The notes under the pieces: model-generated | What the model was told of the DNA's origin: nothing | The model's input: the letters and a program-made list of their open reading frames with translations, nothing else | Database searches by the model: none | Made by a program: the position numbers and the translations under genes | Source of the DNA: Bacteroidota bacterium | GTDB taxonomy: Bacteria; Bacteroidota; Bacteroidia; Flavobacteriales; Flavobacteriaceae | DNA length: 40,209 nt | Assembly (NCBI GenBank): GCA_024280145.1 | Contig: JAJRQR010000059.1 | Location: 1-40,209 of the forward strand | Reading direction: 5' to 3' | Shown here: in pieces, positions 1-40,209 of the stretch | How positions within the stretch are numbered: position 1 is the first letter of the stretch | How the letters are laid out: the number at the start of each line of letters is the position of its first letter

Positions 1-11
1 ATATTTAATTA

Positions 12-443
12 CTACTTAAGCCAACCTTTATTAATAAGATTCTTACTATATAAGTAAAGGAAAATACCTAAAATAATAATCATTGATGGCATTATTAATC
101 CCCAAGGGCCGTAATCTTCTATCGATTTGCTTATAAAAAAATTGTAAATCATTTGTATAAAAATACCAATTAAAGATATTAAGAAAAAAAAGTTAGATAA
201 TTTTTTTCTTAGTAATAAAAGTATAGAAGCTAATAGTCCTCCAAATACTGCAAAAGCAAATGCAGCAGTTGCCCAGGGAGGTCTTGTTTCATACATTTCT
301 CTTTCTACTTCAGGAAGTAATGATTTTGCTTCATCGGTCATAAATGCCTGGCCTAAGTAAGCCATTACACCCATTGAATTCCATATTAATGCAATTATTG
401 AAATGATCCAGAAGCCTAATTTTGGTTTGTCAGTTGTTGTCAT
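12..443 (-). CDS. small integral membrane protein, function unknown
   Basis: Predicted inner-membrane protein of 143 residues. About four hydrophobic segments are visible: near residues 11-30, 58-78, 84-105 and 116-133. A short acidic loop with E-V-E-R-E-M-Y lies between the first two. I chose the ATG at 441-443 (M-T-T-T-D-K) over the longer frame starting at 503, because the extra 20 residues are upstream-like and would put a charged stretch before a normal N-terminus. It resembles the small 'sugar transporter'-type hypothetical membrane proteins of Flavobacteriaceae, but I cannot name a function. It is divergent from the DUF2461 gene that starts at 564. Confidence 0.75.
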   Translation of the reverse strand: MTTTDKPKLGFWIISIIALIWNSMGVMAYLGQAFMTDEAKSLLPEVEREMYETRPPWATAAFAFAVFGGLLASILLLLRKKLSNFFFLISLIGIFIQMIYNFFISKSIEDYGPWGLIMPSMIIILGIFLYLYSKNLINKGWLK

Positions 444-563
444 TTTTTTTGTTTTAGCGATTATTTGAGCTTTCAATATATAGGAAAAGAATAAAACTTG
501 CAAATTATTGATTTATTGAATATTACATACTTCCAGAAATTATGTATCTTTCAAATAAAAATT

Positions 564-1238
564 ATGATGACAATTTCCAAATCCAATTTTATTTTTCTTA
601 ACAAACTAAAAAAGAATAATCATCGTGATTGGATGCAAGAAAACAAAAAAGAGTATTTGGCAAATGAAAAAATACTAAAAGCATTTTACGCATCTATTGA
701 AACACAATTAAATATTACAGATGAAATTTCAAAAGTAAAAGTTTTTAGAATTAATAGAGATGTACGTTTTAGCAAAGATAAAACTCCTTATAATATTCAT
801 AGAAGCGTTAGCTTTAGTAGAGCAGGAACGCAAAGAAGAGGAGGTTATTATTTGCGAATAGAGCCTGGGAAATCTGCTATGGCCGGAGGTTTTTTCTCTC
901 CTGAGTCTCCAGATTTACTTCGAATAAGAAGAGAATTTGAAATGGATTCCACAGAAATTAGAACCATTTTAAGTCAAAAAGATTTTAAGAAAGCCTTTAG
1001 TGGTTTTAATCAAGATTATAAAGTGAAAACTGCTCCACGTGACTTTAATAAGGAAGACCCCAACATCGATTTAATTAAGTTGAAAAGTTATTTTGTGGTA
1101 CATAATTTTACAGATAAAGAAGTTTTATCAAAAGATTTTGAAGAAAATGTAATGCATCATTTCTTATTACTTCGCCCTTATTTTGATTATATGAGCGACG
1201 TGTTAACAACCGATCTTAACGGAGTTTCTTTACTTTAA
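564..1238 (+). CDS. DUF2461 (TIGR02453-type) protein
   Basis: Cytoplasmic protein of 224 residues. The N-terminus reads F-L-x-x-L-x-x-N-N-H-R-D-W-M-x-x-N-K, followed near residues 62-75 by the conserved R-I-N-R-D-V-R-F-S-K-D-K-T-P-Y-N block and then G-G-Y-Y-L-R-I-E-P-G and M-A-G-G-F-F. These are signatures of the DUF2461 family, which is about 220 residues long and has no established biochemical role. I chose the start at 564 (M-M-T-I-S-K-S-N) because the 22 codons before it in the open frame do not match the family. The stop overlaps the convergent gene at 1235-1642 by four bases. Confidence 0.88.
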   Translation: MMTISKSNFIFLNKLKKNNHRDWMQENKKEYLANEKILKAFYASIETQLNITDEISKVKVFRINRDVRFSKDKTPYNIHRSVSFSRAGTQRRGGYYLRIEPGKSAMAGGFFSPESPDLLRIRREFEMDSTEIRTILSQKDFKKAFSGFNQDYKVKTAPRDFNKEDPNIDLIKLKSYFVVHNFTDKEVLSKDFEENVMHHFLLLRPYFDYMSDVLTTDLNGVSLL

Positions 1239-1642
1239 CTCGCAAAATGATATTCTAATAATTGGAGGTTTTTCTTCAACCGATCTTTTACAATACACAT
1301 CATTCTTTTATTTAAAGAAGAAGAATTTATTACATATTGTTTATGCTCATTTATAGTAAATTGGCCAATGATAATTCCTTTTAATGAATTTCGGAATTTC
1401 GTGTCCTTATGTATCGCATTTTCAATGTAATCCAATCGTTTTTCAATTGAAAGGTCATAAAATACATTTTTATGTTTCTTTATATAATGTTTAAAGACTT
1501 CTACCAATAAATCGTTTTGTAGCTTTGCGATAGGTCTGATAGTTTTGTTTTGAAAAAATTCATCATCAGACATTTTTGAATTAATATTTGCTGAAGAAAT
1601 TTGAGGTCTTATTTTTAGTAATTCAATATCTCGATTGTCCAT
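1235..1642 (-). CDS. conserved flavobacterial hypothetical protein
   Basis: Predicted soluble protein of 135 residues with no signal peptide or membrane segment. Visible landmarks are I-R-P-Q-I-S-S-A near the N-terminus, the block D-E-F-F-Q-N-K-T-I-R-P-I-x-K-L-Q-N-D-L-L, then K-K-H-K-N-V-F-Y-D-L-S-I-E-K-R-L-D-Y-I-E and R-N-S-L-K-G-I-I-I-G-Q-F-T. I recognise it as a widespread flavobacterial family. Public entries of this type are sometimes labelled 'glyoxalase', but I see none of the metal-ligand pattern of that fold and would not use the name. It is convergent with the DUF2461 gene, overlapping it by four bases at the 3' ends. Confidence 0.8.
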   Translation of the reverse strand: MDNRDIELLKIRPQISSANINSKMSDDEFFQNKTIRPIAKLQNDLLVEVFKHYIKKHKNVFYDLSIEKRLDYIENAIHKDTKFRNSLKGIIIGQFTINEHKQYVINSSSLNKRMMCIVKDRLKKNLQLLEYHFAS

Positions 1643-1735
1643 GTCTTTTAGGTTTTATTAAAATTAGAGAATTATTGAAGCAAAATTGAACCAATCAACA
1701 AATAGTTATAAACGTTGTTTTCAACAAAATTGAAT

Positions 1736-3223
1736 ATGAAATTAAACTTTAAATTGAAACAATATATTTTAGTTTTAACTGGACTACTATTAGCCAGTGC
1801 CTTATATTTTATAGTTCCTAACGACTCTAATCCACAAGCTCCAGCAGTAGCAGCAATGATTATTTTTATGGCCTTTTTATGGATAACTGAATTAATTCCT
1901 CTTGCAGTTACCTCATTAATACCAATCGTTTATTTACCATTTATTGGTGTTGGAAAACTATCACAGATAACAGCTTACTATGCAAAACCTATTATATTTT
2001 TATTCTTAGGTGGTTTTATTTTGGCGATTGGAATTCAGAAAACAGGATTGCACAAACGAATTGCTTTATTTCTTTTAAAGAGGATAGGAGACAAACCCCA
2101 ACAATTAGTTTTAGGATTTATGTTAGCAACAGCAATGTTGAGTATGTGGATTTCTAACACTGCATCTGTAATGGTAATGATGCCTGTTGGATTGTCGGTT
2201 TTAGAAACTGCAAAAAAGAACGGGTTATCAGGAAAATCATTAACAAATTTAGGCCTAGGTATTATGTTAGGACTTGCCTATGCTGCTGATATAGGTGGAA
2301 TGGCAACTATAATTGGAACTCCTCCAAATATGGTTTTTATGGAAATGTACACAGAATTATTCCCAGATTTACCCGCTATTGGTTTTGTAACTTGGATGAT
2401 TATGGTACTGCCTATTAGTGTTATTTTTTTATTTAGTGGCTGGCTGATTTTGACAAGAGTAGTTTTCAGGTTACCCAACACTCGAATTATGGGTGGAAGT
2501 AAAATTATAAGTAATGAATATTATAAATTAGGAAAGATGAGTCCTGATGAAAAGCGTGCTGGTATTATTTTTTTAATAGCAATCTTTTTATGGATTACAG
2601 GGTCTGATATTCAAATAGGGGAGAGTTTTAATATTAGCGGATGGCGGACTATATTTAATTTACCTGAGTTAAAAGATGCTTCGGTTGCTATATTTGCAGC
2701 TATTTTATTATTTGTTGCGCCTTCTTCAAAAAAGGAAAATAAAAGTATTCTTTCTTGGAATGATGCTTTAAAAGTTCCTTGGGGAATTTTATTATTATTT
2801 GGTGGAGGACTTGCTTTAGCAGGAGGTTTTCAGCTTTCGGGATTGGGTGAAGTTGTAAGCTCTTTATTTGCAAATACTCAGGTAAACTCTTCAACAGTTG
2901 CTGTGTTTTCGGTCTCGTTTGTATTGACTTTTTTAACTGAAATTACTTCCAACACCGCCATTACTAATTTAATATTACCCATTATTGCAGAAGCTTCAAA
3001 AGCTTTGGATATTGATCCTCGTTTATTAATGATTCCTGCAACCTTATCAGCAAGTTGTGCTTTTATGATGCCTGTCGCTTCACCAACTCAAGCTATTGTC
3101 TTTGGCTCGGGTTATGTAAAAATAAAGGATATGGTAAAAGGAGGATTATTATTTAATTTTATAGGAATACTAATTGTTTCGCTAATCTTTTTAGTCTGGG
3201 GACGCTTTGTTTTAGGGATTTAA
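1736..3223 (+). CDS. SLC13/DASS family sodium-coupled anion (dicarboxylate-type) transporter
   Basis: Inner-membrane transporter of 495 residues with about 11-12 hydrophobic segments. The two S-N-T motifs that define the DASS/SLC13 family are present: S-N-T-A at residues 140-143 and S-N-T-A at 405-408, the latter preceded by T-E-I-T. In the family these motifs bind the carboxylate substrate and sodium. The late M-P-V-A-S-P-T-Q-A-I-V-F-G-S-G block is also typical. The substrate (succinate, malate, sulfate and others) cannot be decided from sequence. I chose the ATG at 1736 over an upstream TTG frame start. A strong hairpin follows at 3225-3289. Confidence 0.92.
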   Translation: MKLNFKLKQYILVLTGLLLASALYFIVPNDSNPQAPAVAAMIIFMAFLWITELIPLAVTSLIPIVYLPFIGVGKLSQITAYYAKPIIFLFLGGFILAIGIQKTGLHKRIALFLLKRIGDKPQQLVLGFMLATAMLSMWISNTASVMVMMPVGLSVLETAKKNGLSGKSLTNLGLGIMLGLAYAADIGGMATIIGTPPNMVFMEMYTELFPDLPAIGFVTWMIMVLPISVIFLFSGWLILTRVVFRLPNTRIMGGSKIISNEYYKLGKMSPDEKRAGIIFLIAIFLWITGSDIQIGESFNISGWRTIFNLPELKDASVAIFAAILLFVAPSSKKENKSILSWNDALKVPWGILLLFGGGLALAGGFQLSGLGEVVSSLFANTQVNSSTVAVFSVSFVLTFLTEITSNTAITNLILPIIAEASKALDIDPRLLMIPATLSASCAFMMPVASPTQAIVFGSGYVKIKDMVKGGLLFNFIGILIVSLIFLVWGRFVLGI

Positions 3224-3224
3224 A

Positions 3225-3289
3225 AAAACCTAACAGGTTTTCTCCTACGCTAAAAAGCTTTGGAGAATAAAGGAAACCTGTTAGGTTTT
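3225..3289. terminator. nested inverted repeat, probable bidirectional terminator
   Basis: A perfect 16-bp inverted repeat, AAAACCTAACAGGTTT at 3225-3240 and its complement at 3274-3289. A second stem (TTCTCC at 3240-3245 with GGAGAA at 3262-3267) lies inside it. It sits two bases after the transporter stop and 16 bases from the convergent VPS10 gene stop, so it can end transcripts on both strands. Each arm is itself a near palindrome (AAACCT-GTT-AGGTTT). Confidence 0.8.
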
Positions 3290-3304
3290 GATGCTTCTAT
3301 AATT

Positions 3305-6300
3305 CTATTTCAAAAACTCTTCCTTACTTTTTATAACTGGAAGTGCTATTTCATTTTTTTCTAAAAAGGAATATAATTTTCTCACTTCTTTATTTTTAAT
3401 AGCTTGATAATTTGCTTTTGCAGCGTTTAATTCTTCTGATATTAATTCAAAATTATCTTTTCTTGCTGGAGAAACTTTTCCGTAGTTTCCTGCAACTCCG
3501 CTATATAAATCACCTAACTTTTCTCTTATTTCTGGATCTGCTGTAGCTACATAGTTATCACCCGTTGTTACTACTAATGTTTTTAACAATTCGTTTAAAG
3601 CATCGTATGTTTTTTGAGCAGTTTTCTTTCCTTTAGGATGATTTTTTATAACATATTGAGCTTTATCCATCGTTTCATTAACTTCATACACCATAAATGC
3701 TAAATCTTCCACCATCATAAAAAGTGTTTGTGTAAGTGCTTCTTGCTCTTTTCTTTCTGAAAGTGTTGTTGCCGATTTCTCGTCATATATTACTTCAATA
3801 ATATGATCATAGGATTTCTTTCCTTTAGTCATTACAATTTTATAGTTTCCAGCAGGAACACGAGGAGAAGTAAAGCCTCCAAATGATAATGTTTTACCTT
3901 CAGCCATTTTTGGTGTATTGGTATTAAAACTCCAAGAAACAATATTAATGCCTTTGGATTTACTTGGTGATAAATCGGTGATTTTATTACCATCCATATC
4001 TTGTACTTCCATTTTCATCTTCCCGAAAGTATGTCGTTTTTTTAAGTAATAAACAATTCGTGCAGCTTTGCTTTTGTTTTGCCCTACAAATTGTGTTTCA
4101 CTTCCACAGCTCCCAGAAAAGCCAATTTCTTCTTGCATCACAAAAGGCTTGGTTTTAAAGAAATGTACATTTTTTATAAGCACATCCTGACTTAATTCAC
4201 GCAATGGACTTATATCATCAATAATAATCACACCACGACCGTGAGTACCCATTACCAAGTCGTTGGTTGCTTTCTGAAGATCAATAAAGTGAACCGCAGT
4301 TGCAGGCATATTGTTTTCAAATTTCGACCAGTTTTTTCCTCCGTCAATTGTTACAAATAATCCAAATTCAGTTCCGATAAATAATAGATTTTCTGAAACA
4401 TAATCTTCTTGAATATTTCTAACATAGCCTTTAATATCGTCTGTGATGATGTTTGTCCAAGTTTGACCAAAATCGTTTGTTTTCAATGTGTAAGGTTTTA
4501 TATCTCCAGTTGTATGTCCTTCAAAAACAGCATAAGCAGTTCCTTTTCCGTGGACACTCGCTTCAATATGACCAACCCAAGTATTTGCTGGGATTCCGAC
4601 TAAGTTTTCAGTAACATTCTCCCAGTTTTTTCCTCCATCTTTTGTGATTTGTACATTTCCGTCATCGGTTCCTACCCAAAGAATGTCTTTATCTAAAGGT
4701 GATTCAGCAATGGTGAAAATAGTGGTGTGCATTTCAGCTCCACTATTGTCTATTGATAATCCTCCCGATTTAGATTGGTCTTGTTTAGACTTATCATTGG
4801 TCGTTAAATCTGGTGAAATAATTTCCCAAGACTCTCCCATATCATCCGATCTGTGTACAAACTGACTTCCCATATAAAAACGATCTGGAACAAAAGCACT
4901 TATTGCCATTGGAGGATTCCAGTTAAAACGTAGGTCTGGATCTCCTTTACGCTTCATTGGCTGAATGGTTCGCGTTCTATTGTTATCTACATCGTAACGC
5001 CAAACATTTTGAGCACCTTGCATTTCAGAATAGATAATATTTTTTGTTGGGTGACGTAATACTCTATAACCATCGCCATAACCAACACTATTCCAGTCAC
5101 GGGCATTTACTCCACCTGAAGAAGAAGAAGGTCCATACCAAGAACCGTTGTCTTGTAATCCTCCATATACATTATACGGCGTTTCGTTATCTACACTAAT
5201 ATGATAGAATTGTGAAAGCGGAAGATTCTCGTTAATCTCAAAGGTAGTTCCACCGTCCCAAGAACGATAAAATCCACCGTCAGTTCCAGTATAAATTACA
5301 TCTGAATTATTGATATCGAAAACAATATCGTGTATGTCACTGTGCATTTGCCCTAAAGATTTAAAGGTTTTTCCTCCATCACGACTTATAGAACCACTTA
5401 ATCCACCTTTAATAACCACATCTGGATTTTTAGGATCTATAGTTATTCTTGAAAAGTAAAAAGGTCTTACTGTTAATCCGAAATCATTATTTAAATGTTC
5501 CCAACTTTCACCAGCGTTGGTAGATTTCCAAAGTCCGTTGGTTGCTTTTTCTCCTGTTTCTAAAACAGAATATAAAATAGTACTGTCACTTGGTGCAACA
5601 GCTATTGCTATTCTTCCTAAATCTCCTGTTGGGAAACCATTGTGGATTTTATTCCATGTTTTTCCGCTATCGGTAGATTTGTATAAAGCACTTGTTTTTC
5701 CTCCTGAAACAAAACTCCAACCAGAACGCCTAAACTCCCACATAGACGTATAAAGAATGGAAGGGTTCTTAGGATCCATAATAACATCGGCAGCTCCGGT
5801 AGAAGGCCCTATATAAAGTACTTTATCCCATGTTTTTCCGCCATCGTTAGATTTGTAAACACCTCTATCTTCACTATCATTCCATAAAGCTCCTAAAACA
5901 CCTACGTACATTTCGTCTGTATTATCAGGGTTTATCGCAATGGAAGAAATACGTTCTGAGTTTTCGAAACCTTCAATTTTATTCCAGTTGCTACCACCAT
6001 CGGTAGATTTGTATAATCCATCTCCAATTGAAACAGAATTACGAGTCCAAATCTCACCAGTTCCTACCCAAATAGTATTGTCAGGGTCTTTAGGATCTAA
6101 TTTTACAACTCCGATAGATTGTGCGTGATCGTCAAAAATTGAGCTAAAGGTAGTTCCTGCATCACTCGATTTCCACACGCCGCCGCCAGCAGCACCAATA
6201 TATATAATACGTGGGTTTGTAGGATGATTTTCTACATCTATAATACGCCCACTCATTAATGCGGGTCCTATATGCCTAGCTTGAATTCCTCCAAAAAGCT

Positions 6301-6385
6301 CTTTTCCTTTTAATGTAATTTCTTGTCCAAAAGAATTAAAGGACAATAAAAAAATAGTAATTAATAATGTGATTGATTTTTTCAT
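3305..6385 (-). CDS. exported VPS10/sortilin-like BNR-repeat protein ('glycosyl hydrolase' family of Bacteroidota)
   Basis: Exported protein of 1026 residues with a signal peptide (M-K-K-S-I-T, hydrophobic core, ...S-F-G-Q). The first ~730 residues carry many Asp-box (BNR) repeats of the form S-x-D-x-G-x-T/S-W, for example S-T-D-G-G-S-N-W and S-T-D-S-G-K-T-W, consistent with the large beta-propeller of VPS10/sortilin-like proteins. The C-terminal ~280 residues contain a beta-rich domain followed by a helical tail. I see no T9SS sorting tail. Automatic labels call such proteins glycosyl hydrolases, but no catalytic residues are evident, so a binding or processing role is as likely. Upstream lies the terminator at 6413-6447 of the neighbouring gene. 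Confidence 0.88.
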   Translation of the reverse strand: MKKSITLLITIFLLSFNSFGQEITLKGKELFGGIQARHIGPALMSGRIIDVENHPTNPRIIYIGAAGGGVWKSSDAGTTFSSIFDDHAQSIGVVKLDPKDPDNTIWVGTGEIWTRNSVSIGDGLYKSTDGGSNWNKIEGFENSERISSIAINPDNTDEMYVGVLGALWNDSEDRGVYKSNDGGKTWDKVLYIGPSTGAADVIMDPKNPSILYTSMWEFRRSGWSFVSGGKTSALYKSTDSGKTWNKIHNGFPTGDLGRIAIAVAPSDSTILYSVLETGEKATNGLWKSTNAGESWEHLNNDFGLTVRPFYFSRITIDPKNPDVVIKGGLSGSISRDGGKTFKSLGQMHSDIHDIVFDINNSDVIYTGTDGGFYRSWDGGTTFEINENLPLSQFYHISVDNETPYNVYGGLQDNGSWYGPSSSSGGVNARDWNSVGYGDGYRVLRHPTKNIIYSEMQGAQNVWRYDVDNNRTRTIQPMKRKGDPDLRFNWNPPMAISAFVPDRFYMGSQFVHRSDDMGESWEIISPDLTTNDKSKQDQSKSGGLSIDNSGAEMHTTIFTIAESPLDKDILWVGTDDGNVQITKDGGKNWENVTENLVGIPANTWVGHIEASVHGKGTAYAVFEGHTTGDIKPYTLKTNDFGQTWTNIITDDIKGYVRNIQEDYVSENLLFIGTEFGLFVTIDGGKNWSKFENNMPATAVHFIDLQKATNDLVMGTHGRGVIIIDDISPLRELSQDVLIKNVHFFKTKPFVMQEEIGFSGSCGSETQFVGQNKSKAARIVYYLKKRHTFGKMKMEVQDMDGNKITDLSPSKSKGINIVSWSFNTNTPKMAEGKTLSFGGFTSPRVPAGNYKIVMTKGKKSYDHIIEVIYDEKSATTLSERKEQEALTQTLFMMVEDLAFMVYEVNETMDKAQYVIKNHPKGKKTAQKTYDALNELLKTLVVTTGDNYVATADPEIREKLGDLYSGVAGNYGKVSPARKDNFELISEELNAAKANYQAIKNKEVRKLYSFLEKNEIALPVIKSKEEFLK

Positions 6386-6412
6386 AGTTGATTGGTTTAT
6401 TTATTAAAAAAA

Positions 6413-6447
6413 ATCCCCTTTTAACTGAAAACAGAGTAAAAGGGGAT
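6413..6447 (-). terminator. intrinsic terminator of the LolA-like gene
   Basis: An 11-bp perfect stem (ATCCCCTTTTA at 6413-6423 with its complement at 6437-6447) and a 13-nt loop. On the minus strand it is followed by a run of eight T. It lies 24 bases beyond the restored stop codon (6471-6473) of the frameshifted gene, which supports 6471 as that gene's true 3' end. Confidence 0.85.
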
Positions 6448-6470
6448 AATTAAAAATGTGATTGATTATT

Positions 6471-7231
6471 TTATTTTTTTCCTTCTTCTGTTGGAGTTGC
6501 TACTTCTGGGAAAGCGAACATTGCCATATCAATTTCAGGATTTAGAATAATATTTTTGATAGTAATTACTTGACCACCCATATTCATTGAAAAGGGAAAT
6601 AAAGCCCATCCACTTCTTCATAATCACTTAATGTTGTTTTGTTCATCTGACCTTTCATTGGTCCTTGCTGAATTTTTGATTCAGAAACAATTGGAACAAA
6701 ATTTTCAGTTTCAAAATAATAGTAAGTAATATTTGCAGTTTCAACACCGTCTACCATAATTGGCTCTTGTGTTAATTGAATTTTAAAAGTTTCGGTACCT
6801 TCAATAGTTTCGTTTTCTAATTTTTCAACAGTATATCCTTTTTCTTTGTAATTAAGTAAAGGTGAAGGAAAATCTTTCATTTGTTTTTTCATATTATCGG
6901 TAGCTTCTTGATCACTCTTTTCGGCTGCCATCGTCATAAAATTAGTAGTCCACATTGTTTCGCCATCAAATGAAAATTGAGTCATTTCTTGTCCTTGAAG
7001 ATCAATTTTTACCAATTGTTTTCCGTCTTTTGTTTGGTAAATTTCAACAGGAATTACCATTCCTTGTGCATTTGCTTCGGCTTCCATTTTAATTCCGTCT
7101 AGTTTCGCCCAATTAGCAGCTCCTCCAGTGTTTTCAAAATAATTATTAATGATTTCATCAGCAGTTTGTGCTGAAGCAGGGGTGATTGCAAATACGATTA
7201 ATGCAATGATTAGTGTTTTAATTGTTTTCAT
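6471..7231 (-). pseudogene. exported LolA-like (outer-membrane lipoprotein-sorting-type) protein, interrupted by a -1 frameshift
   Basis: The signal peptide (M-K-T-I-K-T-L..., ...S-A-Q) and the body T-A-D-E-I-I-N-N-Y-F-E-N-T-G-G resemble the LolA/LolB-like periplasmic lipid-binding proteins common in Bacteroidota. The first frame ends ...V-D-G-L-Y-F-P-F-Q-stop at 6584. One base of back-slip at TTTT in CCCTTTT (6590-6596, minus strand) instead gives F-P-F-S-M-N-M-G-G-Q-V, continuing for 38 residues to a TAA at 6471-6473. That tail (I-L-N-P-E-I-D-M-A-M-F-A-F-P-E) is what the family normally ends with, so the intact product would be about 253 residues. The terminator at 6413-6447 follows the shifted stop. 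It could be a true frameshift mutation, a homopolymer read error, or programmed slippage. Confidence 0.8.
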
Positions 7232-7309
7232 AGTAAATTATAAATTAGTTATTCTTTTTGACGCCTAATAGTTAATTTTGTTACAGATTATATAAATATT
7301 TTTTTCAAA

Positions 7310-8569
7310 TTAGGATTTATTAAAATCATTCCCACTCGGAAACTCAAATATTTCCAAATCAAAAAAGGAAGTTGAAGCTATTAAATGATCAAAGATATCT
7401 GCTTGAATATGCTCGTAGTTTATCCATTCTTTATCTTTACTGAAGCAATATATTTCTACTGGAATACCTTTATCTGTAGGGTCTAAATGACGTACCATTA
7501 AAAACATTTCTTTGTTTACGGCAGGGTTGTCATTTAAATACGCATCAATATATTTTCTAAAAACTCCAAGGTTGGTTTGGTTTTTTCCATTGATTAAAAG
7601 AGAAGTATCAACATTAATAGTTGAATTGTGTTTGTCATTATCTTTTTCCCGATGTTCCAAATAATTTTTGACCAATTCTATTTTTGAAAATTTTTCAATA
7701 TCTTCTTTGCTTAAAAATTTAACGGAACTTTGTTTAACGTTGATAGCTCGTTTTATTCTTCTTCCTCCAGATTCTTGCATTCCACGCCAGTTCTGAAAAG
7801 AGTCGGAAGTTAAACTATAGGTAGGAATGGTAGTAAATGTGTTGTCGAAATTTTGCACACGAACCGTTGCTAAGTTTATTTCGATAACATAACCATTAGC
7901 ACCGAATTTACTAAAGGTTACCCAATCGCCAATTCGGACCATATCGTTAATGGTAACTTGGATACTAGCTACAAAACCTAGAATAGTGTCTTTAAAAATT
8001 AATAATACAATTGCAGATAAGGCACTTAACGAAGCAACACTTATGGTTGAGTACCCCGTTAAATTATTAATGATAAAAAATGTACCAGCACTCCAAGTAA
8101 AAATCATTAATACTTGAAGGTAGCTTTCTAGTGGTTTGTCTTTGTATTTATCCTTATTATTTAAATAGTTTTTAGTTGTCCTAAATATACTTCGGATAAT
8201 AAGAACACTTAATATTATTATATATAAATCAATTATTTTTAATGAAAATTTTAAAACCAAAGGAAACTCCTTAAAAAGAGTATGAACGAAAAGCCAAGTA
8301 AAATACAAAGGAAATGCGTGTGAGATATATTTTGGAAAATTACTTTTAATTAAATAATCATCAAAAGCAGTTTTAGTTTTTGGAGTAAATATTTTAAATA
8401 ATTTTATGGTAATTTTCTTTATTACTAAATCTAATAGAAAAATTAAACCGAAAAAAATAACTGCAATTATTATGAGATTTAAAAAAGAAGAGAATGTTTC
8501 CCCTAAACCAACATTCAAGAAAATTTCTTGAAACCATTGATCATATTCTAAAATAAATTTTTTAATCAT
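7310..8569 (-). CDS. mechanosensitive ion channel, MscS family (YbdG-like)
   Basis: Inner-membrane channel of 419 residues, close to the length of E. coli YbdG. Hydrophobic segments lie near residues 24-45, 80-100, 110-125, 150-170 and 180-205, the last being the pore-lining helix. The MscS beta domain follows: I-G-D-W-V-T-F, G-x-V-I-E-I-N-L-A-T-V-R-V-Q-N-F-D-N-T-F-T-T-I-P-T, then the YbdG-like N-W-R-G-M-Q-E-S-G-G-R-R-I-K-R stretch. The family releases solutes under osmotic downshock. Its start codon overlaps the stop of the DUF3817 gene by one base (TAATG), so the two are translationally coupled. Confidence 0.9.
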   Translation of the reverse strand: MIKKFILEYDQWFQEIFLNVGLGETFSSFLNLIIIAVIFFGLIFLLDLVIKKITIKLFKIFTPKTKTAFDDYLIKSNFPKYISHAFPLYFTWLFVHTLFKEFPLVLKFSLKIIDLYIIILSVLIIRSIFRTTKNYLNNKDKYKDKPLESYLQVLMIFTWSAGTFFIINNLTGYSTISVASLSALSAIVLLIFKDTILGFVASIQVTINDMVRIGDWVTFSKFGANGYVIEINLATVRVQNFDNTFTTIPTYSLTSDSFQNWRGMQESGGRRIKRAINVKQSSVKFLSKEDIEKFSKIELVKNYLEHREKDNDKHNSTINVDTSLLINGKNQTNLGVFRKYIDAYLNDNPAVNKEMFLMVRHLDPTDKGIPVEIYCFSKDKEWINYEHIQADIFDHLIASTSFFDLEIFEFPSGNDFNKS

Positions 8570-8856
8570 TATAAATATTTACGTTCCACATAAAAAGGTC
8601 CAAAAGGTAAAACAGAACATAAAATTACAATTAATAAAGTTGGTACGGACCATTTGAGTTTTCCTTTCATTATAAACGAACCTAAAACATAAGCAATAAA
8701 AAGTAAGCCGTGTAACATTCCTACCACTCTTACAATCATTTCACCAGCTTCAATTTTTGCATAATATTTTAATGGCATGGCAATACCAAGTAATACTAGA
8801 AATGAAATCGCTTCAAGCGTACTAATGATTCGAAATGTTTTTATAGATAAATTCAT
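8569..8856 (-). CDS. DUF3817 small membrane protein
   Basis: Protein of 95 residues with three hydrophobic segments: residues 10-28, 42-62 and 68-88. The pattern F-R-x-x-S-x-x-E-A-x-S-F-L, then G-M-L-H-G-L-L-F-I-A-Y near the middle and a P-F-G-P-F-Y ending, is diagnostic for DUF3817. No function is established for the family. It is the first gene of a two-gene unit with the MscS channel, with a one-base overlap. Confidence 0.88.
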   Translation of the reverse strand: MNLSIKTFRIISTLEAISFLVLLGIAMPLKYYAKIEAGEMIVRVVGMLHGLLFIAYVLGSFIMKGKLKWSVPTLLIVILCSVLPFGPFYVERKYL

Positions 8857-8939
8857 TTGTTAAAATTTTTGTCAAATATACATTAGCTATTATTAGCTTT
8901 AATAACAAAAATTATAAATTAACAATCTATTATCATTTA

Positions 8940-9545
8940 TTAATTTTCACAAGGTAAGGGACTGTCTAAAATGGGATAACTTATATTTTTTTTATAACTG
9001 AAATGCCACCATTCTGTACGGATGGTTTGAAAACCAAACTTTCTCATTCCGTCTATCAGTAGCTTTCTGTTTTCTAAAATTTCTTCTGAAAAATTATAGT
9101 GATCTATATGAGATTCCACACCAAAATAATCATAATCGGTTCCCATATCTACAAAACAACCCTCAAGAGTTTCGAGAGTGATATCTATTGCTGCAGCACG
9201 ATTATGCACAGATCCTTTGGTATAGGGGTTTGCAACATAAGTTGGTCTGGGAACTTTCTCCCACATTCTTTTCTGAATAGCTAAAGGGCGATAACAATCA
9301 TATAATTTGATACGATATCCTTTTTGATTGAAATATTTATTTGCTTCTTTTAAAGCTTCAGCAACCTGAGGTCTTAATAGGCAAATCTCGCAATCATATA
9401 GTTTTTCTCCTATAAAGTTATTTGAAGTTGCATAACGTATTTCAAAGCTAAAGTTGTTGTTTGTAATTTCTACTAATGAATCTTGAGAATAAAGGGTACT
9501 ATTGAATATTATAAAAACAATAAAGAAGTTTGCTATTGTCTTCAT
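8940..9545 (-). CDS. exported M15D-type D-alanyl-D-alanine dipeptidase (VanX/DdpX-like)
   Basis: Protein of 201 residues with a signal peptide (...N-S-T-L-Y-S-Q). Family zinc-ligand motifs are visible: S-V-H-N-R-A-A-A-I-D (His114, Asp121) and E-W-W-H (catalytic Glu178, ligand His181). The conserved C-Y-R-P block is at residues 84-87. VanX/DdpX enzymes hydrolyse D-Ala-D-Ala. Outside a vancomycin-resistance cluster the role is usually periplasmic recycling of peptidoglycan dipeptide, and no vanA/vanH gene is nearby, so I infer recycling rather than resistance. The motif has Ala where many members have Gly (R-A-A-A versus R-G-x-A). Confidence 0.88.
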   Translation of the reverse strand: MKTIANFFIVFIIFNSTLYSQDSLVEITNNNFSFEIRYATSNNFIGEKLYDCEICLLRPQVAEALKEANKYFNQKGYRIKLYDCYRPLAIQKRMWEKVPRPTYVANPYTKGSVHNRAAAIDITLETLEGCFVDMGTDYDYFGVESHIDHYNFSEEILENRKLLIDGMRKFGFQTIRTEWWHFSYKKNISYPILDSPLPCEN

Positions 9546-9576
9546 AAATAAAAAGGTTTCGTAAATTATTTTGAAA

Positions 9577-9978
9577 CTAATTTTGATTCATTGCCCATTC
9601 GATTCCATTTTTTAAAGATCTGAATTTTTTAATTCGCTCTTTAGAAAAAAGACGCTCCAAGACAACACTTAATCCTCCACGATTATCATAAGCAATAATT
9701 CCTGAGGCAATAAATAAATGATATTTTTTATCAAATTTTAACCAAGATTGTGGTTCGATAGAGTAGGAGTTAACTCGATTGGACAAGTAAACTAGACTTT
9801 TACCATTTCCGTAATGTGTTTGCATTAGATCTGATAAAATTTTAACTCGTTTCCAATCAAAATGAACACCTTCATGCAATTCTGAAATCACAAATTGCTC
9901 AAAAAAATAAAAATTACCAAAGGGTAACCTTATTTCTTCATGTTCCATATTTAGGTATTTGGAATCCTCTATTTTCAT
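9577..9978 (-). CDS. small flavobacterial protein, paralogue of the gene at 10107
   Basis: Protein of 133 residues with no signal peptide or membrane segment. It starts M-K-I-E-D-S-K-Y and carries G-N-F-Y-F-F-E-Q-F-V-I-S-E-L-H-E-G-V-H-F-D, N-R-V-N-S-Y-S-I-E-P-Q-S-W and a C-terminal G-I-E-W-A-M-N. The overall pattern (short beta strands, then I-A-S-G-I-I-A-Y, then helices) resembles small STAS-like proteins seen in Flavobacteria, but this is only a resemblance. It aligns along its whole length with the next gene upstream (10107-10514), so the pair arose by duplication. Confidence 0.75.
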   Translation of the reverse strand: MKIEDSKYLNMEHEEIRLPFGNFYFFEQFVISELHEGVHFDWKRVKILSDLMQTHYGNGKSLVYLSNRVNSYSIEPQSWLKFDKKYHLFIASGIIAYDNRGGLSVVLERLFSKERIKKFRSLKNGIEWAMNQN

Positions 9979-10106
9979 TTATAATTGGTTAATAACAGTA
10001 CTATTTAGTAGACTAATGTATAAAATTGCAAGTGATTTTCAAAAAAAAATAACACATTTCGGGTAACTGCCTAATTATTAGGATTAAATAAATTGTTCTT
10101 TTCTTT

Positions 10107-10514
10107 TTACTTATTTAGATTTAAAGCCCAATTAATTGCTTCATCAATGTTATTACATCTTTTAAGATATGTCTTTGAAATCTTTTTTTCAACAGCAGCA
10201 ACTTTAAATCCTATATCATTATAAATTACCAAAGCAGCAGCTATTAAAAAATTATCACCTCGTTCTTGAAGTTTTGACCATGTTTGAGGATCTGTTGAAT
10301 AAGAGTTTATTCGATTAGCGATATAAGTAATTTTAAAATCTTCACCGTAATGGTTGTATATCTTATCAATTACTTGAATTACTTTAATTAAATCAAAATG
10401 AATACCCTCTTTTAATTCTCCAACAATAAATTTTTCAAAAAAATAAAAGTCACCAAAGTAAAAAGATGCTTTGCTGTGCTTTAATTGAATATATTCTGAT
10501 TCCTCAATTTTCAT
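10107..10514 (-). CDS. small flavobacterial protein, paralogue of the gene at 9577
   Basis: Protein of 135 residues, predicted soluble. Shared with its paralogue are the start M-K-I-E-E-S-E-Y, the block G-D-F-Y-F-F-E-K-F-I-V-G-E-L-K-E-G-I-H-F-D, H-Y-G-E/N, N-R-I-N-S-Y-S-T-D-P-Q-T-W, and a W-A-L-N ending. Conservation of N-R-[IV]-N-S-Y-S-x-[DE]-P-Q-[ST]-W suggests a functional surface, but I cannot assign an activity. Both copies lie downstream of dps on the same strand, separated by 64 and 128 bases, so independent transcription is as likely as an operon. Confidence 0.75.
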   Translation of the reverse strand: MKIEESEYIQLKHSKASFYFGDFYFFEKFIVGELKEGIHFDLIKVIQVIDKIYNHYGEDFKITYIANRINSYSTDPQTWSKLQERGDNFLIAAALVIYNDIGFKVAAVEKKISKTYLKRCNNIDEAINWALNLNK

Positions 10515-10578
10515 GTCTTGTGAATAGCTTGAATAACAAAGTTAGTTATTATTTTACAGTTAAAACAATAACAATTAA

Positions 10579-11046
10579 TTACTTTAAATAGGAGTTAAGC
10601 ATCCATAAGGTTTTTTCAGTTTCGGTAATATAATCACTCATCAAACTAACAGTACCTTCATCATCAGCTTCAGCAGCAAGACTTAAAATTTCACGTTCTT
10701 TTAAAATAAGTACTTTATAATTATCGATAATAATTGTTATTCCATCAATACCATTTGTAATACCCTTTTGTTCTTTAATTTTTGAAACTTTTAAATAATC
10801 TGTAAATGTATGTAAAGGTTCACCTTCTAGGGTTAAGATACGTTCTGCTATTTCATCGATTTTAATAACGGCATTATCGTAATACTCTTCAAACTTTAAA
10901 TGTAATTCAAAAAAGGCTCTACCTTTAATATTCCAATGTAAGCCTCTTACATTCTGATAAAACAATTGATAATCTGCCAATAATTGGTTTAATTGTTTGC
11001 TTAACTGGTTTGCCTTTATTTTGTTTATTCCTATTGAATTTTTCAT
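10579..11046 (-). CDS. dps: Dps/ferritin-like DNA-starvation protein
   Basis: Protein of 155 residues forming the four-helix Dps fold. The inter-subunit ferroxidase ligands appear with the exact family spacing: His37 (in L-H-W-N-I-K-G), His49, Glu53, Asp64 and Glu68 (in K-I-D-E-I-A-E-R-I). Dps proteins oxidise ferrous iron with hydrogen peroxide, store it in a 12-mer and protect DNA in stationary phase. The N-terminal tail is short with a few lysines, so direct DNA binding is uncertain. It is divergent from the gene at 11257, with a 210-base spacer that presumably holds both promoters. Confidence 0.93.
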   Translation of the reverse strand: MKNSIGINKIKANQLSKQLNQLLADYQLFYQNVRGLHWNIKGRAFFELHLKFEEYYDNAVIKIDEIAERILTLEGEPLHTFTDYLKVSKIKEQKGITNGIDGITIIIDNYKVLILKEREILSLAAEADDEGTVSLMSDYITETEKTLWMLNSYLK

Positions 11047-11211
11047 AATGTATTTTTTTATACTACAAAATTAACATTCAATACTTATAATTAAGTATAA
11101 AGTAAATTGATAGTATTTATTATTAAATAGAAATAATCAATAGTTAATTAAAAAAACAAATATCTTTTCTGAAATTATAATAACTTTAAGTTTTTTAACT
11201 GTTAAAATTAT

Positions 11212-11219
11212 TATTTTTG
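11212..11219 (+). promoter_or_regulatory. candidate Bacteroidota -7 box in the dps divergent region
   Basis: TATTTTTG matches the Bacteroidota -7 consensus TAnnTTTG and lies 38 bases before the ATG at 11257. I see no convincing TTG-type -33 element at the usual spacing, so this is a weak call. Apart from this, the 210-base spacer 11047-11256 is very AT-rich and shows nothing else I can name. Confidence 0.3.
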
Positions 11220-11256
11220 GCGTAATTATTGTTCCATAATTTTTGGAAATTTATAT

Positions 11257-11916
11257 ATGAGGTTTAAAATAATTTTTGGGATTGTATTGTTAATTTGTTG
11301 CAGCCAGGCTGTATTTGCTCAAATTGAAAATGAGGATAATTCGGTTACATTTGAAATTGTAGAAGACGATTTAGATGAGCCATCTGGATTAGAATTGCCT
11401 CCTATAGCAATTCCAAGTATAATAGAACCTAATAATCCTTTGCTTTTAAATGATTATTCAGACTTAGGTAAAAAAGCAACAGATCTTTTGGATATGACTT
11501 TTAATGAAGAATTTATTGATGTAAAAACCGATAATGCTCCAAAATATTTTACCAAAGATAAAGCTGTTTCAAAAGAGTTCGGGAAAGATCAATATCTAGG
11601 AGAACTCCGTACAGGATCTAATAATGTTACTATAATGTACCGTGATCACGAATATGTGGATGGCGATAGAGTTAGAATTTAGGTTAATGGTGATGTTGTA
11701 AAATCAAATGTTTATTTAAATGCAGGATTTGATGGTTTTACATTTCCGTTACAATCTGGGTTTAATAAAGTTGAATTTCAAGCATTAAACCAAGGTACTT
11801 CAGGTCCAAATACGGCACAATTAGCTATCTATGATGAAAATGGAGAAATCTTATCATCCAACCAATGGAACCTTACCACTGGAAGAAAAGCAATGGTAAC
11901 TATTATTAAAGAATAA
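11257..11916 (+). pseudogene. exported flavobacterial protein interrupted by an in-frame TAG
   Basis: The signal peptide (...S-Q-A-V-F-A-Q) is followed by a mature part beginning I-E-N-E-D-N-S-V-T-F-E-I-V-E-D-D-L-D-E-P-S-G-L. The frame runs to TAG at 11680-11682 (codon 142) just after D-G-D-R-V-R-I. The same frame then continues V-N-G-D-V-V-K-S-N-V-Y-L-N and F-N-K-V-E-F-Q-A-L-N-Q-G-T-S-G-P-N-T-A for 77 residues to TAA at 11914. That tail fits the family, whose members read ...DGDRIRV-aromatic-VN-D... across the junction. The intact protein would be 219 residues. A single change from TAT or TAC (Tyr) would create the TAG. The function of the family is unknown. Confidence 0.8.
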
Positions 11917-11936
11917 AAATTAATTACCTAAAAAGT

Positions 11937-11947
11937 AGGGTATAATC
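11937..11947 (+). promoter_or_regulatory. TAGGGTAWAAT motif, copy 1
   Basis: TAGGGTATAAT lies 56 bases before the YadA-like gene start. It matches the copy at 13257-13267 at 10 of 11 bases. It could be a promoter or operator element. No other copy was found in the intergenic DNA of the window. Confidence 0.35.
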
Positions 11948-11992
11948 ACTTTTAATTGTTTAGTAATTAATCCACTAATCAATTTAATACTC

Positions 11993-13243
11993 ATGAAATA
12001 TTTCTTATTCGTAATATTATTTTTTTCAATAACAACTTATGGTCAAGTAGGCGTAGGTACAATTACGCCTGATGCAACTTCTTCACTCGATATTACCTCT
12101 TCAAATACAGGTATATTAGTGCCGAGAGTAGCTTTAACTAATGTTACATCAATAGCTCCAATTGCCACTACACCTGCAACAAGTTTATTAGTATGGAATA
12201 CCAATGCATCTGTAACCGGTGGTGAAGGTAAAGGGTTTTATTTTTGGGATGGAAGCAAATGGGTATTTCTTATTAATACCAATACAATTTCAACTTATAT
12301 AACTCCACATAATACATTAGATATGGCTTATGACCAAGGGGTTGCTGGTGGAGGAAGAATTATTACAGCCGATAGTGGTAATGTGTTAATTAATGGTACA
12401 GATGGCTTTAGAACAACTGGAACTATTAATGCTGGGGCTTATATTGGCACTACAACAGGAGTACAAATGTTCTTTAACCCTAGAAGAGGAGCTTTTAGAG
12501 TAGGAAGTGGCTCTTGGTCCGACGTATTTCCAGGAACAGGAAATGTTGGATCCTATTCTGTTGCAATGGGTTCGGGAAATACTGCTTCTGGCCAATTTTC
12601 CTTAGCTTTAGTTAACGGCTCTTCTGCAGAAGCGGAATCTTCAGTAGCTATAGGAAATGGCGCTCGTGCCGGTAAACAAGACGATGTTGCCATAGGACAA
12701 TCCGCAATTGCAAATGGTTCTTCTGCAACAGCAATTGGAGAATCAACTGAAGCTACAGGAGTATCTTCAATTGCAATTGGATCTGCGGCACACTCTATTG
12801 GTGCTCAATCTACAGCGTTAGGAAAAAGTTGTCAAGCTGAAGCTGCAAATTCAACCGCTATTGGATTTGGTTCTCAAGCATTAGGAACAGAATCTTTAGC
12901 TATTGGGAGAAATATTCGTACAGATTCATATGCATAATTTTCTTTAGGGTCTTTTAATACTAATGGAGGAGGAGATAAAACTGCCTGGGTTACAACAGAT
13001 AGATTATTATCCATAGGAAATGGTGAAACAGCTGCTACTAGAAGTAATGCTTTAGTTATTTTAAAAAACGGAAATGTAGGCATTGGCTCCGATGCACCAA
13101 AATCGAAATTACAAGTTGTCGGATTGCCTGTTGTACCTTATAATATGAGTGACAATCAGACAAATACAGATGCGATGACATCTGGACTTACTACTGGTGC
13201 TTTTTATCATACAGGAAATGGGATTGTTAGGGTTGTTTTTTAA
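11993..13243 (+). pseudogene. exported YadA-head-like repeat protein interrupted by an in-frame TAA
   Basis: Signal peptide (...I-T-T-Y-G-Q), then V-G-V-G-T-I-T-P-D-A-T-S-S-L-D-I, the usual opening of flavobacterial tail-fibre or adhesin-like surface proteins. Residues ~195-310 hold repeats of the YadA head type (A-I-G-x-x-x-x-A-x-G-x-x-S-x-A-I-G), which form left-handed beta rolls in trimeric adhesins. The frame stops at TAA 12935-12937 (codon 315) after D-S-Y-A, then continues F-S-L-G-S-F-N-T-N, N-A-L-V-I-L-K-N-G-N-V-G-I-G and a C-terminal domain to TAA at 13241. Restored length is 416 residues. GAA (Glu) to TAA is the most likely change. No T9SS sorting tail is visible. Confidence 0.82.
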
Positions 13244-13256
13244 TTTTAAAAAAAGG

Positions 13257-13267
13257 TAGGGTAAAAT
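13257..13267 (+). promoter_or_regulatory. TAGGGTAWAAT motif, copy 2
   Basis: TAGGGTAAAAT lies 13 bases after the YadA-like gene's final stop and 74 bases before the thioredoxin gene that opens the ApbE cassette. It may be a shared regulatory element with the copy at 11937. Confidence 0.35.
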
Positions 13268-13330
13268 TAACCTAAGCCGTTTTAACCATATAAGAAAACA
13301 AATAAAGTTAATAATTAAAAATAACTACCT

Positions 13331-13768
13331 ATGAAAAAATTATTGTTCCTATCCTTATTTTTTATTTTAAGTTTAAATGCTTTTTCCCAAAATTGGATAA
13401 AGGATATTGATGAAGCAAAGCAAATTGCATCTAACGAAAATAAAAAAATAGTCTTAGTTTTTCAAGGCTCCGATTGGTGTGCTCCCTGTATTAAATTAGA
13501 TAGAGAAATTTGGAGTACCAATGAATTTAAAGAATATGCAAAAAAACATTATGTAATGTTACAAGCTGATTTCCCTAGAAAAAAGAAGAATAAACTTTCA
13601 AAAGAACAAGGAGAGAAAAACAATTTATTAGCGGAAAAATATAATAAAAACGGATATTTTCCCTTCGTAGTGGTTTTGGATAAAAACGGGAAGGTTTTAG
13701 AAGAAACAGGGTATTTTAAGACTACTCCACAGGGTTATATTGATCAATTAAATTCTTCTTCAAAATAA
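13331..13768 (+). CDS. exported thioredoxin-family protein of the ApbE cassette
   Basis: Protein of 145 residues with a signal peptide (...S-L-N-A-F-S-Q). It carries a thioredoxin_7-like fold with the redox motif C-A-P-C at residues 50-53 in the context G-S-D-W-C-A-P-C-I-K-L-D, followed by Y-F-P-F-V-V-V-L-D-K-N-G-K-V with the cis-Pro position. Such proteins reduce or oxidise periplasmic thiols. The stop codon shares its last base with the ATG of apbE (TAATG), so the two are translationally coupled. Its natural partner may be the cysteines of the downstream DUF4266 lipoprotein, which is an inference from context. Confidence 0.9.
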   Translation: MKKLLFLSLFFILSLNAFSQNWIKDIDEAKQIASNENKKIVLVFQGSDWCAPCIKLDREIWSTNEFKEYAKKHYVMLQADFPRKKKNKLSKEQGEKNNLLAEKYNKNGYFPFVVVLDKNGKVLEETGYFKTTPQGYIDQLNSSSK

Positions 13769-14754
13769 TGTTGAAAAACCTGACTATAGTTGGTTTTTTA
13801 TTATTTTCTATTGTTGGTTTTTCACAACAGAATTTCAAAAAAACCTTAAAATTAATGGGAAGCCGTTTTGATATCACGGTGGTTGCCAATTCTGAAACGG
13901 AAGGAAATCAATATATTAATACTGCAGTTTCTGAAATCACAAGAATTGAAAAAATTATTTCGTCTTGGGATTCAAATTCAGAAACATCGGAGATAAATAG
14001 AAATGCAGGAATTAAACCCGTAAAAGTTTCAGAAGAACTTTTTAATCTAATAGAAAGAGCCTTAGCAATTTCAAAATTAACCAACGGTGCTTTCGATATT
14101 AGTTATGCTTCGATGGATCGTATTTGGAAATATGATGGTAGTATGGAACAGATGCCTTCCGAAGAAACTATAAAAGCTTCCGTTTCAAAAGTAGGTTATG
14201 AAAATATAATCCTCGATAAAGAAGAACACAGTGTAGTTCTGAAATTAAAAGGAATGAAAATTGGTTTTGGAGCAATCGGAAAAGGTTATGCTGCCGATAA
14301 AGCAAAAGCGTTGCTTATTAATAAAGGTGTAAAAGCAGGAATAATAAATGCTTCGGGCGACTTAAACGCTTGGGGAACACAGGCAAACGGAAAAGATTGG
14401 ATGGTTGCAATAACCAATCCTTTAAACAAGGAAAAAGCATTTTCTTGGCTTCCAGTGGTTAATTCTGCTGTAGTAACTTCGGGGAATTATGAAAAATTTG
14501 TACGGTTTAATGGTATCAGATATTCTCATATTATTGACCCTAGAACTGGCTATCCAAGTACGGGAATAATAAGTGTTTCGATATTTACTAGTAATGCTGA
14601 ATTTGCCGATGCTATCTCTACTTCAATTTTTGTGATGGGCGTTGATACAGGATTGAATTTTATCAATCAATTAAAAGGAGTGGAATGTATTATTGTAGAT
14701 GAAAACAACAAAGTACATACTTCAAAAAAAATAAAATTAGAAAACCCAAATTAA
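13768..14754 (+). CDS. apbE: FAD:protein FMN transferase (ApbE)
   Basis: Exported protein of 328 residues with a signal peptide ending ...G-F-S-Q. ApbE motifs are clear: M-G-S-R-F-D-I-T-V near residue 31, I-G-F-G-A-I-G-K-G-Y-A-A-D-K-A in the middle, A-G-I-I-N-A-S-G-D-L, V-T-S-G-N-Y-E-K-F, Y-S-H-I-I-D-P-R-T-G-Y-P and a late A-D-A-I-S-T-S. The family moves FMN from FAD onto a Thr or Ser of an exported target protein, using magnesium. There is no NqrC- or RnfG-like target nearby, so the acceptor is likely encoded in this cassette, DUF3570 or DUF4266 being the candidates. Confidence 0.95.
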   Translation: MLKNLTIVGFLLFSIVGFSQQNFKKTLKLMGSRFDITVVANSETEGNQYINTAVSEITRIEKIISSWDSNSETSEINRNAGIKPVKVSEELFNLIERALAISKLTNGAFDISYASMDRIWKYDGSMEQMPSEETIKASVSKVGYENIILDKEEHSVVLKLKGMKIGFGAIGKGYAADKAKALLINKGVKAGIINASGDLNAWGTQANGKDWMVAITNPLNKEKAFSWLPVVNSAVVTSGNYEKFVRFNGIRYSHIIDPRTGYPSTGIISVSIFTSNAEFADAISTSIFVMGVDTGLNFINQLKGVECIIVDENNKVHTSKKIKLENPN

Positions 14755-14755
14755 T

Positions 14756-14965
14756 ATGAAAAAAATACTGCTTTTAGGAATGGCGATTGTGTCATTAAGT
14801 TCTTGTGTAGCTGTAAAGGAATACGAAAAAGTTAATATCAACGATCCAGATATGAAACTCTCCGATTTTACGGTAGATCGTTTTAAAAATAATGCTTTGG
14901 TGTATAGAGAAGCTTCATCTGGAGGTAGTGGTGGAAAAACAGGTGGTGGTTGCGGATGTAACTAA
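14756..14965 (+). CDS. DUF4266 small lipoprotein with C-terminal GGGCGCN
   Basis: Protein of 69 residues. The lipobox L-S-S-C puts the lipidated cysteine at residue 17. The core V-N-I-N-D-P-D-M-x-L-S-D-F-T-V-D-R-F matches DUF4266. The C-terminus is a glycine-rich tail ending G-G-G-C-G-C-N with Cys66 and Cys68. It begins one base after the apbE stop codon and 44 bases before DUF3570, so it belongs to the same operon. The role is not established. The paired cysteines at the extreme end suggest a redox or cofactor site served by the cassette's thioredoxin (inference). Confidence 0.9.
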   Translation: MKKILLLGMAIVSLSSCVAVKEYEKVNINDPDMKLSDFTVDRFKNNALVYREASSGGSGGKTGGGCGCN

Positions 14966-15009
14966 TCAAAATCAAACAAAAAGTATTAAAAATTATCTAA
15001 TTAATTTCT

Positions 15010-16491
15010 ATGTATAAGAAACCCATATTATTCCTTTTTACATTACTGTTTTCTTCAGTATTGTTAGCACAAAATAATTCTACAACAGATTATAAAAAAC
15101 GTGTTTTAGAAGCCCCCGAAATAGATTTTTTAATGAGCTATTACTCACAAGATGGTGATAATGCTTCGGTGACTGGTGGTGTTGGTACCGAAGAATTATG
15201 GGACTTAAGTCCAACAATTGTAGTAGCATATCCATTAAATGATGATTCCGTACTTACTGTAGATGTTGGAATTTCAGCGTATTCATCGGCTTCTTCAAGT
15301 AATTTAGATCCTTTTGATAATTCAGGAGCTTCATCAGGAGGAGGAGATGACGATGATGATGATGATGATGATGATGATTTTGGGTATAATAGAGCAGCAA
15401 ATAGTATAGAAGGCAGCCCTTGGGTAGCTTCTTCTGGGGCTTCTGCCGAAGATGTTTGGGTTGGTGGAACTATTGGTTATAGTCACAGCTCTGACAATCG
15501 TAATTTTATTTGGTCTGGCCACGTAAGTTTCTCAGCTGAATATGATTATACATCAACTGGAATAGGAGGTTCAGTTACAAAGCTTTTTAATGAAAAGAAT
15601 ACCGAAATCCATTTTGGAGCCCAAGCGTATATCGATTCTTGGAATCCAAAATATCCAACGGAATTGGATTCTTATTTAGAAGCAAATGGTGATTTGAATA
15701 ATGGATTTTTTCAGAATATTGATATTTTAAATCAAAGTGGAAATGTTATTGATAAATCTGGAAATAGTGGCCCTATTTGGAATCCTGAAAGCTATAGTCT
15801 AATTGTGGATAAAGGAAGAAACACTTTTTCGGCTTCTTTAGGTTTTTCTCAGATATTGAGTAAGAGAGCACAATTTTCGCTGTCTTTAGATATTGTTTAT
15901 CAACAGGGTTGGTTAGCAAACCCAATGCAGCGTGTTTATTTTGCTGATAAAGCTAATTATTATATTGGCAATGCTTCAAGTATTCCAGTGTATACATCTC
16001 CTGAAAACACCAATGTTTTTCATCTTGCTGATGATATTGAGCGATTACCTGATACTCGTTTTAAAACACCAATTGGTGTGCGATTTAACTATTTTATAAA
16101 TGAATTTTTAACGGTGAGAACATACTATCGTTATTATTTTGATGATTGGGGAGTTACCTCTCATACAGCAAATATCGAATTGCCAATTAAATTAGGAAGC
16201 AAGTTTACAATATATCCTTCTTACAGGTATTATACACAAACTGCTGCTGATTATTTTGCACCATATAATGAGAATTTATCTACGGATGAATTTTATACTT
16301 CCGATTATGATTTATCAGAGTTTAGTGCAAATCAATATGGATTTGGGATTTCTTACACAGATATTTTCGCCAAGGCACATATCTCGAAACTAGGAATGAA
16401 AAGTATAGACCTTCGTTTTCACCAATACGATAGAAGTAATGGTTTAACTGCTTGGATAGTATCTGGAGGAGTAAAATTTGTTATACAATAA
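15010..16491 (+). CDS. DUF3570 outer-membrane beta-barrel-type protein
   Basis: Exported protein of 493 residues with a signal peptide (...S-V-L-L-A-Q). Many alternating beta strands ending in aromatic residues, and a final V-K-F-V-I-Q strand, indicate an outer-membrane barrel. Near the N-terminus is M-S-Y-Y-S-Q-D-G-D-N-A-S-V-T-G-G-V-G-T-E, the conserved DUF3570 opening, with S-V-T-G-G at residues 53-57. An 11-aspartate run is encoded at 15346-15378. It is the last gene of the thioredoxin-ApbE-DUF4266-DUF3570 operon, and a terminator follows at 16516. Function is unknown; co-conservation with ApbE suggests an extracytoplasmic flavin or electron-transfer role. Confidence 0.9.
   Translation: MYKKPILFLFTLLFSSVLLAQNNSTTDYKKRVLEAPEIDFLMSYYSQDGDNASVTGGVGTEELWDLSPTIVVAYPLNDDSVLTVDVGISAYSSASSSNLDPFDNSGASSGGGDDDDDDDDDDDFGYNRAANSIEGSPWVASSGASAEDVWVGGTIGYSHSSDNRNFIWSGHVSFSAEYDYTSTGIGGSVTKLFNEKNTEIHFGAQAYIDSWNPKYPTELDSYLEANGDLNNGFFQNIDILNQSGNVIDKSGNSGPIWNPESYSLIVDKGRNTFSASLGFSQILSKRAQFSLSLDIVYQQGWLANPMQRVYFADKANYYIGNASSIPVYTSPENTNVFHLADDIERLPDTRFKTPIGVRFNYFINEFLTVRTYYRYYFDDWGVTSHTANIELPIKLGSKFTIYPSYRYYTQTAADYFAPYNENLSTDEFYTSDYDLSEFSANQYGFGISYTDIFAKAHISKLGMKSIDLRFHQYDRSNGLTAWIVSGGVKFVIQ
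15346..15378 (+). repeat. GAT trinucleotide repeat encoding Asp11
   Basis: Eleven consecutive Asp codons, ten GAT and one GAC, with nine uninterrupted GAT at 15352-15378, inside the DUF3570 gene. Slippage would change the length of the acidic loop in steps of one residue without shifting the frame. Confidence 0.95.
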
Positions 16492-16515
16492 GAAGGCTTT
16501 AGTTGTTTTTATTTG

Positions 16516-16556
16516 AATCCAATATGATATTAATATATGATATTGGATTTTTTTTG
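16516..16556 (+). terminator. intrinsic terminator after the DUF3570 gene
   Basis: The 10-bp stem AATCCAATAT (16516-16525) pairs with ATATTGGATT (16540-16549). A run of T to about 16555 follows. It closes the ApbE cassette. Confidence 0.85.
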
Positions 16557-16598
16557 AAAAATTAACAAAAAGACAAGTTAACTTTACATAAAAACAAC

Positions 16599-16606
16599 TA
16601 TGTTTG
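16599..16606 (+). promoter_or_regulatory. candidate -7 box for the membrane/XRE pair
   Basis: TATGTTTG matches TAnnTTTG and lies 38 bases before the ATG at 16644. No clear -33 element is visible. Confidence 0.3.
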
Positions 16607-16643
16607 TCATGTTGTTAAATGTATTAATTAAAGTCTTTTTATT

Positions 16644-17090
16644 ATGAATATAAAATCAGCTTCTGAATGTGAAGATCGTAGAATCTTAAAATTTATTAAT
16701 TTTAAGCTACCTAATTATTATAAAAAAATAGGGTGGATTGGTTTCACAATTTCATTTGTTATTCTGTTATCTACAAAATATTTTGATGGTGATTTTTCAA
16801 TTTTAATTGAATTATTAAAGCGACTTTTATTAGTTTTTTTATTAATAGTTGTAATGTCTAAAGAAAAGGTGGAAGACGAAATGATTAAAAGCATTCGTTC
16901 TCAAGCTTTTTCATTTGCTTTTGTGGGAGCGGTTGCATATACATTACTGCAACCAACGGTAAATTTAATTGTTTCTGCAATAGTTCGACCAGATAAAGTA
17001 ATTTTTGAAGACTTAGGTGATTTTCAAGTTTTATGGTTTATGATGATTGTATATTTGGTTGTCTTTATGAAGCTTAAAAAAAGAGCTTAA
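16644..17090 (+). CDS. membrane protein paired with an XRE regulator
   Basis: Protein of 148 residues with four hydrophobic segments near residues 31-46, 55-73, 88-113 and 126-141, and a charged hinge (S-K-E-K-V-E-D-E-M-I-K-S-I-R-S-Q-A) between the second and third. I do not recognise a named family. The gene shares one base with the following XRE gene (TAATG). Membrane protein plus short XRE regulator pairs are common in Gram-positive bacteria and Bacteroidota, where the membrane protein often has a sensing or tolerance role; here that is only inferred. Confidence 0.82.
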   Translation: MNIKSASECEDRRILKFINFKLPNYYKKIGWIGFTISFVILLSTKYFDGDFSILIELLKRLLLVFLLIVVMSKEKVEDEMIKSIRSQAFSFAFVGAVAYTLLQPTVNLIVSAIVRPDKVIFEDLGDFQVLWFMMIVYLVVFMKLKKRA

Positions 17091-17290
17091 TGAAGAATTC
17101 ACTAAAAGTAGAACGCGCCATCAATAACTACACACAAGAAGAATTGGCAAAAAAAATAGGTGTTTCAAGGCAAACTATCAACTCTATTGAAACCAATAGA
17201 TACGTGCCTTCTACATTATTAGCGTTAAAATTATCGAGACTTTTTAACAAACCTGTAAACGAATTTTTTACTCTTGATGATGAGGATTAA
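17090..17290 (+). CDS. short XRE-family transcriptional regulator
   Basis: Protein of 66 residues that is essentially a lone helix-turn-helix domain: E-R-A-I-N-N-Y-T-Q-E-E-L-A-K-K-I-G-V-S-R-Q-T-I-N-S-I-E with the canonical Q-E-E-L-A and S-R-Q-T-I-N-S-I-E recognition helix, then L-A-L-K-L-S-R-L-F and an acidic end. It resembles the YozG/YgzD class of minimal repressors. It overlaps the stop of the membrane protein gene by one base, so the two are co-translated. It probably controls its own operon. Confidence 0.93.
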   Translation: MKNSLKVERAINNYTQEELAKKIGVSRQTINSIETNRYVPSTLLALKLSRLFNKPVNEFFTLDDED

Positions 17291-17329
17291 GACAAAGCCT
17301 ATCCGTATATTTGCGCTTTATAAACAATC

Positions 17330-18448
17330 ATGAAAACATTTAAAGATTTAGGAGTTCACAACAGCTATGTAAAAGGGCTTAAAGAACTCGGAATTAAAAA
17401 TCCTACCGAAATACAAGAGAAAACGATTCCTGTTTTACTAAAAAACAATACCGATTTTATTGGTTTAGCACAAACAGGGACTGGGAAAACTGCTGCTTAT
17501 GGTTTGCCTGTTTTAAACAGCGTAGATCCTTCTTCAGCGGTGGTACAAGCATTGATATTGTCACCAACACGAGAGTTGGTTCAGCAAATTAAAAAGCAAC
17601 TCTTTAAATTCACAAAATATACTTCTGAAAATATTTTTGTGGAAGCTGTTTACGGTGGAGAAAAGATTGATATTCAGATGAATCGATTGCAAAGACCTAC
17701 ACATATTATCGTAGCAACTCCGGGAAGATTGATTGATTTAATTGAAAAGGGAACCATCAACTTGAGAAGTATTAAAACAGTGGTTCTTGATGAAGCCGAT
17801 GAAATGCTGAGTATGGGTTTTAAAAAAGAATTGGATGCTATTTTAAATTATACAAGTGGAGGTAGAAATACTTGGTTGTTTTCAGCTACGATGCCTGCTG
17901 AAATTCAGCGAATTATCAATAAGTATATGGATGACAAAGCCGTGAGAGTTACTGTAAACAAAGACTCTTTGGTAAATGCTAATATTTCACATCAATATTT
18001 GATAACTTCCATTGACGAAAAAATAAATGTTATAAGTCAGTTGTTAGATGGCTTTGGAGAAGGAAGAGGAATTGTATTTTGTAGAACTAAATTGGGCGTT
18101 CAAAAATTGGTTAAAGAATTAAAAGAAGAAGGTTTTTCTGTAGATGCATTAGAAGGTGATATGCAACAAAAAGAGCGAGATAGAGTAATGCGAATGTTTA
18201 AAAAAGGAACGCTTCAGTTTTTAATATCAACAGATGTTTCGGCAAGAGGAATTGATGTAAATAATTTGGCTTTTGTAATGCATCATCAATTACCAGAAAA
18301 CCTAGAATATTACACACATCGTAGTGGGCGTACAGCTAGAGCTGGAAAAAAAGGCGTTTCAATTGCATTAATTTTACCTAGTGAATTACAACGAGTACAC
18401 CAAATTCAAAAAGCATTGGGAATTAAATTTGAAGAAGGTATTATATAA
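17330..18448 (+). CDS. DEAD-box RNA helicase
   Basis: Cytoplasmic protein of 372 residues. Helicase motifs appear in order: Q motif (G-I-K-N-P-T-E-I-Q, residues 21-29), A-Q-T-G-T-G-K-T (47-54), P-T-R-E-L-V (77-82), T-P-G-R (128-131), D-E-A-D (152-155), S-A-T (183-185), A-R-G-I-D and H-R-S-G-R-T-A-R-A-G. The protein ends soon after the second RecA domain, without the basic or RbpA-like tail found in longer members, so it is a minimal two-domain helicase. Likely roles are RNA remodelling, ribosome assembly or cold adaptation; the sequence does not decide between them. Confidence 0.95.
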   Translation: MKTFKDLGVHNSYVKGLKELGIKNPTEIQEKTIPVLLKNNTDFIGLAQTGTGKTAAYGLPVLNSVDPSSAVVQALILSPTRELVQQIKKQLFKFTKYTSENIFVEAVYGGEKIDIQMNRLQRPTHIIVATPGRLIDLIEKGTINLRSIKTVVLDEADEMLSMGFKKELDAILNYTSGGRNTWLFSATMPAEIQRIINKYMDDKAVRVTVNKDSLVNANISHQYLITSIDEKINVISQLLDGFGEGRGIVFCRTKLGVQKLVKELKEEGFSVDALEGDMQQKERDRVMRMFKKGTLQFLISTDVSARGIDVNNLAFVMHHQLPENLEYYTHRSGRTARAGKKGVSIALILPSELQRVHQIQKALGIKFEEGII

Positions 18449-18488
18449 TTTTCTTTGGGCTTGTAATGAAACTTTCTCGATGTTTTAT

Positions 18489-18519
18489 GAGATTGCTTCG
18501 TTGCTCTCGCAAAGACATT
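18489..18519. repeat. dispersed-type intergenic element (GAGATT...GACATT)
   Basis: This 31-base GC-richer stretch in the DEAD-box/DUF1456 gap runs from GAGATT, through CTTCG, to GACATT. It can fold (TTGC...GCAA). The reverse complement of 38921-38959 has the same ends and the same CTTCG core. From general knowledge, such elements occur many times in flavobacterial genomes. Confidence 0.5.
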
Positions 18520-18547
18520 CAATTATTAACATATTCACTCATTAACT

Positions 18548-18799
18548 ATGGCACTATCAAACAACGATATTTTTAAAAAACTACGAGTAGCATTAAAACT
18601 ACGGGATGATGAGATTGTAAAAATTTTAGAATTGGTAGATTTTAAATCAACCAAAAGCGAAATTGGATCTCTTTTCAGAAATGAGAAACATCCAAAATAT
18701 GTAGAATGTGGCGATCAGATTCTTCGTAACTTTTTACACGGCCTGGTAATTCATTTACGAGGACCAATGCCCAAAAAGGAACCAAAAGGTAAAATATAA
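18548..18799 (+). CDS. DUF1456 family protein, single-domain (YehS-like)
   Basis: Soluble protein of 83 residues. It matches one DUF1456 repeat: S-N-N-D-I-F-K-K-L-R-V-A-L-K-L-R-D-D-E-I-V-K-I-L-E-L, then E-I-G-S-L-F-R-N and the C-D-Q-x-L-R-N-F-L-x-G-L-like ending (here G-D-Q-I-L-R-N-F-L-H-G-L). E. coli YehS has two such repeats in about 156 residues, so this is a one-repeat form with a short proline/lysine tail. The function of the family is unknown. Confidence 0.85.
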   Translation: MALSNNDIFKKLRVALKLRDDEIVKILELVDFKSTKSEIGSLFRNEKHPKYVECGDQILRNFLHGLVIHLRGPMPKKEPKGKI

Positions 18800-18800
18800 C

Positions 18801-18830
18801 AAGCTTCTTTCAAATTAATAAAAGAAGCTT
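18801..18830. terminator. hairpin between DUF1456 and the first 33-codon gene
   Basis: Perfect 10-bp inverted repeat: AAGCTTCTTT at 18801-18810 and its complement at 18821-18830, with a 10-base loop. It lies two bases after the DUF1456 stop and 27 bases beyond the stop of the convergent small gene at 18857, so it may serve both. Confidence 0.7.
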
Positions 18831-18856
18831 TCAGTTAATGGTTTATAAGCGCTTAA

Positions 18857-18958
18857 TTAATAAGTACTTAGCTTATTAAATCGTCTTCTATTATTCCAAT
18901 TAAAAGACTTAGAAGTTTTAGTTCTTTCGGTTAACTTATTTGTATTTAATGTTCTCAT
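18857..18958 (-). CDS. very basic 33-residue protein, paralogue of the one at 23102
   Basis: A 33-codon frame starts M-R-T-L-N-T-N-K-L-T-E and ends F-N-W-N-N-R-R-R-F-N-K-L-S-T-Y. It aligns without gaps to the frame at 23102-23203, with 19 of 33 residues identical. Identical residues often use different codons (Thr3, Thr10, Glu11, Lys17, Leu30), and there are conservative swaps such as Ser/Thr6 and Lys/Arg8, which is the mark of selection on protein. It has nine Lys/Arg and a single Glu. A TAATTTTG box lies 56 bases upstream and a hairpin at 18801-18830 follows. This gene accounts for most of the interval 18800-19093. I do not recognise the family. Confidence 0.75.
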   Translation of the reverse strand: MRTLNTNKLTERTKTSKSFNWNNRRRFNKLSTY

Positions 18959-19013
18959 AATTAATTTGTTTAAATATTTCTATGTAATAGACGTATTAAA
19001 TCTAATTACGTTA

Positions 19014-19021
19014 CAAAATTA
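19014..19021 (-). promoter_or_regulatory. candidate -7 box of the first 33-codon gene
   Basis: On the minus strand this reads TAATTTTG, a full match to TAnnTTTG, 56 bases upstream of the start codon at 18958. The paralogous gene has the identical box at a similar distance. No clear -33 TTG is present here. Confidence 0.45.
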
Positions 19022-19093
19022 CTAACAAATATTTGATTAAATTGAAAATAACATAATATTAACACTAAAATAGATGTTGAATTTACGAATAGT

Positions 19094-21481
19094 TTAATTT
19101 TCAGGAGTAAAAATAATTTTAGTCGAAGATTCTATTATTTCTTCCTTATTCATCATCATCTTTCTGAATTCACCTTTATTATACATTTCTGCTTGATCGC
19201 GATAATGTTCACTTAAAGGATTTCCAGACTGTCCTGTTGGATTGATACTCATACTGTTCTCTATATCACTAAAATCAATTATTCTTCTAGTAGAAGGTCC
19301 CGACTTTACATTATAAATTCCAGTTTCATCTCGATGATAATCTAGATTATTAATAACCTCGGCTGCACCATTAACTGCATAAGGTCCAACATTAAAAAAG
19401 CTTCGCAAGGTTTCTATTTTACCAATAGGGTGTGGGTGTTCTATAATATGTACTTTATTCCAAGTCCAATTATTCATATTCTCACCTAATTGTTCTTCTA
19501 AAGCTGCAACTGTTTCAATTAATGTTTTGGAAAGAATATCTTTTTTATTTTCAATTTTATCTGAAGTGGTAATGTCATCCCACCAAATAGATTCTTTTTT
19601 GTGAATTTGATATGCCAACACTCTATCAATTCAATGTGTTTGTTTAAACTGATCGTACAAATCTTGCCCCAATTCATCTTCAAAAGTATTTTTTAAATAC
19701 AAGTACACAAATTTATTATAAATGGTAGGAGCAACCGCATCTAAGGTGTTTGAACCATCCCAAAGTTGAAGTACATCAAAGGCACGTCGTTCATTTTTAC
19801 TGAAAGAATTAAAGTTGATAGTATTTGTAATTTCCTTAATAACTTCAGGTGCTACAGAGGAAGTAACATCATTAATCATTGCCTTCATAGAAGTTGAATT
19901 CCAATTGTTTTTGGGTTCTAATAAGCTTACAATTCTTTTTGCTCGATCTTCAGTTATATAATATCCAGGGTATAACATTCCGGCAATACTATCAGGTTGG
20001 TTATTGGCAGAATAGACGTAATTCCAAGAGGGGTTTTCAGCCATAGGGTTCTCTGAAAAATCTAAAAATTCAATTATATCATCTTCTCCTGAAGCGCCAT
20101 CGAGAATAAACTTGGTATTTACATGGTCTTTATGTTTATATAATTTAGCCGAAGCATACCAAGCAATATTTCCTTTGGCATCACCATACATTAAATTTAA
20201 ACCTGGAGCGTGAAGTAAGGAGGCACCTTTTTTAAAATCTGCCATACTTTTAGCTCTCGAAAGTGAATAAAAAACTTCGGCAGCTTTGTTTTCTACTAAG
20301 GTGTACATCCATTGCATAGCAATAGGGTTGTTGTTTGAAATCCCTTTAACAACATCATTTACAATAGGACCGTGACGTGTATATTTTACATTAAAAGTAA
20401 CATCGTCATTGTCTTTTACTTTTATAGTTTTTGAAACAGTTTTAAACGATTCGTAACCCGTTGGTGTTTTGTATTTGTTGGTATCAGTTGGATGTAATTC
20501 TTCTTTATAAAAATCGATATCATCGTTTTCAAACATAGTAACGCCGTAGGCATATTCTCTATTATGACCTAAAAGGGGTAAAGGTACGCCTGCTAGATAA
20601 TATCCATATAATTCAAAATCAGGAGTAATAATATGCGCTTCATACCAAACGGAAGGTTGAGAAAAACCCATATGCGGATCATTGGCTAAAATTACTTTTC
20701 CGTTTTTTGTTTTTTCTTCGGAAACCACCCAACTATTAGAGCCTATAAAATGAGGAACAGGAGATTTATCCATCACCGAATTTATGGTAGAAACCATCGT
20801 ACTGTAGTTTTCAATTTCCTGTTTAGCATTTTTAATGAAGGTCGTATTTGGTCTTATATGAATATTTAATTCTTTCAGGTAAGTACTGTCTAACTTTAGT
20901 TCTAATGCACTTAAAAATGGATCTGTGTTTTGTGCCATTGCAAAACTAAAGGACATATAACCAAAAATATTATACAAATCTTTTATCTGAAAGGGCTCTT
21001 TATTTAAACCTACAAGTGTGTATTCAATAGGAGTGGGGCCTTCATCCATAAATTGATTTACTCCTTTTAAATACGCTTCAATAATTTGATATGTTTTGCT
21101 ATTTTTATCAATATTTTTAATGGTTTCTATTGAGTTTTCTTCAATTCCTAAACTTGCAAAAAAAGTGTCGTTTTCAATTAAATCTTTCCCGAATACTTCA
21201 GAAAGACGACCTGGAGCAATTCTTCGCATTAATTCCATTTGCCAAAGTCGATCTTGTGCATGAACATAACCTAAGGTTGTTGTTGCATCCAATTGATTCT
21301 CTGCGTAAATATGCGGAATACCATAACCATCGTAATAAACGGTGGTTTTATTTTCAATATTTTCTAGTGAAACTTCGCCAGAGTAACTAGGTTTTAAATG
21401 ATTATAATACCAAAACCCTGCAATTGCAAGAATTACTAATATGATGAGTAAAAATTTTAATATTTTTTTGAAAATTTTCAT
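19094..21481 (-). pseudogene. penicillin acylase family (Ntn-hydrolase) protein interrupted by an in-frame TGA
   Basis: N-terminal membrane anchor or signal (residues 7-25), then the alpha-chain region with G-Y-V-H-A-Q-D-R-L-W-Q-M-E-L (residues 71-84) and the autocatalytic site G-S-N-S-W, with nucleophile Ser248, followed by L-A-N-D-P-H-M-G-F. The frame meets TGA at 19631-19633 (codon 617) after K-Q-T-H and then continues I-D-R-V-L-A-Y-Q-I-H for 178 residues to TAA at 19094. Restored length is 795 residues, normal for the family, so the stop removes the beta-chain C-terminus. TTA (Leu) to TGA is a one-base change. I chose the start at 21481 (M-K-I-F-K-K) over one 13 codons upstream. The family hydrolyses amide bonds such as beta-lactams or acyl-homoserine lactones; the substrate here is unknown. 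Confidence 0.85.
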
Positions 21482-21537
21482 GAGGATAATGTTATAATAA
21501 GTAGTATTCAAATATAACATTTATTAAAGAAGATTCT

Positions 21538-21963
21538 CTATACTTCTGAAGCAAATAAAGCATCAATTACATCGTTTCGCATTTGGTAGTCAAATGAGTC
21601 GATACAGGGATCCATATCTCCTAATATTGCATTAAGATCTGAATAGGTTTTTTCTAGCGATTTGTAATATTCCAACCATTTTATTTCTGAAGCATTTAGG
21701 TTGTTCTGGTTACACCAATCCAAATAATCAAGACTGTCATTATATACATCCAAGGAGAATAAAATAAGGTAAAGAGCAACCAATGGCTTATTTTTACTGC
21801 AATCACCATATTCATCATCTACATAAACCTGCCATGAATTGGAATCTATGGAAATTTCAGCTAATACAAAGCTTTCAGCATTGGCTTTTTTTAAACTTTT
21901 AATCAAAATATTATTAGATAAATAAATGGACTTTAGTTTGTCTATTTCTGAGTAGTTTTCCAT
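21538..21963 (-). CDS. hypothetical protein
   Basis: Predicted soluble acidic protein of 141 residues with no signal peptide. It is mostly helical, with a short central strand (S-W-Q-V-Y-V-D-D-E-Y-G-D). Notable are three cysteines (in G-D-C-S-K-N, D-W-C-N-Q-N and D-P-C-I-D-S) and several Trp/Tyr. I do not recognise a family. It lies 57 bases upstream of the penicillin acylase gene on the same strand, so the two may be cotranscribed. Confidence 0.72.
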   Translation of the reverse strand: MENYSEIDKLKSIYLSNNILIKSLKKANAESFVLAEISIDSNSWQVYVDDEYGDCSKNKPLVALYLILFSLDVYNDSLDYLDWCNQNNLNASEIKWLEYYKSLEKTYSDLNAILGDMDPCIDSFDYQMRNDVIDALFASEV

Positions 21964-22059
21964 AGGTGTAAGGGTACGAAAATGTGCTTTTTTAATGAAA
22001 TTAAAATTGAAAATTTATCTTGAAAAAAGTAGTATATTCAAATCTTTAAAAACTATAAA

Positions 22060-23061
22060 ATGAACAAACAATTAATATTGGTAAATCGTCCAGAAGGATT
22101 ACCAAAAGAAGATACTTGGAAGCTTGAAACAAACCCAATTAAAGAACTAAAAGATGGAGAAATATTAATTAAGCATCATTACATTTCATTAGACCCCGCA
22201 ATGCGAGGATGGATGATGGATCGTAAATCATACGTTCCTCCTGTTGAGATTGGCGATGTAATGCGAGCTGGGAGTATTGGTAAAGTAATAAAAGCTAATA
22301 ATCATCCAGATTTTAATGTGGGAGATTGCATTGTAAATTGGGGAGGAGTTCAGCAGTACCTAACTACAGATGGTGAAAATTGTTATAAAGTAGATGATAC
22401 TATTGTGCCAATGCCAAAATATTTAGGAGCATTAGGAATGCCTGGAATGACAGCTTATTTTGGTATTTTACAAGTTGGTAAAATTAAAGAAGGAGATATT
22501 GTTTTAGTTTCAGGAGCAGCTGGAGCTGTAGGAAGTATTGTAGGGCAAATTGCAAAAATTAAAGGATGTACCGTAATAGGAATTGCTGGAGGTAAAGAAA
22601 AGTGTGACTATCTCATAAACGAGTTGGGATTTGATGAAGCAATCGACTATAAATCGGAAGATTTAATGGAAGCTTTAAATGAAAAATGCCCTAAAGGAAT
22701 TGATGTATATTTTGACAATGTTGGTGGTGATATATTAGACGCTGCTTTAACAAAATTAAGAATGAATGCACGTGTTGTAATCTGTGGTGCTATTTCGCAA
22801 TATAACAATGTAAATGATATTATTGGACCAAAAAATTATTTGTCATTATTGGTAAACAGAGCAACCATGCAAGGAATGGTGGTACTTGATTATGCAAAAG
22901 ATTATAGTTCTGCTGCTCAAGAAATGGGAATGTGGATGATGCAAGGAAAATTACAAAGCCGAGAGGATATTTATGAAGGTATTGAAAACTTTTACGAAAC
23001 TTTTTTACGTTTATTTTCAGGAAAAAAATTAGGGAAACTAATATTGAAAGTGATAGAATAA
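22060..23061 (+). CDS. NADP-dependent oxidoreductase, MDR superfamily (CurA/leukotriene B4 dehydrogenase-like)
   Basis: Cytoplasmic protein of 333 residues. The N-terminus N-R-P-E-G-L-P-K-E-D-T-W, then S-L-D-P-A-M-R-G-W-M and G-D-V-M-R-A-G-S-I-G-K-V, match the zinc-free medium-chain reductases of the CurA/YncB group. The nucleotide-binding motif V-S-G-A-A-G-A-V-G-S-I-V-G-Q-I-A-K follows, with D-V-Y-F-D-N-V-G-G-D later on. These enzymes reduce alpha,beta-unsaturated ketones or aldehydes with NADPH. A perfect palindromic terminator sits 13 bases after the stop codon. Confidence 0.93.
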   Translation: MNKQLILVNRPEGLPKEDTWKLETNPIKELKDGEILIKHHYISLDPAMRGWMMDRKSYVPPVEIGDVMRAGSIGKVIKANNHPDFNVGDCIVNWGGVQQYLTTDGENCYKVDDTIVPMPKYLGALGMPGMTAYFGILQVGKIKEGDIVLVSGAAGAVGSIVGQIAKIKGCTVIGIAGGKEKCDYLINELGFDEAIDYKSEDLMEALNEKCPKGIDVYFDNVGGDILDAALTKLRMNARVVICGAISQYNNVNDIIGPKNYLSLLVNRATMQGMVVLDYAKDYSSAAQEMGMWMMQGKLQSREDIYEGIENFYETFLRLFSGKKLGKLILKVIE

Positions 23062-23073
23062 GAATTTTCGATA

Positions 23074-23103
23074 AAATAAATAAGCCTCGAGGCTTATTTA
23101 TTT
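23074..23103. terminator. perfect palindrome, bidirectional terminator
   Basis: Thirteen-base arms (AAATAAATAAGCC at 23074-23086 and its complement at 23091-23103) with a TCGA loop. It ends the CurA-like gene on the plus strand. On the minus strand it overlaps the stop codon (23102-23104) of the second 33-codon gene. Confidence 0.85.
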
Positions 23104-23203
23104 AAGGAGTACTCAAAGTTCTAAATCGTCTTTTTGAATTCCACTTAAAAATTTTCGTTTTACTTTTTGTCTCTGTTAATCGATTACTATTTAAAGTTCT
23201 CAT
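23102..23203 (-). CDS. very basic 33-residue protein, paralogue of the one at 18857
   Basis: A 33-codon frame starts M-R-T-L-N-S-N-R-L-T-E and ends F-K-W-N-S-K-R-R-F-R-T-L-S-T-P, exactly the same length as its partner 4.2 kb away. It has ten Lys/Arg and one Glu. Invariant in both copies are M-R-T-L-N-x-N-x-L-T-E, F-x-W-N, R-R-F and L-S-T. The stop codon is embedded in the palindrome at 23074-23103, so the message would be little more than the coding sequence and a hairpin. A TAATTTTG box lies 51 bases upstream. It occupies the otherwise empty interval 23062-23345. The family is not recognised. The charge and size would suit a nucleic-acid- or ribosome-associated peptide, which is speculation. 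Confidence 0.75.
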   Translation of the reverse strand: MRTLNSNRLTETKSKTKIFKWNSKRRFRTLSTP

Positions 23204-23253
23204 CACAAAATATATAAGGTTAATTGTTTGTATATATTCCTTAAAATCTTTTC

Positions 23254-23280
23254 AAAATTAGAAGGTAAATTAATATCAAT
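23254..23280 (-). promoter_or_regulatory. candidate promoter of the second 33-codon gene
   Basis: On the minus strand there is TTG (23278-23280), 16 bases, then TAATTTTG (23254-23261). The -7 box fully matches TAnnTTTG. The -33 spacing is a little short for Bacteroidota (about 17-23 is usual). Confidence 0.45.
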
Positions 23281-23345
23281 CTATGACTTATATCATTAAT
23301 CAAGGTTTTTGTTCAAGCTAATTTTGTTGAAATTTAAAATTAGAA

Positions 23346-24236
23346 ATGATGAAAAACTTAGCTATTAGTGTCCTAATTATAATTGCTTTCGGGTTAAATT
23401 CTATTGCACAAGAAATTGCACCTTATGTTAAAATAGGAGAGAGTTCAGAAAGTATGCAACAAACATCAAAAAAAATAACAGAAGCATTAAATAATAATGG
23501 GTTTACCATATTAGGTAACTATAACCCTGCCGGTAAAAGCACCTTAAAAGTAATTGCTTTTACTCAAAATGAATTAAAAAACACTGTAATTAAAGTTAAA
23601 GATAGAGGGGCATTAGCTGCGGTATTTAAAGTTGGTTTGGTTTCGTTAAATGGAAAAATAATAATGTCTTATACAAATCCAGACTATATTTTAAGAGCTT
23701 ATTTGGGAGATAATTATAAGACTTATAAAACTTCTTTCGAAAAATTTAACAATGATTTAAAATCTGCTTTTTCGAAAGTTGGAAATGATTTTTCAACCTT
23801 TGGAGGGACTGTAGATGCTGATGATTTAGGAGAGTATCATTATAAAATTATGATGCCATATTTTTCGGATCCAATTGAGTTGAATGAGTTTTCATCATTT
23901 GAAGAAGGAGGGAAGATTATTGAAAAAAACTTAAACGCTAAAAAAGGAAATACAAAACTTGTATATAAATTAGTTTATTCGTCTAAAAAAGTTGCAGTAT
24001 TTGGAATAGGATTAGAAAATAGCGAAGAAGGCGAGCCAAATTTCCTTCCAATAATAGGAGAAGCTCATGCAGCTGCGCTTCCTTACGAAATTATTTTACA
24101 AGGTAAAGAAGCCACTATGTTACACGGTAAATATAGAATTGCACTACATTGGCCAGAGCTTTCAATGGGTACTTTCATGAAAATTATGAGTACTCCAGGA
24201 GATATAGAGGATACACTTGAAGCGCTATGTAAATAG
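23346..24236 (+). CDS. exported hypothetical protein
   Basis: Protein of 296 residues with a signal peptide (...G-L-N-S-I-A-Q). The mature part begins E-I-A-P-Y-V-K-I-G and contains I-T-E-A-L-N-N-N-G-F-T-I-L-G-N-Y-N-P-A followed by a second half with H-A-A-A-L-P-Y-E-I and L-H-G-K-Y-R-I-A-L-H-W-P-E-L. The N-terminal part is weakly reminiscent of DUF302-type domains, but the match is too loose to name. The start may be the second Met (23349). An intrinsic terminator follows at 24244. Confidence 0.8.
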   Translation: MMKNLAISVLIIIAFGLNSIAQEIAPYVKIGESSESMQQTSKKITEALNNNGFTILGNYNPAGKSTLKVIAFTQNELKNTVIKVKDRGALAAVFKVGLVSLNGKIIMSYTNPDYILRAYLGDNYKTYKTSFEKFNNDLKSAFSKVGNDFSTFGGTVDADDLGEYHYKIMMPYFSDPIELNEFSSFEEGGKIIEKNLNAKKGNTKLVYKLVYSSKKVAVFGIGLENSEEGEPNFLPIIGEAHAAALPYEIILQGKEATMLHGKYRIALHWPELSMGTFMKIMSTPGDIEDTLEALCK

Positions 24237-24243
24237 TATTTAT

Positions 24244-24279
24244 AAAACTCCAATTCGATTTTGATTTGGAGTTTTTTTT
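24244..24279 (+). terminator. intrinsic terminator
   Basis: AAAACTCCAA (24244-24253) pairs with TTGGAGTTTT (24266-24275), followed by more T to 24279. It separates the gene at 23346 from the DUF4251 gene. Confidence 0.88.
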
Positions 24280-24318
24280 GGTCTAATAATTGCTTATATT
24301 TATTCAAAATAATGAATT

Positions 24319-24825
24319 ATGAAAAAGATATTAGTAATAATGATATTGTTGTTAGGGTTTAATCATATCACCGTAGCACAAACAAAAAAAGAAGCTAAAG
24401 AACAAAAAGCAGAACAGGAATACAATGCTATTAAAAAATTGGTTAATTCCAAGATGTACGTGTTTGATGCAACTTGGATTTCTACAAGTAGAGGAAGAAG
24501 AATTAATATTGCTGCAGGCTCAAATTCTATTGCTGTTGCACAAGATTCAACAAAAGCTGCTATGCAATTTTTCGGGGAAGTTACTACCATTCGCTTCAGT
24601 GGTAATGAAGGAGTTTCGTTTAATAACAAAATTGAAAATTATCAAGTAAATTTTGATGATAAAAAAAGAAGAGTGAATGTTTCTTTTAAAGTAAAAAACA
24701 AATCAGAAATGTATGAAGTTTACATGTCTATAAACAAAACAGGATTCACTTTTGTAGATGTTAATAGTAATAATAAAAGTAATGTAACTTATGACGGAAA
24801 TATTTCAGCTATAAAACTGGAATAA
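24319..24825 (+). CDS. exported DUF4251 protein
   Basis: Protein of 168 residues with a signal peptide (...N-H-I-T-V-A-Q). After a lysine/glutamate-rich linker the domain reads L-V-N-S-K-M-Y-V-F-D-A-T-W, then V-N-F-D-D-K-K-R-R-V-N-V-S-F-K-V and Y-E-V-Y-M-S-I-N-K-T-G-F, and ends with Y-D-G-N-I-S. This is the usual DUF4251 layout, a small beta-rich periplasmic family of unknown role in Bacteroidota. It is a single-gene unit with terminators on both sides. Confidence 0.88.
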   Translation: MKKILVIMILLLGFNHITVAQTKKEAKEQKAEQEYNAIKKLVNSKMYVFDATWISTSRGRRINIAAGSNSIAVAQDSTKAAMQFFGEVTTIRFSGNEGVSFNNKIENYQVNFDDKKRRVNVSFKVKNKSEMYEVYMSINKTGFTFVDVNSNNKSNVTYDGNISAIKLE

Positions 24826-24848
24826 AATTCATTTGATTATTGTTTAAT

Positions 24849-24893
24849 AGCTGAAGTAATGATATTTATCATAATATTATTGCTTCGGCTTTT
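24849..24893 (+). terminator. intrinsic terminator after the DUF4251 gene
   Basis: AGCTGAAGTAAT (24849-24860) pairs with ATTGCTTCGGCT (24879-24890) over 12 bp, including two G-U pairs in the RNA, followed by TTTTG. Confidence 0.7.
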
Positions 24894-24925
24894 GTAATTT
24901 TAAGAGAATTTTAAATCCTAAAGTT

Positions 24926-25621
24926 ATGAAAGAAGATTTTAAAGTTAGTAAGCAGCACAACGAGTTTGGAAGAAAAATATTAATGGTTATTGCACAAATT
25001 CACCCCTATGTTAAACACCGACTTTACACTGCAGAAACAAGAGGGGTTATAGCTCATAACATGTACACTAGTACTGGGATAATAGATGATGCTATTGTTG
25101 ATTTATACGAAAAATATGAAGGTAAATTATCAGATAATCAAGAAATAAAATTAAAACTTTTTGAAATTGCTAGCAATAAATTGTCAATTCTTTTCAGAAA
25201 AGAAGCAATTTATAAAGATTCTATAAGTACTAGTACAATCTTACAAGAAGAACTGAAATTATTGGAAGAAAAATATGAAGTTGCTGCAGATAATGATACA
25301 ATCATGGAAGAAGATTTAGATGATATTTCTTATCAGCAAAACGATTTTAACACTTCTTCTTTATTATATAATGATGCAGAAAAAAATATCATTAATTCGT
25401 TAGAAATAAATGATTCTAGATTTGAAATTAACGAGGACAAACGTAAAGCTTTCAATAAAATTTATAATTGGTTACCAACTAAGATTTCAAATATAGTAGA
25501 CCTTTTTGTTTTCGGAAAACTAAGCTATGAGGAAATTGCAATAGTAAAAAAGGTAAATTATAATGAAATTAAAAAAATTATACAATCGGTAAGTAGAACC
25601 TTCAGAAAAAATTTGAATTAA
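24926..25621 (+). CDS. divergent sigma-70-like protein
   Basis: Soluble protein of 231 residues. The first ~100 residues look like a degenerate sigma region 2 (helices with I-I-D-D-A-I-V-D-L-Y-E-K-Y and F-E-I-A-S-N-K-L). Next comes an acidic linker (D-N-D-T-I-M-E-E-D-L-D-D), then a C-terminal helix-turn-helix (V-F-G-K-L-S-Y-E-E-I-A-I-V-K-K-V-N-Y-N-E-I-K-K-I-I-Q-S-V) like sigma region 4. I see no anti-sigma gene next to it. It could be an ECF-like regulator of nearby exported proteins, but the call rests on overall shape and is only moderately secure. Confidence 0.6.
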   Translation: MKEDFKVSKQHNEFGRKILMVIAQIHPYVKHRLYTAETRGVIAHNMYTSTGIIDDAIVDLYEKYEGKLSDNQEIKLKLFEIASNKLSILFRKEAIYKDSISTSTILQEELKLLEEKYEVAADNDTIMEEDLDDISYQQNDFNTSSLLYNDAEKNIINSLEINDSRFEINEDKRKAFNKIYNWLPTKISNIVDLFVFGKLSYEEIAIVKKVNYNEIKKIIQSVSRTFRKNLN

Positions 25622-25662
25622 TCAGAAAAAGATTGAATAAACTTTCTAACAAAACATTAACG

Positions 25663-25692
25663 TTTGGATACTAGTTTTTTTTTGTAAATTTC
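25663..25692 (+). promoter_or_regulatory. candidate promoter of the T9SS-sorted BNR gene
   Basis: TTTG at 25663-25666, 18 bases, then TAAATTTC at 25685-25692. The second box matches TAnnTTTG at all but the last base, and the spacing suits Bacteroidota. The ATG follows at 25727. Confidence 0.42.
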
Positions 25693-25726
25693 TTCAAAAA
25701 TAATCAATTGCTAAAAGTTTATTCAA

Positions 25727-27421
25727 ATGAAAAAGAAAAATCACATTCAAAAAACAAGCATCTATTTATTTTTAATAGGTGCTTATTTATTAGTGCCAAG
25801 TCAAATATTTGCGCAAAATTTCGAGATTATTCCTCTGTAAACCCCTGACGACCCTTATATTTCTGCTCCGAGGAATAGTATGCAAAAGCAGCCTGCTTAT
25901 CGAAAAATTAATAGTACTTACTTTACAACTCAAGTAAATGTTGACAATAGCGGAATGGATATAATTGGTGATGCAGGAAATGAAACTTCTATTGCTGTTG
26001 ACCCTACAAATCCAAATAGAATGGTAATTGGATGGCGGCAGTTTGACACAGTAACAAGTAATTTTAGACAAGCTGGTTATGGATATTCTACAGATGGAGG
26101 ACTTACTTGGACTTTTCCAGGAGTTTTAAACCCAGGAGTATTTAGATCGGATCCTGTATTAGATTTTAGTGCGGAAGGAAACTTTTACTATAACAGTTTA
26201 AAAGGAAATTTTGCTTGTGATGTTTATAATATTATAGGTGATGGTGTAATTTGGGGTGGACCAGTACCTGCAAATGGAGGTGATAAACAATGGATGAGAG
26301 TTGATAGAACAAATGGTATTGGAGCTGGAAATATCTATTCTAATTGGAATATTTCATACACTACCTGTGATTGGGACTTCACTAGATCTACAAATGGGGG
26401 CTTTACTTTTGAAGATTGTGTTCAAGTTGATAGCTCACCACGATGGGGAACTATTGCAGTTGATGCTGATGGGACTCTTTTTATTTGTGGGCAACGTGGT
26501 TCAAACTTAATAGTAATTAAATCTACAACTGCCAAAGACCAAAGTATCCCTGTATCCTTTGATTCTGTAGCAAATGTAAATCTGGATGGACTATTATCTT
26601 CTGGAGGAATTAATCCACAAGGATTATTAGGGCAAATGTGGATAGATGTTGATATTTCGGAAGGAACAGGACATGGGAATGTTTATGTTTTGGCAACTGT
26701 TAATCGTAGTTCTAATCCAGATTTAGCAGATGTTATGTTTGCTAGAAGCACCGATGGAGGTGTTACTTTTGAAGATCCAATAAAAATTAATACAGATTCT
26801 GGAACTGATAATATTCAATGGTTTGGAACTATGGCAGTAGCACCAAATGGTAGGATTGATGCAGTTTGGTTGGACACTCGAGATGCTCCACTAGGAACCG
26901 ATGATTCTGTTTTATACTATTCTTTTTCTGAAGATCAAGGAGATACCTGGTCTTCAAATGAAGCTATCTCAATTCCTTTTAACCCGCATATTGGTTATCC
27001 TCAGCAAAATAAAATGGGCGATTATTACGATATGGTTTCCGATAATAATGGAGTTCATTTAGCTTGGGCAAATACTATAAATGGCGGACAAGATGTTTAT
27101 TATACTCATATAGATCCTGAAGCAATTTTAGGCCTGAATGATGTTAATTTTGCAGTAAATAATGTATTAGTTTATCCAAATCCTTTTAAAAATGTAACAA
27201 CTATTAGTTTTTGAATAAAAAATGAAGAGCAAGTCACCATAAATGTTTACGATATATTAGGAAGAAAACAAACAACATTACTAAAAGGTATGTTTTCTGG
27301 ATATCAAGAATTGAAATGGACGGGAACTTCAAGTAAAGGCCAGCCTCTTAAATCGGGAATATATTTTGTCTCTATTGAAACGAAAACTAGTAAAAAAGTA
27401 GTAAAAGTTGTACTTGATTAA
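25727..27421 (+). pseudogene. T9SS-sorted BNR-repeat (sialidase-like) protein with two in-frame stops
   Basis: The signal peptide begins at 25727 (M-K-K-K-N-H, ...S-Q-I-F-A-Q). TAA at 25838-25840 (codon 38) follows N-F-E-I-I-P-L. The same frame stays open with D-P-Y-I-S-A-P and about four Asp-box motifs (Y-S-T-D-G-G-L-T-W, R-S-T-N-G-G-F-T-F, R-S-T-D-G-G-V-T-F, S-E-D-Q-G-D-T-W) until TGA at 27212-27214 (codon 496). It continues I-K-N-E-E-Q-V-T-I-N-V-Y-D-I-L-G-R to K-V-V-K-V-V-L-D and TAA at 27419. The last ~85 residues are a T9SS type A sorting domain (V-Y-P-N-P-F start), and TGA falls inside it. Restored length is 564 codons. Without readthrough the product would lose both its export and its sorting signals. 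Confidence 0.85.
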
Positions 27422-27484
27422 ATTGAAGTTTTCAGAAATAATAAAAATTACTATCTTCGGTTTTTCTAACTAATAAAACCAATT

Positions 27485-28339
27485 ATGAAGACCAAAAAAT
27501 CAATTACTACCTTTCTGTTTTTTTCAATCCTTTTTTCAACAATAGGAATTGCTCAAAATGAGGAGTCAACAAAAGACGATGGCACTAATAATCAAATTAA
27601 AATAGGAATTAAAGCTGGCTATAGTTTAGGAAAACTAGAAGATTCTAGCGATAATATTTATACTCAAGATTACGAATCTGTAAGTGGTTTTGATATTGGA
27701 TTTACCTTTGAATTTAAGATTACAGATTTAATATCGATGCAACCTGAAATTAATTACACTCAAAGAGGAGGGAAGCGTACAGGTTTACAGCCTGTAGGTG
27801 AAAATGAGTTAAGCAATCAGCTTAATATGTTTCTACCTCTTATAGGATTTCCTGCAATCAATAATGAAAACCCACTATACGCAACTTTTGAAAGTGAATC
27901 TGAATTACAATATTTAGAAGTACCGGCTTTAGTGAAATTTGGTTGGGGTGATGATTTTAGCTTTTCTGTAGCTATAGGTCCTTATGTTGGAATGTTATTA
28001 AAAGCTACACAAAAAACTAGTGGAGAAAGTCAGTTTTATTTAGATGCTGATGGTGCCAACCCGGTTTTTATTCCTGGTCCAAATGGGCTACCACCTTATA
28101 CAGTGTTGCCTGCACAATCATTAGATGCAGATACTAACATTAAAGATGATTTGAAAACGGTTAACTTTGGAGGAATATTTGCCCTAGGAGCAAGTAAAAG
28201 CCTGAGTGATAAAAGTGAATTATTTATTGATGCAAGAATTTCTTATAGTTTCAATTCTATACAAATTAACGATGATTTTGGAAAAAGTAATATTGGAGGA
28301 GTGATTTTCTCTTTAGGCTATGCCTATTCTATCCAGTAA
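27485..28339 (+). CDS. outer-membrane beta-barrel protein (PorT-family-like)
   Basis: Exported protein of 284 residues with a signal peptide (...T-I-G-I-A-Q). It opens with I-K-I-G-I-K-A-G-Y-S-L-G and has amphipathic strands such as S-M-Q-P-E-I-N-Y-T-Q-R-G-G-K and Y-L-E-V-P-A-L-V-K-F-G-W-G, the pattern of the OMP_b-brl_2/PorT group of Bacteroidota. It ends in an aromatic-rich strand (F-S-L-G-Y-A-Y-S-I-Q). It starts 63 bases after the T9SS-sorted protein gene on the same strand. 'PorT' names the family only; nothing shows that it is the T9SS component itself. Confidence 0.85.
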   Translation: MKTKKSITTFLFFSILFSTIGIAQNEESTKDDGTNNQIKIGIKAGYSLGKLEDSSDNIYTQDYESVSGFDIGFTFEFKITDLISMQPEINYTQRGGKRTGLQPVGENELSNQLNMFLPLIGFPAINNENPLYATFESESELQYLEVPALVKFGWGDDFSFSVAIGPYVGMLLKATQKTSGESQFYLDADGANPVFIPGPNGLPPYTVLPAQSLDADTNIKDDLKTVNFGGIFALGASKSLSDKSELFIDARISYSFNSIQINDDFGKSNIGGVIFSLGYAYSIQ

Positions 28340-28357
28340 TTATTGTTTATAGAAAGA

Positions 28358-28957
28358 TTATTTTTCTAGCTTTTCAATTACCTTGTCAACGGTAATAATA
28401 TCTGTATAAATATAACCTCCAATGTTAATTATTGGTGTTGTTATAGTATCAATAGAAGGCACATATTTCTCTAAAGTATCTGAAATCTCTTTATTTTCAG
28501 AAAGATTTATTTTTTTATAATTATAAATACTTTTGTCTAAAGAACTCATTAAACTATCACAAGAAACACATTTAATAGATGAATAAATAATAAATACTTT
28601 TGAAGGGTCTATTTTTATTTTAGTTGCTGTGGGGCGCATTGCACGTCTAGAAAGACTATCGTTAGCTTTAACTGTGTAAATGTATTGAGGTGTTTTCCCT
28701 CTTTCAATTACTAAACTATTAACTTTAACTTTAGAAGTTGCTGGGATCCTAATTTTTCTTTGTTTTCCAGTCTTTTGCCTAAATCCTGTTCCTTTTACAG
28801 TAACTATAATGTCATAATCTATAAGGTTTTCATTGATTGCATATAAGTCTAAACGGTTACTTACTTTCTCATCAACTACTTTTATTGGTCTTTTTTGCGC
28901 TATTAGATTTATTGTGAAAATAAAAAAAACAACACTTAATATCTGGTATTTATACAT
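28358..28957 (-). CDS. exported protein with a C-terminal thioredoxin/glutaredoxin-like CxxC domain
   Basis: Protein of 199 residues with a signal peptide (...I-N-L-I-A-Q). Residues ~25-105 form a beta-rich domain (D-L-Y-A-x-N-E-N-L-I-D-Y-D-I-I-V-T-V-K-G-T-G-F, then R-K-I-R-I-P). Residues ~118-199 look like a glutaredoxin fold: F-I-I-Y-S-S-I-K-C-V-S-C (Cys130, Cys133), the cis-Pro element T-T-P-I-I-N-I-G-G and a last helix. I do not know a named family with this combination. It is convergent with the beta-barrel gene 18 bases away and divergent from the S10 peptidase gene. Confidence 0.75.
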   Translation of the reverse strand: MYKYQILSVVFFIFTINLIAQKRPIKVVDEKVSNRLDLYAINENLIDYDIIVTVKGTGFRQKTGKQRKIRIPATSKVKVNSLVIERGKTPQYIYTVKANDSLSRRAMRPTATKIKIDPSKVFIIYSSIKCVSCDSLMSSLDKSIYNYKKINLSENKEISDTLEKYVPSIDTITTPIINIGGYIYTDIITVDKVIEKLEK

Positions 28958-29103
28958 TAGTTAAATTTTATGTTACAAAGTTAGTATTTTTAAAAATTGA
29001 AATTGAAAATTAATTATAAAAAATATTTTATAGTTTTATTACCTGAGTAAATCTCTTTGCTTTAACTATCTTTAAAAGCACAAAACCAACATAATTTATT
29101 AAA

Positions 29104-30591
29104 ATGAAAACTTTATCTTCCATTGTATTGATTTTATTAGGAATATGTTCCTATTCACAATCTAGAACGATCCCAACTGATACTTTAGTAATTACAAAAC
29201 ACAATACAACAGTTAAAGGGCAAAGTTTTTCCTACACGGCAGAAACGGGAACTCAACCTGTTTGGGATAAAAACGGAGACCCAATGGCAACCTTGTTTTA
29301 TACCTATTACACTAGGGATAATGAAAAAAATATGGGTGAGCGACCTTTAATTATTTCATTTAATGGTGGACCAGGTTCGGCTTCAGTATGGATGCATATT
29401 GCTTATACGGGACCAAGAATATTAAATATAGATGAAGAAGGGTATCCTGTGCAACCTTATGGTTTTAGATCCAATCCAAATTCTATAATTGATGTAGCAG
29501 ATATTGTTTTTGTAAATCCTGCAAATACGGGGTACTCCCGAATGATTCCTAATGAGGAAGGTAAAATGCCTGAAAAAGAATTGTTCTTCGGAATTAATGC
29601 AGATATAAAATATTTAGCTGAGTGGGTAAATACCTTTGTTACTCGTCACAATCGTTGGGAATCACCAAAATATATTATTGGCGAAAGCTATGGAGGCACT
29701 CGAGTGATGGGGCTTTCCAATGAGCTTCAAAATTCGCAATGGATGTATTTAAACGGAGTAATAATGGTTTCACCAGCAGATTATAAATTATACAGCACTG
29801 GGCAACCTATTTATTCAGCCTTAAATTTACCCTATTTTACAGCTGCTGCTTGGTATCATAAAGCATTACCTTCAGAATTACAGTCCAAAGATTTAACCGA
29901 TATTTTACCAGAAGTTGAAGATTACGCAATTAATAAACTAATGCCTGCATTGGCAAAAGGAGGGTTTATTAGTGATACTGAAAGAAATAGTGTTGCAGAA
30001 AAAATGGCTTACTACTCAGGATTGAGTAAAAAAAGTATTTTACAACATAATTTAGAGGTTCCAAATAGTTTTTTCTGGAAGGAATTATTACGTGATAAAA
30101 CGGGACAAACTATTGGCAGATTGGATTCTCGTTATTTAGGAATCGATAAAATGGAAGCAGGAACAAGTCCAGATTATAGTCCAGAATTAACCTCTTGGTT
30201 GCATTCATTTACTCCAGCCATTAATCATTATATTAAAACGGAATTAAATTTTGTAACCGATGTTAAGTACAATATGTTTGGTTCTGTACATCCTTGGGAT
30301 AGAGAAAATAACAATACCAGAGAAGGCTTACGTCAGGCTATGGCAACCAATCCGTATTTAAAAGTATTAAATCAGTCTGGTTATTTTGATGGAGCCACTA
30401 CTTATTTTGCAGCTAAATACACCTTATCTCAAATAGATCCTAGCGGGAAAATGAAAGACAGAATAACTTTTAAAGGCTACCGAAGTGGGCACATGATGTA
30501 TTTAAGAAACGAAGATTTAATTAAAGCCAATGATGATTTAAGAGCATTTATAAAAGAATCTTCTGCCAACGGAAAAGCGGCAAAGTATTAA
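29104..30591 (+). CDS. exported S10-family serine carboxypeptidase-like peptidase
   Basis: Protein of 495 residues with a signal peptide (...G-I-C-S-Y-S-Q). S10 hallmarks are F-N-G-G-P-G-S-A-S near residue 86, F-V-N-P-A-N-T-G-Y-S, and the nucleophile motif G-E-S-Y-G-G (Ser195). The other triad members are probably Asp429 (G-Y-F-D-G-A-T) and His463 (S-G-H-M-M-Y). These are alpha/beta-hydrolases that trim C-terminal residues. A periplasmic or outer-membrane peptide-scavenging role is likely. The gene ends 26 bases before the convergent methyltransferase. Confidence 0.92.
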   Translation: MKTLSSIVLILLGICSYSQSRTIPTDTLVITKHNTTVKGQSFSYTAETGTQPVWDKNGDPMATLFYTYYTRDNEKNMGERPLIISFNGGPGSASVWMHIAYTGPRILNIDEEGYPVQPYGFRSNPNSIIDVADIVFVNPANTGYSRMIPNEEGKMPEKELFFGINADIKYLAEWVNTFVTRHNRWESPKYIIGESYGGTRVMGLSNELQNSQWMYLNGVIMVSPADYKLYSTGQPIYSALNLPYFTAAAWYHKALPSELQSKDLTDILPEVEDYAINKLMPALAKGGFISDTERNSVAEKMAYYSGLSKKSILQHNLEVPNSFFWKELLRDKTGQTIGRLDSRYLGIDKMEAGTSPDYSPELTSWLHSFTPAINHYIKTELNFVTDVKYNMFGSVHPWDRENNNTREGLRQAMATNPYLKVLNQSGYFDGATTYFAAKYTLSQIDPSGKMKDRITFKGYRSGHMMYLRNEDLIKANDDLRAFIKESSANGKAAKY

Positions 30592-30617
30592 AACATTTAA
30601 ACAACAGTATTTATTTT

Positions 30618-31442
30618 TTATTTATGATAGACACCACTTTTAAGTTCTAGGTCATCGTTTTTTAAATGTCCTAAAAGGTTCATTAATTTAGGTTTTGTGC
30701 TTTCACCCATAAGAACATTTAACCCCATTTTTGGGGGACCACATTCTTTTAATCTTGCCACTAACGCATCAACAAAAACGATTCCTGCTTGAGTTTGATC
30801 TTTAGATTGTTTTTTTGTAAACCCTAAATCTGTTAGGTATAAATCCATTTCCTCGGCTTTAGATAAAAAGCTAAGATTGGAATTACTTGCCCAAGGCATA
30901 GGATAACTTATTTCTCCCTTTCCTTTTGTTAAGATGTCATAATAAATAAAATAACCAGAAGGTTTTAAAACTCGATGTATTTCTGAATAAAACTTTTTCT
31001 TATTCGGAATATTCATTTGAACGTGTTGTGTCCAAACTACATCAAATGATTGATCTTCAAAAGGAAGTTGAGTAGCATCTCCTTGAATAAAGGTTGTTTT
31101 ATCATCTAATTTTACAAGTTTGGATAGTTCATTTGCGGTTCTAATATATTCATTACTAAGGTCTATTCCTGTGGTATTACAATCATATTCTTCAGCTAAC
31201 ATTCTACAAGGACCTCCCAATCCACAACCTATATCTAATACTGAAGTTCCTTGTATTTCAATACAGTTGGCAAGTTCTTTTGAAACTGCTGCACCACGAA
31301 CGTGAAATTCATCTGCTCCAGCGATATCTGACCTTTTTACATTATTTAAATCAATATTTTGATTTTTAAGACGATTTACAATATCTTCAAAAAGTCCTTC
31401 TTTCAAATAATGGGACTCAATACTTTGATTTAAATTTTTCAT
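30618..31442 (-). CDS. class I SAM-dependent methyltransferase
   Basis: Cytoplasmic protein of 274 residues. Motif I (V-L-D-I-G-C-G-L-G-G) lies at residues 68-77, followed by G-I-D-L-S, Q-G-D-A-T-Q-L-P-F and F-D-V-V-W-T-Q-H-V-Q-M-N-I-P-N-K with H-R-V-L-K-P-S-G. The Q-H-V-Q-M-N-I region resembles sarcosine/dimethylglycine and gamma-tocopherol-type methyltransferases, but the substrate is unclear. It starts 13 bases before the end of the sodium/solute symporter gene, reading in the same direction, so the two may share a transcript. Confidence 0.9.
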   Translation of the reverse strand: MKNLNQSIESHYLKEGLFEDIVNRLKNQNIDLNNVKRSDIAGADEFHVRGAAVSKELANCIEIQGTSVLDIGCGLGGPCRMLAEEYDCNTTGIDLSNEYIRTANELSKLVKLDDKTTFIQGDATQLPFEDQSFDVVWTQHVQMNIPNKKKFYSEIHRVLKPSGYFIYYDILTKGKGEISYPMPWASNSNLSFLSKAEEMDLYLTDLGFTKKQSKDQTQAGIVFVDALVARLKECGPPKMGLNVLMGESTKPKLMNLLGHLKNDDLELKSGVYHK

Positions 31443-31454
31443 TTTATAAAAGTT

Positions 31455-33134
31455 TTATTTATTCTTTTTAGGCAGAATCAATTGCAATAAAACGGCAATC
31501 GTCATTACAATTACACATCCTACTAAATTCAGCCACAAAAAGGGCATTAAATCAATATACCAGATGTAAATTATAATTGCTTGCGTGATAAGAGCTGCCA
31601 TAAAAACTGCATTCCCTTTTACATATTTTATAAAAAAGGCGAGTAGAAATACTCCCAAAACATTTCCGTAGAAGATCGAACCAATTATATTGACCAACTG
31701 AATTAAATTATCAAACAAATTCGCTACACAAGCAACCGATATTGCAATAGCTCCCCAAAGTAACGTAAACCACTTAGAAGCATTTACATAATGTTTGTCA
31801 TCTCGAGCTTTGGTGTTTCGTTTGTATAAATCGATGGCTGTAGTGGAAGCCAAAGCATTTAACTCGGATGCCGTTGAAGACATTGCTGCACTTAATATCA
31901 CAGCCAATAATAAGCCAATCAACCCTCTTGGTAAATTGGTTAAAATAAAATGAATAAATACATAATCCTTATCGTTGGTCTCGGCATCTGGATTTGCTTT
32001 TTTAATTAAGACTTTGGTATCTTCTCGCAACTCATTATCCAATTCATTTAGATATTTAATTTCTTTGGAAAGGTTTTCTTTTTCTAAAGTGTTATTTGTA
32101 TTTGAAAATAATAATTGTTTTTCACGAAGAGATACATCCAAATCTTTTTTATCGATTTCTAATTGTTGAAACTCTGAAGCATATTCCGAATTACGAACAT
32201 CTTCAATCGCAGCAGGATTAAAATTTAAAGGAGCATCGTTAAATTGGTAGAAAACAAAAACCATAACACCTACCAATAAAATAAAGAACTGCATAGGTAC
32301 TTTTAGAAGCCCATTCATAATTAACCCCATCTGACTTTCACGTACCGATTTTCCGCTTAAATAGCGTTGTACTTGACTTTGGTCGGTTCCGAAATAGGAG
32401 AGGGAAAGGAAAGTTCCTCCAATAATACCGCTCCAAAAAGTATAACGATTGTCTAAATTAAATGAAAAATCCAAAACCTCTAACTTTCCACCAGCTCCAG
32501 CAATATCCAATGCTTTGCTAAATGTAATATCTAATGGAAGGTAATTTAAAATGATTAAAAAAGTAATAAACATTCCAGCAAAAATCACCGCCATTTGTTG
32601 CTTTTGAGTAATGCTCACCGCTTTGGTTCCGCCACTAACCGTATAGATAATTACAAGCGTACCAATGATAATGTTTAAAGTAACTAAGTCCCAACCTAAT
32701 ACGGCTGAAAGAATAATAGAAGGAGCAAAAATGGTAATACCTGCTGCTAATCCTCTTTGAATTAGAAATAATATGGCAGTTAAAGTTCTTGTTTTTAAAT
32801 CGAATCTGCCTTCTAAAAATTCATAGGCAGTAAATACTTTTAATTTATGGTATAAGGGAATAAATACCATACTTATAATAATCATTGCAATGGGCAATCC
32901 AAAATAGAATTGTACAAAGCCCATTCCGCTGTGAAAGGCTTGCCCTGGCGTAGATAAAAAGGTGATTGCACTGGCTTGAGTAGCCATAACACTTAATCCA
33001 ATAGTCCACCAATTAGAAGAGTTTCCGCCTTTAAGATAATCGGTTACATTTTGATTTTTTCTGGTTTTATAAGCTCCATAAATTACTATAAATGCTAAAG
33101 TTCCTCCTAAAACAATCCAATCTATTAACTGCAT
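31455..33134 (-). CDS. sodium:solute symporter (SSS family)
   Basis: Inner-membrane transporter of 559 residues with about 13 hydrophobic segments. It starts D-W-I-V-L-G-G-T-L-A-F-I-V-I-Y-G and includes T-Q-A-S-A-I-T-F-L-S-T-P-G-Q-A and S-A-A-M-S-S-T-A-S-E-L-N-A-L, where sodium sites occur in this family. A strongly charged, probably coiled-coil insert of about 70 residues (roughly 305-375) sits between two membrane segments. The substrate cannot be read from the sequence; flavobacterial relatives are often annotated for sialic acid, glucose or proline. It is coupled to the 37-residue gene just upstream, whose stop is one base before its ATG. Confidence 0.92.
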   Translation of the reverse strand: MQLIDWIVLGGTLAFIVIYGAYKTRKNQNVTDYLKGGNSSNWWTIGLSVMATQASAITFLSTPGQAFHSGMGFVQFYFGLPIAMIIISMVFIPLYHKLKVFTAYEFLEGRFDLKTRTLTAILFLIQRGLAAGITIFAPSIILSAVLGWDLVTLNIIIGTLVIIYTVSGGTKAVSITQKQQMAVIFAGMFITFLIILNYLPLDITFSKALDIAGAGGKLEVLDFSFNLDNRYTFWSGIIGGTFLSLSYFGTDQSQVQRYLSGKSVRESQMGLIMNGLLKVPMQFFILLVGVMVFVFYQFNDAPLNFNPAAIEDVRNSEYASEFQQLEIDKKDLDVSLREKQLLFSNTNNTLEKENLSKEIKYLNELDNELREDTKVLIKKANPDAETNDKDYVFIHFILTNLPRGLIGLLLAVILSAAMSSTASELNALASTTAIDLYKRNTKARDDKHYVNASKWFTLLWGAIAISVACVANLFDNLIQLVNIIGSIFYGNVLGVFLLAFFIKYVKGNAVFMAALITQAIIIYIWYIDLMPFLWLNLVGCVIVMTIAVLLQLILPKKNK

Positions 33135-33135
33135 A

Positions 33136-33249
33136 CTAAGAAAAACTAATCATTAAATAATAAAAGAGCGCAATATAAATTGCATTAAAAAGCAACACCC
33201 AAGTGTAACTTTGTTTCCAGATAAATTTTACTTTGTTTTCATCTTCCAT
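33136..33249 (-). CDS. 37-residue single-pass membrane protein upstream of the SSS transporter
   Basis: A short frame, M-E-D-E-N-K-V-K-F-I-W-K-Q-S-Y-T-W-V-L-L, followed by a hydrophobic helix (residues 16-36) and TAG at 33136-33138. One base separates its stop from the transporter ATG (TAGTATG), so translation is coupled. A charged N-terminus, the W-K-x-S-Y-T-W motif and one membrane helix make a good small-subunit candidate for the transporter. From general knowledge, comparable tiny genes precede SSS transporters in other Bacteroidota, but I cannot verify this here. Confidence 0.72.
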   Translation of the reverse strand: MEDENKVKFIWKQSYTWVLLFNAIYIALFYYLMISFS

Positions 33250-33263
33250 TACTTGTTGTTTTT

Positions 33264-33283
33264 AAAACTTGTGAGGTTTTGAT
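33264..33283. repeat. second copy of the AAACCTG-AGGTTTTGAT intergenic element
   Basis: This stretch matches the right arm of the hairpin at 3273-3292 at 17 of 20 bases. It lies in the otherwise empty gap 33250-33315 upstream of the small membrane protein gene. Confidence 0.45.
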
Positions 33284-33315
33284 AGTTCTGACTGACTGAG
33301 TACTGATTACTGTTT

Positions 33316-35814
33316 TTATTTCCCGATTGACAATAAATTAGCAAATAAGCGATAAGCTCCTGAAACTCCAGCAGGAAGCTCTCTAAAAAAACTTATTCCC
33401 GTATAAATATAATACCCTTTTCCGTATTGGGCAACTAATAGTGACCCTTTGGTTTGTTTACTGCCTTTGTCGTGCATTCCTAAAATAGGAGTGAATTCTT
33501 TTCCCCATTTTTTCGGAAAGTACAGTCCTCTTTCTTGTACCCATCCTTCAAAATCGGCTTTTGTTATTTTGTTCGGGCTGTTTAATACTGGATGATTTAG
33601 TGCTAATAATTTCACTTCTGAATACTCATCTGTCACTCGATCTCTTGAAAGTTCAAGGTTATAAGGGGCTAATTCTTCCGTTACTAAACGATGACTGGTA
33701 TTGTATTGCAGAATTAAAGTCCCTCCATTTTCAACATAACTATTTAATACAGATTGTTTAAAAGCGAGTTCAGGAACAGTGTTATAGGCTCTAATTCCAA
33801 TAACAAGAGCATCAAATTGTTTAAGGTTTTCTGAAGTGATTTTCGAAGGTGAAATCGTAGTAACTTGATACCCGATTTGTTCTAAACTTTCAGGAATTGC
33901 ATCGCCAGCACCTTTAATATATCCTATGTTTTCTCCTTTTTTCTGAAGTGGAATATGAACTACTTTCGATGTAGTTTCCAATAAAACTTGTTGAAGTGGA
34001 ATGTGAGGATAATCAATCGTAAATAATTCTTTATTATAATAGATTTCACCAACTTTCATCAATGCTTTTAGGTTTCCTTCATTTTGTTCTTTAGGTGGAG
34101 TTAATGTGAAAAATAAAGTAATTTCATCTCCCTTTTTCGCAATAGAGTATTCCTGAATATCAGGTGTAATCATCCATCCCTTTGGTGCAGGAACCATAAT
34201 AGTACCTTTTAAATTATCTCTTCCAGCCCGTACAATTACAGGAATTTGTTTCGCTTCCGAAGTTGAAAAAACAATTACTTTTTCAGGAATACTTGCAGTT
34301 ACTTCTGGCAAAATAGCAAAAGGTTGATATACTTCTCCTTTAACGGGGTCGTTGAATTTATAGATTAAATTTCGTTCAAATTGTATGGGAATTCCGTTGA
34401 TTGTTATTCTAAAAATAACTGGAAACTGCTTTTCTAGTTCTGGTTTTCCTATTAATTTTTCATCATCAACTTGGTACATTCCTACGGTTCCTTTTTCCTT
34501 TAACCAATAGGGAGTACTGAAATTTAACTCGTTAAAAGTAGCAAAAGAACTCTCTAAATTATATTTTTTGTTTTTCTCTAACGGAGTCGGTTGTAAGGTA
34601 GAAGGAAATCCAGCAAATGGAGAAACTACAGAGCCTATTTTAATAGTTGCATTCGAACGATTGATAGCTTCAATAGTTACTGAAAAGTTTTCGTTGGGTG
34701 TAATGCTTTGTTGGTCTGCAACGGCTTCTAAAAATAAGCCAGCACAATCGGAAATTATGGTTTTAATTTCTTCTGTTTTAATGGTTTTCCAGTGTTCTTC
34801 AGGTAATTTTTGAATAAGTACGTACGCTTCCATTAACTGAGGAAGCATTGTTGAAGGGTCTTTAAAATTAAAATCTTCTTCAACTTTATATAATATCTTT
34901 CCAATTTCCTTTCCGCCTTCAATTCTAGACCAAGTGGTGTTGATGCCATCAAATAAATTGGATTTATCTTTTGGAAAATCACCTTTTAGAAATTCTAAAT
35001 ATTCAGTCTGACTTCCTCTAGTTCCAGTATTTCCAAAACCTTGTGATTTGTGCATACTTCTACTTAAAGCGGCAATTTCGCCGTTTGAAATCCCAAGATC
35101 TGAATAATAACCTCCTGTTTCAACTTCCACTAAATTACTTTTGTCAGCTTTATCAAATTTTTCTTTTGAGCCATAAAACCACCAAGAAGTATTAAAAAAT
35201 AATCGGCTTGGTTGCCAAGTTCCATATTCTTTTGCAGAGGTAGGATAAGCAGTAACATCGCCTACCAAATCAAAAGCATCCATACTTAACATTGCTGATG
35301 ATGTGTGATGTCCGTGGGTGCTTCCAGGGTTTTTATAATCAAAACGATTGATGATAATATCGGGTTGAAATCGCCTAATATTCATCACTACATCGCTTAA
35401 AACTTCTTTTTTATTCCAAATTTCTAAGGTTTCATCTGGATGTTTTGAATATCCGAAATCGTTAGCTCTAGTAAAAAATTGTTGACCACCATCGGTTCTT
35501 CTTGCAGCTAATAATTCTTGGGTACGAATTACTCCTAACAATTCCCTAATTTCTGGACCAATTAAATTTTGCCCACCATCACCTCTGGTAATAGAAAGGT
35601 AGGCTGTTCTTGCGTGAACTTCGTTTGCTAGATAGGAAATCAAACGTTGGTTTTCATCATCTGGATGTGCAGCTAGATACATCGCTGAACCTAAAAAATT
35701 TAATTTTTGTAGGTTGTGATATATTTATGAAGATGTAGGTTTTTCTGGTTGTTGGGCAAAAAGAGATGAAAAATGTAATACTAACGCAATAAGAAAAAAA
35801 GTAGTGTTTTGCAT
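33316..35814 (-). pseudogene. exported PIG-L/LmbE-family deacetylase interrupted by an in-frame TAA
   Basis: The gene starts at 35814 with a signal peptide (M-Q-N-T-T-F-F, ...S-S-L-F-A-Q). TAA occupies 35725-35727 (codon 30) after K-P-T-S-S. The frame continues I-Y-H-N-L-Q-K-L-N-F-L-G-S-A-M-Y-L-A-A-H-P-D-D-E-N, the zinc-binding A-H-P-D-D-E block of PIG-L N-acetylglucosaminyl deacetylases at restored residues 48-53, with H-G-H-H-T-S-S-A later. A long C-terminal part ends in a ThuA/glutamine-amidotransferase-like domain. Restored length is 833 codons. GAA to TAA fits relatives that read S-E-I-Y-H. The 788-codon remainder could be made from the internal ATG at 35682, but without its signal peptide. 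Confidence 0.85.
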
Positions 35815-35901
35815 AAAGGAAGATTAAATTTGGTAATCATCAAATATACCTAAATTGAAAAAGAGCTAAAGAAAAATCGAATTATTTTTACAAATTAATA
35901 A

Positions 35902-36492
35902 TTATTTAAAAGATTCCTGCTTACGCAGGAATTCGTATACCAAATGAGTAGGCAACCCCATTACATTAAAATAAGAACCTTCCATTTTGTTAATCCCTAT
36001 ATAACCCAACCATTCTTGTATTCCGTAGCTTCCAGCTTTATCATAGGGTTTGTAGATTTTGACGTAATAGTTAATTTCTTCACCTGTTAAATCATTAAAC
36101 CAAACTTTGGTCATATCGTGAATGGTTTTCTGGAAGTTTTTTCCAGTAAAAGTAACCGAAGTAAACACCTTGTGCATTCTTCCACTAAAGGATTTTATCA
36201 TTTTAAATGCCTCGGCAGCATCCTTTGGTTTTTCAATTGCTTTTCCTTGAAACCAAACAATCGTGTCACTCGTTATTAGTAAATCGTTTTCTGAAAGGTC
36301 TGTAAAAGCAGAAGCCTTTAATTTAGAAAGGTAATCGGTGATTTCAACGCCACGCAGGGTATCGGGATATACTTCTTCAATTTCTTTTAATTGAATGGTA
36401 AAATCGATATCCATTTCCTTGAAAAAAAGTTGCCTTCTTGGTGAACCTGAAGCTAGAATGATGTTATAGTGTTTTAGTTTTTCTGAAAGCAT
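35902..36492 (-). CDS. maf: Maf-family nucleoside triphosphate pyrophosphatase
   Basis: Cytoplasmic protein of 196 residues. The signature I-L-A-S-G-S-P-R-R (residues 12-20) is followed by L-I-T-S-D-T-I-V-W with the catalytic Asp, K-P-K-D-A-A-E-A, and the late Y-D-K-A-G-S-Y-G-I-Q-E and G-S-Y-x-N-V-M-G-L-P. The Q-E form of the last block fits the dTTP/UTP-hydrolysing (YhdE-like) branch. Maf proteins remove non-canonical or excess pyrimidine nucleotides. Its leader holds the 7-bp tandem repeat at 36501-36542. Confidence 0.93.
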   Translation of the reverse strand: MLSEKLKHYNIILASGSPRRQLFFKEMDIDFTIQLKEIEEVYPDTLRGVEITDYLSKLKASAFTDLSENDLLITSDTIVWFQGKAIEKPKDAAEAFKMIKSFSGRMHKVFTSVTFTGKNFQKTIHDMTKVWFNDLTGEEINYYVKIYKPYDKAGSYGIQEWLGYIGINKMEGSYFNVMGLPTHLVYEFLRKQESFK

Positions 36493-36500
36493 TTTATCAA

Positions 36501-36542
36501 GTTATGAGTTATGAGTTATGAGTTGTGAGTTGTGAGTTGTGA
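36501..36542. repeat. six tandem 7-bp units in front of maf
   Basis: (GTTATGA)x3 followed by (GTTGTGA)x3, exactly 42 bases, then a partial unit. The array begins 9 bases upstream of the maf start codon at 36492 and ends 7 bases before the UbiA gene stop at 36550. Confidence 0.95.
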
Positions 36543-36549
36543 GTGCTGT

Positions 36550-37461
36550 TTAGTTGATTACAAATGTATATAACAAAAGCGACCCCATTCCAAATAACAT
36601 GATGATTTTTAATAATTTTGATAAGAATGAAAAATCAGGTTTCGATTTTGCATCCAAAATTTTCATACAAAAATAACCTAGTGGTGCCAAAACTAATAAT
36701 AAGAAATAGACGACTGCAATAGTGTAATTGTAAAGGTTTGTATAGATATAAAAAATTATTCCAAAAAGCGATAAAACTCCCATTCCAAAAACAACATAGG
36801 AAGCTCTTTTTCTACCTATGACTATTGCTAAGGTGTTTAATTCTCCTTTTTTGTCGCCATCTATATCTTCAATATCTTTTACGATTTCTCGCATTAAATG
36901 TATGTAAAAGGCAAAGAAAGAGTAGGTTAATACAATTCCAAAGATAAAAGATTGGTGCTCTTGATTCATAAAAGTAATGGCAGGAAACAAATCAAATAAC
37001 CCGACAAGAATTAAACTAAAAGCTATCAATAAAGAGATCATAATATTTCCAACCAACAACATAGATTTTAAAAAAGTAGCGTATAAATACAAAAGAGCAG
37101 AGGTAACAATAAAAAATCCGAAAAAAGAACCTTCTCCAATTTGTTTTGAGAGGTAAAACCCCAATCCAACACCAATAATATTGAAAATAATAAATAAATT
37201 GAAAGCAGTTTTTTCAGAAATTGATTTACTAACGATTACTTTTTTAGGCTTATTAACTTTATCAATTTCTATATCATAAATATCGTTGATAATGTTTCCG
37301 GCTGCGGCAATAAAAACAGTCGCTAAAACCAATAACGCAAACTGAAATGTACTCAATGAAACACCCGCTCCAAGAGGTAAAAACAAACCGTAACGAATTA
37401 ATACTTGCATCAAGATAATGATGAGTAGGTTTTTGTAACGGATTAGTTTTAGGTAATTCAT
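36550..37461 (-). CDS. UbiA-family prenyltransferase (geranylgeranylglycerol-phosphate geranylgeranyltransferase-like)
   Basis: Inner-membrane protein of 303 residues with about eight or nine hydrophobic segments. Both Asp-rich motifs of UbiA enzymes are visible: N-D-I-Y-D-I-E-I-D at residues 59-67 and D-I-E-D-I-D-G-D near residue 190, which bind the prenyl diphosphate through magnesium. I chose the start M-N-Y-L-K-L-I-R-Y over a frame start at 37560 that runs back into the HAD gene. Bacteroidota copies are commonly called geranylgeranylglycerol-phosphate geranylgeranyltransferase. The true acceptor is unproven. Confidence 0.9.
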   Translation of the reverse strand: MNYLKLIRYKNLLIIILMQVLIRYGLFLPLGAGVSLSTFQFALLVLATVFIAAAGNIINDIYDIEIDKVNKPKKVIVSKSISEKTAFNLFIIFNIIGVGLGFYLSKQIGEGSFFGFFIVTSALLYLYATFLKSMLLVGNIMISLLIAFSLILVGLFDLFPAITFMNQEHQSFIFGIVLTYSFFAFYIHLMREIVKDIEDIDGDKKGELNTLAIVIGRKRASYVVFGMGVLSLFGIIFYIYTNLYNYTIAVVYFLLLVLAPLGYFCMKILDAKSKPDFSFLSKLLKIIMLFGMGSLLLYTFVIN

Positions 37462-37531
37462 AAATATTCTCGCTAAGTCGCAAAGGCGTAAAAGATATGA
37501 GATTTGGAATTTTTTTTTTTGAAATTTGGAC

Positions 37532-38068
37532 TTAGTCATACTTAGCACTAACACCTTCATCGTCCAACCATTTTCCTTGTACTTTTAGTACTTGTTCTAT
37601 CACATCACGTACGGCACCTTTCCCACCTTTTTTATGAGAAACATATAAGGATACTCGTTTAATTTCTTGAACAGCATCTTGCGGACAACAAGGTATAGCG
37701 ATTTCTTTCATCACTTGCAAATCGGGAATATCATCGCCCATATACAGTACATTTTCAGGCTTTATATTATTTTCCTTCAAATAAGTAGCCATTGTTTCGG
37801 TTTTATGATGTGCTCCTAAATAAATATCTTTAATCCCCAAACCTTGCAAACGCATTCGCACTCCTTCATTGGTTCCTCCAGAAATAATACACACGTTAAT
37901 TCCTTTGTCAACTGCTGTTTTTAGTGCAAATCCGTCTTTGGTGTGCATTTTTCGGTGCATTTCACCATTGGTAGCAACGATAATTGTTCCGTCAGTAAGC
38001 ACGCCATCCACATCAAAAATTAGTGTGGTTATTTGGTTTAAGTATTCTTTGTAATTCATTGTTGGCAT
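37532..38068 (-). CDS. HAD-IIIA hydrolase, KdsC-like (KDO 8-phosphate phosphatase type)
   Basis: Cytoplasmic protein of 178 residues. Motif I F-D-V-D-G-V-L-T-D-G (Asp19, Asp21), then the C-I-I-S-G-G-T motif II, the G-A-H-H-K motif, and M-G-D-D-I-P-D-L motif IV with the acidic pair. The cap-less length and the N-terminal D-G-V-L-T-D-G are typical of KdsC, which makes KDO for lipopolysaccharide. Relatives also act on other sugar phosphates. The start could also be the second Met at 38059. It sits in a same-strand block with DUF2520 upstream and UbiA/Maf downstream, a common flavobacterial order. Confidence 0.9.
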   Translation of the reverse strand: MPTMNYKEYLNQITTLIFDVDGVLTDGTIIVATNGEMHRKMHTKDGFALKTAVDKGINVCIISGGTNEGVRMRLQGLGIKDIYLGAHHKTETMATYLKENNIKPENVLYMGDDIPDLQVMKEIAIPCCPQDAVQEIKRVSLYVSHKKGGKGAVRDVIEQVLKVQGKWLDDEGVSAKYD

Positions 38069-38107
38069 AATAATATTTTAATTTAAACTATTTAGTGTAA
38101 AATTAGG

Positions 38108-38130
38108 TTTCGACTGCGCTCAACCAGACA
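38108..38130. repeat. dispersed-type element overlapping the 3' end of the DUF2520 gene
   Basis: TTTCGACTGCGCTCAACCAG, continuing to GACA, resembles an intergenic element common in flavobacterial genomes (general knowledge). The stop codon and last codons of the DUF2520 gene lie inside it. Confidence 0.45.
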
Positions 38131-38890
38131 AATTACTTTTATACTCCCTCAAAATAGCATTCGTCATTTCGCGATACAACTCTTTATGAGGACTATCTTT
38201 CAGCAAATGTAATTGTTTTTCGATTGTTTTTTTATCGTTTCTTTTTGCGGGTCCTGTTTGTGCTTCAAAAGGAGTGAGGCTTTCAACTTTATAGGCAGTT
38301 TCTTTAATTAATGGTATTAATAAATCGAATGATAATGAATTTTCAGCCAACAAATCACTTCCCACTTTATACAAGTAATTCACAAAATTATTCACGATTA
38401 CAGCACTTAAATGAAGCTTCTTTCTTTCTTCGGAAGAAATTTCTACTACCGTTTTAGAAATTTTATTACCAAGTTCTTTTAGAAATTTTACATCGGAATT
38501 ATTTGAAGCTTCCAAACAAATAGGAATTTCAGAAAAATCGACTCCCTTGTTTTTTGAAAACGATTGTAATGGGTAAAATACACCTTTTCTATTTTTGTCT
38601 GAAAGGGCTTCCATAGCAACACTCCCCGAAGTATGTACTACTAATTTATTTATAAAAGAAATACTTTCTGAAAAATCAGAAATCACATCGTCTGGCAAAG
38701 CGATAATATAAATGTCAGCGTCTTTTATTTCATAAATAGAAGTCGTTTTATCAATATTTTCTGGTAAACCGGAAAGGCTATTTTGGTTTCGGTTATATAC
38801 TTGAATCACTTCAATTCCTGAAGTTTTTTCAAAAATAGTACACAAATGACTTACCACATTTCCGGCACCAAATAAAACGATTTTTATCAT
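38120..38890 (-). CDS. Rossmann-fold/DUF2520 protein
   Basis: Protein of 256 residues. The N-terminal Rossmann motif I-V-L-F-G-A-G-N-V-V-S-H-L is followed by Y-I-I-A-L-P-D-D-V-I, V-V-H-T-S-G-S-V-A and G-V-F-Y-P-L-Q-S-F-S-K, then the helical DUF2520 domain with L-H-L-S-A-V-I-V-N-N-F-V-N-Y-L and T-G-P-A-K-R-N-D. This is the layout of proteins annotated as Rossmann-like and DUF2520-domain proteins, related to NADP-dependent reductases. The substrate is unknown. The C-terminal Leu-Ser-Gly and TGA stop are encoded by the dispersed element at 38108-38130. Confidence 0.9.
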   Translation of the reverse strand: MIKIVLFGAGNVVSHLCTIFEKTSGIEVIQVYNRNQNSLSGLPENIDKTTSIYEIKDADIYIIALPDDVISDFSESISFINKLVVHTSGSVAMEALSDKNRKGVFYPLQSFSKNKGVDFSEIPICLEASNNSDVKFLKELGNKISKTVVEISSEERKKLHLSAVIVNNFVNYLYKVGSDLLAENSLSFDLLIPLIKETAYKVESLTPFEAQTGPAKRNDKKTIEKQLHLLKDSPHKELYREMTNAILREYKSNLSG

Positions 38891-38920
38891 AGAACGAAGA
38901 TAGTAATTTTTGTTATTGAT

Positions 38921-38959
38921 AATGTCATTCAGAGCGAAGTTTACGTAGCGAAGAATCTC
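38921..38959. repeat. dispersed-type intergenic element (AATGTC...GAATCTC)
   Basis: The reverse complement begins GAGATTCTTCG and ends GAATGACATT, sharing both ends with the element at 18489-18519. It fills the gap between the divergent DUF2520 and haemoglobin genes. Confidence 0.5.
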
Positions 38960-39002
38960 TACTTTAAAGTATAATCAATACCTTTGCAATTCAATAATTA
39001 AG

Positions 39003-39395
39003 ATGCAAAAACAAGATATAAAATCCAGAGAAGATGTCGCAAAACTCATTCATGCTTTTTATGCAGAAGTAAGGGAAGACGACTTGTTAGGACCTATTTT
39101 TAATTCGATGATTAAAGATTGGGACAAACATTTAGATTTACTTACCGACTTTTGGGAAACCAACCTTTTCTTTGTTAAGAAATATACTGGAAATCCCTTA
39201 GAAGCACATGTTCGTGCCGATAAATTTAATAATCATACGATCAATGAATTCCATTTTGGGACTTGGTTGAACCTTTGGTTTAAAAATATTGACGATTTAT
39301 TTGAAGGAGAAAATGCCCAACTTGCCAAAAACAGAGCTAGAAATATGAGTACTTTTATGAATATGGAAATTTTTAATCACAAGCCTAAAAAGTAA
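39003..39395 (+). CDS. group III truncated haemoglobin
   Basis: Cytoplasmic protein of 130 residues. It has the group III pattern: Y-A-E-V-R-E-D-D-L-L-G-P-I-F-N near residue 20, D-F-W-E-T-N-L-F and the G-N-P-L-E-A-H stretch, then F-H-F-G-T-W-L-N-L-W-F. The haem-ligating His is probably in one of the last two. Members bind oxygen or nitric oxide. Flavobacterial copies are sometimes mislabelled as TatC-related because of neighbours. Its position beside ccsA, a cytochrome c maturation gene, fits a haem/respiration neighbourhood. Confidence 0.9.
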   Translation: MQKQDIKSREDVAKLIHAFYAEVREDDLLGPIFNSMIKDWDKHLDLLTDFWETNLFFVKKYTGNPLEAHVRADKFNNHTINEFHFGTWLNLWFKNIDDLFEGENAQLAKNRARNMSTFMNMEIFNHKPKK

Positions 39396-39497
39396 TTTAT
39401 TTTTTTTACAAAGACCACATAGATTTTCAAAACCTGGGGGTCTTAATAAATCATTTGTTAAAAATAAATTTTGTATTCGTAGCGAATTATAATTACC

Positions 39498-39505
39498 TAA
39501 ATTTG
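39498..39505 (+). promoter_or_regulatory. candidate -7 box of ccsA
   Basis: TAAATTTG matches TAnnTTTG and lies 18 bases before the ATG at 39523. A TTG at 39471-39473 is 24 bases upstream, slightly long for a -33 element. Nothing else is evident in the 127-base gap 39396-39522. Confidence 0.4.
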
Positions 39506-39522
39506 CAGAAAATTAACAACTC

Positions 39523-40209
39523 ATGCTTAAGAAATTTTTTTCTATTCTTTTCTCAACGCGTTTAACTTCCATTCTATTCATTGTTTTTGCTTTCGCTATG
39601 GCAACGGGAACATTTTTGGACGCTTCAGCAGATACTTCACCTACACCATATTCTCGCGAATTAATCTATAATACCAAATGGTTTGAAGCCATTATGGGCT
39701 TATTTATGATTAATTTTATTGGTAATATTTCAAAATATCGACTTTTTCGGAAAGAAAAATGGGCAACCCTTACGCTGCACCTTTCTTTTATATTAATCAT
39801 TTTTGGGGCTTTTGTAACTCGTTATATTAGTTTTGAAGGGATGATGCACATTCGGGAAGGAGCTACTGAAAATACCATTCTTTCTTCTGACACCTATTTA
39901 ACAATGTTTATTGATGGTGATTATAAAAAAAACGGAGTAGAACAACGTAGGAATATAAATCCTATTCCTTTACGATTATCAGAACGATTAAACAATGATT
40001 TTGATGTAGATACCGATTACAACGGGCAAAATGTTACTGTAAACTATGTAAATTATATCAGTAATGCCAAAGAAGGAATTATCGCTAAAGAAGGCGGTAA
40101 AAACTTCTTGAAAATTGTGGAAGCAGGAGGAGGAGAACGCCACGATCATTGGATTGGTGATGGCGATGTATTGGATATTCATAATGTGTTAATTTCATTA
40201 AATAATCCA
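39523..40209 (+). CDS. ccsA: cytochrome c biogenesis protein, fused ResB/CcsA type (3' end outside the window)
   Basis: The frame is open from ATG at 39523 to the window edge (229 codons), so this is the N-terminal fragment of a much longer gene. It begins M-L-K-K-F-F-S-I-L-F-S-T-R-L-T-S with a membrane helix containing A-M-A-T-G-T-F-L-D. A second segment holds W-F-E-A-I-M-G-L-F-M-I-N-F-I-G-N-I, then H-L-S-F-I-L-I-I-F-G-A-F-V-T-R-Y-I-S-F-E-G-M-M-H-I-R-E-G. This is the ResB-like half of the ~1000-residue ResB-CcsA fusion of Bacteroidota, which carries haem across the inner membrane for cytochrome c assembly (system II). The CcsA half should lie beyond 40209. Confidence 0.88.
   Translation, partial: MLKKFFSILFSTRLTSILFIVFAFAMATGTFLDASADTSPTPYSRELIYNTKWFEAIMGLFMINFIGNISKYRLFRKEKWATLTLHLSFILIIFGAFVTRYISFEGMMHIREGATENTILSSDTYLTMFIDGDYKKNGVEQRRNINPIPLRLSERLNNDFDVDTDYNGQNVTVNYVNYISNAKEGIIAKEGGKNFLKIVEAGGGERHDHWIGDGDVLDIHNVLISLNNP

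What the first reader, a model, noticed from the sequence alone, without database searches (positions are those of the whole stretch)
18857..23203. Pair of unlisted 33-codon genes: a new small basic protein family?
Frames at 18857-18958 and 23102-23203 (both minus) have identical length and align without gaps, 19/33 identical. Invariant blocks are M-R-T-L-N-x-N-x-L-T-E, F-x-W-N, R-R-F and L-S-T. Several identical residues are encoded by different codons, so selection acts on protein, not just DNA. Both have TAATTTTG 51-56 bases upstream and a hairpin at or just after the stop. Both are convergent to the 3' end of a plus-strand gene. Net charge is about +8 to +9 in 33 residues. I know no described family with this signature.
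Basis: partly seen in the sequence, partly recalled or inferred. Interest (0 to 1): 0.75.

Follow-up and report, generated by a model that had tools for sequence, protein, structure and literature searches.

The report
Unannotated basic microprotein family in flavobacteria
The two tiny genes are real members of a previously unlisted family of mostly 28-33-residue, positively charged proteins found in about a third of the sampled genomes of this bacterial family, often as back-to-back copies behind a strikingly conserved switch that also sits in front of a membrane-stress regulator, so an overlooked piece of a stress response may be visible here.

Summary
Both 33-codon frames exist, align 19/33 without gaps, and are by far the best-matching pair among the window's small ORFs. 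They belong to an unannotated family, consensus MRTL[ND]xNQ[LI][TS]...WNxKRR[YF]R, usually 28 residues, in 110 of 299 sampled genomes of the same taxonomic family (97 at E<=1e-5), single or as 2-4 tandem copies. Selection acts on protein (pN/pS about 0.19). Pfam, NCBIfam, PHROGs, PDB sequences, plasmids, phages and viral contigs gave no credible homologue.

New here: of 107 arrays, 97 have an ECF-type promoter (GTAAC-N16-CGTC), 81 an inverted-repeat operator (79 at one fixed offset from the promoter; 64 arrays hold exact TACT-N11-AGTA), 91 a GTTAW direct repeat. Operator type and direct repeat recur before a core DUF4870-PadR-PspC operon; TACT(N11-12)AGTA is the measured motif of another PadR repressor. 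A second basic ORF of 43-46 residues follows the array in 69 of 107 loci. Window copy 1 keeps the ECF promoter but no operator; copy 2 has neither.

Best reading: output microproteins of a PadR-PspC/ECF envelope-stress circuit. Coding is near certain, regulation well supported by sequence, biochemical role open, expression untested.

The parts
18857..18958 (-). copy 1, 33-codon gene MRTLNTNKLTERTKTSKSFNWNNRRRFNKLSTY
18987..19015 (-).
   Evidence: one of 4 exact sites in the 2.78-Mb own genome, reversed-pattern control 0
19048..19064 (-). direct repeat TGTTAA-N5-TGTTAT upstream of copy 1
   Evidence: read; the same element type is counted over all arrays
18801..18830 (-). 12-bp terminator-like hairpin after copy 1
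   Evidence: z -3.85
23102..23203 (-). copy 2, 33-codon gene MRTLNSNRLTETKSKTKIFKWNSKRRFRTLSTP
23253..23260 (-). TAATTTTG, sigma-A-like -7 element of copy 2, kept in orthologue L010; no ECF site or operator here
   Evidence: TAnnTTTG consensus from PMC9723704 (passages)
23074..23103 (-). 13-bp terminator-like hairpin overlapping the end of copy 2
   Evidence: z -3.17

Best explanation
The two frames are translated genes of an unannotated family of cytoplasmic, basic, probably disordered microproteins. In many genomes the family forms an operon-like unit: 1-4 tandem copies of about 28 aa, then often one basic ORF of 43-46 aa. It is transcribed from an ECF-type promoter whose -35 region is abutted by a PadR-type operator, so that the peptides would be made when an envelope-stress ECF factor is active and the PadR-PspC regulator lets go. 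The window genome has one such array (contig C86, without the partner ORF) plus two solitary copies: copy 1 with the ECF promoter but no operator, copy 2 with a housekeeping-type promoter. The peptides most likely act in trans by docking on a partner through the conserved N-terminal MRTL and C-terminal WNxKRR[YF] ends, with a variable linker between; the partner is probably at the membrane or on RNA/ribosome. Shown from sequence: family, selection, promoter and operator motifs, linkage to the partner ORF. Inferred: which regulators act, the stress signal, docking, site of action.
For: Family: 4 copies in the own genome, 8 loci in genome contigs, 110 of 299 family genomes. Protein-level selection: pN/pS 0.19. 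Conserved ends: of 172 copies 166 begin MRTL and 169 contain WNx[KR]RR; codons of T3, R26 and the serines vary. Coding stretches unstructured as RNA. Promoter in 97 of 107 arrays, spacer always 16 though 14-18 was allowed; operator in 81 of 107, 79 of them at one offset; 100 promoter and 92 operator matches in 771,206 positions of both strands of all loci. Direct repeat in 91 of 107, against 0.0067 per 200 bp elsewhere. The same direct repeat precedes, and the same operator type lies in, all 30 PadR operons fetched: 14 TACT-N11-AGTA, 16 TACT-N11-AATA (these 30 are the closest PadR matches, and the best-scoring site per locus was taken). Families DUF4870, PadR, PspC. cdPadR1 binds TACT(N11-12)AGTA in gel shifts (PMC5050560, passages). 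HAAS-PadR with PspC is a proposed membrane-stress dyad (PMC11237479, passages). Partner ORF in 69 of 107 loci; 45 of 299 genomes have a strong match to the partner profile (E<=3e-10) and all 45 are among those with the 28-aa family, though the profile was built from ORFs behind arrays.
Against: No transcript, peptide or binding was measured. PadR is core (274 of 299 genomes) while the peptides are patchy (110 of 299; the one other member of the window's genus in the sample has none), so they are dispensable. Ten of 107 arrays lack the ECF motif and 26 lack the operator, both window copies among the latter. In 4 of 17 genomes the stricter operator pattern found no site at all. The ECF factor was not identified. 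Predicted structures are poor (mean pLDDT 69.5 and 65.4), so docking is inferred from conservation alone. The profile comparison of the two peptide kinds is weak (probability 3%), so they may be unrelated. The 24 divergent partner ORFs share little beyond length. Promoter counts rest on listed, high-scoring matches, not on a random sample.
Confidence: 0.7

Rival explanations
1. The loci make small regulatory RNAs, and the reading frames are secondary.
For: Short autonomous units with promoter motif and terminator. Codon 2 is AGA in 166 of 166 copies with Arg there, against 347 of 567 at other Arg positions, so some DNA or RNA constraint exists at the start. F. psychrophilum lists an RNA, Rfp11, under an ECF motif (PMC9723704, passages); its sequence was not seen.
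Against: pN/pS 0.19; tandem copies with identical peptides and only synonymous differences (L089 5 syn/0 non, L095 2/0, L049 2/0); the window's coding stretches fold no better than shuffles; no stop inside any of the matches listed.
Confidence: 0.05
2. Leader peptides (attenuators) controlling a downstream gene by ribosome stalling at the basic C-terminus.
For: Short ORFs upstream of another ORF in many loci; conserved C-terminal KRR[YF]R next to the stop; a hairpin with stem of 8 or more at the stop of the last copy in 18 of 107 loci, against 2 of 65 inner copies and 26 of 1070 random stretches.
Against: No constant long downstream gene: what follows is another basic ORF of 43-46 aa, or something else; the window copies end in terminators and the C86 array in a terminator-like repeat (by eye); the N-terminus is as conserved as the C-terminus.
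Confidence: 0.08
3. Leaderless bacteriocin, secreted signal or toxin peptides made in tandem.
For: Small, cationic, multi-copy, with recently duplicated arrays.
Against: Hydrophilic sequences without a visible signal peptide or hydrophobic stretch (by eye; no predictor was run); no constant neighbour: 40 of 107 loci have none of seven neighbour signatures tested, although their flanks are short. No plasmid, phage or viral match. Toxicity itself untested.
Confidence: 0.07
4. Accessory ribosome- or RNA-binding microproteins made under stress (hibernation-like), rather than membrane-linked ones.
For: Net charge +4 or more in 171 of 172 copies, Arg/Lys-rich C-terminus, low-confidence helical model, which fits peptides that fold on a partner.
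Against: No credible similarity to any chain in the PDB, where ribosomal proteins are plentiful (best E 0.46); nothing links the genes that share the operator to ribosomes.
Confidence: 0.25

Closest known systems
HAAS-PadR-PspC envelope-stress dyad (PSP partner systems, PMC11237479; abstract and passages seen)
   Same: The core PadR operon (DUF4870, PadR, PspC with a sub-threshold HAAS match) carries the same operator type and direct repeat as the peptide arrays.
   Different: The passages read do not mention small-protein arrays as targets; the arrays use an ECF-type promoter, the PadR operon a TATATTTG sigma-A-type one.
cdPadR1 operator, TACT(N11-12)AGTA (PMC5050560; passages seen)
   Same: Same half-sites and same 11-base spacing with an AT-rich core in 64 of 107 arrays.
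   Different: Different phylum and regulator; binding to the flavobacterial sites is untested.
SM6 ECF regulon of Flavobacterium psychrophilum (PMC9723704; passages seen)
   Same: ECF motif with a CGT box; a rhodanese-related gene is in both target sets.
   Different: The paper's logo was not seen, so the -35 could not be compared; no T9SS gene was recognised at the exact sites examined here; the peptides are not mentioned in the passages read.
Listeria LstR-SigC circuit (PMC6624303; passages seen)
   Same: A PadR repressor and an alternative sigma factor act on one promoter, integrating two signals.
   Different: The target is an operon with an FtsW/RodA homologue, not microproteins.

Membership tests
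MRTL/WNxKRRY microprotein family (defined here) | match to a family profile over the full 28 positions, MRTL start and WNx[KR]RR[YF] end | tested here: met
   both window copies, E 1.1e-13 and 4.1e-12, but both sit in that profile; without it, copy 1 alone as query finds copy 2 at E 1.7e-6 and the C86 copies at 9.6e-9 and 6.1e-6
MRTL/WNxKRRY microprotein family (defined here) | ECF-type promoter GTAAC-N16-CGTC | tested here: inconclusive
   97 of 107 loci have it; copy 1 yes, copy 2 no
PadR regulon | TACT-N11-AGTA-type operator upstream | tested here: inconclusive
   81 of 107 loci by the relaxed pattern, 64 exactly, the own C86 array yes; both window copies no
PadR regulon | direct binding, and derepression on padR loss | not testable with these tools
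   needs gel shift and mutant
ECF regulon (SM6-like) | transcription dependent on a named ECF sigma factor | not testable with these tools
   needs sigma-factor mutant and 5'-end mapping
any Pfam or NCBIfam family | match above curated cut-off | tested here: not met
   both window copies: only PF10857 at 12.9 bits against cut-off 25 for copy 2; 42 partner members: three one-member matches at E 0.04-0.07
phage or plasmid protein | homologue in PHROGs, phage, plasmid or viral records | tested here: not met
   none (14-row alignment; 33 members; one 29-aa member)

The most novel reading that the evidence does not exclude
A two-part microprotein system, tandem 28-aa peptides plus a partner of about 44 aa, is the dedicated and so far invisible output of the HAAS-PadR-PspC envelope-stress switch in one bacterial family, gated a second time by an ECF factor and tuned by array copy number.
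Probability: 0.5. Interest if true: 0.78.

Novelty: new variant of a known kind. Interest (0 to 1): 0.68.

Why it matters
Genes this short escape annotation, yet here conservation of protein, promoter and operator is so exact that function can hardly be doubted. It gives the recently proposed HAAS-PadR-PspC signalling pair a concrete predicted target with a sharply defined site, in a bacterial family whose stress responses are little studied (my general knowledge), and makes that hypothesis directly testable by gel shift, padR deletion and small-protein mass spectrometry.

Tried and rejected
Shared TAATTTTG as a common promoter: rejected, because in copy 1 it overlaps an ECF -35 that is kept in L008 where TAATTTTG is not. 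Rfam: no match in the window at the gathering thresholds. Viral, phage and plasmid origin: no match. Fold prediction of the 33-aa peptide and of one 44-aa partner: low confidence, so no fold search was run. Common ancestry of the two peptide kinds: only the C-terminal stretch aligns, probability 3%; left open. The first direct-repeat count asked for an 11-base period with TGTTAW half-sites and found 20 of 107; the arrays mostly have a 10-base period, and allowing both gave 91 of 107. The strict operator pattern found 13 of 30 PadR operons; reading the aligned site showed TACT-N11-AGTA in 14 and TACT-N11-AATA in 16 of 30. Dropped before the codon counts: 4 of 172 copies that did not begin M[RKI]TL with WN or WH at 21-22, so the invariance of those positions in that call is partly by construction; one search gives the counts over all 172. 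Paper searches: none of the listed papers appeared to describe the peptides; only passages of PMC9723704, PMC6624303, PMC5050560 and PMC11237479 were read. Databases of predicted small proteins were not searched.
Full report
Observation. Both frames are present as described. They are 33 aa, align without gaps at 19 of 33 identical, carry +8 and +9 (hand count), converge on a plus-strand gene and end in terminator-like hairpins. Of the 105 ATG-started ORFs of 25-60 aa in the window, this is the only pair with a notable match: score 100, next pair 29.

A real family. A search of the own genome with copy 1 found four copies: the two in the window and a tandem pair on contig C86. A scan of genome contigs with the two-sequence alignment gave 8 loci, all titled as Flavobacteriaceae or Flavobacterium metagenome-assembled genomes. 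A profile of 14 members matched 110 of 299 genomes of the window's family at E<=0.01, by genus 87 of 236; 97 of 299 have a best E of 1e-5 or lower (the 97 is my count from its table). Searches of the order (9 of 346 genomes, E<=1e-5) and of the phylum (4 of 395, E<=0.001) found matches only in the same family. How many of those genomes lie outside the family is not stated, and the misses shown are same-family genomes, so restriction to the family is likely but not measured. The one other genome of the window's genus in the sample has no match.

Anatomy. I worked with 107 loci, one per array: 11 from the window genome and genome contigs, 36 handed over, and 60 fetched by place. They are taken from the listed, better-scoring matches, not from all. 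They hold 172 copies: 139 of 28 aa, 19 of 29, 5 of 31, 7 of 33, and one each of 26 and 19. Arrays have 1 (52 loci), 2 (46), 3 (8) or 4 (1) copies. Consensus: MRTL[ND]xNQ[LI][TS]......K..xWNxKRR[YF]R; 166 of 172 begin MRTL and 169 contain WNx[KR]RR. The middle is variable; one copy in L041 lacks nine residues there and keeps both ends. The window copies are a longer subtype with a C-terminal tail. Copy 1 has orthologues in L005-L008, in which it lies behind a penicillin acylase gene as in the window.

Selection. In 168 full-length copies (4 dropped), 62 disjoint close pairs show 277.5 synonymous and 212.5 non-synonymous changes over 15.9 and 65.1 sites per pair, pN/pS 0.19. Over all 731 close pairs, which are not independent, the ratio is 0.30 and over all pairs 0.44, where synonymous sites are saturated. 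Several tandem copies encode identical peptides with synonymous differences only. Codon 2 is an exception: AGA in 166 of 166 against 347 of 567 elsewhere, which suggests an additional constraint on the start region.

Control region. In the 150 bases before the first copy, GTAAC-N16-CGTC occurs in 97 of 107 arrays and with no other spacing, although 14-18 was allowed; an inverted-repeat operator occurs in 81 of 107, in 79 of them exactly 21 bases before GTAAC. In both strands of all 107 loci (771,206 positions) the two motifs occur 100 and 92 times. Exact TACT-N11-AGTA is in 64 of 107. GTTAW direct repeats with a 10- or 11-base period occur in 91 of 107, against 0.0067 per 200 bp elsewhere. In the own genome the exact promoter TGTAAC-N16-CGTCTAT occurs four times, reversed control zero: at window copy 1, at the C86 array, 41 bases before a rhodanese gene, and 236 bases before a gene with a CarboxypepD_reg-like domain. 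In 16 other genomes it occurs 19 times (control 2): 9 at peptide arrays, 4 at a pair of rhodanese-type genes, 6 at others, of which two (L163, L166) look like chance (Pfam checked for L153, L160, L149 and L148, the others by eye).

Link to PadR. A search for the operator in 17 genomes found sites in 13. In five (own genome, G061, G159, G175, G209) there is a second, distinct site, TACTATGCGTAACAAAGTAC, upstream of PadR. The operon is DUF4870, PadR, PspC in L070 by Pfam; PadR was confirmed in L073 and L063 and DUF4870 in L073. PadR is present in 274 of 299 genomes at E<=1e-25. In the 30 PadR operons handed over, which are the closest matches, the site lies 33 bases before TATATTTG in all 30, as TACT-N11-AGTA in 14 and TACT-N11-AATA in 16, with the direct repeat before it in all 30. 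cdPadR1 of Clostridioides difficile binds TACT(N11-12)AGTA in gel shifts (PMC5050560, passages). PMC11237479 (passages) proposes HAAS-PadR with PspC as a membrane-stress signalling pair. That this PadR represses the arrays is therefore a strong inference, not a result. Several genomes with the PadR site show no peptide gene (for example G124, G153, G173), so the peptides are an optional part.

Partner. In 69 of 107 loci the array is followed by an ORF of 43-46 aa. Forty-two of these form a recognisable family, MKTxxKISRxLNxITQENLxxxRRIxxFxxSxxxxWKGxKRYAH; 24 others are divergent; three (L099, L103, L122) were left out of both alignments. A profile of the 42, searched in 299 genomes, matched 52 at E<=0.01: 45 with E<=3e-10, all among those with the 28-aa family, and 7 weak ones, of which only G109 lies beside an array. 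The profile was built from ORFs behind arrays, so the new information is the absence of strong matches elsewhere. The partner is not found in the own genome. Spacers between copies carry WCAATCA in 48 of 65 cases, against 5.7% of random stretches.

How it may work. Sequence supports a unit switched by two inputs, an ECF factor and a PadR repressor, perhaps also a response regulator at the direct repeats, whose products are hydrophilic basic peptides with fixed ends and a loose middle. Structure prediction was poor for both kinds, as can be expected for peptides that fold on a partner. I favour docking on a membrane-linked or ribosomal partner; I cannot choose between them. The window's copies look like solitary offshoots: copy 1 kept the ECF promoter and a direct repeat, copy 2 has a housekeeping-type promoter.

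Known or new. No library searched and none of the papers listed in ten searches appeared to describe the family. Stress-induced microproteins are a known kind (general knowledge); this family, its array-plus-partner form and its control region were not found described. Hence new variant of a known kind.

Noticed in passing
window 19094-21520 (minus): The penicillin acylase gene is split into two ORFs in the same frame by a TGA at 19631-19633; in L005-L008 it is one 795-aa frame. Pseudogene or sequencing error.
   Followed up: partly
L153, L160, L154, L157, L046: Rhodanese-type genes (a pair in the first four, one in the own genome) carry the same exact ECF-type promoter; three of the first four share the spacer stretch TTCGGATTTTTTT.
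   Followed up: partly
G005 loci L091-L095: One genome has ten family matches over several contigs; four of the five loci fetched lack the operator; no obvious mobile element among the ORFs beside them (by eye).
   Followed up: partly
L036, L037, L038, L058, L112, L134: A perfect or near-perfect hairpin (as AAAGACGTTAC-AGATAA-GTAACGTCTTT) has the stop codon of the last copy in its loop, before the 44-aa partner; possibly it sets the ratio of the two products.
   Followed up: partly
L007 upstream of 3001: The orthologue of copy 1 has a different, hairpin-rich sequence in place of the ECF -10 region, perhaps a small insertion.
   Followed up: no
L020, L031 and window 18548-18799: A gene resembling DUF1456 lies convergent with the array in L020 and L031 (by eye), as the Pfam-confirmed DUF1456 gene does with window copy 1; a sequence signature for it is in 5 of 107 loci, a lower bound.
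   Followed up: no
41 of 107 loci, e.g. L038:1868-2422: An ExbD/TolR-type gene lies near the array in 41 of 107 loci and an Hsp20-type gene in 12 of 107, by sequence signature (one ExbD confirmed by Pfam).
   Followed up: no
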